A stretch of 64,000 nt of DNA, from the NCBI GenBank assembly GCA_009192285.1, contig CM018608.1:762201-826200 (forward strand), given 5' to 3'. Source of the DNA: Morchella semilibera. Taxonomy: Eukaryota; Ascomycota; Pezizomycetes; Pezizales; Morchellaceae. The notes beneath the pieces were generated by a model. It searched no databases. It saw nothing but the letters and a program-made list of their open reading frames with translations, and was not told where the DNA came from. Below, in pieces: positions 1 to 64,000 of the stretch (position 1 is its first letter; each line of letters starts with the position of its first letter). The position numbers and the translations under genes were made by a program.

Positions 1-1100
1 ATAAATAATCGGAATTGCTTAACACTACCCATTTGAGTAGTACAAGTCTGTTAATCATGTTATGCATAATATTTTACGAAAAACTTTCAACAGATAAGGA
101 TAAGCAGAAATAAGCAGGAATATGTAATCAAAAGTGCCGATAAATATAAATAAGTACGGATAAGCGCTAATAGGCGTCATAAGTCTGATATTCCCTGCAT
201 GCTAGCCCAACAAATACGCAGAATAGATAGCGCCCCATATGACAAAGTGGGAGTAAATAAGCAAGGGATAACAGTAATAAGTGACGATAATTAGAAGAAG
301 TAAAAATAAGTATAGATTAGTGGTAATAAGTTGCAGCAAGTCTCGGCATTTAACAATTATTATACATTTCACATAGATGCACCAAACATCAACGGATTTA
401 GTTAATAATTTCATTGATATTATTACTTGAGATTTTATAATATTCTTGATGATATGTATATATTTATATATAATTCTTTGCAATCGCTATTCTGTTGTCC
501 TTCATACCTCAAATCATTTTCGAACTAAAGTAAAAGCTATCATATAAACTCCAAAGGCATGGTTTGTACCCAATCATTCCTTGTCAATAATTTAAGCGAC
601 TTATCTTTCTACAGAATAATTCAATGCCCGAGCAAATCGTTTCTGATAAAAACAATCACAACGGACCCAAGGAGATAATATCAATCTCAATCGTAATAAA
701 TAGGATACTTTGAGATTTTTCCCCAAAACCCATACTTACGTATCTAGATCCCTTTATCGTACCATATAGCTCAACAATGTCAATGCAATCAAGAGTTGCT
801 GAAACTCTACTACCGGATAATCAAAGCCAAGAAGATACGCAAATCATTCCCACCTACTATTCTTAAATGACGATGCAACAATTCCAGATACTCAAATCCC
901 CCGTGAACCTCAGCCTCCTCAACTACCAATTCTTTCGTTTTCAGATGCTGGCCAATGGAGTGTTGGATCACGTATTAATACACGAAGAAGATTGCTAGGA
1001 TCTATTCCCGAACATACTAGAGTGGGAGAATACGATTGTCGGGAAGAGCATTTACAATACCATTACATAGCGTTGAGGTATTACCAAATACTTACATATT
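1..1100. other. AT-rich stretch without a supported gene
   Basis: Strongly AT-rich sequence with runs of variants of 'aataagta/gataagca' between about 90 and 330 and many stops in all frames. The minus-strand ORF at 202-483 has low-complexity Ile/Tyr/Leu composition and no recognisable domain, so I do not call it. I see no RNA gene here. Confidence 0.5.
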
Positions 1101-1119
1101 TGAATACTTTCTCACATGC

Positions 1120-2200
1120 AATTAGGAAGAAACTCGTCACGCAATGATCCTTGGAGACAGGGGTGATGCCAGCAGGCAACATCCACGTCGTACTTCCGAT
1201 GATATTAATGCATGGCTCCTACAAGCACAAGCAGATGCTACGAACTCTTCTTCATCTATTTCTGCACCCGTATTTCCAGAATCTGTTACACGGGCAGTAG
1301 CGAAATAACTACCATGAGCCAACTTGAAAGACCTTCGTACCGCTTAAAAGATCAGGCACCAGAAATCCAAACAATCTTGAAGATCGCAAATGATGGAGTT
1401 GATGCATATACATTCCTTATGGAACCATTTAGTCTTCCAGATCCGTTGAATCTTGCATTACAAAAAAATTATGGCAGGAATCTGCAACCAAAGCCAAAAT
1501 GGATCCCCCGATCCTAAGTAACACCTACCTCAAGATTGTAGGTTATAAATTCCATTACTTGAATAAATGGTTATTAATTTTACAAGATGAAAGACTTTCA
1601 TGTTTATGCGAAATCTAGATTACTCAATCGAATGAAGTCAAAACTGGAAAGATCACTTATACGGATTCAGTGAACTATCAACCACAGAGAAAAAAACTGA
1701 ACGTGCAGTATATCTTTTGTATAAAGATAGATTCCTATGTCAACCAAAGCATTACGAGGTAATCAGATCTCTTTATAAAAATTAGCAAAAAAACTAATAA
1801 TTATCTCATATAGGATATTAAATTCTATTTTTTAGCTCCCGAATTGATTGAATTAATATATCCATATATATTACCATGATACCACCGGACGAGTTCGAAA
1901 AGATGATATATTTCTTGAACAAATAAATCATAAATTTATTTGTTTAGTTTCGACTGCCATATGGTATAATTTACGTCGAATATCATTAGGAAATCCAACG
2001 AAAGCAAAAACAATTGGGGCATTTTGGGGTACAAAAACAAAGATGTTTTAGGTAAGCTTGGTATCGAATTTAGCTTTTTCAAGTACTAAAATAGAAATAT
2101 TTTCTTAGCTACGTATACACGACTAAAAAATACTTAGGTGGATCGAAGGCCATCAGTTCAGGAGCATCTATTGAGACTTATCAAAGATGAATTACGACAA
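1120..2200 (+). pseudogene. Decayed coding remnants, possibly DUF6532-like
   Basis: Protein-like segments on the plus strand lie in different frames and are interrupted by stops. Examples are RLKDQAPEIQTILKIANDGV (around 1340-1400), TERAVYLLYKDRFLCQPKHY (around 1690-1758) and, after a possible short intron, FLAPELIELIYP (around 1832-1867), then CLVSTAIWYNLRRISLG (around 1946-1995). The order of a helical start, a 'ppe' block and a VSTAIWYNL-type block recalls the fungal DUF6532 family, whose function is unknown. That assignment is a weak inference from layout. No complete ORF remains. It lies beside the Tet-like dioxygenase remnant on the opposite strand, and both could be cargo of one old mobile element. 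Confidence 0.25.
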
Positions 2201-2449
2201 ATGGTAAAATCTTATAATTATTTTTTTATACTATGAATCTTAATATAGATGAGACTCGCAGATCGAAGAAAATTCAACAAATGATATCTCAACAAAAATT
2301 GAAGGACATCAAGATGATGACGATGATTTAGAAAGAGAGCTAAATCTCCGAAGGAAAAGAGTAAGGCCAGATGATCGGGATGAGATACAGCCCTAATGAA
2401 CCCAGTATTACCCCACCCCCATATCCATCGGGTCAAGGTACACCTTAAA

Positions 2450-2885
2450 ATGTACGTATTGAAATATCTGTATTGATCATATCAATATTACGATCATGAA
2501 TATCAGAAGCTAATATCTCTATTACTTTTAGAGCGATCAGAAGAATTGTGACGGTAACTTTTCATTCCTATATTTGTTTTTGAAAAGAAATATTTTTGCT
2601 ATAGGTTGTATTTAAATTATGTTATTTTTTTTTCTTGGATTAATCAATATATATATATGTCTACTCAATAGATTTGCGATTATGAATCTTCGAATCTAGC
2701 CTAGATCGGAAATCCGATCGATGCGATAATTTAATTTAAAATCCTATCTTATACAATCTTTCCATTTAAAATACATGCTGAACACAAAGCAGATCGATAT
2801 TTCCGTTACGAAGTTCCGGTAATCCTTCTAACAACTCCTTCAATCTAACTACATTATCTTTAACATTTGCTACCCCTATTTGAAT
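2450..2885. other. AT-rich spacer between two gene remnants
   Basis: AT-rich with no ORF of note and no recognised RNA or repeat. It separates the plus-strand remnants from the 3' end of the minus-strand Tet-like gene. Confidence 0.4.
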
Positions 2886-2889
2886 AGCA

Positions 2890-4560
2890 TTTTTGTACTC
2901 TTGATATTTAGCTGTTTATTCACTTGACATGTAGTTGCATATCTTGTAAATCCCGATCCCGAAACCGCCCGTTGCGGACCGTACGCGTGGATCATCCTGG
3001 TCCCCGGACCACACCAACGATCTCCGTAATTCCATCGATCGTTGCGAAATCAATTAGCGTTTTATAGATAGTACAGTAGAAGAAGTGTCCATAGGGAATT
3101 GGTAGCCATCAGAGAACGCGAACGATCGAACCGTCCGATGTCCGAATAGGTGCCCATATTCCAGATGTATATTTAGAGACATCGTTGTCTCGGTGGCGAT
3201 TTATTCCGAAATCCACCATAGGTATAAGCAACTTGTGGTGTGAAAAGAGTCTCATTCTTTAAGAATATAGCCGACTCCGTTCCGTAATCGATGCCGAGGA
3301 GTGGTAGCTTTAGTTCCCGGACTTGCTGTTGCCTTTGCCGAAAGAATGCCGGTGCCATATCGAGAAAGCTTCTACCGAGATTGCGATGAAATCGTAGCGC
3401 TTGCGAGAAATGTTCAGATAGTGTATCTGGACATATGTTTTTATTCATTGCGTATGTACCGAAATCCCAACCCGATTCCGTTCCGGCGCGATATCCTATA
3501 GATTTCATGACACCACCAGTCTGGGCATGATTGCATTTAATTTCTGAGTGAAATTTTTGATCTTTTTGAACATAATTGAAGTTAAATTGTAGTTCCGATA
3601 AGCGTTCCGGTGCGAGATCTTTAAAGAGAGTAATTTTGTAGATTATTCGAACTTCTCTGGAAGCCGAATCGATAATGTATACCGTCTTCGATTGGTCTCC
3701 GATAATTCGTTTAAATTTGCGATCATTCCAGATAGTATCATTATATGTCCATTCCTTCCCAAACATTTCCGTAGCGATCTTTTCGTCCCGTTTACGATGC
3801 ATGAGAAATACCGATTCCGATTCAACATCTAAGAAGAGGGGTATTAGTAGAGTTGATAATATCAATATAGAATCTAATTACCTTCTGGTTTCTTATCAAT
3901 GAAATCCAGAGCTGAGTTCCGTTCGATATCGATCTCTAGCTTGCGATTAGATTTGCGTTTGTTGCGTTTTGCGAGTTTACGATTTTGACGTTGGGTATTG
4001 GCGATCCTATGCCAGTATGTTGTTTGTTTTTTGATTTCGTGACGTATTGCAAAGTGACGATTCGATGCGATATTGATCCCTCTTCACGCGTTCAGCGATC
4101 CTGTGGCCCGCTTACTGCATCATCGAGGCAGACCTGATGAGCCGATGTGATGCTCTTCCGCGTTTCAGCGACACGCTATACTAGGATCATCGAGGCGACC
4201 GAAGGGATAGATGTTTCTCTCCCGCGTTCAGCGACACGCTTACTAGCATCATCGAGGCCGACCGATGGAGGCGATAAGGTTCTCTTCGCGTGCGTTCGAT
4301 CGAACACGCTACTAGCATTCAATCAGGAGCGACCGAGCATGAGCGATAGAGTCCTCTATCCGCAGTTCCCTAGATCCGACACCGCTTACTAGCATCATCG
4401 AGGCGACCGAAGGCGATGTGATCCTCTCTGCGTTCAGCGACACGCTTACTAGCATCATCGAGGCGACCGAAGCCGATAGAGTTCTCTCCGCGTTCAGCGA
4501 CACGCTTACTAGCATCATCGAGGCGACCGAGTGTGTTGCGAGATTTGCGATAATCCATAC
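2890..4560 (-). pseudogene. Tet-like 2OG-Fe(II) dioxygenase gene, apparently broken
   Basis: A spliced minus-strand reading can be followed. An upstream exon (about 4085-3882) encodes a basic region (HEIKKQTTYWHRIAN...). A 53-nt intron (3881-3829) with good GT-AG ends follows. A 3' exon, open to 3173, contains GGVMKSIGYRAG, LGRSFLDMAPAFF and YTYGGFRNK. In a neighbouring frame the similarity goes on with HRDNDVSKYTSGIW (H at 3193-3195, D at 3187-3189), FATIDGITEIV, WCGPGTRMIHAYG (second H at 2987-2989) and TTCQVNKQL. This order matches the fungal Tet-like 2OG-Fe(II) oxygenase domain (PF20515 type): an HxD iron motif and a distal His after the 'GFxNxxHxD' block. Related TET/JBP-like proteins in mushrooms often travel with KDZ DNA transposons. 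At least two or three frame changes separate the conserved blocks, so the copy is probably dead or the assembly carries indels. Family assignment is from memory. Confidence 0.5.
4090..4535. repeat. 60-bp minisatellite, about seven copies, probably coding (20-aa repeat)
   Basis: The core 'cacgcttactagcatcatcga' region recurs about every 60 bp. The cleanest units start near 4437 and 4497, and copies to the left carry more indels and substitutions. The period is a multiple of three. On the minus strand, where the three cleanest units stay open (4558-4370), it encodes a 20-residue repeat containing RLDDASKRVAER. It lies just upstream, on the same strand, of the Tet-like dioxygenase remnant, so it may be an N-terminal repeat region of that gene. 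The indel-rich copies break the frame. Confidence 0.75.
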
Positions 4561-4789
4561 AGAATATTTAAGATATGGTATGAATATTGGGGAATGTTAC
4601 TGCTATATATATAGAAAATTGATATGATTGATTTGTTAAGTCCTATTATAATATCAGATGCCTATTCGTAGTGGCTTATATCTTAGTCAGTTTTTATGCT
4701 AACGTAACGATTAGTAGTTCAGGACAAAGCTACAAATGCGTACTTCTATTTACCAATTTCAACAATATGAATTGATACTTATGCATTGT

Positions 4790-6590
4790 GCTAATCAGGA
4801 AATAGTAAGGCTCAGCGGCATGGAGTTTTATAGTACTGGATTTTTACCATTTCCTGAATAGCGTCATGTACAGGCGTCACACATAATCGTTGTAGTGTGG
4901 GGGTGAAGTATTATCTTTTGGTTTCATTTTGAGCTTAAAATTGCCAGATTAGCACAAAAACTGACTGAGCTATGAGGCTTTTACTATAGTGGCGGGATTT
5001 TACTATTTCCTGAATGGTTACATTCACAAGCGTCCCACGCAACCGTTATGGTATGGGGGTGAAGCAGTACTTCTTAGCTTTATTCTGCATCAAAAATCCC
5101 CATGTTAGCACAAAAACTGACTGAGTTATTAAGCTTTGACTAATAGATTCCTATAGTGCCGGGTTTCTTACCAATTCCTTACTAGCGTCATGCACAGGCA
5201 TCACACCCAATCGTTGACATATGGAAATAAAGGTACTGCTTTTTAGCTTCATTTTGAGCCAAAAATTACCAGGTAAGCTAAAAACTGACTGAGCTATGCA
5301 AGCCTCAAAATATAGTAGCGGGTTTTAATTCTTTCTTATGAATAGCGCCGAATGTACAGGGCGTCACAGCCTAGTCGTTAGATCAACCTGGAATAAAGAG
5401 TTACTGCCGGCTTTTTAGCTTCGATTTTGCAGCCTAAAAATGATCGTAGCGACACAAAACTGAACCCTTGAATTATATGTGTCGGGTTATTTTTTCTACC
5501 TCTTGTCCTTCAATAGCTGCTGATCGAGTACAGGCACCACACCCAATCGTTGAACACCTGGGAAATATAAAGTACTGCTTTTTTAGCTTCATTTTGGAGC
5601 CAAGAATCGCCAGGTTAGCACAAAAACTGACTGGGTTATGAACCCTTGATTATAGTGGCGGGTTTTTTACTCTTTCCTTAATAGCGGCCATGTACAGGCA
5701 CCACACCCAATCGTTGACACCTGGAAATAAAAAGTACTGCTTTTTAGCTTCATTTTGAGCCAAGAATCGCCAGGTTAGCACAAAAACTGACTGGGTTATG
5801 AACCCTTGATTATAGTGGCGGGTTTTTTACTCTTTCCTTAATAGCGCCATGTACAGGCACCACACCCAATCGTTGACACCTGGAAATAAAAGTACTGCTT
5901 TTAGCTTCATTTTGAGCCAAGAATCGCCAGGTTAGCACAAAAACTGACTGGGTTATGAACCCTTGATTATAGTGGCGGGTTTTTTACTCTTTCCTTAATA
6001 GCGCCATGTACAGGCACCACACCCAATCGTTGACACCTGGAAATAAAAGTACTGCTTTTTAGCTTCATTTTGAGCCAGAATCGCCAGGTTAGCACAAAAA
6101 CTGACTGGGTTATGAACCCTTGATTATAGTGGCGGGTTTTTTACTCTTTCCTTAATGCACCATGTACAGGTCACCCAATCGTTGACACCTGGAAAAAAAG
6201 TACTGTTTTTAGCTTCATTTTGAGCCAGGAATCGCCAGTTAGCACAAAAACTGACTGGGTTATGACCCTTGATTATAGTGGCGGGTTTTTTACTCTTTCC
6301 TTGATAGCGCCATGTACAGGCACCACACCCAATCGTTGATACTGGAAATAAAAGTACTTTTTTAGCTTCATTCTGAGCCAGAATCGCAGGTTAGCACAAA
6401 AACTGACTGAGCTATGAACCCTTGACTATAGTGGCGGTTTTTACTCTTTCCTGTACAGTGCTATTACAGGCGTCACACTCAATCGTTGACAATGGAAATG
6501 AAAGCCTATTTTTAGCTTCATTCTGAGCCATAAATCGCCAGGTTAGCGCAAAAACTGACGGAGATATGAACCCTTGACTAATGCAATGGA
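4790..6590. repeat. Satellite array, about 157-bp unit, about 12 copies
   Basis: The anchor 'agcacaaaaactgactg' or its variants start near 4951, 5107, 5275, 5448, 5617, 5777, 5934, 6091, 6241, 6393 and 6544. Spacing is 150-173 bp, with 157 bp most common. Each unit also carries 'ccaatcgttgacacctggaa' and 'tagtggcgggttttttactc'. Copies at 5617-6240 are nearly identical to each other, and the outer ones are more diverged. There is no ORF. The unit is much longer than a CRISPR repeat and leaves no unique spacers. Confidence 0.9.
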
Positions 6591-6757
6591 CTCTGCATTA
6601 GTCAAGGGTTCATATCTCCGTCAGTTTTTGCGCTAACCTGGCGATTTATGGCTCAGAATGAAGCTAAAAAGTAGTGCTTTCATTTCCATGTGTCAACGAT
6701 TGAGTGTGACGCCTGTACATAGCGCTGTACAGGAAAGAGTAAAAACCCGGCGCTATA
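6430..6757. repeat. Palindromic junction: last satellite unit inverted
   Basis: The arms 6510-6585 and 6594-6669 are perfect or almost perfect reverse complements around an 8-nt centre (6586-6593). Weaker complementarity continues outward to about 6430 and 6757, so one whole satellite unit faces its mirror copy. The array ends here. The right arm carries 'gctatataata' (about 6750-6760), a TATA-like sequence, next to the following ORF. It could be a real fold-back duplication or an assembly fold-back artefact. Confidence 0.85.
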
Positions 6758-6761
6758 TAAT

Positions 6762-7457
6762 ATGGCTTATGCCTTCATATTTCCTCCTTTTGACAGCAAC
6801 AACAATGTCTACCTCCTCTACCTCCTTTACCTCCTCTACCCCTCCTGGCCTGTCCGTAATGGAGTGCCAGTTTGGGACAAATTTATCAATAAACATCGAG
6901 CTGATTGGCTTGATCGTGCCTTTCGTTTACCCAGCCTCCATAACTCTATACAAATCAATACTCCTATGTGTACAACATGTATTTCTGCTCTACAAGATCG
7001 TGGTCGCGAGTTCTGTGTGCAGAAACTTGATCCTACCAACCGAGTCATCTCCTCCTGTAACAACTGTTTACGTAATGGTCGCAAATGCTCTTTAAACCCC
7101 CGAGCCCTTAAGCGATCAGTCATTAGTCTCCTCTCCGATGAAGAGGATACTAGCAGCGATAGTCATTCTCCACCTCAACAGAACATCAAACGATTCCTAC
7201 AAGATAAAGAAATCAAGAAAGAGGAAGTAAATAAAGAAGGAGGGACCGAGGGAAAGAGAAAAAAACTTCTAAAGGAAATGAAATGCCATCTGGAGAGGAA
7301 AATGAGTTTCATCGATCAGATTGAAATAGCTAAGTATGAACAGGAAACTATGCGGGAGGAATACAAAAAACAAATTACCAGTTGTAAAAATCAGATTTCT
7401 AGAATAGATATGCTTGTATTGGAGCTTAGTGAAGAGCTACTTAAGTTGGATCTATAA
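6762..7457 (+). CDS. Small protein with Cys cluster and C-terminal coiled coil
   Basis: Open frame of 231 codons with no family I recognise. From about residue 69 there is a cysteine cluster, CX2C-X11-C-X13-C-X2-C-X6-C, probably metal-binding. Its last part resembles half of a Zn2Cys6 cluster, but the spacing does not fit the classic fungal transcription-factor domain. A Ser/Asp-rich linker follows. Residues about 140-231 are rich in Lys and Glu with heptad-like spacing and probably form a coiled coil. The first ATG (6762) abuts a TATA-like sequence at the end of the palindromic satellite copy, so translation more plausibly starts later, for example at the ATG at 6966 just before the cysteines. 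The gene may belong to the same accessory block as the Tet-like remnant. Function is unknown. Confidence 0.45.
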   Translation: MAYAFIFPPFDSNNNVYLLYLLYLLYPSWPVRNGVPVWDKFINKHRADWLDRAFRLPSLHNSIQINTPMCTTCISALQDRGREFCVQKLDPTNRVISSCNNCLRNGRKCSLNPRALKRSVISLLSDEEDTSSDSHSPPQQNIKRFLQDKEIKKEEVNKEGGTEGKRKKLLKEMKCHLERKMSFIDQIEIAKYEQETMREEYKKQITSCKNQISRIDMLVLELSEELLKLDL

Positions 7458-7639
7458 TAGTTTGGTCATGTAATTAAATTAACAGTTCGCTCCTGGACAT
7501 GTCAGCATCGGCTCCCAGCACCTGCGCGTCAACCCTAGTTATCTATTTACATACAGGTAGTCTTGTGCCCAGCCTTTCTCTGCTGTGCGACAACAAATCA
7601 ACAGTCTGGGAACGAGACTTATGGTGCGGTAAATGTTTC

Positions 7640-7990
7640 AAAAGTAATTTTGCCAACGGTGGTAAATTATTTTACCACCGGTGGTGAAAATAATACCCAC
7701 ATTTATACCTTAAAATGGATAAAAGCACAGACTTTCTGGCCAAAAGGGGCTATATAATGCCAATCATATATGAACATTGTCCACCGGTGGGGAAATTCAC
7801 CACTGGTGGCAGGTATTTTACCACCGGTGGGAAAGCTTTATGAATATTCACTAACGTAGCATAAAGACTAAAACTTAGCATTTATACTGGTACAGGGACT
7901 GGAATTCAGCACTGATACCACCGGTGGTAAATAGTTTATCAACCGTTGGTGAAATTACTTTTGACACGTTTACCGCTCCATACGAGACTC
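7640..7990. repeat. Dispersed repeat rich in the palindrome CCACCGGTGG
   Basis: The 10-bp palindrome or close variants occur at 7675-7684, 7781-7790, 7799-7808 (one change), 7821-7830, 7918-7927 and 7940-7949 (variant), often flanked by 'ttta' and 'gaaa'. The 3' part 'accggtggtaaa...ttgacacgttta' recurs near 21915-21950, so this is a repeat family and not a one-off promoter. Confidence 0.6.
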
Positions 7991-8678
7991 GACTACCAAT
8001 TAGGTATCTCCACCTCCACCACAGCTTCTCACCGCACGGTTATGGTGACCCCTTTACTTCTGGTGTTAATCTAATTTGTGTACTTGAGAGAGTTGGAAAA
8101 AATGGTCTGGTCTGTGGCCAGGGTGGTCTTTCTCCCTTCTAGAGACCGCCGTGTATACGTGTATCTATCTATCTACTACTACATGGAACCAACTCTTTGA
8201 CTCTCGACAACCTCAAGAATCAAGAATCACTCTCCTCCACCACTGTTACTTTCTTGGGCACCAGCACCAGCACCACATATCTTTTGGTAAGCTACACTAC
8301 CCCCTGGTGAGTGGACGGATGAAGTATCAATCAATCAATCAATCATGGTGGGTGGATTGTCAGAATGTGTCCCCGAGTGATGTCTCATGCTGCACAGATC
8401 AGGCAGACACCACCGGGTTTCAAATCCAATCAACAACTAACAAGACGACATAGATACACGTAATTACATGTGCTCTACTCTGCATGCGCCTTCGTTAATT
8501 TTTAAAACTTATGTACGGTTTTCTTCACCTCATGGCCCGTGCATGACCAAGCATTGAAAACACGACCGCATGAACAATCACTAACAACTCCCCATGTCAT
8601 GTAGGTACAACAGCTTTACACATCTTGAAGAGTCTAATCAACACCCACCTATACTCTATCTATATACATATATTCCTC
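7991..8678. other. Spacer upstream of MDM12
   Basis: No supported gene. It contains a short (tcaa)n tract at about 8328-8346. The short ORFs at 7924-8142 and 8151-8453 lack recognisable domains and conserved composition. The MDM12 promoter and 5' UTR must lie in its last few hundred bases. Confidence 0.4.
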
Positions 8679-9941
8679 ATGTCAATAGACCTAAACTGGG
8701 AAACCCTTACCGCAGGCCCTGACGGTGCCCGTTACGCTGAACGAGTCCGTGACTTTGTTCATGCCAAGTTCCAGACTATCCCATTCCCAAAGTTCATCAA
8801 ATCCGTCCAGGTTCACTCCTTCACCTTTGGCACAGTCCCACCTGACATCGAGATCAAGGAGATCTGCGACCCTTACCCAGAGTTCTACGAGGAGGACGAG
8901 GACGACTATGCCGAGAGCGACTCGGACGGCGAGGACGACGCGGCGTACTCATTGAAGTTGGAACGGGAGCGCCGGCGCAGAGAGCGCCGCAATGATGGCT
9001 CCGGGAGCGCGCCGAGTACACCGAGCATACAACCGCCACCGTACTCGCTCGACGGGGGGCGGGCCAGTGGGCCCGGCGCGATTGCGGGCTTCCGTGGGGC
9101 ATTCTCGCCAGGCATTCCGGATACGTTTCCGGGGCGGGTTGGCGTGACGGGGGTCTCGACGCCGCTCTTCAACCGTGCGGGGAGCAGCTCGAACCTTCAC
9201 TACTTTCATTCCGCGCTCTCCACTGGCTTCACCGCCGGAAGCAATACCCCCACTCTCTCCGCCTTCGTCTCGCCTCCCCCATCAATCATCCCTCCACGCA
9301 CATCCAGAACCGCTGCATCGACCGGTTCCTTTCCCTCCCCACCTTCAACTGCAGACTCTGACCACGGCGGCAACTCCTCCCCCAATCCGAACGCCGGCGA
9401 TCCCACAACACCTCCACCACTGCAGTCGTCGTCCTCCCACCACCACAACAACAGTGACGACGATGATGGCCATTCACCTCTCCGCCGCTCCTCCGCCGCA
9501 TCGGTGCTTCCGCGCCTCCGCGAGCCGCGAGACGAGGACACGCAGATCATCTCCCGCGTGCGCTACGCCGGTGACGTGCGGCTAGAGCTAACGGCCGAGC
9601 TGCTGCTCGAGTACCCGGTCAGCGCGTTCGCCGCGCTGCCCGTGCGCCTCGTCGTCACTGGCTGCAAGTTTGACGGCCTTGCGTGTCTGGCGTACATCCG
9701 CCGGCGCGCGCACTTCTGCTTTTTGGATGATGAGCGTGGTGGCGCTGTCGGTGGGGAGGAGCTAAGTGGAGGGCCAAGCTTACTCAAGGAGATCAAGGTA
9801 GAGAGCGAGATTGGGGAGAAGGGCAAGGGGAAACAAGTCCTGAAGAATGTGGGGAAGGTGGAGAGGTTTGTACTTGAGCAGGTCAGGAGGATCTTTGAAG
9901 AGGAATTTGTCTTTCCGAGTAGTTGGACGTTTTTAGTGTAG
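8679..9941 (+). CDS. MDM12: Mdm12, ERMES complex subunit
   Basis: A single exon encodes about 420 residues, the usual length for filamentous-fungal Mdm12. It is the cytosolic SMP-domain subunit that bridges Mmm1 (ER) and Mdm34 (mitochondrial outer membrane) in the ER-mitochondria encounter structure and carries phospholipids. The start is the ATG of MSIDLNWETL, the canonical N-terminus; the open frame runs 18 codons further upstream without similarity. The SMP half 1 includes FIKSVQVHSFTFG and ICDPYPEFYEE. An acidic patch (about residues 73-90) and a long Ser/Pro-rich insert (about 105-290) follow, typical of filamentous fungi. SMP half 2 contains DVRLELTAELLLEYP, LVVTGCKFDGLACLAYI and the C-terminal FVFPSSWTFLV. 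No intron is needed. Confidence 0.95.
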   Translation: MSIDLNWETLTAGPDGARYAERVRDFVHAKFQTIPFPKFIKSVQVHSFTFGTVPPDIEIKEICDPYPEFYEEDEDDYAESDSDGEDDAAYSLKLERERRRRERRNDGSGSAPSTPSIQPPPYSLDGGRASGPGAIAGFRGAFSPGIPDTFPGRVGVTGVSTPLFNRAGSSSNLHYFHSALSTGFTAGSNTPTLSAFVSPPPSIIPPRTSRTAASTGSFPSPPSTADSDHGGNSSPNPNAGDPTTPPPLQSSSSHHHNNSDDDDGHSPLRRSSAASVLPRLREPRDEDTQIISRVRYAGDVRLELTAELLLEYPVSAFAALPVRLVVTGCKFDGLACLAYIRRRAHFCFLDDERGGAVGGEELSGGPSLLKEIKVESEIGEKGKGKQVLKNVGKVERFVLEQVRRIFEEEFVFPSSWTFLV

Positions 9942-11303
9942 GTAATATTGATGAACGGTTTTTTTTTACATTTAGTACGGAGTTGTTTGTTGTTTGTTGT
10001 TTGGTGCTCTCTGAACCTGTAGCAAAATATGTGCCCTAAAAAAAGAATTGCTTGATCATCAGTTTGGGGGGTTATTGAAGCTCCTCACGTTTTGTGTCGT
10101 GGTGTACTCTGGATTGAACTCACGCTCCTATGGAAATGGAATATCGCACGGTACCGCACTGTTCGACCGACGATCTCTGCCTGGTATTTGGGCAATCATG
10201 CGGGAAGTACCTGCAGCATACGTATATGTAACGAGTTAGAAATAGTGGTGATATTGCACCTTTGACTTAGGAATTGAGCCCCGGCAATGGTAATGGTAAG
10301 TAAGGCACGTAACGAGAGGGCCGCTACAGATGGATGGATTGCATGTAATTAATTTGGGCATGCATGTATCACTAGAGTAAAAAAAACAAAACCTGATGGG
10401 CAGTAAAAAGCATTGACAATTGACTCGGCTGATGGTACTTTTGCCCTGGATGAGCTTCGATATAGTCTAGCCCCGTGTTCATCTCTCCCCTCCAGATAGT
10501 TTTGCCGTTCATGGTGAGGGAGTCATGTACTTGTTACCCAGCTGTAGTTATTGCGTCATGGATTATCACTCGCATAGGAAGAGTGCAGTGTTTTGAAATT
10601 CTAGTACTATAGGATTAAGAGTGTGCACCAGACTTCGATCTTGAGTACAAAGGAGGTGTCTTAGATATTCATATAAGACAGTCATATACATGTGTTGTAC
10701 CGGACACAAGGTCCTGGTACAATCATTGGCTGTGCTCGGGAGCAACACCCATTACAACACAGTATGTTGCTCTGTGAGGCGATGGCATGGCGGACTGAGC
10801 CACTGGTGAGCAAGCAGCAAAGTTGTTGGGCTAAAGGGATTATTAATGAGGGTTAGCTATTCGCCGGAGAGTGGGAGGATACACGCAGAAGTCCCCTTGA
10901 TTGATGGTCTCTTGACTGACACTACGGTCTTTGACTTATACTAGTTTCAGTCATTGACATCGGCATCGATAGAGCTCTCCTGTTTGCCTATCAAGCCCGT
11001 ACGCAATATCAATCATCTGAGCATCCGTTGGTACTACTTCAACAGGAAGTGTAGTATGCGCGGTCTAGGATGGTTTACGGTGCTGGAACCTATGAGGTTC
11101 TTAGTGGATGGGAGAGTTGCAAAAGCTTATCTTATCGCACCCTATCTTATCTTATCGGACCCATGCCTGTCATCTATTCATTACCCGACCCACAAATATT
11201 TCTATTTCTTTCCCGCACCCATTCATCGAGTCCGAGTCATCCCACCAAAATTCTCAGCTCCACCCACTCCCACTCCAGGACCAAAAACCCGAAGGAAAAA
11301 ACA
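9942..11303. other. Spacer between MDM12 and RPC34
   Basis: About 1.36 kb with no convincing gene. Short ORFs (10048-10239 plus, 10566-10748 minus) have no domain or coding character. A 'ttatcttatcgcacc' tract lies at about 11128-11155. The last 150 bp are pyrimidine- and CA-rich and look like the RPC34 promoter and leader. Confidence 0.4.
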
Positions 11304-12570
11304 ATGGCCGCCCAAGTTCCCCAGTCCACTATCGATACGCTCGCTGCCTCGGTCTATGAGCAATGTCTGCAGGCACCAACGGGCTTCCTCTTCTCCATCT
11401 CACAGCTGCAGGAGATGGTCCCGGGAAAGAGCAATCTCGAGGTGACGCAGCGTGTGCTCAATGAGCTGCTACGTACGCGCTCCCTCAGCGCCATGACACA
11501 GGGAAATCAGACGCTGTTTAAGGCTGCGGCGAGAGACTATGCGGATAAGTAAGTTTTTTGCTGCTCTCTCCCCACCGAAATTGGGCCAGTGCTCATTAGC
11601 TGACTGACGGCGTGGTGAAGGGTGAAGAATATGTCGGGCGACGAGGAGATCCTTTATGGATACATTCAGGAGGCTGCTAGAGAGGGTATCTGGACAAAGA
11701 CGCTCAAGGCAAAGACGAATATGCACACGACTACCATGAATAAGGCGCTCAAGGGACTGGAGGGCAAGCGCTATGTGAAGGCAATCAAGTCGGTCAAGGT
11801 AAGCTTCTTCTAAGTCTGCGCTCTAACCTCCTCCCCGGAAACTTGGGGGGCAGGCAACATACCACACCACCATCATCACCACCACCACCACCACCACCCA
11901 CTACTTCTACTGCGGTTATGCTATTTGAGCTACCATTGAAACGCAAGACCACGTGTCTTGGGACTCGAAACGAGTTTCTCTTTCAATCTCTACTTGAGTA
12001 TGTTGCACTGACAGACTGCCCATCAAAAACCTTTACGCCCCGCCAAATCCACCGCACAAGCTAATACCCGCTGCCTTTTAGTATCCCGCCCGCAAGATCT
12101 ACATGCTCTACGAGCTCACGCCCTCCATCGACGTGACCGGCGGGCCCTGGTTCACCGATGCCGAACTCGACAACGAGTTCATCAACGAGCTCCTGACGGC
12201 AATCTCAAAGTTCATCACCTCAAAGTCGTTCCCACGTATCGTTCGCGGCAGCGCCGTCACCTCCTTCCCTCCCGGGTACACCGGCTACCCATCACAGAAC
12301 GAGATCTACCGCTGGGTCAAGAGCAGCAATCTCACGGAAGTGGACCTGGCAGAGGCCGACATCAGGAACCTGTTAGATGTACTGGTGTACGATGGCAAGA
12401 TCGAGAGGGTGGTAGGCGGAACAGCATATAGAGCTGTCAGGAAGCCAGAAAGTGTAAATGGCTTTACGGAAAGCCCCTGCGGGAGGTGCCCGGTGTTCTC
12501 GTTGTGCAGGGAGGGCGGGCCGGTCAGCGCAAGTAATTGCGTTTATTTTGAGGACTGGCTGAACTTTTGA
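11304..12570 (+). CDS. RPC34: RNA polymerase III subunit RPC34 (Rpc6)
   Basis: Three exons (11304-11548, 11621-11798, 12082-12570) give 303 residues in phase, close to the family's usual 310-320. RPC34 is part of the Pol III heterotrimer RPC82/34/31, which opens promoter DNA and contacts TFIIIB in the nucleus. Tandem winged-helix regions cover the N-terminal part (FSISQLQEMVPGKSN; ILYGYIQEAAREGIWTKTLK; MNKALKGLEGKRYVKAIK). The third exon carries the family hallmark KIYMLYELTPSI, then GGPWFTDAELD. At the C-terminus Cys274, Cys277, Cys283 and Cys294 match the iron-sulfur-cluster cysteines known for human RPC6 and many fungi. Intron 2 (11799-12081, 283 nt) is long for this window and contains a (cac)n tract. 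Confidence 0.93.
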
Positions 12571-13111
12571 GGGGGCGGGTCCGTGTACTAATGTCTAGCG
12601 TCATGTATCATTACCTCCATACATCCGCGCACTTCTGGCTCACTTGTTGAGGCTGGAGGTCCGGATGGCAGTTATTTGTTCCCTTTCCTTTCTCGCTTTC
12701 TTCTAGGGTTCGGCTGAGCTAATCATTATGTGTATATATGTCTATCTTTTTCTTCTTTTTCTGGGTGTTTGTGGGATTATAGCTATTTCGAGGGATTAAT
12801 AAAAGTAAATACTTGCGAAGGAATAGTTTCGTTCTAGGGAGTGACTGAGTGTATTGCGTGCTATCTAATGCTATATTGACGAGAAAGAGGATAGGAAGCA
12901 GATTGGGATCTAATAATTCTGGGGGGAAATTGGTGCTTATTGGGTTATTGGTTATTTCCTTTGAGGTATGTATTCCTATGGGTTATATTTTGAAATTCTG
13001 GACTTTTATATTACTGACATGTTAGCCTACTGCAGAAATTTCAAAAAAGGGCTTTTGTTCATTGGCCATACCTCCTCTACTGTTCCGATCACGGCCGACT
13101 GCTCCTCCAAA
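12571..13111. terminator. Convergent 3' region of RPC34 and the HNH-like gene
   Basis: T-rich sequence with a polyadenylation-like 'aataaa' at about 12798-12803, about 230 nt after the RPC34 stop. The two flanking genes are convergent, so both 3' UTRs must fall here. No other gene is seen. Confidence 0.4.
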
Positions 13112-14385
13112 TTAAATCCCGGCCAAGTCAGGCCCCGCAAACTGTTCCCAAACCTTCGGGAACACTCCAGCTCCTGCAAACTCACGATCATACCACCCAT
13201 CCACGCCCTTCCAGCACCCTTTAATAACTACCTCCGCCCCCACTACCGCGCCGTCATCCTCACAACCGCAGTCCTTCAGTCCCACACCAAACAACATTCT
13301 CTGCGCCACGGCCACCTCCATCCCGACCGCCATCCGCACTAACATAGACCTGACATAGAGCAGCCCCGCGTCTGGCACTGGAGCCCCGGGCGTCTTGTTC
13401 CCTGTCTCAAATACAAGCGTTGCCCCCTCGCGCATGTCTTTCCACTCCAACGTACCCAGCTCCTCGTTGACCTTTGGTCGTCCGCGATGGTCGCTCAGCG
13501 CCCGGTGCCGCGCCTGTGCCCAGTGGAAGCGGACCGTTACCTGCGTGGGGGTCGCGGAGACAGGCAGAAGGCTGAACTCGAGGTTGTCCCAGGCTTGGCG
13601 GCACGTGGTGGACATAACGATGCTGTTCCCGGGACTGCTGGGGTCGGCGCAGTAGGCACGAATGGCAGAAACGGCCTCGTGTGGCCAGAAGTAGGCGAGG
13701 AATTTCCAGAAGCGCTCGCTGCCCGCCCTGGTGGATTCGAGGGGAAGGATTGGTGTGGGCTGGGGGTTGGCGGCGGGCCCGTGGGCGTGGGTGATTGCGC
13801 ATATGGGGCGTGGGGTGGTCATGGTTGGGTGGACGGCTTTGACTACATAGAAACCACCCGCTGTTAGCCACCAGAGTAACAGGAGGGGGGAGAGGGTATG
13901 GTGACGGTGGTGGTAATGACGTGCTAACTACGGATATACATACCAACTACACCTTCACTCCTCGCCCCCACCAAAAACGCCAATCCCTCCGCATATAGCG
14001 CCGCAAAGCCCTCCACTAGCTGGGTCTTCTTCTGCACGGTCAGCTCAACGGTGTTGTCCTCGCCGCGGGGCGCGCCCTGGAACAGGATCCCCTCGGCGAT
14101 GTACGGCACGTTTGGGGCGGCAACGCCGTGCGTGAGCATGGTGGTGAGCACGGCGTGCTGCAGGTCTGGGTCTAGTGGTGTCGGCGGCGCGCTGAAGAGG
14201 TCGCGCACAATCCGTACGAGCGTTTCTTCGGAGGGGAAGGTGGGCCGGTGGTGCGTGAAGATGGGGGGGAAGTGGGTGTGCAGGCTCTGGAAGCGGAGGG
14301 GGATGAATGTCGTGGGCACGGGGACGGGGACGGAGGGGGCGGGAGTGGCGTGCGGGGAGGCGGGGGGTGTAGGGATTGTTGGCAT
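13112..14385 (-). CDS. Fungal HNH-nuclease-like protein with degenerate core
   Basis: Two exons on the minus strand (14385-13944, 13860-13112), with an 83-nt intron whose GTATGT and ACAG ends keep phase, give about 396 residues. The N-terminus is Pro/Thr-rich (about 1-45), followed by a helical region. The block spanning the splice, GGFYVVKAVHP then TTPRPICAI, leads to TCRQAWDNLEFSLLPVS and VTVRFHW. That layout resembles fungal proteins with an HNH_2-type domain, where a conserved 'N..L....H..FD...F...P' core is expected. Here the metal-binding His is not evident (Gln/Arg/Trp around CRQAWDN). If the family call is right, it is probably catalytically inactive. Role and partners are unknown. 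The opposite-strand ORFs over it are shadows. Confidence 0.5.
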
Positions 14386-16255
14386 GGTGGGTAAGCTTCT
14401 TTTCGCTCTTTTCGTTCCACTCCGGCTTTGGTGATGGCGTTTAGAGAGGTAGGTGTGGATGAAAGGTGAAGAGAAGGAAGGAAAGGCAAGGTAAGTGGCT
14501 AATAACCTGTCAGAAGCTTGGGGGTGCTGCCCGCATTCAAGATTCAAGGGCCTTCATTTTTTACGTTGAAAGGGGGGCTCCAGAAGGAACATTCGAGCCC
14601 GAGTGATCGCCCATGACCAAGGTTCACGCATGCACCCAACCTACTCTTCAGTACTAAGCATTTGCTCAAATCGAGACAGTGTTTATATGAATGATGAACA
14701 AAGAGGCAAACAAGACACCCCCTCCCCTTTCTGACGGTAAGTGCTGTAACTACACGTAGGGAATTGATGCGTGAGTGAGTGAGTGATCGTCTGTGATCCA
14801 CTCAACCAGCCCTGGTCTTTCTCTTTCCTTCTACAACTAGTAAAACATTGATTCTCAGGAGATGGGACTTTGATGTGTAGTGCATACAGGTGCTGTTATG
14901 GGGCCTTGTAGATTAATCAAGCAAGCTCTCCGTAAGCTGTAAGCCTGGAACGAAGCCTTCCTTAAGATCCGCCGTTCGTCACTAAAGACTGCATGTGTAA
15001 AAAGGTGGGGAGACAAGTCCTGCAACGGAGGCCCATACAGGATGGTAAATACACTTCGGGAGCTGTGGTAAACACTCTTCCTCATCTTGTAGGCGAAGTA
15101 CTTGTCGTCATTTTATTATTATTGGGGGTTCGGTATAGGTGTGCATGCAGGCTTTGTTTCGTCGCCTTTATCATGCGGGTGTACGGTGTATGTATGCAGA
15201 TGCTCTACATGGGAATAAAACAGCTCGCCTTCCACAACCTGCTTGTTAGGTCGGGGTCTTTCTCGCCGTGGTATCAAGGATATCTTTCCTCTTGCTACCG
15301 CCCTCCCTATATCAGGAAAATAAAATGATCGAGAGATGGCAAGCGCCCGTGATACTGAATCGTGTTTGCGTTACGTATCTATGTTTCGTTTATTAGAACC
15401 TTTTAATGGATTAGTAGCTACGGCCCTATTTGGTTAGGCCCGGGAACTTGGCTTCGAAATCCAAAGTAGCCCCGCATGGATTTGTGTGTGTTCCTGGTGT
15501 GTTTTGTTGGGGTGTTGGGCGCAGGTGTGTGTCGAGGGGTCGGTCGGTCAATTAGAAGAGTCTAAATTTTTAGTTCTTGGCGACCGGTTTTTGGTGTGGA
15601 TAGCCCGCGCCAAGAGCTCAAAATTTGAGCTCAAAATTTAAAAAATTTGGGTGTTGCCAAAACACTCTGATCTAAATACAATTTATAGGAATCGGGACTC
15701 AGGGAAGCATTCTTGGAGCTCACTTGCACCGCGTCTCGAATTTTTGGAGATCAATAATGGCTCAAATACAAAGTATATAGCAACATATGCGTTCAACATT
15801 TCTGCCAGCGCAGGAGGTAGGTGAATCACCTTGTATCACTCGGCCTTGGCAACAGAATTGTTAACGAGAGGGTTGGGGGTACAGGGGGTCTCAAATGTAG
15901 GATACATGTAACTACATGTAACCCCTAAGTACGGGAGACAAAACCAAGTCTAGTCTGACAGGGTTACCAAAATAAAGGGGGCCATCGACCGGGTCAACGT
16001 TATTTGGAAAGCACTGGTCAAGGAAGGGGTCCGAAATGAATATACATGTTCTGGTTTTTTACGTTTTCATACACAAGAAAAGTATCCCAGCAGAAAAAGT
16101 CCCGAGTTTGTTTTCATTAATTTACAGAAGAAGCAGAAAAAAGGAAAGTGAAAATACAAAAAAGGCTCCGGACCCATGTGCCTGGTTGATAAGAATGTTT
16201 TCCCGCCCGAGTGCTATAACTTTTAGTTGTAAATTTGACAATAGAAGGTTTAGCT
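14386..16255. other. Spacer with dispersed-repeat sequence
   Basis: No supported gene in about 1.9 kb. At about 15575-15660 there is 'ttcttggcgaccgg' and the near-palindrome 'gagctcaaaatttgagctc', which reappears in altered order near 21697-21735. Two TACATGTA octamers lie at 15903-15910 and 15913-15920. Small ORFs such as 14993-15328 show no domain. Confidence 0.45.
15575..15660. repeat. Dispersed repeat with GAGCTCAAAATTTGAGCTC core
   Basis: The near-palindrome 'gagctcaaaatttgagctc' (about 15615-15635) sits next to 'ttcttggcg' (about 15577-15585). The same two motifs occur together near 21697-21735. Both copies are AT-rich and non-coding. Ends and family cannot be defined from two partial copies. 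Confidence 0.4.
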
Positions 16256-17440
16256 CTAGGAAGCTAGTTCGCGTTCTTGAGGGATGGTATTCTCGTATTC
16301 GATTTCGATATGCGCCCCACCTTTATAATTTGTTAGTATGATTACAATAGCGGTAGGTAAGGTAATAGTATGGAGCTTACGTTTCCTAGGGTTTTGGGGA
16401 GTTGGCCCTCTCTTCCTCTTGGCGGGGGCAGGCGCTTTCTTCGTAGTGGGTAGAGGTGCCTTCTTCTTGGCTTCTGGCTCCTCATCCTCACTAGATTCGT
16501 CGTCCTCGCTATCAGTTTCATCATCTTCATCGTCCTCCTCGAAGTCGCTGGCCCCGCTTCCATCAAGCCAGTCCTCCAAATCGCCGAGCTCTTCTTCCTC
16601 CAGGTCTTCATCTCCAGAAACATACTCGACCTCATCCTCGTCCTCCTCTTCCTCTTCCATCTCTTCTTCATCCTCGTCCTCCTCCTCGTCATCGTGGTCC
16701 ACGTCTCTCTCTGCTTCACCTTCTCTCTCTAGCCCTCGGAGAACCTTCTTCCAGATATTCTCCTCAACATTGAGGGGTTTGTCGCCGTAAGCTCCACTTC
16801 TCAGTCTCTCTACCAACTCCTTCTCAATTGCCTTTTCGAGCTTTGCCGCCGCGAGCGCCTTCCTTTCTCTGGTTGCCTCACGCCTGACGATCTTTGGTTT
16901 CACACCGACAAGCTTCTCGCCCATCCGCTCATCTTCCTTTGCCAAGCGCCGAGAAGTAATTGCGACTTGCGTCAATCGGGTTAGACGTTGCTTGCATTTG
17001 TGTAGAAGGAACTTAGGCCAGTAGATTAGACGCTCGTCGATCTGTGTTAAAGCGGTCGCGTAGTTCTGAGAGAGCTTGATTCGTTCCCAGAGTTTGGACG
17101 GCATATGCGCTCGCTCGATGGTCTTCATGTAGAGGTATAAAACGCCATTGTCGCTGCGGATTGTGGCGTATCGCGAGTTGGCGAGGGGGCAGGATTGACG
17201 ATTGCAGAGTCCAGTTACCTATAAATTTTGGTTAGGAGAGGAGCAGAACATGAAGGGTGGGTGGTGGGGTACGAACATTATATTCGTTTCTGCAAAAGTT
17301 ATGGCCTTTCGTAGTCCTACGGCAATGTCAGTTTATTGGGCTGGGTCTATAGATCTCAGAATTAGACGGGAAGCTTACTTTAGCTTAAAGGCGCAGAACT
17401 GCTGATTGATAACCTGCCAGACAATCTCGTCAGAAGCCAT
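16256..17440 (-). CDS. MAK16: Mak16, 60S ribosome-assembly factor
   Basis: Four exons (17440-17379, 17316-17277, 17218-16381, 16320-16256) give 334 residues in phase. Mak16 is a nucleolar zinc-binding protein that joins Rpf1 in early pre-60S particles and is needed for 25S/5.8S maturation. The N-terminus [19 protein letters not shown] and the four-Cys motif (CAFK, FCRN, LCNRQSC) are canonical. [18 protein letters not shown], the [17 protein letters not shown] block and [19 protein letters not shown] follow. The second half is a long Asp/Glu tract, then basic KRKRGP and a short IEIEYE end. Intron 3 (16380-16321) is exactly 60 nt, has a TACTAAC branch site and contains no in-frame stop. Retaining it would insert 20 residues, and splicing restores the family C-terminus. 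It starts 203 bp from the divergent TFC4 gene. Confidence 0.95.
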
Positions 17441-17643
17441 CTCCAGTGATTGATATGAGTTGTTAAGGTTGCGGTCGGAGTTAGATTTAGTCGAAAGAGA
17501 AAATTTGGTGTGCGTTGCCAAGATTTCGCTGCAGGGTAGGGTAATAATCAGTTAAACGGAGGACAAGACATGAGGCTGAAAATGTTAAATGCCCCCACAT
17601 GCACATGCACATGCGATTGCGACTGCGATAACAGCTTAAAAGA
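17441..17643. promoter_or_regulatory. Bidirectional promoter between MAK16 and TFC4
   Basis: Only 203 bp separate the two divergent start codons, so both promoters and 5' UTRs must share it. It contains the repeated 'cacatg' tract at about 17596-17612 and no clear TATA box. Both genes serve ribosome and Pol III biogenesis, which makes co-regulation plausible; that is inference. Confidence 0.6.
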
Positions 17644-20600
17644 ATGCAGCGTTGGAACACGAACAATAATAACATGGCGCATGCGCCGCCTAGGAGACCA
17701 CTGATAGGAGCCGATTGGAGCGACGATGGAGAGGAAGAAGAAGACTACCAATTAGAGGAATTTGAGGAGGACGGAGGTGAACAGTACATTCTCTCTTCAA
17801 TTCCTATAGCGACTGCTTGCATAAGCTATACTAACCCCTCTATCTAGTGACGGTTTCTTCGGCGAAGATGATGAGGACGACCCCGACTATTCTGGCAGCG
17901 AACAGGGTGGTGGAGACTCCATCCCTATCGACCCAGCCCTTTCAGATGGCGAAGAAGATGAGCCTACCGAAGATGAGTCAGAAGAGGATCTCTCTATGGA
18001 TCTCTTCAATAATGAGATGGAGGACTTTCACCAAGATCTGAAAGCCGCCCATGGTTTTCGACGTCGCCGCCCTACCGGGGGTCGCCGTGCCATCGGCGAT
18101 GAAAACTACTCCTTCGAAGTGCGCTCCCTTCTTGGGCAGGCCAACCAGGCTTTTGCCTTCCGCAAGCTCGACGAGGCACTCAAGGCTGTCAAGCAGATCA
18201 TCCAGATTGAACCTGGTGTATATTCGGCGTGGAAGATCCTTGGTGAGATTTTTAGTGAGAAGGGTGACAAGAATAAATGCCTACTGGCCTGGCTGACGGC
18301 GGCGCATGCTCGGCCTAAGGACTGGGAGCTCTGGCTTATGTGTGCTAAAATGAGTTTGGACCAGTATGGACCAGATAAACAAAGCTACAGGGATCAATCA
18401 ATCTACTGCTATAATAGAGCAATCAGGGCAAACCCGGACAATATTGACGCGATCTATGACCGCTCATTGCTCTTGAAAGACTCGGGACAGCTCACAAAAG
18501 CAGCAGAAGGGTTTGTTATACTGAACAGACTCTTGCCAAATGATATGGCGATCTTAAAGGAGCTCGCTGGTTTATATATCGAGCTTGGAAGGATTCCGGA
18601 GGCCATCGAATTTTACACGAATAGTGTAGAGTTTTTCAAGAGCACCGGGAACGCGGAAATGGCGTTTGGGTGGAGCGAGCTTAATATATTTGTGGAGCTT
18701 TACTGCATGGAGAAGGAATGGTCCATAGCAATTCAAACAATAAAGAGCTTAGGGCGATGGCTCTATGGGCGAGCAGAAGAAAAATACTGGGATCAAATTA
18801 ACGGGGATGATAGGGAGTGGGACGAGGAGGATAGACCCCGAAAGTGTCTGGTTAGGGAATTTGAGCCGGGCAGGTTCCCAAAAGAAACTTATACACTCCC
18901 GCTGGAATTACGAGTTAAACTAGGCCTGTGCAGATTACGCATGGGAAATAAAGAGGAAGCTATTGTATGTGAATTTCAAATTAAATTCGCACTTCTCCAA
19001 TTATAACTCTACAAGTATAGTAAATGTAGCTTTTCTGACTGGGGTACTCAAAATATAGTCCCATTTCCAATACCTACAAAAGGCCGCCGGCTCAAACTAC
19101 AATGATCTATTTCAAGAGGTCGGCGACGCCCTCTTCGAATGCCGAGCTTACGAAGATGCAATAAGTTACTATAGCGTTGTCGTCGAGGCTGCTGAGTATC
19201 TAGACCGTAAGCTATGGTTCAATATGGCTGAGTGTTACCGTGGTCTCGACAATATCGAAGACTCTGAAGATGCATACTTGACAATTCTCGAAGCCTATCC
19301 TACTGATGAGGCCGCAATGATGCAACTAGCTGGAATCTATGAAGTAACCAACCGCAAAGCGGAAGCCCTTGAGCTCGTCAATGAGATCATCCGAATCCGG
19401 CGAGAGAGAGATGCCGCAGACAAAGCTCGCAAAGAAGCATTAGCTAGTGGTCTTGTGCCTTCTAGTGTAGATGAGAGTGAGACGGCCGGTGGGGATAACG
19501 CGGCCATGGCTTTCTTTCCGAACCAACCGGTCAGGGAGAGGGCTAAAAAGAAGAAAGCTGGGGCGTTGACAGAGGCGGAGAGAGCGGAGATGGATGCAAA
19601 GAAGACAGAGCAGACGGCAGTGAAGTATAAGAAATTGGAATTCCTGAAGCCGGCCGCCGAGGCAGAGGATCAGCTGGCGATCAAGGATTGGCTCGATACA
19701 GCAGGTGATCTGGTAGACGACTTTAGAAATACGAGAGCATTGTACCCGCAGGATCGGAACCTTAAGTTCAAGGGTTTCATGACGACTGCACAACGAAGAG
19801 CAATGGCGCAGGGCCAAGCTAAACGGATTGAAAAGATGCAGAGTCGTTTGCAGGAGACTTTGAGTATGAATAGTTTTCTCTATTTTTTCAAGGACCGAGT
19901 ACGATACTAATACTGGCAATAATAAAGCTTTCCAGGACGACGAAATCACAACTGAGCATTTAACAAAGTTCCGGGGATTGGACTTTGACACTTGGCTTTA
20001 TATCTTCATGCAATATGCCATCTACCTCGCCAAATATGACAACTATCAGGATGCATACGACGTCTGCAACGCCGCAAAAGAGGCAAACGTCTTCTTCCAA
20101 GACAAACGTCGGACCTTCACAATTTGGATAACCTGGCTGTCCTGTGCGATCTTAGTTGGCGACTCCGAATCTTGTTCGACCATTTGCCGCTGGTTCATGA
20201 CAAGCTTTCAGTTCACAACAGAAACATATTCTCTTTTTACTGCCTCTATCACCGCTTCTAAGAATGGCCTTGAGGTTTTTCACAATAATGCCAACCAAAA
20301 ATATCTCCTCCGTCAAATAAAAGCTATGGACCAGGCAATTACAGGGAAGGTTAGAGTTGGTGCCGCGACACTAACAGCGTTAGATGATGATGGGAACAAG
20401 TATGTTCCTGAGGACGTGGATGTGGGACTGCTCATGCTTTATGGTCATATTCTTGCCTCAGGTAGGAGTTATATATCGGCATTGAACTATTATACAAGAG
20501 CATTCGCTGTACTACCTAATAATCCGATGATTACATTCTGTATCGGGCTTGCATACCTGCATAGAAGTATGCAGAGGCAGAGCGAAAACCGACATATGCA

Positions 20601-21086
20601 AGCGTTGCAGGGGATGACCTTTCTCTTTGAGTACTACGATATGAGGGTTGGTGAAAAGAGAAAAGGCGAAGAAAACGCCCGAGTACCAGAACAGATTGAA
20701 GGAGGGCCAGAGGGAGATGTAGATGCAATGGAGATCGATTCGGATAAACCCGCACAACATGGGGAATTGGGGGATAATGTAAATTGGGAGGAGCGGCAAG
20801 AGGCTGAATTCAACATTGGTAGAGCCTTCCATCATATTGGTAACATAGCCTCTTCTAACCCCTCATATATATCCTTAACTCAAACCAATTTTGTCTAGGG
20901 CTCACCCATCTGGCTATTCCATATTATCAACGGGTCCTGGAGATTTCCGATGAGCAGGCACAAGCTAGAAAACTCCTTATGGGGGACATGAAGTGGGAGG
21001 CAGCTTACAACCTACAAATGATTTATGTCACCAGCGGAAGCCCCAATCTAGCGAAAAGCGTCACGGCAAAATATTTGGTGTTGTAA
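17644..21086 (+). CDS. TFC4: TFIIIC subunit Tfc4 (Sfc4/tau131), TPR protein
   Basis: Five exons (17644-17783, 17848-18964, 19083-19863, 19928-20839, 20899-21086) join in phase to about 1045 residues, close to yeast Tfc4 (1025). Tfc4 is the tauA subunit of TFIIIC that recruits TFIIIB at tRNA and 5S genes. The N-terminal 120 residues are strongly acidic (GDDEEE-type runs, EDLSMDLFNNEMEDF). TPR arrays follow (SLLGQANQAFAFRKLDEALK, PGVYSAWKILGEIFSEKGD, AILKELAGLYIELGRIPEAIEFYTN and others). A charged linker and a C-terminal TPR block (LMLYGHILASGRSYISALNYY; GLTHLAIPYYQRVLEISDE) complete it. Introns are 60-118 nt with CTAAC-like branch points. The first donor (GTACAT, 17784) was chosen because it alone keeps phase with DGFFGEDDE. 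A start at 17674 is possible. Confidence 0.93.
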
Positions 21087-21611
21087 CCCCAAGCTAAAGT
21101 GCAGTGGTCATGGTTTAATTATTCTCAGAAATTAAAACCTGCCTGGCTTTTCCTTTCCCTTTTCCTTATACCCTCTTATATTCTGTACTTTACATAGATG
21201 CATGTTCCTAGAGTTGTGGGCTTTGCTCAACGGTATCTTTTAATAAACTCACGCACTGACACGAGAGGAAGCTAAGGAATTCCCTAAAACATACAACTGC
21301 CCAAAGAGCCAAGTAGCTGTACGGGAGAGCGGGCTTGAATCGGAACCTTGTTTTACCTTAAATCACCATACGCCGCGCTCCCCTCCTAGAACCACAATCT
21401 ATCCATCCAAACGAGTGACCCCGAAAATTTCAGGACGACATATGGTTCTATTTCAAGCATCATTGCAGGTGGATCTCTCCACCATATGCAGATACTAACC
21501 AAAACGCACTTAATATAGACATGATCTTTGAGTAGTTGCAAATTACTGTGGAGCATGGTTTTCCAAGCCTAGGAGCTACATTATAGGCTGCGGGTGTGTC
21601 AGAAGTAATTT

Positions 21612-21845
21612 TAGTGGTATAAGCACTGGATTTCAGTCCTTGTGTATGCTATACTATATTAGCACATTAGAGTGATTTGGCCAATCCCTGTCCTTCAAAT
21701 TTTGAGCTCAAATTTTGAGTTCTTGGCGGGGTTTTCACACGAGAAACTACATGTATCTATTGGGATTCCGCTCTATTATCGATCATTTCTCACTAGTGGT
21801 ATAAGCACTGAGTTCGGTCTTTATGTTGTGCTATACTACATACAG
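21612..21845. repeat. Direct repeat pair, about 182 bp apart
   Basis: 'tagtggtataagcactg' begins at 21612 and again at 21794. Similarity continues for about 55 bp ('...gtctt.tgt.t.tgctatactata'). The interval holds the GAGCTC repeat and a TACATGTA octamer. It could be two copies of a short element or the ends of a degraded one. Confidence 0.6.
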
Positions 21846-21879
21846 TAATGCCAAAACTTATTCGATCGTAAAAATTATT

Positions 21880-21965
21880 AGCATTGTAAGGTATAAATAC
21901 TGGTATTATAATTTACTACCGGTGGTAAAATTACCTGACACGTTTACTGCTTTATACTACATGTC
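21880..21965. repeat. Second copy of the CCACCGGTGG repeat family (partial)
   Basis: 'tttactaccggtggtaaaattacctgacacgtttactgct' spans about 21911-21950 and parallels about 7910-7980, including 'gacacgttta'. The upstream parts ('ttagcatt..tata..tactgg') also correspond loosely. Confidence 0.5.
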
Positions 21966-22491
21966 ATAAAATACCCCTGGGAATGGAAGGGGGTAAGATC
22001 TTGTCATGTATGAGTTATCAATCATGCATGTCATTAAAGGACTAGCTAGAACACATCTTTCCATCGCAACATGCAATTGTTTGCTGTCAGTGTTGGCACA
22101 AAACAAAAGATCCTTTATCAGTATTTCTTTGATCCGTCAATTTTCTTTAGTTCAAAGAATGATTATGGGTGGGTCGAAGTTGTCTAGCTTGAATTCTATC
22201 ATTTATAATTTTTGATTAGTTGAAGAGCATAATGTATCACTTGGGAGATCCAAAATAATTTTTTCTTCATGTTGAGTCTCCCGTTTAACTACTGCACGAG
22301 GGCAAACTATCCGCAAAGGACAGGTATGAGTGACGGATGGGTGGCTTCTTCTTCATCCCGTCAAGAGATGCATCTTATGCTCGTATGTTCTACGTTACGT
22401 ATAGAAAGGCATCGCTTCATCTCACCTGAAACCGGTCGAAATTCAACATAAACACAAAGTATAAGTATCAACGCCGTTAACGCTTTTTAAG

Positions 22492-24213
22492 ATGCCCCCA
22501 CCTCATCCACCTCATTCACCTCATCCACCTCATTCACCTCATCCACCTCGTTCACCTCATCCACCTCATTCACCTCATCCACCTCATCCACCTCAACCAC
22601 CTCATCCACAACCCCCAAACAAAGTTCTCTACATTGGCAACCTCCCTTCTGACACAAATTCTGCCGGCATAAACGTGTATTTCTTTGAAATCTACAGCCT
22701 CATCAACACCCAGCCCGGCCTGATACGTGTGAAGATTCTCCTCAATCATAACCAAATAGGAGCATACGCCCTTGCCTATTTCGACAGTATAGAGAACGCT
22801 ACTGCTGCAATGGAAGCTCTCAAAGATGCAAAAGCCCCGGGAACTCAAAAGCCTCTTGAAGTAACATACGCAACATCCCCCAAAAAAGGTTCCACCGCCG
22901 AGATCTCCAGTGTGCCTCCAAACCCACCAGGAAATCGCTCTCCCGATACAAGAAGCCAGCCACCGAGGGGTGGGTCTCATCCTGATATCTCTGCATCAGG
23001 ATGGGCCCCAAATACAAGAGGTCCCGGACTACTTGGTGATAAGCCGCTGCCTATTATCACCCCAAATACTAGAGCTCCTGGATCACTTGGTGATAGGCCG
23101 CCGCCTATTATCATTCTGAATGATAGGACTCCCAGACTACCTGATGGTAGGCCAATAAATGGTAACACACCGTTAGCTAGATATCCAGAGCTTCTTGCCG
23201 ACCCGCCTGTGCCTAAGCCCTTTCTGCCTCTGCCTAGGGTCACTCTCCCAAAGTGGACCCCGAACAATAGAGGTCCCGGATTAGTTGGTGATAAGGAGTT
23301 TATTCCCGGCTCTACTGCGGATGAGCAAGCATCCCCTGGTTTAGATTCCAGGCCTAAAGATAGTAGAGGCACTATAATGCGTGGAATGGCAGAATCTTCT
23401 TATGCCCCTCAACAGGACAAGAAGGTAACCGAGCCCACCACGAACAAAAAGGAGGATAAACTCAAGGAGAGTGGGCCCAAGGAAAGGAAATCTAAAGAGG
23501 TTCGATTTGAGGATAAAAAGGGTGCAATGATGAAGGAGAGGGAGCTCAGGTTTCACCAGGGAAAGCGTCAAGATATTAAAGAATTTCTCACACAGAGGGA
23601 ACAAATCGACGAACTGGCGGAAAAACTACAGACAATCAAAACTAAACCAAAGAGAGGGTTTCAGAAGGCCGAATACAAGGAGGAGGGACAAACCGAGAAC
23701 GCGAATGCCCACGAACCCAGAGTAAAAGCCACCAACGAATCCGAGGCTGGGAGGGAGGATCTCGAAGGGGTTAAGTTGGTAGCACTTAAGGAGAAGTTGG
23801 CTTACGAAGAATACGAACATAAGCCCAAAGTAATGGAGAAGGGCAAGGGCCCAGTGCTTGTGCAGGAGGGGCTTGTGAAGAACCTCGATGGTATTAAGCA
23901 TGGGCAAGGAAATATTCAACCAGAACTGAGCGAGGGTATAAGCCCCACCGACAGAATGAAGATTTCCGATGAGAAGGAGCCCATCCAGAAAGTAGTCAAG
24001 GAAGCCCCGTACGTTCAAAAAGGAATCCAAATTAAAGAAACGTCCAATATCGGTACTCCTAATGCCGGCGCATCAGCTTCCGTAAATCTCGCCACAACTT
24101 TTTTCACAGACGGAAAACCGGCGGACATGGGTGGCGCCGTGAATTTCATGGAGGAGGAGGAGAGGGGGGAAGAACTAGTTGTAACTGAGGATGATTGGGA
24201 TGATGCATTCTAG
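22492..24213 (+). CDS. RRM protein with Pro/His-rich N-terminus and acidic tail
   Basis: Single open frame of 573 codons. Residues 1-42 are a tandem HPP/HSP tract from a 12-bp DNA repeat. Residues about 43-125 form one RRM: KVLYIGNLP is RNP2, and GAYALAYFDSIENATAAMEAL covers the RNP1 region and the following helix, so RNA binding is likely. Residues about 160-275 contain four or five diverged copies of 'PNTRGPGLLGDKPLPII'. The rest is highly charged and probably disordered (KEERELRFHQGKRQDIKEF), ending in the acidic-aromatic TEDDWDDAF, which resembles a short interaction tail. I do not recognise an orthologue, and it may be lineage-specific. An 'aataaag' lies at about 24309. Confidence 0.7.
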   Translation: MPPPHPPHSPHPPHSPHPPRSPHPPHSPHPPHPPQPPHPQPPNKVLYIGNLPSDTNSAGINVYFFEIYSLINTQPGLIRVKILLNHNQIGAYALAYFDSIENATAAMEALKDAKAPGTQKPLEVTYATSPKKGSTAEISSVPPNPPGNRSPDTRSQPPRGGSHPDISASGWAPNTRGPGLLGDKPLPIITPNTRAPGSLGDRPPPIIILNDRTPRLPDGRPINGNTPLARYPELLADPPVPKPFLPLPRVTLPKWTPNNRGPGLVGDKEFIPGSTADEQASPGLDSRPKDSRGTIMRGMAESSYAPQQDKKVTEPTTNKKEDKLKESGPKERKSKEVRFEDKKGAMMKERELRFHQGKRQDIKEFLTQREQIDELAEKLQTIKTKPKRGFQKAEYKEEGQTENANAHEPRVKATNESEAGREDLEGVKLVALKEKLAYEEYEHKPKVMEKGKGPVLVQEGLVKNLDGIKHGQGNIQPELSEGISPTDRMKISDEKEPIQKVVKEAPYVQKGIQIKETSNIGTPNAGASASVNLATTFFTDGKPADMGGAVNFMEEEERGEELVVTEDDWDDAF

Positions 24214-26071
24214 GTGATGCTTCTATTTCTTTACAAGTCAAGAATCGGTAATAATCTGCACGAGTACGTAGTCTAAAAGCCAAGACTGTTGCGTGAAGCT
24301 TTTCAACAATAAAGCGTTTTCTTTTCTTTTTACTTCTTGGAATTAATTCCTCACTATTATAAACGAGTAGGGTGGAATCACCACCACAGCAGCATTGCGG
24401 ATTAGATCAAGAATACCTAGGATTATATCTATAAAGACCGCTTTAGCGTGAACGCTATCACAATTCAGTACAAGTTCGTGACCTGTCTATGGCTACCTGT
24501 ATAATATTACCTACATGTACATGTGGAATACTTACAAAGTAAGTACTTATGCACATGTACCCTTATAACGTCACCATTCAACTTACACAATCCATTTGTT
24601 TATTGTCAATTTCCTTCTCCCGGAAATTAAGCCGTAAGCTACCAATCACAAGGCTGATCCGAATATTGATTTCTAATTTCATATCATTCTCCACCGGGTT
24701 GAGAATTACCATATATCCAAATTGTATTTTTTACACATAATTGACTCTATGTAGTAAGGACAGCATTTGAGAAATTCATCCTACTACTGTTCCATTGGCT
24801 TGGCTCACAGTTACTCACTCGGCATATAAATTAAAGCCTATTTGTAATGTATTTCTTCCGCCAATGTGATTAGGACACATGTAGTTATGTACACATATAT
24901 GTACATGTATATATGACTGGCTTTATTGTACTGTAGTCAGTCATGTCAATCAATCTCGTCTCATTCACAACCAACCCCTAAAAACCGGGACTGGTTAATT
25001 AGCTGATTTGATTGATCATTGATCAAGTCAATAAGCCCTGTCGGGATACGAAAAGCGGGACGAGAACAGCTATTACACGTAGTTATTTTCCAGACGGGAA
25101 GCTACATGTATCCAGTGAAACTTTTATAGCCTTGAAGCCATTCGATATCTCACCTCTATTCTACAAACGAAACGTACCTAAAGCTCTATATATATAATTA
25201 CGATATCGTGAGAGCCCGGTATATCATGGAAATTGAACCGGTCTAAGGACACCCACTTCATTGGCTCTGCTAATAAATGCCATAGAAACTCGCCACTAGT
25301 ACTACTACTCTAGTATTGACTACTATTGAGGGCCAAATCTTTTGCCAACTGGAACTCCGCATGGCGGCTCTGCTAATCAGCTTGCCCCACCAAGGCAACA
25401 AACGAGCGGGAAGTTCCGTTGAAGCACACTGTAGCGCGCACCTCGAGTTTTGGATTTGGTAGGATGGGCATGAATTGTAGTCCTAAAAATTCAGATATTC
25501 ATATTTACTTTAGTGGATAGAAATATATATGAAAAGAGGAATATATACTATTGTCCTCTTGGGATTTCAGGATATCAGATTCCCCCACTACTAAATGCTC
25601 GGTGTTACCCACATGCGGCATAGCAACAGCGGAATTAGTAGGTCCCTAATATTTCCCACAGCCAATAGGTCATCATCCATCAACTTCACATGGTAATTAT
25701 CGGCGCAGGTACCGAGAGGGGGGGGAAAAGCTTATCGACCATGTTCCTTTATCCACGATGATCAATGAACACCATCTTTCTAGGAATTTCCCTCCAGCTG
25801 AAACAAGAGGAGGTTGCGCTCACTTGCCACTCCAGGAAGCACCCGGACGATAGGACTTCCCCAATGCGCTTTCCTGTTTCGTAGTAAATTATTCACTAAG
25901 GCTTTTCATCATTCATAGCCAATGGTGCAAACACTCCTACCAGAGCGTGGAAATGAGCTATGCATGATCTGCACGTCCGGCTTTTCAATTGAAAGCCCAA
26001 GAATATTACTACAAAATGGGCGTGCCTGCGCTGTCAATTCCTCTTGCGTTACAATTCCATACTCGCCTCAG
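24214..26071. other. Spacer between the RRM gene and RNase T2
   Basis: Almost 1.9 kb with no supported gene. It is AT-rich with three TACATGTA octamers (24512-24519, 24902-24909, 25103-25110) and alternating purine-pyrimidine 'tatatgtacatgtatata' around 24895-24915. ORFs at 24549-24740 and 25012-25197 show no coding character. Confidence 0.4.
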
Positions 26072-27109
26072 ATGTCTTTCTCAGGATTCTCAAAGTTTGC
26101 TCTTGGCTCGTTGTTAGTCGCTCTTGGTGTTGACGCGGGAACCCCAGCGAGTTGCACAAATACGCAAATAAGCTGTCAAAACACCACCGCAGTTACGGAC
26201 TCATGTTGCTTCAATGCTCCGGGCGGACAGTTATTACTGACGCAGTTTTGGGACACTGATCCTGCGACCGGTAAGTTTCTTTTTGTCCCAGTGAACTCAG
26301 TAGCTAAGTAACAGGTTAGGTCCGGTTGACTCTTGGACTCTTCACGGCCTTTGGTAAGCCAATGATATATCTTCCACTCCTGACTACATGTAACTCACCA
26401 ACCAATGAATGAACCAGGCCCGACAACTGTGACGGAACGTACGATGCAAACTGCGACAGTAGTCGTGCCTACACCGACATATCCGGCATCCTTACCGCAG
26501 CAGGCAAGACTTCTTTGTTGCGTTACATGCAGACATACTGGAAAGACAACCAAGGCGACGACGAGTCCTTCTGGGAGCACGAATGGAGCAAGCACGGGAC
26601 TTGCATCAACACCCTAAAGCCAAGCTGTTATACGGGGTACACAGCTAAGGAAGAACTTGTTGATTATTTCGAGATTGCTGTGCAGCTCTTCAAAGGGTTG
26701 GATACTTATAAGGTTTGTACTGCTTGGTTTTATGAAGAGGTTTGGCTAACCCATGGTACATCAAGACGCTTGCAGCAGCTGGAATCACCCCTTCTACCTC
26801 AAAGACCTACACCTCCGCCAAGATACAGGCCGCTCTCAAGGCCGCAACAGGTCACACAGTGACACTGGGCTGCTCCAATGGCACCCTTAAAGAGGTCTGG
26901 TACCACTTTAATGTTAAGGGCAGTGTCCCCACCGGCGAGTTCATTGCCACGGAGCCAGGTACTTTATCCTTCAATTCCTAATCACAACATATACTAAGAG
27001 GTCTTCTACAGATGGTGTCAAGTCCACCTGTGCTACTTCAGGTGTGAAATATCTCCCCAAGAGTGGGACCAAAACCTCTCCATCATCGCCAACAGGCACA
27101 GGGCTTTGA
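26072..27109 (+). CDS. Secreted ribonuclease T2
   Basis: Five exons (26072-26270, 26320-26353, 26418-26712, 26766-26958, 27012-27109) give 272 residues. Residues 1-22 form a signal peptide (FALGSLLVALGVDAG), so the enzyme is secreted or vacuolar. RNase T2 cleaves RNA through 2',3'-cyclic phosphates with little base preference. Active-site segment CAS I is SWTLHGLWPDNCDGTY (His75), and CAS II is HEWSKHGTC (His132, Glu133, His137). Numerous Cys (CQNTT, SCCF, NC, CDSS, TC) fit the family's disulfides. GITPSTSKTYT and LGCSNGTLKEVWYHFNV continue the fold. The 34-nt exon 2 is required to build CAS I. An open stretch at 27180-27341 might be a further C-terminal exon, but I found no clean splice to it. 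It lies alone in a repeat-rich block. Confidence 0.9.
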
Positions 27110-27779
27110 GCTGCGCTTCCGGAAATACTGCTACTGTGTTCACTGTATTTTAACGCCCGCCGCTTGTTTCTTTGATTACAGATTCAATAGCTTTTTGATT
27201 GAAGGCCAGCGGCGGCCTAGTGGAGACACAACTTTCTATGTAGCTAGTGTCCAGCCTACTGGGACGATACAGGCAACGATTTATACATCAAGCACGAGTG
27301 CACACCCAACGGCATTGACGATATCTTGGGAGTCAGTGTAGATGAGGTTTAAGGCCTCTCCGATAGTTTAATTTACGAAATAGTGTTTCTTTAGTTATAA
27401 GTTCCTGGCCAAAATATAGGATGAACCCATGAAACACGGCTTTATAAAATTTATTTATGCATCCTATACCCACCGCTTCCACAAATGATGAGTCTATATA
27501 AATATGAGCAAAATGAATAAGATAATACAGCTCTTATCCTTTATCATTCTCTCTATAAACAAAGCTTTGGCCGGCCCACAGAATTCTCTTGAGAGTGATA
27601 CCTTGTGACCTGCAACTATAATTGGGGTACCGACGACACCGACAGCCACAACTTATAAACCTGGGAAGCAACTCACGCGTGATATAATCCATTGTAATAG
27701 TGAGCGATTAGTCTCAAGTCTAAGACTTTAATAGCTAATTCCCATATGCGGAGAGAGATATACGTATGTATGACTGCGC
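27110..27779. other. Spacer with possible RNase T2 C-terminal exon
   Basis: 27180-27341 is open in one frame (SGDTTFYVASVQPTGTIQAT) after a plausible 'gattacag' acceptor and could be a diverged C-terminal extension of the RNase T2 gene. No donor joins it in frame. The rest is AT-rich with no gene. Confidence 0.3.
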
Positions 27780-30700
27780 TACTTGTATGTACTTGAAACT
27801 CGAAGCAAGAGATGCGCTTTAGGGTAAACCTTATATTCTAAAAGGGAGATATTTGAGAAATGAAGCTGATAAAAACCATAGATCAGATAGACCCGGCTGT
27901 AAAAAGTGTTCTTCTTCATCCGAGTCCGATATCTTTCCGTCCAGCTTCCTGAATAGCTTACTTCTCCGGTTCTTCTGTATAGCTGGGCTCGTGTCCCCTG
28001 CATCTTTGAGGGTTTTGGAGATTTTATTATAGCCAAGTAATACCGAACAATGGCAGGCGGACCGTCCCGCACCGAGATGTCAGCCCCATATTGGGTTGAA
28101 CCGCGGACCTGATGTGGGTTCTTGGTGTACACTGCTCGATGCAATGCAGTCCATCCATTCTTATCTTTGGCCCTTATGTCGACCCCACATCTGTACACAG
28201 CTGATCATAGTTGTTTAGGGGGAGCACGTTTAACAACGTTCCGGTGCAACGGCGTATTTCCATCATTGTCAGCAGCCAGTATCTCAGCACCCTTATCAAT
28301 TAAGGTGGTAATCCCCCCCCCTTCTCCCGCGGTCGTAAACACAGGCGCAGTGTAGAGCTGTATACCCATCTTTACTTATCGATGTAGCACTCGCTCCTCT
28401 GCTTAATAATAGGTCCGCCGTTGATATATGCGCGTTATTTACCGCTAGATGAATTCATGAAGTGCTGTCCATCCGTGTAGGTGTCTTTGGCCAATATATC
28501 ACTGCCACTGTCAAGTAACGTCGAACCGGGTCCATTCTCAGCAGCAACGAGAAGAACTGTCCGGCCATTCTTATCTTAAGGTAAAGTGTTGGCACCCCAA
28601 TCAAGTATCATTTGGACAGCCTCCCCCGCCTTACTAGTGGAGGCATAAGAGAGTGTTGAACTGCCAGCGCAAGGCTTGGAGATATGAAGACATGTTTCCT
28701 GGATTATTGGAAAACCCATGTAATACCCCCGCATAATATGAGCCTGGTCCTGGCAGGAGAGCTTCGCTAGGTGAAGTTATATAAAAAAAAATGCGACATG
28801 GCATAGAAATTTGGGGGATATGAAATCCGTCTGAAGCTGAATGAAATATCAAGAGGTAGGTAGGCTATACAGATATCGGCGAGCTCAAGGCGAAGGTCTG
28901 CGTGAGCGGTTTCTTTGTGGTAGATGGTTCTCTCTAAGTATCCTGATAACAGATCTGACCGTACCATCTTCCTCGTTGATTATAAGCAAGTTAGCGCAAA
29001 TATCAAGTGATATACTCGAATATTCTAGTATTCTGCAACCTTGCTCTATAGATACAGCGTGCTGTAGTTTTCCGGCCCTGATTAGTTTAGTGAATCCGTA
29101 AAGCCATGAAAATATTTTAAATGCTAGCCTCTTACAATTTGGGGCTCGCTGTTGAATGATTTCCATTGCTCTGCAACAAGTAGGATGTTGTCCTAAGATC
29201 TTTTTATTAAGGTTTCAAGTTCCTTGGGGATCTCTTTGACCGTAGTCTGCTGACACAGGTCGATATGGAAACGCACAAGTAGGGACCTAAGACCCCCCTA
29301 TATCCAAGTGGGGGGTTGGCCTCTGGCTAATTGCAGCAGTTGCAGGTTCGGGCCCCCCACGGTTCTAACAAATATAGGAAGCATTGGGCGGGTGGCCCAT
29401 CTAAGTCTTTTGTCCTGGCTAGATAATATCTTCTCTTTTGCTTGGACATGCCGTGGAGCGGGGTGTCTTCCTTTCTCTGGGACAAGACTTTCTTGATACC
29501 GTTGATAATCTGATCTTTACACTTTCCCCCGTTTAAAAGCCGTTTTGCCCGATGTAACTGGTAATGCCAGCGTCCTTTGCCGAAAGTAGGTGAATGTTCA
29601 AACATTGTATACCCCCCGGGTAGTCTCGACCTGTGAGGAAAACATTGGTTTTTTTGCAGACTAATGCGGGGGAGGAAGGGTAGGAGTACCCTTCGCTGGC
29701 TTGATGGACACTCATCCAGGGCATCACATACAATCTATGTTTTGGGAAATAACTTGGAAATGGTAACCAAGTCATTTTCAAGGTACCCAAATGAAGGGCG
29801 TACTCGCTTGTATGGGTACATGTCCTGAACTACTTTCGTCGAGAAGAAAGCTGCTTGACTATACTGGCGAGGATAGCCGCTGGTTTCTGGTCGAGATGCT
29901 CCTTATAATTGGAGCAGATGTAGGCTAACCCACGCTTTGGTGGCGGTGATTTATCTTGAAGATAATCCATCATCATGGAATTTATCCAAAGTTAGCCCCG
30001 AAAAGTTATGAAAGCATATGTCTTGGCCTTATTCCTAAAGGACTTTCCTCTCCGTTCCTTTCTTGGTGCGGCTTCTCGGTCGCGGGCTGCGGTCGGTTGT
30101 CCAGACGAATTATCCATCCATTCGTAACCTCAGGCGATACTAGAATCCAATAGGCAGTACTGTTTTCGACTCTTCTGCTGCTGGTATCTCTATGCTTAGT
30201 TCCAGAAGCACCCCCCATATAGCCGCTCTAATCTTATCCCGCTCCTCTCCTAGATATATAAGCACATTGACGTATGTTTTTGTGTGATTTTGGCAGGGTG
30301 AGGGAAGAGGGGAGAAAGATAGGCCTACTCCAGAGGGGAGTGGGTTCATTACCATAGCCTAAGGGCTGGATGTAATTAATGAAGTAAACAAAAAAAAAAA
30401 AAAAAGCACATTGACGTGAACCGCCATGTGCCAAGAAATAGAGAACTCCTTGATCATCCTTACCACTCTGGCGCGTAACTATTCCTTTTACGCCCTTGTT
30501 TACACAGTTCTCTATAGCCCCTAAAAACGTCTTTCCCCCAGTAAGTACGGTAAAAGGAAGATGGTTTCCTAGGATCTACTCACACCTGATAGGCCTCTAA
30601 TGTGACGATGAATCTAGAATTATGCCCTCCAATCAACAAGATTATCCTGCCCCTTCAAGGGCCAACTATATTTGAGTAGTCTTTTAAATTTCCACCACCG

Positions 30701-31010
30701 GAACCGTGCTTTGCTTGGGGGAGGTTCCAACCCTGGAACCCCCCCCCCCCCAAGACCGAAGTGCAACCCCTAATCTAGCCCCTCAGACCCCGTAGCAAAA
30801 GCGCTTCCGCTGCAATCCTGTGCAGCGTACAAAGAACCCCACCGAGCGAGTCGAGCCCATGACCGAGCCCCACTATATCCCCCAGAGCCTTGTTGACCTT
30901 GCTGGTTGATACATCCGTGGCTCCCTCCATACAGCCAGCCACCTAGGCTACGATCTAAATAAGCCGAACATACCGAGTACTAGCCCCCACGATCTCTGCC
31001 ATCTATTCCA
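27780..31010 (-). pseudogene. Decayed NACHT-ankyrin (NLR-like) gene
   Basis: Minus-strand fragments keep the order of a fungal NLR. A possible N-terminal piece (about 31000-30780) begins MAEIVGAS. A stretch at about 29990-29840 reads DYLQDKSPPPKRGLAYI and NYKEHLDQKPAAILASIVKQ, as in NACHT domains that carry 'YCNYKE'. DALDECP (29724-29704) matches the Walker B region, with a 'tsR' sensor-like RSRLPGG downstream. Ankyrin repeats follow (GANTL; LLDSGSDILAKD; DKGAEILAADNDGNTPLH; GVDIRAKDKNGWTALHRAV; YGADISVRDG). Stops and frame changes separate nearly every block, and the P-loop is not evident, so it is broken many times over. Fungal NLRs act in self/non-self recognition. A SINE-like insertion sits inside it. 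Confidence 0.7.
30261..30417 (-). mobile_element. SINE-like retroposon with target-site duplication and poly-A
   Basis: The 13-bp sequence 'agcacattgacgt' occurs at 30261-30273 and again at 30405-30417; 14 bp is possible, counting an A. The insert (30274-30404, about 131 bp) ends on the plus strand in an A-run of about 17 nt (about 30388-30404). So the element reads 5' to 3' on the plus strand, although the host remnant is minus-strand. Inside, 'tggcagggtgagg' (about 30291) resembles a Pol III A box and 'ggttcattacc' (30343-30353) a B box, about 50 bp apart. Target duplication, A-tail and internal promoter-like boxes together fit a tRNA-derived SINE mobilised by a LINE. A retroposed RNA end is the alternative. 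Confidence 0.7.
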
Positions 31011-31937
31011 CTGAGATGTTCTTGATGCTATTGTGTAGACACGGGTTGGAGGTTAGGGTTGCCCCATTTTGTACTATATGCCATGCATGTAAGCGCTTGA
31101 GTTGTGTTTGGTCTACTAAGCAGTATATCACTTCACATTCCCACATGTACCTAAGTACCTATGTACATGTAGCTAACCAAGCAAAGAAGTGTGTCTCCAC
31201 CGCCAGGTGTTTTACACCGGTACCCATACACAACGGCCCACCCAAAACCCATATATCGGTCCGGCGGCCTAGCACTACCTACCGGATAGCACAAAGCGCC
31301 TGGGCATCATCCGAACCGCAGGGGGGCGGGTTGATGTCGATGTCGAGTGATATTCGGTGAGTACCGTCATGGGCTGTCACTCGGTGGTCTGTTTGGGATA
31401 TTGTCAACGAGTATACTACCGCCATCGTTATACTACCGCCTACTCGTGCAAGGTGGGTTCTATGGACGCAGCGGTGTCTCCGGAGGCTACGCCAATGCTT
31501 CCAAGCTATAGTTACTGATTCACTCCTGAAGCTGATTTCTCATAAGCTATCAAATGCCGCCAGCATGGGACGCAGTAGTAGCAGCACCCTTCACCCTACT
31601 CTGCAGAGCTGAGATACGGGGCTGGAAAGAGCTGGCAGGGTTGACATTACCAAGACGGGACTGGATAGAGGCGCCCCAGTACACACCACGGAGCCGGCAG
31701 TTTTTAGCAATGGTAATGATCGGTTTGCCGGTTTAAGGGCCAATGTCTATATTTACTGTTTTTCTACCAGCTACCATAACCACAAATTATTGTACAGAGC
31801 ATCACTATCTCACTAGCTACTATACACAGCTCCCTCCTAACGCCGGGCAAGAGTGCCCCAGCCCACCAGCGCCACCCCATTCTCCGCCATCTTCACAACC
31901 TTCACCGGGCCCTTTCCCGACAGCCTACACAGGACCC
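31011..31937. other. Spacer, no supported gene
   Basis: Contains a TACATGTA octamer (31164-31171), a 'tactaccgcc' doublet near 31417-31441 and short ORFs (31016-31360, 31554-31736) with no domain. The GC content rises sharply on entering the next gene near 31850. Confidence 0.4.
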
Positions 31938-33384
31938 TCACCGCGCCCGCGCCCCACTCCTCGCACTCCCCACCACACGCATGGCTCCCCCCGCGCCACT
32001 CCCCTTCCCCAGCAGCCTCTCCACGGCCCTCTCAAACAGCTCCGCATCCTCCCACGCGCCCATGCCCTCCCAGGCAAACACGGCGCCCCCGCCCAGCGCC
32101 TTCGCGGCCCTGACCCGGTGCCTGCGCGCCGCCGGGTCCAGCTCCACGACGAAAAGGTGGTACATGCGCGACCGCGCCTCCGCCGCGCCAAACGCAACCG
32201 TGCACGCCCTCGCCGCGCGCTGGCGCTCCCCGGGCCCGAACCGCACCGGCCGCCGCACGCCCAGGAAGGCGCTGTGGCAGCGGCTGAACTCTGGCGTCCC
32301 CCGCTTCAGCACGGCCTTGAGGTGGCGCGCGGCAATGTCGGAGAGGTCCACTACCGTCACCCGCGGGTTGTGTAGCTGGGCGTGGGGCAGCGCCGGGGTC
32401 TCGGGCGCCGTGCTCCACGACGGGGTGGCGGTGGCGGCGGCCGTGGGGGCCCCGCCAAAGGGTTCGTAGAAGAGGAGGGTGCCCGGGAAGAGCGCGCGGA
32501 CGGCGACGCCCTGCTGGTCGCCGGGGAGACCTGCGAAGCAGACTTGTGGGTCGTTGGGGGCGCTGGTGGTGGCGCAGAGGTCGATGAGGCAGCTCTGGGC
32601 GCCGTAGCGGAACTCGAGCTTCTGGTAGGTGGTCATGTCGACGAACTCGTCGTCGGGGGAGGCCGAGTAGAGGTCGCCGGCGGTGTGGTCCCACACGATG
32701 AGCTGCGCGGGGAGGTCCCGGTCAATGTCCCAGGCGGTGTAGGCGGAGCTGATGTAGTAGCTGACAAGGCGGGCCGCAGACTCGGGGTAGTGGACGGTGT
32801 GTGAGGGGGCGACGGTGTTTGCTGGGACGTCGAGCGCCCAGTACATTAGTCCGCCGGGGGCAGGGTCGCCGACCTCTCCTCCGGCGGTGAGGGAACGGCG
32901 GATGGTCACGAGGTGGTAGGGGAAGGTTGGCTTCTCGCCGAGGATCTACAGCAGGTATGTTTGTATCAGATATGTATTCTTCCAATAACAAGCTAACTAC
33001 ACATATGGAGCAACTACTACTGCTACTGCTAAAACAGACACAGGTTTCCCTTACAAAATATTTCCGCAGCTCCCTCTGGCCATCCAAGGACGCAATATGG
33101 GCGACCTTGAGCGCCTTTGCCGGGCTCGCCCAATACTCAATCTCGCTCCTTCTGGGCACCGCCGCAGCACCACCACCGCCGCCGTCACTACTACGCGCGG
33201 TGATTATGGTGGTAGGGTCAGAGAATAGGTTACCGCGGCCCAGCTCGCGGTAGAGCCTGCGTACGGCCTTCCCGTCGGAGAAGGCGCGACGGGGTGGCGG
33301 GCGAAGACTGGGCTCCTCTTCTTTTTCTTGCTCTGGGCTGGAGACATTGGTGGCGTCCTCATCGCCATCGTCCATGGAGATCAC
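31938..33384 (-). CDS. Conserved-looking protein of unknown function
   Basis: Two exons (33384-33055, 32945-31938) joined by a 109-nt intron with a strong GTAAGG donor give about 445 residues. GC-rich third positions make long shadow ORFs in other frames, but only this frame splices cleanly and has normal protein composition. The N-terminal 75 residues are charged and probably disordered, with a poly-Gly stretch. IEYWASPAKALKVAHIASLD, FPYHLVTIRRSL, GGLMYWALDVPANTV and AQLIVWDHTAGDLYSAS suggest a globular domain with beta strands. RVTVVDLSDIAARHLKAVL near the middle looks like a Rossmann-type strand-helix. No motif lets me name a family. The start could be the second Met, at 33375. Confidence 0.6.
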
Positions 33385-35186
33385 TCAGAAGAGGGCTGAG
33401 GGGGGGTGTCCAATTTCTTCTTCTTCTAGGGTATAGTGGAAGAGGAGCTGTTCTTGTGATGATGATGATAGCCGGGCGGTAATCAGATGTAACAGGCCAA
33501 GTGTAAGGGTCGCGTTTCGTTGTCGTGGCGGTGCTGATCAATGGGCGAGTGGCGCTGTCTCAATCGATACAAAGAGCAGAAGAAGCCAATGATCGCTCTG
33601 CGGCTAACTACTCGATCCACGCGCCGCCCATGCTGCAGCCAGTGGAACTGTGCCTGGGAGGGAGGAATGAGAGGGAGGGATTAAAGACACTGACAGACAG
33701 ACAGACAGGATGTAAAAATAAAATAAAAATATAAATATAAATATAAATAAATAAATAGTAAACTGCCAACTGGCCGACATTCTACAAACCCAGCCCAGCC
33801 CAGCTCTGTCCTGTCTGGAGTGGAAAAACCCCTCAAAAGATCTGATACTACAGGGACGCCTGATCTAGAATCTCCCCAGCAGGCAGGGCAGGCTATCCAT
33901 CTATCCTACGGATGGATGCTCTACTTTAGAAGAAGAGCAGCAGCGGGGGTCAAGTACGGTCCATGGGATATCACTCGAGACACATGTTTGCATGTGTTGT
34001 TGTTGCTGTTGTGGTTGCGGTTGCAGCCCTGTTGCCTTACAATGCCTGCCTACACTCCTACACTCCTACACTCCCCTACACTCCACTCCACTCCTCTCCC
34101 CCCCCCCCCCACACCCCCCAGTTATATGCAGCCCCCCTCTAGTTTGTTTCTTCCCCAAATCTGAGAAACATCGTAGATATCATCTAAAGCCTACATACAT
34201 CCCCCTCCCCCTCCCCCTCTCTCTGATCCCGCGCCGCGCCGCGCTGCACGGCCCTAGTAGAGTACCCCCCCCCCCTCCACCACATCGGGACCACCGCATT
34301 AACCGAGCCCCAACTTGCGGGGTCTTGCCAATTGATGTCGAGATACATACATCAGGTATATGTACATGTACTTAAGTAGCAGCAGATGGATCGATGGACT
34401 GTATCCAAAATTATTAATTACGATCTGGTAACGCGTATTGTATGACCCGGCTGGCTGCTGCTGCGGGGGGGGGGTAAAATAAAATAAAGTAAAATATACA
34501 CAAGATCGAGCAGTGGAACCCCCTCCCGATGGATGACATCTGGAGTATCTGATCAGATACATGCCTACAGACAGCCTACATGTACCGGGTGCTTGCTCGC
34601 GCATGTGGGAGCAGCTCTACTCTTGGAATTTACCCACCACACACACCACCACCACACTCGCGCAAGGAAAAGAAAAACACAAAGGAAAGAAAGAAAACGA
34701 TGACGTTTGGTGGATAAGGGATGATGAATTGAGATAACGATGAGATATGTAGATACGATACGCAGGACCGAGTTAAAAAAAAAAAAAGAATAGGAAAAGG
34801 TATATAGTATAATTTAATATGATTGCAACAGTTAGCTGATGAAAATAATCCCAACGTTCCAGACTCCCACTCCCATGTGAATCCCCAAAACAAAACAAAA
34901 GGAAGTAAAGGAATAGATAAACGAGATGACAAACGAGAGGGAAAAAAAAAAAGAAAAAAAAAAGAAAAAACACAGAAAAAACAAAGGGAAAGAAAGGAAG
35001 AAGAAAAGAAAGAAAAAAAACGCCTGCCCCAATAGACAAAAGAAATTTCCAAAATTATATAACACCAGTTGCTACAGTATGTTAATATGCTTTATATGCC
35101 ACTTCCCATCCAAAAAAAACAAAACCCAATGGCTACACAGGAAAAATGAACCAATCAGAACAATCACACCTAACCAAAAAAGCCCA
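33385..35186. other. Low-complexity-rich spacer
   Basis: Holds an (ata/aataa) AT tract at about 33717-33757, C-runs (34100-34110, 34266-34275), a G-run (about 34465-34475), two TACATGTA octamers (34363-34370, 34577-34584) and a purine-rich tract of A/G runs (about 34915-35030). The long Lys-rich and Phe-rich ORFs over that tract are composition artefacts. Confidence 0.5.
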
Positions 35187-37371
35187 CTACATCGAGAGCA
35201 TCTGCTGCACCTCTCCTAGGCTATCCCTCAACGAATCCTCATCCACGTATCCCGTCAACACACTTGGCTGGCTAATAACAGCCTTGCCACCAATCCGGAC
35301 GCTCCCGCCAGAACTCGTAGCCCCAGAGTCAGAACTAGCAGATGTTGTCGCGCCCTCATTTGTGGCCGTAGCTTCCTGTGCTGCCTCCACTGCCGGGCTA
35401 GGGGCTCCACCACCGACTCTCCAACCCCAGAGCCAACTGGCCCCCAGACCGGATTTCGCAGAGTCCTTTCGCGAAAGAGTAGTTTTTGGGTTTATAGATG
35501 GGCTTCCGGCGCTTTCTTGTAGTCCGAGGAGGCGACTATATGCCGAAGAGGTATTCCCGGTGCTGGGCGTACGGATCGCTATTCCTCGTGTGATAAATGT
35601 CTGTGCTGGGTTTGGAGTAACAGATGCCGCGAACGAGGGGGTGCGTTTTCCCTGTGAGGTTTCCGAGTTTCCTGATGAAATTGCTGGCGAGACAGCGAAG
35701 GATGTCGTGGTTAGGTTGAGATCCATGATGGAGAGCATCGACTCGTGGGAGGCTGCACGCCGTAGTTTAGTCGCGGGGATGATTGGGGATGAAGGCGCAG
35801 AGTATTCATGGTCCGACGGAACTTCTTCGGTAGTATGGAGGATTGAAAAGGGTGGGATTCCAAATGAACTGTCGCTTCGGCGAGCATACCTTGAGGAAGA
35901 GGTGGAGGCTTGCTTCTTGTGTCCCGGGATAAGGGCGGCTTGATAGTTCGAATCCGCGCTCGAAGGACGCGACGATTCAGGGCCGTTGTAGTCGAAGATT
36001 GAGGGCTCGCGGAATTCCGATGCTGGTGATGTCAATACCGACGAAGTAGTAGCTCGCGACCCCAACGACCACCTCTTTGATCCTCTTTGACTGAAGACCG
36101 AGGGTGGGCTGGCTCCGTTTACGTCCAGAGGAAGGAAGTGCTCGCCGCTGGCATGGCTTCTCCGCTTCTTCGCGCGCCGAGCTGCAGGTTTGGAGACACT
36201 CTTGCCTCCGCTTGACGGGGGTGGGTGGTAATGGTGGTGGTGAACGATCGTCTGTAGGGTCTTGGGCGGGGTTCTTCCTAGTTCCTGGCTCAGCGGGGAT
36301 GGGCCCCCCTCTACCTTGTGCATGCTTATCTCTTGTAGCTGTTCCCGTAGTCTATTCACCTCCTCCTGTGATGCCAACAGCATATCCCTCAACTCCGTAA
36401 TCCCGACCTGTAGGTGTCCATTCTCCGCAAGGATCTCCTTCATAAATCGGCTGAGTTGTGTTCGATCCGCGAGCGCTGTCAGTGTAGAAGCCCCAGTCTT
36501 TGGATCCACTATTCGCTTCTGATCCAACCTTTCAAGCAGGTTCTTTGACCTAACCTTCTCCATCCTATTCTCCATCTCAATCCTCTCCACCTGCTGCTCC
36601 AGCTCCTCCAACGCACGCTGTGCCTTCTTCCACCGTGCTACAGCAGCCCGTTCCTCGGCTTTCGTAGTAGTGACTGTATTTCTGAGCTCCTCCTGCTCAC
36701 TCTCCAAAACTGACAACTGGGCCTCCAAAACCTCGGTTCGCGCGGCCGTAGCAGAGATCCGTGTGAGCTCCTCCTGTTTAATATGTGAGCAACTATCATT
36801 CTGCCTCCCATACCCGACAAATTACGAAAACGTGCAAAAGTACTTGTACATAGTCACTCACATGCATAGCGTCGAGTTCTTCCTGGAGCTCCTGAGCACG
36901 GCTCTCGCTCAGGCACATGCTAATGTTGACATCCTCCAAGTTACCGAGCAGAAACTTGTTCTCGTCCGTAGTACGTGAATTCTCATCCTCAAGATCATTG
37001 ATCTTGGATTCCATATTGCGGATCTCCTGGTTCATCTTTTCACGTTCCCGTTGCGCCTCTGCCATGGAACTCTCGTGTCGTCGTAACAAAGCCTATTTCA
37101 ACACCCCACCGGTTAGGTTCATACCAAAAAGGCAAGGGGGGTGTTGCCTATAAACATAACATACCTGACCCAAAGTAGCGGCAGTTTGGACATCCTGCTC
37201 TAACGAGGCGAGCATTGCTTGGGCTCGCCTTGTGAAAGAGCAATCGTCACGGCCGCAACAACACTTCGTAGCCTCGGGGTCGTTTAGGGCGACGGACTGG
37301 TACTTTTGGTGGGCAAGGTTCTTGGTGAGGGATTCGAGAGACTGTTCATCTTCAGAGTCGGAGTATGACAT
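35187..37371 (-). CDS. Conserved fungal coiled-coil protein
   Basis: Three exons (37371-37165, 37092-36862, 36773-35187), all phase 0, give 674 residues. The N-terminus MSYSDSEDEQSLESLTKNLA is acidic. A compact CCCGRDDCSF motif (about residues 37-46) may bind metal. From about residue 50 to 330 there is near-continuous heptad-rich coiled coil (ALLRRHESSMAEAQRERE; NDLEDENSRTTDENKFLLG; QLSVLESEQEELRNTV; VGITELRDMLLASQEEVNRL). The C-terminal half is Ser/Pro-rich and basic, and the last residues, SLRDSLGEVQQMLSM, look like a short conserved helix. The CCCGRDDC-plus-coiled-coil layout recurs in other Pezizomycotina as I recall it, usually annotated as hypothetical. A structural or cytoskeletal role is a guess from the coiled coil. 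Confidence 0.75.
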
Positions 37372-39813
37372 CTCTCTCTAAAGTAGGCTGTAGACAAAGT
37401 GGAAGATCGCGTTCTTCCAAGTATGCAAGAGACGTGTACGTGTGTGGGTGGCTAGATCTAAAAGCCGGTTTTCTTTTTCTGTATCAATTGAGGGCGTTAA
37501 ATGTGACGTCCGGGTGCAGTAGTAGTAGTAAGTGGGGTGTATAAACAGAATATTGATTAACCGCTGTACTGAGCAAGGAATAAATGGGACGTAGAGTAGA
37601 TTTTTTTTTTCCTTCCTGGCCTTCAAGAACAGCACATTAGGGATTATGTAGGGGACGGGAAGGAGCAAGATAAATGAACAGGAGACGGGGGGGTGGGAAG
37701 AGGCCGTTCAATAGAAAGTCTCTCAAGATTGACGAAAGAGGTTTAGATACACCTATCTTAAGGTTGATATCTTTGATAGGTTGAAGACACATGCAAGAAG
37801 GAGTTTAGAGTGTAGTGTATATATCTACTACATATGCTCTCTATGCTTGGATGGTGTGGTGGTTGTGGTAGTTGTGGTGTGTGTAGAAATCATGCAGTGC
37901 AATCAGAGAAGATACTGCCTGCGTCTAGGGGGGGGGGGGGTTTCTTCTTTTCTAGGGCGGTGTAAGCACGATAGCAATTTCTCTTGATTTTAAAGAGAGA
38001 ACCATACCACTGGAACAGAAGATCAGTTTTTCACCCCTCGTATGGGTGTGTGTGACACTGCACACGGTACAGGTACAGAGCGAGTGTTTCTGCTCATTAA
38101 TTACGAGCTGTGATAGGTCGAAGCTGACTTATGAACCGGGGGTTAACTCCTGCCAGCCACACACACCAAAACCCGCAAACAAAACTTCGGCTCTACAAAC
38201 GTGGATAGAGATCCCAAAGAGGTAAGGCGCGTAGACAACAGGACTGCCAGCCCTGTCAATTCCGAAATGGTTCCTGAATTCGTGTGAGGTGTGTGTGGGT
38301 TGCCAGAGGCCCAGACGGAGTGTGCCTGAAGCCTAAGCCCGTTCGCATGTCTTAGTTAGTAGCAAAAATGTGCGGGAAGCGATTTGTTCCTGGTCTAAGG
38401 AAAAAAAAAAAAAACGGCTTCTAAAGCACATTTCGACCTTCCTTCCTTCCTTCGGCCCTGAATCCCTTCACTCCGAGTGTCCGAGAAGAGGTAGAAACCC
38501 CACACACTCGCCAATCACGCCTTGACTCTCCGGTGTTAGTTTCCACTACTATCACGAGACAAGGTGCCTAAGTAGGCATTAATAACAGCTCGTGTATTTC
38601 CTTTAGGTTAGGTGTAGGAAATTCAAGCACTCAAGTGGAGTAGAACCAAGCAGACCTAGACTATAAAGGTACAGAATAGTACATGACATCCCCCTGTTAA
38701 CCAACGAAGAGATTCTCCGGCTTACTTTGCTTCGTTGTCAAAGTACCAACGGGCCTTTCCGCATGAACAAGCAGTCCTAGGCGAATTTGTTCCGGGCTGT
38801 TGACCGTGGTTTTTCCTCTATTGCGTGGGCAGTCCAAGATGTACGCGAAATCTGGTATTCCTATCGAGTGGACGATAAAAGTCGCTCTTGAGTTTGAGAC
38901 TCCCCCCCCCTATCTACCGAGTCGCAAAGCCTCCAGATTTGGGATTTAGGGGGGTTAGGATTTTGAGATGATCATCGGATCTAACGCAGCGTGGGCGATC
39001 ACGGGGGAAGGGTTCGGCATGCACAGACCGCATCATGTCGTCATGAAAAAGCACTCGCAAGTCTGTCACGGTCGCCTAAGTGGTTGGGAAGGAAATATCG
39101 TGAGAAACACCACAGCAAAGATCATTCGATGGCTCAGACGTCAAATTCGCCATTGTTAATTCCAGGTCCTGGGGTTCTGGGGTGCATAAAGAGTTGTCTT
39201 CACGTAATACGTTTGGTTAACATGGGCCTTATGTATTATAATAGTACGGAGAAGCTTTACAGTAGCTAGGGAAACCAGTGAATCTTTACGCTAGATATGA
39301 TCTACAGATACGCAACGGACGTTGGTAAGAGCTTAACCCACCTTTTCTTCCTTCTTTTCAAACCATATCTCCCTGTTCAATCCTACTTTACCATTTATGG
39401 AGCTTATTAGTTGAATTTGGCCTATAGACCGTTTTCTAGGCTGAGGCAGAATTACGCGAGCTCGATTGATAATTCATGACTTGATCATTAAAGCTTGGTT
39501 AAAGAACAACAATGATTATCATACTCATAAGACTGATTGACTGATTCACTGATACGTTAGGTACACACACGTACTCATTCAAGATTCCATGATTACAGCA
39601 GACGTGAACCCAAGATTTCTCAATATCAAATTCTCTAGCCTGGAAACATGAAATCTTAACTATCAAGATACTCTCAGCTCCTCGTAACGCATAACTTATA
39701 AAACCGTCCCGTTCGACCCAAGTAACACAAATTATCCAACACAACTACTCCACACCCTCAATTACTCTACACCTTCAACTACTCCGCCCTTTAAGACACT
39801 CTACAATTCAGTC
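37372..39813. other. Long spacer, no supported gene
   Basis: About 2.4 kb with homopolymer runs (G-run about 37927-37940, A-run about 38400-38414) and (ccttc)n at about 38437-38453. ORFs such as 38968-39159 and 39499-39744 have no domain. No tRNA or snRNA was recognised. Confidence 0.4.
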
Positions 39814-40146
39814 ATGCCATTCTCGAACGCCCTGAACGATACGATCATCCGGCTGCAGGCCGAGATCTGCGCAATTGAAGACCTAATCTCCGAACGCAAC
39901 AAGTTCATACTTGACTTGCAAGGAGATTTCTTGTGTATGCTAGTGCGAAAACTTAGTTTTGAAGCTTTGGTGGGCGCCGGATATGTTTACGGGCCTGAGG
40001 AGTTGGGTATATATGAGAGGATGTGTTTCATGTGGATGGATATAGAAACTTGGGTCCAACAAATGCGGGACTGCATTGCGGATGATGAGAAGGAGTTTGA
40101 CAGTCTTTGGGAACAGTTGCATAAAGCAGTTTTGATGGAACAGTGA
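39814..40146 (+). CDS. Possible small orphan gene (110 aa)
   Basis: A complete ATG-to-stop frame of 110 codons encodes an acidic, Met/Trp-containing, mostly helical protein (NDTIIRLQAEICAIEDLISE; YERMCFMWMDIETWVQQMRD; DDEKEFDSLWEQLHKAV). Heptad-like hydrophobic spacing suggests a helical hairpin. Immediately upstream, CT-rich 'caactactcc/acaccctcaatta' repeats at about 39739-39790 look like a fungal leader. No similarity is recognised. Chance ORFs of this length do occur, so the call rests on composition and the leader-like sequence. Confidence 0.4.
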   Translation: MPFSNALNDTIIRLQAEICAIEDLISERNKFILDLQGDFLCMLVRKLSFEALVGAGYVYGPEELGIYERMCFMWMDIETWVQQMRDCIADDEKEFDSLWEQLHKAVLMEQ

Positions 40147-40454
40147 GAAATAAGGGCTTGGCCCGGTGTGTTTTTGTGGAGACTTTAGGTATTGAGGATA
40201 GAAGGTGAGCTTGGTGATTACATATGTAGAACGAGGGTCGGGACAGTTCAAATATTCACTAGTTACGAATTTTACTTATCTTTTGATCCCATGCGTCATG
40301 ATCGCATACTGTGACCCTGCGGATACCAAGCCAGTCAGCAATCCAAGAGAAAGGAGGGGCGCGGACCAAAGCCCGAATACACTTCATGCAATAATCATAC
40401 CTAAATTGGGTTGGTGGGGGGGGGGTTATCAAGTTCAAAGTGAGTGAGATTTTA
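40147..40454. other. Spacer before the MITE
   Basis: No gene seen. The ORFs at 39940-40251 (minus) and 40205-40447 (plus) overlap the small gene or lack coding character. Confidence 0.3.
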
Positions 40455-40613
40455 CAGTACCAAAAAGAGGGGTGGGATCACTACGGTATTCCCGTTGATA
40501 CGCTAGCATTGCGGTAGGAATACGGTATTTGTACAGTACTCTTCCTCTAATGCCGATTTAATTCGGTATTTGTCACTAAATTCCGTAGTGATTTCACCCC
40601 ATTTTTCATACTG
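40455..40613. mobile_element. MITE with pogo/Tc1-mariner-like ends
   Basis: The 159-bp element has terminal inverted repeats of about 34-36 bp: the left end starts 'cagtaccaaaaagagg' and the right end is the complement of 'cagtatgaaaaatgg'. Both continue into 'ATCACTACGG'. It is flanked by TA on both sides (40453-40454, 40614-40615), the target duplication of the Tc1/mariner superfamily. Ends beginning CAGT are typical of pogo/Fot1/Tigger relatives. It has no ORF, so it is non-autonomous. Arm identity is roughly 85%, which suggests it is not very recent. Confidence 0.82.
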
Positions 40614-40615
40614 TA

Positions 40616-41204
40616 GTCATATGTAATCACTCGAGTCTGGTTGTGGTTAGGGTTGGTAGCAAGCAAACTGCACAGAGTACCTTGCTACTCTGGCCACCTC
40701 CCCCTGCCCACACCTACTACCCCTACTGCGTCAATAGTGATATTTAGCTTCCTACCGCCCTTTCCTGTTGAGTCTATAAATCGCTTGGCTTGAAAACACT
40801 TACTCATCGCTAGAATATAACCCCTATAGATGACCATAATAAGGAAGAACTGATTGTTTGATAAGACTGGCACTGTGCTGGTGTTTAGTGCACTTCCGAC
40901 TATACATGAGAATTCGGCTCTTCGAGTTCTATGGGTAGGTCTCAGTTTATTCTAATGTTTTCCGGTTGCAGCAAGGCTTGAGAAAAAAAACTTGTTGGCC
41001 CGCAAAAGATGCTTTAGATGCTTGAATATAAAGATATAACAGCCATTTATAAAATGTACAAAACAAGAAAAAGCCCCCTTAAAACTTTAACAAGTCCCAA
41101 TACCCCGCACTGTATACCTGGCAAGCCGATGTACGTTTAAGAGAGTTGTAAAAAAACCGCAGTTTTCAAAAGAAAGTTCTTCACTCTGATTATATTCACT
41201 GATT
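40616..41204. other. Spacer / RAD52 3' region
   Basis: No supported gene. The ORF at 40685-40873 (minus) has no domain. AT-rich sequence just before 41205 probably holds the RAD52 3' UTR. Confidence 0.35.
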
Positions 41205-43267
41205 TCAGCTCATTCTAGCTTGTCGTTTTACATCGTTTCCAAAGTTCGTTGTTTGCTTATTCAGGTTTGTCCCTGCTGCATCACCAAGTGTGGGTCTAAA
41301 ACTACAAACGTCAGAAGCTAAATCGAAATCTGGGGAGACAGGGGTAGTAACTAACCCTGTATTTGTCACATCGGCGGGCCTTTTTACTCCTGCTGACGGG
41401 CCTGGCTGTCGAAAAGATCCTGACCCTCGCGGCTGTGGAGGCATTCCGATCTGTCTGTTCGTATTAAGACTCGGGTTCTCAAAGTTTGGACGGACATAGG
41501 CTCCCCCTGCCGGTCCCTGTGGTCCTGACAGCACTTTTCTAGGGACAGGCGAGGACTTGGAGTGATCAATGCCGACAGAACGAGGGATTGATGTTTGGTG
41601 ATGAGGGTTAAACGCCAACGCTTGATCAGGGACCAGTTTGTTTTCACCGTCAGTATCTATGACAGCCCTACCACTGAAAAATCCAACTGGTGGATTCTGG
41701 GGAGGTGGATTCTTCGGTGTTTCTGGCCCATCATTTAGTTGAGGAGCTGCGAGCGTTGGTACCGCTGGACTATGCTGTTGCGGCTGTTGTGGCTGTCCCC
41801 TCTGATTAATATTTTGCTGAATATTCTTGAAATTTGTATTGCTGTTTGCTTGTGGTTGTATCCGCACCGGTGTTGGCGATACATTAAAGCCACTCTGAGG
41901 AGTAGTTGCACGAGGCACTTGGGGCCCATTTGATTGTGGCCGTTGCATAGGCTGGTATTGGTTAGCTGGCAGAGCATGTACCTGGTGTTGCTGTTGGAGT
42001 TGAGGCTGTCGAAGCGATTGAGGTTGGTGTGATTGATTTATAGTGCTATTACTTACCTGTTGAGCACGTTGTGGTTGTGGTGTTTGTATATTTTGGCGAT
42101 GGGTTTGCGGAATTGTATTTTTATAATCGGTAGCAGATTTCTGACCGCCGATGTCGCCGTCACTAGATCGCAGTTAACATAGCGAAGTCAAAATGAAATT
42201 TGATATCACTAACGCAAGATCTAAGGCTACGTCGTCAGGCATAAGGTCATCGAGATCGCCACCATTTCCAAATATCCCTAATTCTTCAAATTCATCCCCT
42301 GGAAATATAGGCATGTTATGAGTAGCCGTCGCCTTATATACTTAGATAAGAAAAACAAACCCCCGTATTCATCATATGCCTCCGCTTCTGGTGATCCTAG
42401 GTAAAGTAAGGTACTGTTATGAATTTCGGAAATGTTACGGACCTTGCTTTTCATCAATTGGAGGTGAAACCATGGGTTCGTTATTTAAATTTCCTAAATT
42501 CACTAATGATTCTTTTTTGACTTGGGGTACAAAATCACTGTGCCTATGTAGTTTCCTCTCATCAAAGCGTGGCTAGACCTAGGATTAGTATCTTCAACAG
42601 CTGAATGGCGAGTTTAACATACAGGTGGTGCTCTCATTCTAGTAACTTTCGATAGATAGTCCTTGTCATGCAGGCAGTTTCCGAGAACATTTCCAAAACT
42701 ACGGAGTGTTCTTTTGAGAGCATCTGTCGTCCCCTCTTTTTTAGCCTTTTCGAATATTTGTGCCTTCTTGCCGTTTTCCATTTGGCCATATCCGATATCC
42801 TGGTACGAATGATTTAGTCCCACGGCCTACTTACAGCCGCTGCATGTTGGGGTAATATAATACCTCATGATAAGTTCCATCCTTCAAGGTCACCCGCACG
42901 ACAACAGATACTCCGACACTCCATTTCCCGTCCTTGCCTTCGTCGAGCTAAGTAGAGAATGTTAGAAAACCTTTCCAGTGGTCTAGAAAACAATCAAAGA
43001 GAAATTTACGAAATCAACTTCTGTACTTCTGACTGAAGATGACCACCCGTTAAAGCCAAAAACCTGGTTTGCAAGGCTAATACATTTATCTCCCGGGAGG
43101 TAATAGAGCTTTTTGCCGGATGGACCTGGCCTTGAAGAGATAAACTCTGGACCAAGCTGCTGGTCAAGCTTAGCTTGAAGAGTAGCAATTTGTATAGCTG
43201 TATAGGGTGATATTTTGGGTTCTTCAGAGGCAAGACCGAAACTTTTATGTTGTTCACCTAGCTTCAT
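41205..43267 (-). CDS. RAD52: Rad52 recombination mediator
   Basis: Seven exons (43267-43010, 42947-42864, 42799-42623, 42572-42443, 42396-42361, 42298-42214, 42162-41205) join in phase to 575 residues. Rad52 anneals single strands and loads Rad51 on RPA-coated DNA during homologous recombination. The conserved N-terminal annealing domain is clear: YTAIQIATLQAKLDQQLGPE, FISSRPGPSGKKLYYL, CISLANQVFGFNGWSSS, DIGYGQMENGKKAQIFEKAK, KEGTTDALKRTLRSFGNVLG. The C-terminal half is Gln/Pro/Asn-rich and disordered, as in other fungi, and ends KRQARMS. The 36-nt exon (EAEAYDEYG) was inferred only because splice sites and phase fit; skipping it also keeps frame. All introns are short. Confidence 0.92.
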
Positions 43268-43728
43268 CGTGGATCAGTGGCGGGGGAGCCGGAGGTAATT
43301 TTGAAATCGAAACTCCTATGTTTGATGATTGGGATCTAGAAATGGGGTTTAGTGTCGCAAATAGAGAAATGAAGGGCGGGCGGACTGGGCTTCTGAAAGC
43401 TCAAGGTTTTAGTTGAACAAATTTGAGTGTAAAGTCACTGTTTAAGCTGGAGTGGACGGGCGACGTGATGGAGAAACGCGCTCTACCCGCCAAGAGATCT
43501 TGGCTGGCCTAGCGCGTCTTCTCTGCAGTAGCTATGACGCACACCGGAAACGATCGCAGATAACAGTATTGTTACACAGAGTTTTACGGTACCGAACGAC
43601 ACTCGAGCAATGGAACTTAAAGAGGAAGAAAAAAAGGTGTCTAATACTATAAGTAGACAGTAACCTGTGTAACTCCTGACAAAAAAAAATCACATCCACC
43701 TAGGGTATTCATTAAGAGCGCTCGCGCT
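43268..43728. other. Spacer between TAF1 and RAD52 (tandem minus-strand genes)
   Basis: About 460 bp holding the RAD52 promoter and TAF1 3' end. No other gene. The ORF at 43452-43652 has no domain. Confidence 0.4.
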
Positions 43729-46700
43729 TTACTCGGGGGGGCTCATTCCGTTCAGTTTTGGGCAGACTTTCGTGTTTGTGCCTAGGTACATGTATATAAG
43801 TTAAAAATATTTGTGAGATGGAAGATGTGGGTACTCACGTATATGCCCTGCCTGCCCGCAATTGGCACATTTTCTAGTCGTTGTTGTTTTTTGATTTCGA
43901 CGGCCCTCCCCCAACGGCAGATTCGGGGGATTTAGTGGTTTCAGCACGGCCTCTCTGGCGCTCTCGAAGTTCGCGGCGCTCTTTGTTCAACCGTAGTCGG
44001 GCTAGTTCCTCAAGTAATCTGCACGGGTTGTTTATAAAAACGATCTGAACTGGGGGAATTTATATAAGGTTTGGACAAACCTTCTCTTATTGATATCATC
44101 CTGCTCTTTATTGCCAGTACGGGACGATTTCTGCAACACTGTGAACTTTTAGCAGACCTGATATCATCAATTTCGGTAATTTTGTTTCTTAAGTACCTCG
44201 TTTTCTCTGCATCAAGCTCTCTCCGTCTCCGAACGTATTGGCTAATGACTTGGGGGTCGGTGATGGTTTCTTCGAAAGTTTCTCTTTCACCCCGGTTATT
44301 TATGAAAGTTCTCATGATTTTTAAAACCTTGCTGCCCGGGTTGGCTGTGCTAGCTCTAGTAAATTGACTAGCGGTCTCATCTTCTACTGTCGGCGTTTTC
44401 CCCTCGTCGGGGCGTGTCATACTCGTCATCTCTTTGCGCATCCTCAATCTCTAGCTCTGGTGGTTCAGTGCAGCTGAGACTACGCTTTTGGGCTTGCCAA
44501 ATTCTAGTTATGGCATCTCTATACTCTCTCTCCTGGCGGGCCACATTGTACTTGTGACCTCCCAGCTCTTTAAGCCGCTGATTCATGTTCTCCTCGACAC
44601 TATTTCCAACTGCTTTAAACCCACCTTTCATGCTTGTCTTGACAAAACTGAACCCCTCGCCACGCCCTGTTGGATCACCTTCCCCGTAAAGCTGTAGCAT
44701 GGCTTTTCCTTGTGTCGCTTCGATAAAGTTTTTTGATAGATCCCACAGCTCCAATTGTTGTTTGATTTTTCCATCTTTCTCACCATCCAGATCTTCATCA
44801 TCATCAAAAGATCTCGAGTATCCCGCATCTGCTATATTTCTAAGCCCAACTTGCATTGCATCGAGTAGGCATAAATCTTCTGGTTTAATCAGGCTCCTAA
44901 TTGATTCCTCCGTTGGAAAATGTTCATCAGGCTTCATTGCCCAGAACCCTCCGCCAACTCGTTCCAATACATCTTTCAACTTTTGGCGGTTCTGCATCTC
45001 GTTACTTTCAGGAAAATGGATAGCAATTTCCTTTGGACTCATATGTTTTTCTTTACCACTTTTGTGTTTTAGAATACGATAGCATATCATCCGAAGCCTA
45101 TTCTTTATGGTTGTGGTGACCTTCCTTGAATGGGGGCTAGGAATTTCTGTAACAGGCAGAAGCTGGCCAACGACAAAGATACGTGGGATAGTCCTTAGAA
45201 AATGATGAACTCGATTTTCGTTTGTATTTCTGACAACCAAAAAGTCCGTTGATTTCACAGATTGTGGGAAGATAGGTGCGCGGAACATGCCATTGTAAAG
45301 CGTAGGTACCACCTCCCCTGGATCTACAGTGCCAAAGTTCCAAAACGGCGATTTATCCTCAGGAAGTAGAACTTGCGTTTCTCCAATGTCACGTTTGGGA
45401 CGTGCAACATCTTGAGGGCCAACACGTCGGTAATAATTTATAACCCTGCTACCCATGCCAAAGTTTGATAAAACAGCAGGGTGTTCCTCTGAATATTCCA
45501 ATAAGACAAAGGGAAGATCGTCCTGAAGAGATAAATCTTTGGCAGCTGAGAGTGAGACCGTTGCTGGAAGCTTATGATAAGTCTTCTTCTTACGGTGTTC
45601 AAGCCGCTCAAACCTGTACTCCTGGTTGGTGTCAAAAGCAAACGTAGGACGATGGTATGCTCTCTGCTCCGCCAATGAAAGTCTTTCTTTGTACTAAATC
45701 CTATGTTCAGCTGCAGAAATAATTGAAATGGGGAGAAAATACTCACGAACGGGGTTTGAAACTTCAAGGCTGGCAGACTATGTTCAATTTCCAATTGCCC
45801 TAAAGCACTTCTGATCCGTTTCTGAGAAACCTTGTTCAACAGGTTGTAGGCCTCGTCGTTACTAATATTGTATCTTTGTGTGAAATCCTTTTTGACACGG
45901 CGTTTAAATTCACCCCCAATACGACGAGGGTGGGTAGTATCATTAGGTTGGTATATATCAACTAAAAGGTGAGGGTCATTAAGATCAAGAGTAGCTTTGG
46001 CGCAAATGGAGGTAAGATTTCCCTCTAAGATGACATCCTCATCGAGCCATGAGTCGGGGAGACGATCGATAAAATTGTTATTTAGACCTTTCATCAAGCG
46101 CTGCGAAATTAATATCTTAGTTGAGGCAGCTTACTATAAGTTACCAATTTGACAAACCTTGTGTTGATGAGAGTCACAACTTCTAGACTCCTTATCTTCC
46201 TCTTCATCATTACTGGGCCTCTTCAAGCTTGGAGGCGACGAAGGCATGGACATCATAACATCCAACTTGCTCTCCCAGTCATCGCAAGCAAGTATAAGAT
46301 CCCTATCAAAAGCTGAATCCTGCTGTTCATCATTTGTGCTTTCTTCATCTACATCCGCTTCCCCGGCTTCTTGGTGAATTGTGACAATTCTTCTGCTCCC
46401 GCTCAGCCCAGAGACCGGCAGCGCTATCGATTTTATAAAATGTGCCTGCCCATCCGGTGCCATCTCTAAGTTTACTTTTGTTGGTACGCACACTCCTGGC
46501 GGATTGAAGGAGGGGGCCGGCAAACTAGTATGTTTAGGCCTGAATAGAGAGTTAAAAGACAATATTTTATGAGGCTCAAAGTCCGGGAAGTATTTTTTAA
46601 CAAGAACCTCTTGACAGGGCTGGGATGGTGTTTCCATTTCGGAACCCTCGTCTGAAAAGTTGTCGTCAGAAAAAGATGGAAGCATTTCTTCATTCGCATC

Positions 46701-47186
46701 TACGTCCATCATAATCGAATCTTCGCGGTCGTGAAGGCCATCCGCGAGTAGGTCGATATCAAGACTTTCAGTAGCGGGTACTGAGTCATCTACGAGCTCT
46801 GAATCTCCGAACAGGTCGTCGAAATCAAGCTCTGGTTGACAATCTTCATTACCTTCGAATTCCTTGCCCTCCTCGTCCATCACGCTCTCCTCATCGACAG
46901 CAACCTCCCCCATCGTGCCAAATAAATCATCCTCTTTTGGTAAGGTAGAGTCTAGAGTAGTCGCAGATGTGTTAGAGAGTTCTTCTTCTTCTTCTGGAGG
47001 AAGGTCATCGTCTGATATGTCTTCGTAGTCTACAGCATCGTCCACCTTGCCGACAGTGTCGCCGAAATGGAAATCTTCTGGGATTTCGCCTTCTCCATTT
47101 AGAAGTTTGTTGATTAAACCATCATCTGCTCCATCATCAGGTTCAATTGAGCTCGAATTCTCGTGTGATATGTCCTTGGTTGTCAT
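43729..47186 (-). CDS. TAF1: TFIID subunit TAF1 (frame changes near the 3' end)
   Basis: Exons 47186-46158, 46100-45747, about 45693-44081, 44018-43839 and 43781-43729. TAF1 is the TFIID scaffold that contacts TBP, TAF7 and promoter DNA. The acidic N-terminus (INKLLNGEGEIPEDFHFGD; DLFGTMGEV) is the TBP-binding TAND-like region. The large DUF3591 core follows: HPRRIGGEFKRRVKKDF, LAEQRAYHRPTFAFD, FVLLEYSEEHPAVLSNFGMG, SPFWNFGTVDPGEVVPTLYN, PRIFVVGQLLPVTEIP. The last exons encode LLEELARLRLNKERRE and the zinc knuckle KCANCGQAGHIRTNTKVCPK. Between about 43865 and 44400 the frame must change two or three times at or near A- or G-runs to join these blocks. An in-frame ATG at 47270 is an alternative start. 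No bromodomain is present, as usual in fungi. Confidence 0.9.
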
Positions 47187-47643
47187 TTTGGCCCCTGCTG
47201 GGTTGAAAGTTGAAGTTTCTCTTTTCTTTTCTCTCTTGGGATGAGTTCTAGTCTTTGGTTCCCGGTACATGCTAGTTCGTTAGGTGCTGGTTTGCTAGGT
47301 GCCAAGACGTACGCTAAAAAAACCAAGCGGTTAGGGCACGGAGGGAATTGGTGTTTAAACGTTTGCAGCAAAGGAATCCTCGGTGTTCCAGTGTTCCTAT
47401 AATTGTAACGGGTATGGGTTTTTAAGCAGAGATATAGACTTGGCCTGAAACCAACGATAAGTTCATAGTTCATCACTCGGGTATAGTTAAGCTTAGAAGG
47501 AAAGAAAAGGTACGGCCACTATCGGAAAAAAAAAACGAATTGCATTGAATCGTATTCCCGGTTCTGTATGAGCACTGAAATCTAAGAAGTTTTGAAAATA
47601 TTTATTTACCAATGGAAGTCTTTTAGCATGAAGTTACCTAGCC
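47187..47643. other. Spacer between RINT1/TIP20 and TAF1
   Basis: Holds the TAF1 promoter and 5' UTR (or a longer TAF1 N-terminus from 47270) and the 3' end of the upstream tandem gene. An A-run lies at about 47526-47534. Confidence 0.4.
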
Positions 47644-50396
47644 CTAAGAAAAAGCTTCTACTCTCCTTTGCAAAACAGTTCTCGCATCATTGATTGATAA
47701 ATTCGCCAATCCTAACCTCGACAAAGTATCTCTTGCTTTGTCATTATTTTCAAAAACGGGTCCAGACACCTCCTTAAGCCCAATACTTCCCTCGGCAGGA
47801 GTGGTTGGAAGTGTGAGTAAAACACAGGTATCCTTGAGCTTCCTCATAGATGCTGTTGGCTCCTCTACATATCTAGAGCAAGTTTTCCATATTTCGTTAA
47901 TATCGCTGGAAAACTGACTTCCCCCTGCAGAAGAGAATTGATTTCTCGTGATAACATAGTCCCACATCCAATCCTGAATTCCGGTACCGAGCTTGCGGAA
48001 GACTCTTCTGAAAACCGCAGTAGCAACGGTCTTTGAAAGGAAGTCAAGGAAAGAGTTGAGTGTTGCCACAGCTGGAACAATTTCGGGGGAAATTGTCGAA
48101 TCGCCCCGGTCCATATCAATAGACGACCAAATTGTTCTACGCCGGAAGGATAAGCAGTTGGTTGCAAGGATGAGATGGGGTACAAACTAACATTCTTGAG
48201 TAGGATTTCAATTCCTCCCTCACACTTCCCAACAACAACTCAACAATCATTTCTTCCGCTCTAGTCCTAAGGCTCTTGTATGCTTCGGCAATGTTATCAA
48301 ATAATGCGCCGTCGTCATCCCCAGAGACGACTGCATTACTGGTAACATTGGCGACCTCTTCTACATTCATAGTACCTGTCAAGGTCTTATTCGAGTTGCT
48401 CTGTTGCGATTTTTGGGCGCGGGTCTGCAACTCTTCCCACAGTTCCAAAAAAAACTATAAAGCCATTAATCATTACTAGCTCTAGGAAGTAGATAGTGCA
48501 AGGATATTTGAACATACAGTATCTTCATCCCAGTCCCGTGTACAATCCTCGAGAAATGAAGCGCTCCCGTAAACTTTGCATAACTTCTCCAGGCCAGCAA
48601 TGCCAGAAAGGGACTGTATCTCCTCTTTGCTCGCTCCTTGAACAGCCCTTGCAATCGATGATGAAAGTATACTAAAGGCATCAATACTTGACTGGAGCCG
48701 ATTAAGGTATTGGTCAAGGATGGATATTTGGATATTCATCAAAAAGCTAAGACGTTGACTGAAAGAAGTTAACGGGCGGTATCGATCTGAGCTATTATGT
48801 TAGATTATAAACATACATAAAAGTTCGACTATAGTAAAAATTTAATACCTGTGATTGTCTCTAAAAGGTCTTTCAATCGAAGTGCTGATTTTGTTGGTTT
48901 TGCGTCATTAGGACCTGCACTGTCGTAATCAATAACCCAAGCATCCTCGGCATTGAGAATATTATGGTATCTCGATAAAGCAACTATTTAATAAGTAAGC
49001 TCATATACTGACCCATACCAAATACCAGCAGAACTTACATTCTTTCTCAACTTTTATCCACCCAGCAAACCCATTCTCTACCGTCAGTACCTCATGCGTC
49101 ACGCCTTTCCATCCATTTTCGCCATAAGGAACGTACGAAAATTCATCCCTAAGTACGGCGTCGAATTTGATCATTTCGTGGATAAAATGACTCAGTAGCT
49201 GGGCTTGGTCTAGGATTTGAGGAAGCAGATTATGAATCTTGCGCCGAAGTACTGGGAGAAGAGCGGTAATGAATTCGTTTACGGCGTCACGAGAAGAAAC
49301 ATGCGGGTTTTCGGAAACCGATAGGATTGGTTGTATGGATGAGCAAAGAAAGGGATTATAGGTTGTTATTAGGGTAATTAGTTGCGAAAGGAACCATTCC
49401 GGCTATTATTGAGTATATCAATATATGCTAAAATTCAAGTGGCATTGGCTAAAAGAGGAGAAACCAACCTTATCAACACGGTTTGTTTGTTTATTTCCCT
49501 CAAAGTGATATCTAAATCTAAGCTCTAATGGTTTCACCAGAGCTTCGAGGGGCAGCAACGGCTTGTCTTTTAATCCGGATTCAATTTCGCTGGAAAGGTC
49601 AGTTTACGGAGGTGGTATAGAGCAAGTTGGTGACATACGGTTCCTGTAAAATCAATAGTTTCTCAAAGCCTTTTTGAAACTCTGGGAACTTATTCAGGTC
49701 TACTTTCGGTGCTGGCCAGCCCATTTTCCCTAGTACATCTTGAAATTCGCCGGCGAGCTTGTCCTTCATCTCATCCCAAAGGGTGCTCGTAGTTGTCTCA
49801 ACAAAATCGACTAGGTGAACCGCAGCACTTTCTGATGCTTCATGGCGAATCCTCAGAGAATTTGATAAATTCTGCAACTTATTGTACGGAACCAAAGCAG
49901 ATTTAGGGTCCTTTTGAATAAGCTTTCGAGCCTCCTCGGATAGTTTATTGACCTCAATGATCAATGCAACATATCCCTTTGCGACATCTAATCTTCGGAG
50001 TTTCTCCATACTAGCTTCAAATTCCCGCGCAGCGTCCTGTGCAGTTTCCGATGAAGTGGTGGCTCTTAGACGGCGATCAATGTCTTCTTGCTCTTGTCGG
50101 AATAGCTCCGCCTGTATCAAGACATTTTGCGAATGTTCTCTAGCAGCCGTGCGGGCTTTCTCGGCCCTTGTTTCAGCGTCTTGAAGCTATGCAGATTATT
50201 TATTAGCAAGCTATGACTCTAGATGGCGATGACGTACCTGATCACGGAGCTGCGACTGTTGTGTCTGAACCATTGTGAGCAAGGTGTCGAGGTTGTCCAA
50301 ATCACTCAATGTCTGGAATTTATCATTTAGATAGTCTTCAACCGGGCTATCCTTTCCCCGGGAGTCCGATGGTGTCCCATCGAGATTGGCGGCCAT
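47644..50396 (-). CDS. RINT1/Tip20 family vesicle-tethering protein
   Basis: Eight exons (50396-50238, 50186-49639, 49589-49469, 49402-49039, 48983-48849, 48786-48518, 48454-48192, 48136-47644) join without phase error to 783 residues. Tip20 (RINT1 in animals) is the subunit of the ER Dsl1/NRZ complex that tethers Golgi-derived COPI vesicles and contacts ER SNAREs. The N-terminus has a coiled coil (NLDTLLTMVQTQQSQLRDQ, then LQDAETRAEKARTAAREHSQ). The family signature KMGWPAPKVDLNKFPEFQKG is present, followed by LEALVKPLELRFRYHFEG and KPEWFLSQLITLI, then VSSRDAVNEFITALLPVLRRK, and the C-terminal helical bundle typical of CATCHR proteins. VPS33 lies head to head with it. Confidence 0.9.
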
Positions 50397-50853
50397 TTTT
50401 GCTGTGATTGAAGACTTGAAGTGTGTAGCTCAGTTGTCTGTCCTGAAGTTTACTGCAGCTGCTTAGTCATAATTGAGTCAGCACACTGTTCTTCGCCGGC
50501 GTTATAAACTTATTAAGGGCCTAGCATGGCATGCCTTACAAGAGTGAAGTACTGGTACTCTAGAGATGATTTGATGTCATTACCCGCAAATGTAATAAGA
50601 GTACCTACTTCATTTCAAGGAAAGCACGGTTACTAGCATTATGATCAATTGGAATTCAAACCTAATAAACCTTAAGGATGTAAATATGCGTTAAAATAGA
50701 GCATATTGTCTTGTCCAGTGTTTTGTTTGGGGATTAACTTTCGTCTGGTTCCTAGATTGGCAAGTGTCTAGGATTAGCTAAGATACACCTCACTAGCCCA
50801 CATGGACCTCTCAACCTCCGGCCCTTGTCAACAACGACGGACTACTCGCGATA
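50397..50853. promoter_or_regulatory. Shared promoter between RINT1/TIP20 and VPS33
   Basis: 457 bp between divergent start codons. AT-rich centre, no clear TATA box and no ORF. Both genes act in membrane tethering, so co-regulation is possible but only inferred. Confidence 0.5.
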
Positions 50854-53411
50854 ATGGTTCCCACCTCTGGCACTGTCGATACAGGTCATATCAAGGCTGC
50901 AGCTCAAAAGGATCTTTTAGACCTTCTCCTAGGCGTACGTTAATGATTTGTATCTCGCTTCCCGCCGCTAACGGTCATCCTAGGTGCGTGGGAAGAAGGT
51001 TCTGGTTCTCGACAAGTCGCTCAGCGGTCCCCTCGGTCTCTTCCTAAAGTTTTCGGCCCTTCAAGTGCGCCTAGTCAATCTTTTCTCGTTTGTAATAAGA
51101 TTTATGGTAGTAATGCGATATCGTTTAGGAACATGGTGTCGACAAAATATTCTGGATTGATGATGGCGTGATCGAAGCTACACAAAAGAACATAGTGTTT
51201 CTAGTGCGGTGTACAGTCAAAAATGCATATGCTATAGCAGGTGTGTAGGTTTCTTGTCGTCCTTTACCGAGTTCCGTACACTTCTTTCCCACGGGCCAAA
51301 AGTAGGTTGTGTGGGGCCTTTTATCTACACCACACAGTCAGTCTTGCGCCCAACATGGACATAATTCCAGCTTTCTCAATAGCATAAAATGTTGCAGATG
51401 GAAATTTTTGTTACCATCAGTAGCAGAAGGCTAGATAAGCTGACATTTTCCACTTCATAGCTCACGTCAAAAAAAATGCCAAAATACCTGGTCAAGAGCT
51501 CGACTATACTGTCCTATTCGTTCCACGACGGACACTTGTGTGCGAAAAAATCCTTGAAGATGAGGGTGTGTTAGGGGATGTCACACTTAACGAATTCCCT
51601 CTTCATTTCCTCGCATTGGAGCCAGATCTTCTTTCTTTGGAGCTTGAGGATTCCTTCGAGGAGTTGTACCTCGTATGTTCTCTTAATGCCATGCCATCGC
51701 AAACAGTACAATGCTTGGCCTATAATCTATTCTAACCATCTACAGCGCAAGGATTACACGTCCATATTCTATTCAGCCCGTGCACTGATGGGCATTCAAC
51801 GTCGATATGGACTATTTCCGCGAATAATAGGAAAGGGTGACTGTGCAAAGCGCCTAGCAGATGCCTTAATTCGTATGCGGGGCGAAGAGGATGCGTCTGA
51901 TACCAATATTCTTGCCCTAGCCCCAAGCAGCATACTTGGGGAATTGATTGTGGTGGATAGGGAATCAGACATGGTGACTCCTCTCTTAACACAGCTCACC
52001 TATGAAGGGTTGATTGATGAGACAATCGGGGTCCACAATTGTAAATTTGACCCCTCACCATTGAGATATGGCTGGTTGTTGACAGAGCCAAATAGCAAAG
52101 ATAGAGCTAGATGCTGCTCTTGTAGGGCCTCCACAACAGAACCAAGGGACCGCTGCCACATCTTCATCCTCGTCATCTGCTGCAACTCCTGCGTCGTCGA
52201 CCAAACAGAAGAGACCTGTTCTTTTAAGCTCTGAGGACAAGCTATTTGAGAACCTACGAGACACTAATTTTGCTATTGTGGGGAATTTGCTTAATAAAGT
52301 AGCCAGAAGACTAAATGACGACTATGAGGGTCGCCACCAGGCCAAAACAGTCTCGGAAATTCGTGATTTTGTGAGCAAACTTGGTGGTCTGCAACAAGAG
52401 CACCAATCACTAAGATTACACACGGGGCTAGCTGAGGAGATAATGAAGCATACCCGCTCAGACATCTTCAATAAGATCCTCGAGGTTCAGCAAAGTAGGC
52501 CTTCTCTATTGTCCTCAATTGAATCAGCTCCAAGACCTTGGATTTGATATTATACATTAAGATAGCCAGATCAGAGCGCTAATCTCCATTGATCATAGAC
52601 CTTGCGGCGGGTGTAGACCCGTCTAGTCAACATGACGCTATAGAAGAACTAATCTCACGGAATGCCCCAGTAGAGGGTATTTTGCGCCTTCTATGTATAG
52701 AATCCCTTATCAGTCAAGGGCTGAAGCCAAAGGATCTCGAAAATTTCAAACGAGAAATTCTCCATGCCTATGGCTATAACCACGTATTGACCCTCGATGC
52801 ACTCGAGAAGCTCCAACTCCTCCAGTCCCGCACAACACTTACAGCGTCAGGTGCTGTAAGAACGAACTACACAAACCTCCGAAAGACGTTGAAGTTGATT
52901 GTGGATGAAGTAAATGAGCATAACCCGGATGACATATCATATGTTTACTCTGGTTATGCACCATTGAGTATCCGGTTAATCCAATGCATCGTCCAAAAGC
53001 CGCTCATGACCGCTACCGCGAAAGGGACAAATGCCGCGGTTAACACTGGCGCGGCGGGTTGGAAAGGGTTCGAGGACGTGCTCAAGAGCATCAAGGGGAA
53101 GACATTCGACGAATTTCAGAGGGGGGAGGATAAAGCAGTCAGGGCGAGGAACATATTAAACGGACAGTCCGAGAAGAAGGTTACCGTGGTTTTCTTTGTT
53201 GGGGGTTGCACTTTCACGGAGATTGCAGCGCTAAGGTTTATTGCCAAACGTGAGGAAGGTATGTGCTGCTAACTTCCTACCTACCCCGCTATATGCCAGA
53301 ACCTTTCTTTTTGTAGCAACTCTGACACCTTGTGCAGCTCGGCGACAAATCATCATTGGCACTACTGCTATTATTAATGGTAATAAGATGATGCGGGCGG
53401 CAATCGCATAA
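50854..53411 (+). CDS. VPS33: Vps33, Sec1/Munc18 subunit of HOPS/CORVET
   Basis: Eight exons (50854-50934, 50984-51064, 51129-51240, 51461-51672, 51746-52040, 52096-52494, 52599-53258, 53338-53411) join in phase to 637 residues, near the family's 650-690. Vps33 is the SM protein of HOPS and CORVET, which clamps and proofreads SNARE bundles at vacuoles and endosomes. VRGKKVLVLDKSLSGPLGLF, VLFVPRRTLVCEKILEDEGV, SILGELIVVDRESDMVTPLL with LTYEGLIDE, FAIVGNLLNKVARRLNDDYE and QSLRLHTGLAEEIMKHTRSD are classic SM/Vps33 blocks. The C-terminus ends VVFFVGGCTFTEIAALRFI, then IIIGTTAIINGNKMM. Acceptor 52095 was preferred because the alternative at 52084 creates a stop. Intron 3 (51241-51460, 220 nt) is the longest. 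Confidence 0.93.
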
Positions 53412-54404
53412 TCAGGTGGAATTTATAGTTCTCATTTTGTATTTTGTTTACACTTGTTTTTTTTTTTTTTTTTTTTAGCAGCGCATCACCATTTTACGAA
53501 CTTCATGAAGCATCAATGTCTGTTTTTTTATAGGGTGATAATTGGAAGAATCTATGGATTCATACTTACCAAAACCTGATTCCCACCTTCTTTGAAGCAT
53601 GAGGCTAGGGCCCAACCCTAGACCTGGCTTTGAACTAATCAGTGGCTTGGTGAAATACCTGATGCGGTTCTAAGCTTTCGCCCACCAACGATTGGTCCGG
53701 GAGCACTACACCCTAACATCACAAACTATCACTCGGTCTTCTTCAATCTGACTCAGCATTTCCAGACCCGATAGATCAACGTGCAACAGTTCTGTTCAAC
53801 TGTACACCAAGGTAGGCCGATGCGTTATTGTGAGTTGAAAATACACCCAGCCTCCCACCCTCTAATGTGCAAGAGTGAAAAATAAAGATTGTGCAGGCCA
53901 CCAACTTCGGTTCTAATCCCTACGTAAGGGGAGGGGGGAAAGGGGGCCAGTTTCCTCTCTTTAATTCTAGACCACGCTACACGAGAGCAAACTCCTAATC
54001 GAGGAGCTGGGTGAGGAGAGCCCTAGAGGTCCGTACTATAGCCTCTTTTCACCTCTTCTACGCATTAAGGGCTCTCTTATTTCGTAGCTACTAGTCGGCG
54101 ATTCCTCAATATATGTCAATTCTGGTGCACCTTTTTCTGGCCGAGTGATAATTCATGAACTCACATGCCGGCCCCAACAACTATAATTAATTACATACCA
54201 GCGCCCTCGAGTCACCACGGCTCAATTATCACCTAAAACAATGCTGCAGCAGTGGCGATACTTCTCTTGAAAGTAGCAAATCTTATTTATATTAACTATT
54301 ACTTACCGGCCAAGTACCTATATAAAATTCTACTAAGCAAGACAGCAATGCATGCATGATGATATCAGTCTATCATCCATAGTTGCCATTGGTCCCAGCC
54401 ATAC
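53412..54404. other. Convergent 3' region of VPS33 and the kinase-like gene
   Basis: T-run of about 18 at 53458-53477, then unremarkable sequence with no supported gene, tRNA or repeat. Both flanking 3' UTRs must lie here. Confidence 0.4.
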
Positions 54405-56036
54405 TTACCACCTCATATCCTCATCCTCACTTCTGTCTACCACCACCTGCGCCCTCACCGCCCTCTCCCACCCCCTCATCACCTCATACATCTCCCTCAA
54501 AGATGGTCTCTCCGCCTTCGTCTGCAGCGCTCTCCTAACCACCCTCAGTACAGCACCCGGCACGCCCTTACTCTTTGCCCTCTTCCACAGCGTACTCCCC
54601 ACGGGGAACCAATCACTCCCCATCCCCGACAGACACGGCACATCCTCAAAGATGCACCACAGGCAGCACCCCAGCATCCACGCCATCGCGGCCGCACACT
54701 CGCGGTCCGACGCATCCCCCCAGAACGGGATCTTCTTGTGTCCCGCCGGCCCTGTATACTCCGCGGCCGAGTTTGGCCGTGCCGTGCTGAGGATGCTTGT
54801 CAGAGAGTACTTGTAGTCCAGCACCTTCTCGTGCGCGGCCTGCCACTCGCGCGCCGAGGCGGTCTTGGGCACGGTGCAGGGGTGCGGACTGCACACCGTG
54901 CAGCCTGGGGCTCGTGGCGCGGGGCTGCTGGGCGAGGACCCGCTCATGAACCGCGAGATGCGGCCCTTTCCACGAACCGCTAACATCACCTCGATGGGCG
55001 TGTACTGGACCCAGGTTCCCGCGGACTCGAAGTCAATCAGCCGGAGGTTTCCGGCGGCATCGAGGGCAATGTTGTCCATTTTGAGGGCGCTGTACCGGCC
55101 GCACTTGCCATCGGTGCCGCCGCCGTACTCGTATATGTGCAGGAGGGCGGAGGTCAGCTGCAGCGCCCAGCGGGCTTGTTGCCTCGCTGTGATCTGGTAG
55201 CTCTTGACGTAGCTCTTGAGACTGCCACCGGAGTAGTAGGGCGCCAAGAAGCCAATGATCGGCTGTGTAGGCTCGAGGAAGTATAGTGACGCCGGGTCCT
55301 GTGGGTGCAGCTGTGAGTGCGCAGTCTGCTTTGTGATAAGGTAGCTGGGACGCTCCAGGATGTGAGGGTGCGGGGGCATACTAAGCAGCGTGTACAGCTC
55401 CTGGTATAGGCCCTGGGGTGAGTGGTTGGTCTTGAACGCATAGAGCGTCTCCCCCTGCCCCACGATTGACACCAGCGTCACAGTATCATGGAGCCAGGCC
55501 CTAACCAACAACCTTTCCAATGGCAACACAGGCGGCATCCCCGTCCCCGTCTCCAATTCCTTCCTACAGTCTCTCCTCCCAAACCCCCACAGGTTCCTGA
55601 GCACCACCGCCGAGCACGTACCATCCTCGAACCTGCTCCCCCAGTATATATCCGACTCCACGCCCTTCGCCTCATACCCGTGGGCGTCCACACTCCACCT
55701 GACGCTGATATGCGAGTCGTTGAACGGAACAGATTTGTACTCACGCTCAAACGGGTAGTCTTTGTCTGTCGAGATGTTCGTGAGCAGCTTGAGCAGACGG
55801 CGGTAGTAGCGGGACTTTGTGTGCAGTGAGTTGCGGATGAGGCCGTCGGGGATGGCATCAATGCCAATGTGGACGAGGATGTCACCCTGGACAAAGATTG
55901 GAACAAAGAGGGGGTAGGTGATGAAGTGGGGCTGGGCATAGATGTACGGCCCACTGCGGCCGTAGATGGTCCAGTGCCCATTGGTGGGATATTCGATGTC
56001 CACCGGGGGCAGGTAGGTGGGGATTATGGTACCCAT
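54405..56036 (-). CDS. Kinase-like protein lacking catalytic residues
   Basis: Single-exon frame of 543 residues. The first 180 residues (VDIEYPTNGHWTIYGRSGPY; FVQGDILVHIGIDAIPDGLI) are not recognised. From about 185 a kinase-like fold follows: GETLYAFKTN (Lys202 in the VAIK position), GFLAPYYSGGSLKSYV (hinge and helix D), then YSALKMDNIALDAAGNLRLIDFESAG (about 315-340). The usual catalytic 'H-x-D-L-K-x-x-N' reads YSALKMDN, so the proton-accepting Asp is Ala; the Lys and Asn remain, and DFG is DFE. The C-lobe ends RPSLREMYEVMRGW, like the 'RPS..E....' of kinases. I infer a pseudokinase. Its GC-rich third positions generate long false ORFs on the plus strand. Confidence 0.75.
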   Translation of the reverse strand: MGTIIPTYLPPVDIEYPTNGHWTIYGRSGPYIYAQPHFITYPLFVPIFVQGDILVHIGIDAIPDGLIRNSLHTKSRYYRRLLKLLTNISTDKDYPFEREYKSVPFNDSHISVRWSVDAHGYEAKGVESDIYWGSRFEDGTCSAVVLRNLWGFGRRDCRKELETGTGMPPVLPLERLLVRAWLHDTVTLVSIVGQGETLYAFKTNHSPQGLYQELYTLLSMPPHPHILERPSYLITKQTAHSQLHPQDPASLYFLEPTQPIIGFLAPYYSGGSLKSYVKSYQITARQQARWALQLTSALLHIYEYGGGTDGKCGRYSALKMDNIALDAAGNLRLIDFESAGTWVQYTPIEVMLAVRGKGRISRFMSGSSPSSPAPRAPGCTVCSPHPCTVPKTASAREWQAAHEKVLDYKYSLTSILSTARPNSAAEYTGPAGHKKIPFWGDASDRECAAAMAWMLGCCLWCIFEDVPCLSGMGSDWFPVGSTLWKRAKSKGVPGAVLRVVRRALQTKAERPSLREMYEVMRGWERAVRAQVVVDRSEDEDMRW

Positions 56037-57007
56037 GAGTCAGGTAAGGTATTGATGTATTTCTAGCTCTTAGTGAAGAAGCTGAACTAGTTAACTAGTG
56101 ATAGAAATTGAATATAGGTTGTGAGGAATTGAGAGGCAGAATTAGTTGTGAATTCGTAGAAAGAATAGGCCGTGAATTGAGTTCCCCGTTAGTACCTGAG
56201 TAAGTACGTAAGTAAAGGTAGAGAGTAAGAGGCAAAGGTAGAGAGGTAGAGGTAGAGGTAGAGGTAGAGGTAGAGATAGAGAGGTGAGGTAGTATGTATT
56301 CAATGTAACTGAATGGTTGGACCATATACATACGTAAGTACATGCGTGCAGGAGGTAGGACCAAACTAATGAAACACGAGATCTATATTCCCTCCACAGT
56401 GGAAATACCAGCTGAGCTTGGCACTTGTAGTGTATATATGTATATAGCACGTGCAAATCTATATCCATACGTACGTAACTTACATGTATTTACCAATGGG
56501 GACAGACAGCCAATGGCACACATATCACAAAGCTTGATACCTGTGTGGTGGGAGCGATCGATGTCGGCCATGAGAGGTGTGCTGATGGATATGGTAGCAG
56601 CATCACTTGTACTTGTGCTACGGCCTCTGACAGCTAGAAGGTGGTAGGTAATAGACACAAGGAATAGGATGCTTGGAAATATATGCACCTAAATACAATG
56701 GTTCGTTTCAATGACTTTAATCCAGGTGACTAAGTAGCAGCCGTCTACTGGTTTATACCGATTGTTATCTGAGTATTGGGAGGTTCACGTATCTGATAAG
56801 TGCATGTATGTTGGACAGCCGAAGGGCATAGCAGAACAGAGGAAAACAGGGGGGATGGTGACAAGAACGCTAATGCGCAGAGGTTTCTTCTATTCTTCGA
56901 CTGGTCGCCAGTTGCCTACCAATTGCTGCTTCAAAAAAAAAGTAGTATTTACTGTATGCAACATGAGCCGCTTCACGAAAGACAGATAGATAATTCCCAC
57001 CGCTCCC
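56037..57007. other. Spacer with microsatellite
   Basis: (gaggta)n-type tract at about 56236-56290 and a TACATGTA octamer at 56481-56488. No supported gene. The region includes the promoter of the kinase-like gene and the 3' UTR of PUP2. Confidence 0.45.
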
Positions 57008-58111
57008 TTAAGCATTTCCCAATCTCAGCACAACCTCGGCCATCTCGTCGTCCGTGTAGATCCTGAAGCCCTTGTCCTTGGTGACGGAGGCTAGCTGGAC
57101 GTTTTTGGAGTCGAGCTTCTCCTCCATTACCTGCTTCAGTGTCTTGAGGACCATTGTTTCGGCTTCCTCAAGTGTCAATGACTGCACATGTTCATCAGCT
57201 ATCACAACTTCCGCAGGTGTGACGGAGGTGAGGGAGCTACCTTGTGGTATTCGTTCTGGAGCTCGGCTTGAGCACCCTCACTACCTGACCCAATAGCCTT
57301 CGCATCATATCTATAAAATGTGCCTGATGGCTCGGCATGGTATCTTATCACCCACACCCATTAGTCCCATTACTACTTGCGCAACCCCCCCCCCCATAAA
57401 GCCAGACAAGAGAAACCTACAGTTGTGGACCATCCTCATCATACCCCGCAATCAACAACGCAACACCAAAGGGCCTCGACATGATACTCTCCTCACCGTC
57501 CGCACCCTCCCCGAACCTGAGCGCCAGATCACAGATGGCCTGTGTACAGCTCTCGACACGTAGGGGCTCGTTGTAGTGGAAGAAGTGGTTCTGCGACTCT
57601 ACGCGGGCATGCTCAATCATTGAACGTGCGTCGGCTTGCAGCCCGGACATGGCGCATCCGATGTGTCGGTCAATCTCGACAATCTTCTCGACAGACGAGG
57701 CCTCGAGCAGCGGCGAGGTTACTCGCTTCTCCACGCCGATTATCACACCATATCCAGTGGCTACCTGTTATTCCGGCAGGATAGCGGCGGTTAGTACGGT
57801 GCAGTTGGGGGGCGGCAGATGGAGGGGTGTGTGTGGGGGGGGTGATATGTACCCCGATAGCGGTAGAGCCGAGCTTGATTGCTTCAAGGGAGTATTCGAC
57901 CTGGAAGAGACGTCCTTCCGGGGAGAAGGTGCTGTGCGGCCGTCAGTCAAATTATAGTGAGAGATGGAGATATGCTTGGTTGGTTACGAACTTGATACCG
58001 CGATCTGGTAGCAGGGTGACGGTTAGTTGGATGTCATTTCCGGGGATGATTCAAGTAGCAAAGCACCATGGACAGGTGAAACAAACCGTATTCTGACCGT
58101 GCAATAAACAT
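57008..58111 (-). CDS. PUP2: 20S proteasome subunit alpha-5 (Pup2)
   Basis: Six exons (58111-58087, 58004-57992, 57931-57853, 57764-57421, 57343-57241, 57181-57008) give 245 residues, normal for alpha-5. Pup2 is one of seven alpha subunits in the outer rings of the 20S core that gate substrate entry. The N-terminus [20 protein letters not shown] and [19 protein letters not shown] carry the alpha-subunit YDR gate motif and the 'VEYaxeA' signature. [70 protein letters not shown] and [20 protein letters not shown] follow. Exon 2 has only 13 nt and supplies DRGI; the match to the family is impossible without it. Confidence 0.94.
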
Positions 58112-59079
58112 TCTGGCAGTATTTTTGATTCAGATGGAGGATGGACAGGGTGAGTGTCGATGGAGATTATCAAATGGGAGGGGGTGAAGAGCTGTTTGTG
58201 GAGCTGTTGGTCAAGGTTCACGAGTTGAGGACGACGCGGGCTTCAGCGAGGCGGGCTTGCCCAGACAAATCAGTAGGAGGGGCAGAATTACCTATTGCGG
58301 TGAAGATTATCCGTAACTAGAATGGGACCCGGCAATTCTTAATTGTTATGTGCTGAGTCAGCTAGACATCTACTCTAAATTGACCCCTCCATTTGCTGCA
58401 GGAGTTTTATTGAAAACCCACTCCTTGAGGATTGCTTGAAGGTGATGGATAAGGATGGCCATTGGGGGGAAGATGAGCCTTTTCTTCTCTTCTCGTCAGG
58501 AACCACTGCTTGTTTTCACGTTCCTGACCAGGTTAGCGTCAATCTATGATGGTGGAGTTGTCGAGTGACAGTCTGTGATTGCATGTAGATTCTTGATCTT
58601 GGTGAATATTAGTACATACCAGCACCCCATTGCCCTGTCACCATCTAACGACTTGTGGTTGACTCTTTTTCCGATATTCAGACTCGAATTATTGGCCCAC
58701 AAAACCAGAAAACAATCGAAAGACCAAGAACAAGGCCCAGAGCACATTAAACACCCGCATACATAAAACGGCATATTCCTTATCTACTCTCCCACTGCTC
58801 GCTCAGAGCAAGAGTAGAACTCCGCTCACTACACAACCATCTCGAACCCTTCCATCACAGACCCAAAGAAGAAGAAGACCCTTCACGCCAAAATATATCT
58901 AGAATCATTGTTCATCCCCCCTGTCCCTGAGGCTCAAAAGTTGAATTAGCCTCACCGCGCGGGGCAGCTAATCGTTGTCACTACGCACCCACCCACCTAC
59001 GCAGGGGCACCCAACCCACCTAAGATTCGCGTCTCCTCTATCCACCATCCCCTCCCCCCCCCCCCTCCACACAACCAGA
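58112..59079. promoter_or_regulatory. Divergent intergenic region between PUP2 and GCP2
   Basis: About 970 bp containing both promoters. 'ggagga' and 'cctgaccaggttagcg' stretches show no clear motif, and I do not see a canonical proteasome element (GGTGGCAAA). A C-run lies at about 59056-59066 in the GCP2 leader. The small ORFs at 58544-58774 and 58575-58766 overlap on opposite strands and lack support. Confidence 0.4.
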
Positions 59080-61959
59080 ATGGCTTCCCGCAGCAGCTTC
59101 GCCGCGTCCGACCCCAATCGCCGCGCCAGCCGTGACCCCGCCTCCCGTGTCCGTGCTGGAGGAGGGCGCGACCCCAACTCACCGCCGCCCGCACGCCGGC
59201 CAGCAACGAGGGGCGTGGACAAGCGCACCACAGAGAGGATCCACATCACCGAGACGACGAGCACGGGGCGGCGCGCAAAGTCGCCAGGGAGAGATACGTC
59301 GAGGACTAGTACGGGGATCTCGGTGGGGAGTGTGGGGAGTGGGAGGGGCACGCCGAATGGTAGGGTTCTTTTCTTTTGGTTGTTATGTGTGTGCTTGTGT
59401 GTGGGGGAAGGTCTTGAGGGGGGAAAGAAGGGGGGGGGGGAGGGCATTTGAGGATGTCTGGGGCTCGTCTGGCTGAAGAAACATACGGGGGAACCTCTAC
59501 AGTCTCACCTCAGACGGACCATTGCAATTTCGATCATTGGCCTGGTTTGCTGACAACTTATTGATCGCAGTCCCATGGAACCCCGAAGCAAGCCTGATAC
59601 CCCCCACCACCGCCCCTCTGGCCTCTCGAATCTCAATTCCACCTCTGGCTTCCTCAATGCCAGCTACAAAGCGTCCTCCACCCCTCGAAACTATGACCCT
59701 AGAGCTCCAAGAAGCCTCAATTCTGGAAGACCTACTATTCGTCTTTATGGTACTCTACACTCCCGTTTCTACATTCTATCATCTACTAACCCCCCAGCAG
59801 GGCTACGAAGGCCAATACATCCGCTTCCGCGAAGACTACAACCCCCATCTCGAAAGCGCCCGCCTCGACGGCCCCCAATTCAAGATCCTTCCTGGCCTCG
59901 ACCCCTCGCTCCGCGACCTCTCCCTGACTATGCTCAAGATGGCGACGCATTATGGCGCTGTCGAAGCCTTCGTCGAGGTACAGAGCCGTGAAGAGTTCGG
60001 CGCCGTCAACCACGCACTCTGCGCAGCAATCCGGAAGCTCCTCCGTGACTACCTCGTCCTCATTGCGCAGCTCGAGCACCAGTTCCAGACGAGCCCTAGC
60101 TTCACGCTCCATATATTGCATCTGCATACCCTACCGACGTGCCATATGATGTATCAGCTGTACTCGCTGGCCCGGGAGATGCTGCGTAGGAACTCCGATG
60201 CTGGAGGATGATATGGATGACTCTGTCGACGATTATGACGACGTTGAGAATATCCTTGAGAGCCTGCGAGAGGGTGGGGATATTGTTGGTGCCAGCGGCG
60301 TCCCGGGCATGAAGATATGTAAGGGTGGGTCAGTCCTTGGCCTATTAACGCACCGACTTTCCAGTATGGCCGGTGACCCTGCGGCAAGGTCACTCCTCAG
60401 CATGCTGCTGCGGGAGGCGTCACGGCCGTATATGTCTATGCTCAACGAGTGGCTCCACCATGGGATGATCCGCGACCCACACGCTGAGTTCCTTGTCAAG
60501 GAGCAGAAGAGCATCCGGCGGGAGCGCCTCGAGGAGGACTACACGGACGAATACTGGGAGAAGCGGTACACGGTCCGCGACGGCGACGTACCGCCGCAGC
60601 TGGAAGCAGTCAAGGAGAAGGTCCTCTTGGCAGGAAAGTATCTCAACGTCGTGCGCGAGTGCGGCGGCGTCGACGTCAGCAAGCAGGTCGCGGACGTGCC
60701 AAAGAGCTTCGACGATATCAGGTTCCTAGATAACGTCAACAGCGCCTATGCGCACGCCAACGAGTCTCTCCTGAACCTTCTTCTGACCACGCACGCCCTC
60801 CCGGCAAGACTCAGGAGTTTAAAACACTACTTTTTCCTCGACCGCTCCGACTTTTTCTCATACTTCCTCGAGCTGGGCGCCACAGAGCTGCAGAAGCCCG
60901 CCAAAAAGGTCAACGTCGGCAAGCTCCAATCCCTCCTCGATCTCGCGCTGCGCCAGCCCGGCTCCATCGCCGCCTCCGACCCCTTCAAAGAGGATGTGAA
61001 GGTGCAAATGAACGAGGTGGGCCTGACCAAATGGCTGATGCGCGTCGTCTCCGTCAGCGGTATTGACGAAGGCGTCACCACCTTTGAAGAAAGCCACAAG
61101 TCCAGCGCGGCCGCCGCCGCCTCCGTCGACCAGATCATCGGCTTCAACGCTCTCGAGCTTGACTACACCGTCCCGTTCCCGCTGTCGCTCGTCATCTCCC
61201 GCAAGACTGTGCTGCGGTACCAGCTGCTGTTCCGCTACCTGCTGAGCCTGCGGCATCTGGAGACACTGCTGGGGCAGGCCTGGCAGGACCACAGCACCCA
61301 GTACACATGGAAGCAGAAGTCGCGGTTTCCGCAGATTGAGATGTGGAAGCGCCGTGTGTGGACGCTGAGGGCGCGCATGCTAGTGTTTGTGCAGCAGCTG
61401 CTCTATTTCTGCACGAGTGAGGTGGTGGAGCCGAACTGGAATGGGCTCATGAGGAGGCTGGGGGAGGTGAGGACTGTGGATGAGCTGATGCAGGACCATG
61501 TCGACTTTCTGGATACGTGCTTGAAGGAGTGTATGCTCACGAACTCGAAGCTGCTCAAGGTGCGTCTCCTCCTCCTCCTCTTCTGCCCCCAGAATTTAGT
61601 TTATCCCAACTAACGGCCCCCATTAGATCCACGCAAAACTGATGACGACATGCACCATGTTCGCATCCTACACCTCGTCGCTGTCCAAGGCGCTCGTCCA
61701 GGCCGACCCCAGTCTTGCAGGCCCATCCGCAAGGCGTACGGCGAACATGGAAGATGTCAAGCTGGACCCGGCCCGACTCGAGAAGCTCTGCGATAACCTG
61801 TCGAAGTATGAAGAGAACTTTTCGAGGCACTTGAAGATTCTGCTGGACGCGCTGAATTACTATGCGGCGACGGAGACGGTGGTGCTGTTGGGGCTGTGTG
61901 CGAGGTTGAGTACGGCGAGTAACGAGAAGGATGGCGGTGGACTGGTCATGACGGGTTAG
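59080..61959 (+). CDS. Gamma-tubulin complex protein 2 (Spc97/GCP2), one frame change
   Basis: Exons 59080-59359, 59571-59749, 59801-61559 and 61627-61959. GCP2 pairs with GCP3 and gamma-tubulin to form the microtubule-nucleating small complex at spindle pole bodies. After a basic disordered N-terminus, the conserved grip1 region begins with GYEGQYIRFREDYNPHLE and continues with KMATHYGAVEAFVEVQSREE, NHALCAAIRKLLRDYLVLIA and KICKGGSVLGLLTHRLSSM. SRPYMSMLNEWLHHGMIRDP, EDYTDEYWEKRYTVRDGDVP and KVLLAGKYLNVVRECGGVDV follow; grip2 covers FFLDRSDFFSYFLELG to LNYYAATETVVLL. At 60195-60211 the frame must move by +1 between REMLRRNS and DMDDSVDDYDDVENILE, where the upstream frame meets TGA. The rest is intact. 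Intron 1 (210 nt) could hide another exon. Confidence 0.92.
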
Positions 61960-62750
61960 TCACTTGGGTTGGGGGGTAGCTATATGTAGTTATAGAGAGA
62001 GAGAGAGGGATGTAATTGTAATATTATTGATAGTTTTTTTCTTTTCTTTTGTTTTCTTTTTTTTGTTTAAGAGGAGTATGGCTTAACTACTTAGGTGGAT
62101 GATGAGGGAATGAACAAATGAATGAATGAATTGCAATTGTTTTTTTTTTCTTTTCTTTTTCTGTTTTCTTTTCCCCTCTCTGCGTGGGATCAATGATCAA
62201 GTTGGGTTTTTTCTCTCTCTACCTTTCTTTGGGCACGTTAGCCGTCAAGGTACTTTACAGGGGGGGGTTAAGAGGTATTGCTAGAGATCGAGAGCTTCAT
62301 ATGATACCAACATCCAATTAATAGAGTTATTTACTACTGCATATGCTACATCTATCTATCTACAGGCCGGTGAGGACTCCTGCAGCTCCATGGCACACAC
62401 GCACAGTGCACACAGAGAGAGAGAGAGAGTCTATTCTAAGGAGCAACAGCTCAGCCGCGACGCCACGCATCCCATGTATGATAGAAGATACATCTTTGGT
62501 ACAACAGCTACTCTCACTCAATAGTAATAGTAATACTCCCGTCTCAGCCCCTCAGCTCCCTTTAATTATAGACAGAGCCCCTCACAGTCTTATCTTCTCT
62601 TCTTCTCCTTCCTCACTCTTCCTCTTCCTCTTCCTCTTCCTCTCCCCTTTCCTCTACATCTACATCTACACACATCTACCTATATACATCTACATCTAAC
62701 TGATACCCCCCCACACAACCTAACAACCTAACAACCCGAACAACCTAACA
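61960..62750. other. Spacer and SEC9 leader
   Basis: T-rich 3' region of GCP2, (ga)n at about 62418-62430 and (cttcct)n at about 62627-62645. The last 150 bp are CT/CA-rich, typical of a fungal 5' UTR. The ORF at 62343-62699 is composition-driven. Confidence 0.4.
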
Positions 62751-64000
62751 ATGGGCTTCTTCTCAAAGAAATCCAAAGACACCAGCTCCGACGACGCCAA
62801 TCGTGCCGCCCTCTTCGGTGGCCGACAGGCCTCCCCCGCCCCTTCCTCCACTAGCACCAACAGTGCCAGAAACCCCTACGGTGCCCCATCCCCCGCTCCC
62901 TCCTCCGCCTCCGGAGGCTATGGTGGTTACGGTGCCCCCCCTCAGCAGCAACAGCAACAATCAGGAGGCTACGGCGGTTACGGTCGCAGCGACTCCACCA
63001 GCACCTTCGACTCCAACCGTGACCAGCTCTTTGGCGGTGCCCAGCAGCGTCACCAGGAGCACAAGCAGCCACCCCCCTACGGCTCCTCATCCACTTCCAC
63101 CCCCTCCGCAAATGAGAAGGGTGCTTATGGAGGCTATGGAGGCTATGGCGGTAGCAGCAGCAGCAGTGGTGGTGGTGGTGGTGGATACGGAAGCAGCACA
63201 TACGGCCAGACCACAGGCGGTGATAGCTACAGCGCCGACCGCCAGCTGACCGCCGAGGAAGAGGAAGAAGAGGATGTCAACGCCGTCAAGCAGCAGATCC
63301 GCTTCACCAAGCAGGAGTCCGTCGCCTCCACACGTAATGCCCTCCGCGTCGCCGCACAGGCCGAAGAGACGGGCCGCAACACACTCGGTCGCCTCGGTGC
63401 ACAGGGTGAACGCCTACACAACACCGAAAAGAACCTCGACATCGCGTCCAGCCACAACCGCATCGCCGAGCAGAAGGCCCGCGAGCTGAAGACGCTCAAC
63501 GGGAGCATGTTTGCCGTGCACGTGTCGAACCCCTTCAACTCCTCGAAGCGCGCCCAGGAGGAGGAGCGCCGCATCCTCGAGCGCCACCAGAGCGACCGCG
63601 AGGAGAGGGACAAGACGAGGCAATTTGGGTACGATAGCCGGAACCATGTCGGCAAGGCGCTGACTGGCAGCGGTCCCGGCGCGGGCGGGAGGGCGCCTGG
63701 CAAAATGAGCCTGGCGGAGCGCAGCAAGTACCAGTTTGAGGCGGACGAGAGCGACGATGAGAAGGAGAGGGAGATTGAGAGCAATTTGGACGCTCTGGGC
63801 TCCGTCACAGGGCGCTTGAGGAGTTTGGCGATGGCGACGAGCGAGGAGGTGGATAGGCAGAATGCACAGATCGACAAGATCATGAAGAAGGTATGTATTC
63901 TTCCCTTTTTTACCTGCCTTCTCGAAGAATGGATGGCTAATATATCCCCACCCTTACAGAGCGACCGTGTCGACGACCAGATCGCCGTCACCCATAACAG
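62751..64000 (+). CDS. SEC9: t-SNARE Sec9 (SNAP-25 type), 3' end outside window
   Basis: Exon 1 is 62751-63890 (380 codons); exon 2 starts at 63960 and runs off the window. Sec9 is the plasma-membrane Qbc-SNARE that pairs with Sso1/2 and Snc1/2 in exocytosis. Residues 1-165 are low-complexity (GGYGGYG, poly-Gln and poly-Ser stretches), common in fungal Sec9. The acidic LTAEEEEEEDVNAVKQQIRF leads into the first SNARE motif, with heptads through NALRVAAQAEETGRNTLGRL and NTEKNLDIASSHNRIAEQKA. FAVHVSNPFNSSKRAQEEER is the conserved NPF-containing linker. The second SNARE motif begins IESNLDALGSVTGRLRSLAM and crosses the intron (KIMKK, then SDRVDDQIAVTHN). The intron is 69 nt. Only the end of the second SNARE helix is missing. 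Confidence 0.94.
   Translation, partial: MGFFSKKSKDTSSDDANRAALFGGRQASPAPSSTSTNSARNPYGAPSPAPSSASGGYGGYGAPPQQQQQQSGGYGGYGRSDSTSTFDSNRDQLFGGAQQRHQEHKQPPPYGSSSTSTPSANEKGAYGGYGGYGGSSSSSGGGGGGYGSSTYGQTTGGDSYSADRQLTAEEEEEEDVNAVKQQIRFTKQESVASTRNALRVAAQAEETGRNTLGRLGAQGERLHNTEKNLDIASSHNRIAEQKARELKTLNGSMFAVHVSNPFNSSKRAQEEERRILERHQSDREERDKTRQFGYDSRNHVGKALTGSGPGAGGRAPGKMSLAERSKYQFEADESDDEKEREIESNLDALGSVTGRLRSLAMATSEEVDRQNAQIDKIMKKVCILPFFTCLLEEWMANISPPLQSDRVDDQIAVTHN

Follow-up and report, generated by a model that had tools for sequence, protein, structure and literature searches.

The window analysed here is a stretch of 64,000 nucleotides, and close to its left end the minus strand carries sequence blocks that an initial annotation read as the remnant of a Tet-like 2OG-Fe(II) dioxygenase gene within an accessory block. 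Does this locus encode such an enzyme, to what kind of DNA does the gene belong, and what could the enzyme be for? The gene contains the following features.

2806..4558, minus strand: two-exon gene for a Tet-like 2OG-Fe(II) oxygenase (PF20515), its reading frame interrupted in the window copy (profile search and sister copies)
3829..3881, minus strand: 53-nt GT-AG intron (seen in 7 of the 11 regions searched)
4060..4530, minus strand: 60-bp repeat array encoding 20-aa units, GRLDDASKRVAERGEDHIAF, indel-laden below 4377 (TRF, 4377-4530)

The ATG is located at 4558, and the end near 2806 is placed from sister copies. Two segments of the window match PF20515, positions 3877-3173 (minus strand, 2e-13) and 3258-3109 (minus strand, 8.3e-5, which alone is under the gathering score). 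With a genome-wide profile search, the two pieces have scores of 50.8 and 31.4 bits, both past the cut-off, and the sister copy on contig C11 matches positions 2-209 of the 211 in the profile (3.6e-36). Chance similarity to PF20515 is ruled out by these matches in the window, the genome and the sister copy. The initial annotation was therefore correct about the enzyme family, and also about a spliced gene on the minus strand, as the intron has GT...AG ends with a CTRCTAAT branch-like motif in the same seven regions. The TET/JBP profile that was to be checked as well, PF12851, is absent among the oxygenase matches at E<=1.

The catalytic motifs had been placed correctly only in part. The HRD (HxD) motif is found at about 3195-3187 in the window, and it is intact in seven of the eight copies that reach it, the C7 copy having a stop inside the motif. 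The distal His, on the other hand, is not the one originally proposed, because WCGPGTRMIHAYG is out of frame and the sister copies read WCGPEDDHGTATGG in its place. A distal DDHGT is present in the copies reaching that far, and is located in the window copy by projection only. The metal triad HxD...H of PF20515 Tet-like oxygenases is present in the copies that reach it.

The block reading also missed the first (N-terminal) exon with its 20-aa repeats. These units are found in 8 of 10 copies examined, with two to eleven in each. They are near-invariant except for positions 16-17 (mostly DH or NS, also HH and YH) and position 20 (F, L or S), as judged from 35 units, some of them frame-broken. 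The predicted structure of the window oxygenase fragment has a mean pLDDT of 34.8. A sequence search through the PDB with the oxygenase gives chance-level matches only, up to E 10, and no solved TET structure. No PF20515 match is observed in 14 control genomes, a weak control made up of well-known genomes, including bacteria and archaea, and a literature search on the PF20515 name found no paper.

The oxygenase gene is almost certainly the cargo of a Helitron. The window copy of this element is about 15.9 kb long and occupies C6:753807-769739 in the source genome (mapped ends and blastn). Its left 8.4 kb, with the 5' end, Rep and the PIF1 helicase, is located outside the window (tblastn of the left flank), and the remainder has the following features.

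1..7539, plus strand: right part of the Helitron (blastn against seven other multi-kb copies; mapped ends)
777..2042, plus strand: gene A, in pieces in the window copy (comparison with the C11 copy)
5528..6577, no strand: 157-bp satellite array, internal to the Helitron (TRF)
6805..7454, plus strand: Cys-rich gene, C-X2-C-X11-C-X13-C-X2-C-X6-C (sister-copy comparison)
7490..7539, plus strand: Helitron 3' end, ...GCGCGTCAACCCTAG(T), then T (13 genome matches)

Rep and a PIF1-type helicase are the machinery of rolling-circle transposition, and both are present in the 14.75-kb C11 copy, as expected for the Helitron superfamily. The order in this copy is 5' end, small ORFs, Rep, helicase, a DUF6532-like gene, the Tet-like gene (on the opposite strand), satellite, Cys-rich gene and 3' end. 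In profile searches Rep is recognized by PF14214 (2.1e-12) and the helicase by PIF1 (1e-30), and Rep matches Helraiser (7lcc) at 1.9e-19. The HUH and Y2 motifs of Rep are found (H-x-H in 'AIHTHSLLW', and 'YITKYVTK'), and a Walker A motif is also present in the element proteins.

The C-terminal part of gene A in the C11 copy resembles DUF6532 (PF20149) at 9.5e-4, under the gathering score. DUF6532 has 57 matches genome-wide, and as many of them have identical scores this domain may itself be transposon-borne. The Cys-rich gene has a coiled-coil-like tail and no Pfam match at E<=1 (C11 copy), and its frame is shifted near the 5' end in the window copy. All 57 scored genome matches of the satellite lie inside Helitron copies, as judged by position, and the copies that bear it are on C6, C2 (two copies), C11, C1, C19 and C7; the satellite as an independent repeat is thus unsupported. 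A search of viral_contigs for relatives of the Helitron confirmed none. What had been called an accessory block is, in its satellite and orphan genes, a single transposon, and ordinary host genes are located to its right, with gamma-tubulin complex, Sec1, DUF3591 and TPR matches in five of the six proteins scanned and no match in the sixth.

The ends of the element were examined for 12 of 14 5' matches and 12 of 13 3' matches; the remaining three are incomplete, or a weak match in reverse orientation. Each of the 12 5' ends reads TTAAACATAC, mostly with unrelated flanks, and two of them are an allelic pair; the C21 and C22 copies near 0.54 Mb are allelic. The base preceding the 5' TT is A in seven cases, T in three (two from the allelic pair) and G in two. 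At the 3' end, CTAGTT is followed by divergence in 10 of the 12 ends, and divergence sets in earlier in the other two. The ends are sharp and there are no terminal inverted repeats (TIR), as in the Helitron superfamily in general.

The element shares with Helraiser and Helitron1 the Rep protein, the absence of TIRs and a 3' CTAG, which agrees with the canonical CTRR and is found in 10 of 12 ends. It differs from them in its flanks, which are T|T rather than A|T, and in its 5' end, which is TTAAAC rather than TC. In addition, there is no subterminal 3' hairpin above chance, in comparison with shuffles at three lengths (z +0.8 to +2.3), and a 5' hairpin is weak at one of two lengths (z -1.5) and has a z of +0.3 at the other. 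For the two copies for which an empty insertion site was sought in the same genome, none turned up. The ends are Helitron-like but not those of a canonical A|T Helitron1, and the T|T flanks presumably resemble those of Helentrons.

A PF20515 profile search of the source genome finds at least 12 matches at at least 10 loci, all past the cut-off. Searching the DNA with the catalytic exon recovers these 10 loci, and also a 164-bp stub in the C22/C21 allelic pair and a further short piece on C7. Multi-kb element DNA is common to eight of the ten loci, including that in the window (aligned flanks), and at the C19 locus the shared parts are the first exon, satellite and Cys-rich pieces, so that further Helitron DNA is present at nine of the ten. 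The tenth locus, C2:1431635, shares the oxygenase fragment alone, with 71-73% identity, and a 5' end of the family lies at a distance of 20 kb, on the strand that fits. There are sister copies with an unbroken PF20515 domain and shared flanks, and these are the intact paralogues with the same neighbours that the initial annotation had called for.

Some copies can dispense with the oxygenase gene. Both ends are kept in the C22/C21 allelic copy, from which about 0.93 kb of the catalytic part of Tet has been lost. At C19:4166652-4182177, same-strand ends of the family, 80 and 83% identical to those of C11, are 15.5 kb apart, with no match to the Tet gene between them in the catalytic-exon DNA search. 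Three 3' ends (C19, C16 and C2) and three 5' ends (C4, C1 and C22) have no paired PF20515 neighbour.

Several copies show rearrangements. The C22:536463-557455 copy also holds a LINE-like insertion and short repeated insertions, and the copy at C2:3566574-3588365 carries a large duplication inside it, running from the end of the helicase through gene A. The C4 copy is a mosaic, as its dS from C11 is 0.76 in the Cys-rich gene and 0.06 in the oxygenase. The contig pairs C21/C22, C12/C13 and C9/C10 match at nearly equal coordinates, and as a result both homologues seem to be represented in the assembly over part of the genome.

Is the window copy a decayed, dead remnant of the element? Its frames are broken in the Tet gene, Rep, the helicase, gene A and the start of the Cys-rich gene, as expected from decay. 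The kilobase in which most of the catalytic exon lies, however, is not low in complexity, and relative to C11 it has just 3 substitutions as against 13 insertions and 3 deletions, which makes the term 'remnant' doubtful. In a comparison with four copies around the oxygenase gene, the count for the window copy is 74 positions inserted, 4 deleted and 52 substituted, of which many fall in the repeat exon, while C21 and C4 have 45-52 substitutions and 4-9 insertions. Insertion-rich patches of other copies are located partly in AT-rich kilobases of lowest complexity, where real slippage is likely. One kilobase of the C2b copy, with 66 insertions, 26 deletions and 10 substitutions, could have arisen in this way, as it is rich in AT and ranks with the least complex kilobases of the element. 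Decay of the window copy is the less probable of the two explanations, by a modest measure. The frame breaks may be assembly errors, which is favoured though not proven.

There is purifying selection on the oxygenase and the Cys-rich gene between copies. The dN/dS values (NG86) are from copies mostly chosen by the presence of the oxygenase itself; the pairs are non-independent, and drift after insertion is included, which raises the values. For the catalytic exon, 10 copies give 45 pairs, of which 39 are scored, the other six having a dS of at most 0.02 or not computable. The values are 0.08-0.57, and at most 0.39 in 38 of the 39. The Cys-rich gene has values of 0.02-0.66 (30 of 36 pairs), at most 0.26 in 29 of the 30. 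In comparison, the values are 0.24-0.64 for Rep (15 of 21 pairs) and 0.22-0.44 for the main helicase piece (18 of 21 pairs). The helicase C-terminal piece (0.33-1.29; 15 of 21 pairs) and the gene A pieces (0.12-0.96) are less constrained. The first Tet exon, a short sequence, has values of 0.18-0.54, and a small upstream ORF 0.15-0.65 (15 of 15 pairs). Against the diverged C2c fragment the oxygenase has a dN/dS of 0.08-0.11, with dS near saturation. In all probability, the oxygenase is selected for the benefit of the element.

What benefit could this be? The likeliest reading is that of an eraser of silencing marks, given constraint like that on the element machinery, the methyltransferase genes of the host, and a CpG bias in three of the five copies tested. 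We assign a probability of roughly 0.6 to an element-encoded TET-like enzyme that would counter methylation silencing of the Helitron. The enzyme would be made from the Helitron's own gene and kept at or close to the DNA of the element, possibly by way of the 20-aa repeats or the Cys-rich protein. It would then oxidise methylated cytosine on this DNA, host silencing would be weakened, and Rep and the helicase would stay expressed. Targeting through the 20-aa repeats in particular is improbable.

DNA methyltransferase (PF00145) matches are found at four places in the genome, on C12, on C13 and two on C19, and the C12 and C13 places are probably on homologous contigs. The excess of CpG>TpG over other C>T changes, which are unpolarised in this comparison, is present in three of the five copies tested: C7 (98/737 versus 237/3353, odds 2.0, p 1.6e-7), C1 (151/788 versus 425/3413, odds 1.7, p 2.2e-6) and C22 (64/748 versus 208/3600, odds 1.5, p 0.006). 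It is absent in C21 (p 0.78) and C4 (p 0.23), and the three youngest copies have no CpG excess by eye. There is no clear CpA excess, with C7 slightly raised (0.080 versus 0.063-0.066), and RIP is rejected; CpG-biased decay of this kind fits CpG methylation better.

The host methyltransferases and the CpG-biased decay in these three copies make 5-methylcytosine in DNA the simplest substrate, and the odds that it is the actual one are about even. Alternatively, the oxygenase could serve the element by acting on 6-methyladenine, thymine, RNA or protein. It has no close solved relative in the PDB sequence search, and the available text of PMC12730594 leaves room for other activities of the PU and PE types and has CcTET also acting on 6mA. 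Set against the same methyltransferases and CpG bias, which favour 5-methylcytosine, such a substrate is unlikely, though it is the strongest competitor to an eraser of 5-methylcytosine. That the oxygenase is a captured passenger gene with no role for the Helitron is very improbable: Helitrons do capture genes, with fungal cases in the accessible part of PMC4289320, and copies without the catalytic part exist (C22/C21 and the C19 end pair), but no PF20515 locus is demonstrated outside the Helitron family among the at least 10 loci (the tenth being a diverged fragment), and the dN/dS values are comparable to those of Rep and the helicase, and low against the C2c fragment, where dS is near saturation.

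Other transposons also carry TET-like enzymes. The association with KDZ transposons that had been proposed is rejected, as there is one KDZ place in the genome (two pieces, C2:3104306-3104795), and the PF20515 locus closest to it is about 0.48 Mb away. Iyer reportedly described KDZ transposons with TET/JBP genes in 2014. They resemble the element here in bearing a TET-like enzyme, but this element has Rep and helicase in place of a KDZ transposase, and PF12851 is not the domain in its oxygenase.

A closer parallel is in the Pezizales. The available text of Kojima 2025 (December 2025; PMC12730594) describes TET-positive, or TET-encoding, Helitron1 in five Pezizales species, which likewise pair a Helitron with a TET-like oxygenase, in a fungal host that has DNA methyltransferase genes, and for which a counter-silencing role is inferred. 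In that text HxE is the hallmark of PE-type TET, whereas HxD is found here (in 7 of 8 copies), which by description sets the two apart. The Helitron is already known if it is among the Kojima 2025 families, and a variant if the HxE hallmark stands. Of the undescribed element with a base-modifying enzyme that had been suggested, the mobile element and the putative enzyme stand; it is a Helitron and not a KDZ transposon, and in view of PMC12730594 it does not count as undescribed.

CcTET and NgTET1 (PF12851) are also 2OG-Fe(II) oxygenases with HxD...H, and PF20515 is named Tet-like by Pfam. However, they have no sequence match to the PF20515 oxygenase, while the protein L040 of the same genome matches CcTET at 2.8e-6. 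PF12851 matches are found at 19 places in the genome, four of them past the cut-off and none a PF20515 locus. A profile comparison of the PF20515 oxygenase with the PF12851 proteins of the same genome gives no match, the profile being thin, with five near-identical rows.

One PF12851 gene, C6:396941, has a score of 24.9 bits as a protein, under the cut-off of 34.9, and keeps the HxD (AHKD). It adjoins the helicase of a different Helitron, C6:394500-404499 (L039), with DUF6570, PF14214 (Helitron_like_N, 1.2e-31) and PIF1. A bolder and rather doubtful proposal is that of a fourth transposon-borne TET-like lineage, apart from PU, AG and PE, in which a Helitron-carried PF20515 oxygenase with HxD would be steered to element DNA by its N-terminal 20-aa repeats and the Cys-rich partner. 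The PF12851 gene beside an unrelated Helitron would then indicate two independent recruitments.

The selection data from this one genome support the recruitment of oxygenases by transposons against silencing by DNA methylation, and a rolling-circle element can keep such a gene under constraint while spreading. Confirmation of the second Helitron would give one genome two lineages with two TET-like families, which would indicate that such recruitment has happened more than once. As some copies have the catalytic domain and others lack it, their methylomes can be compared directly. The source genome also contains further PF12851 TET/JBP genes, L040, L041 and L042.
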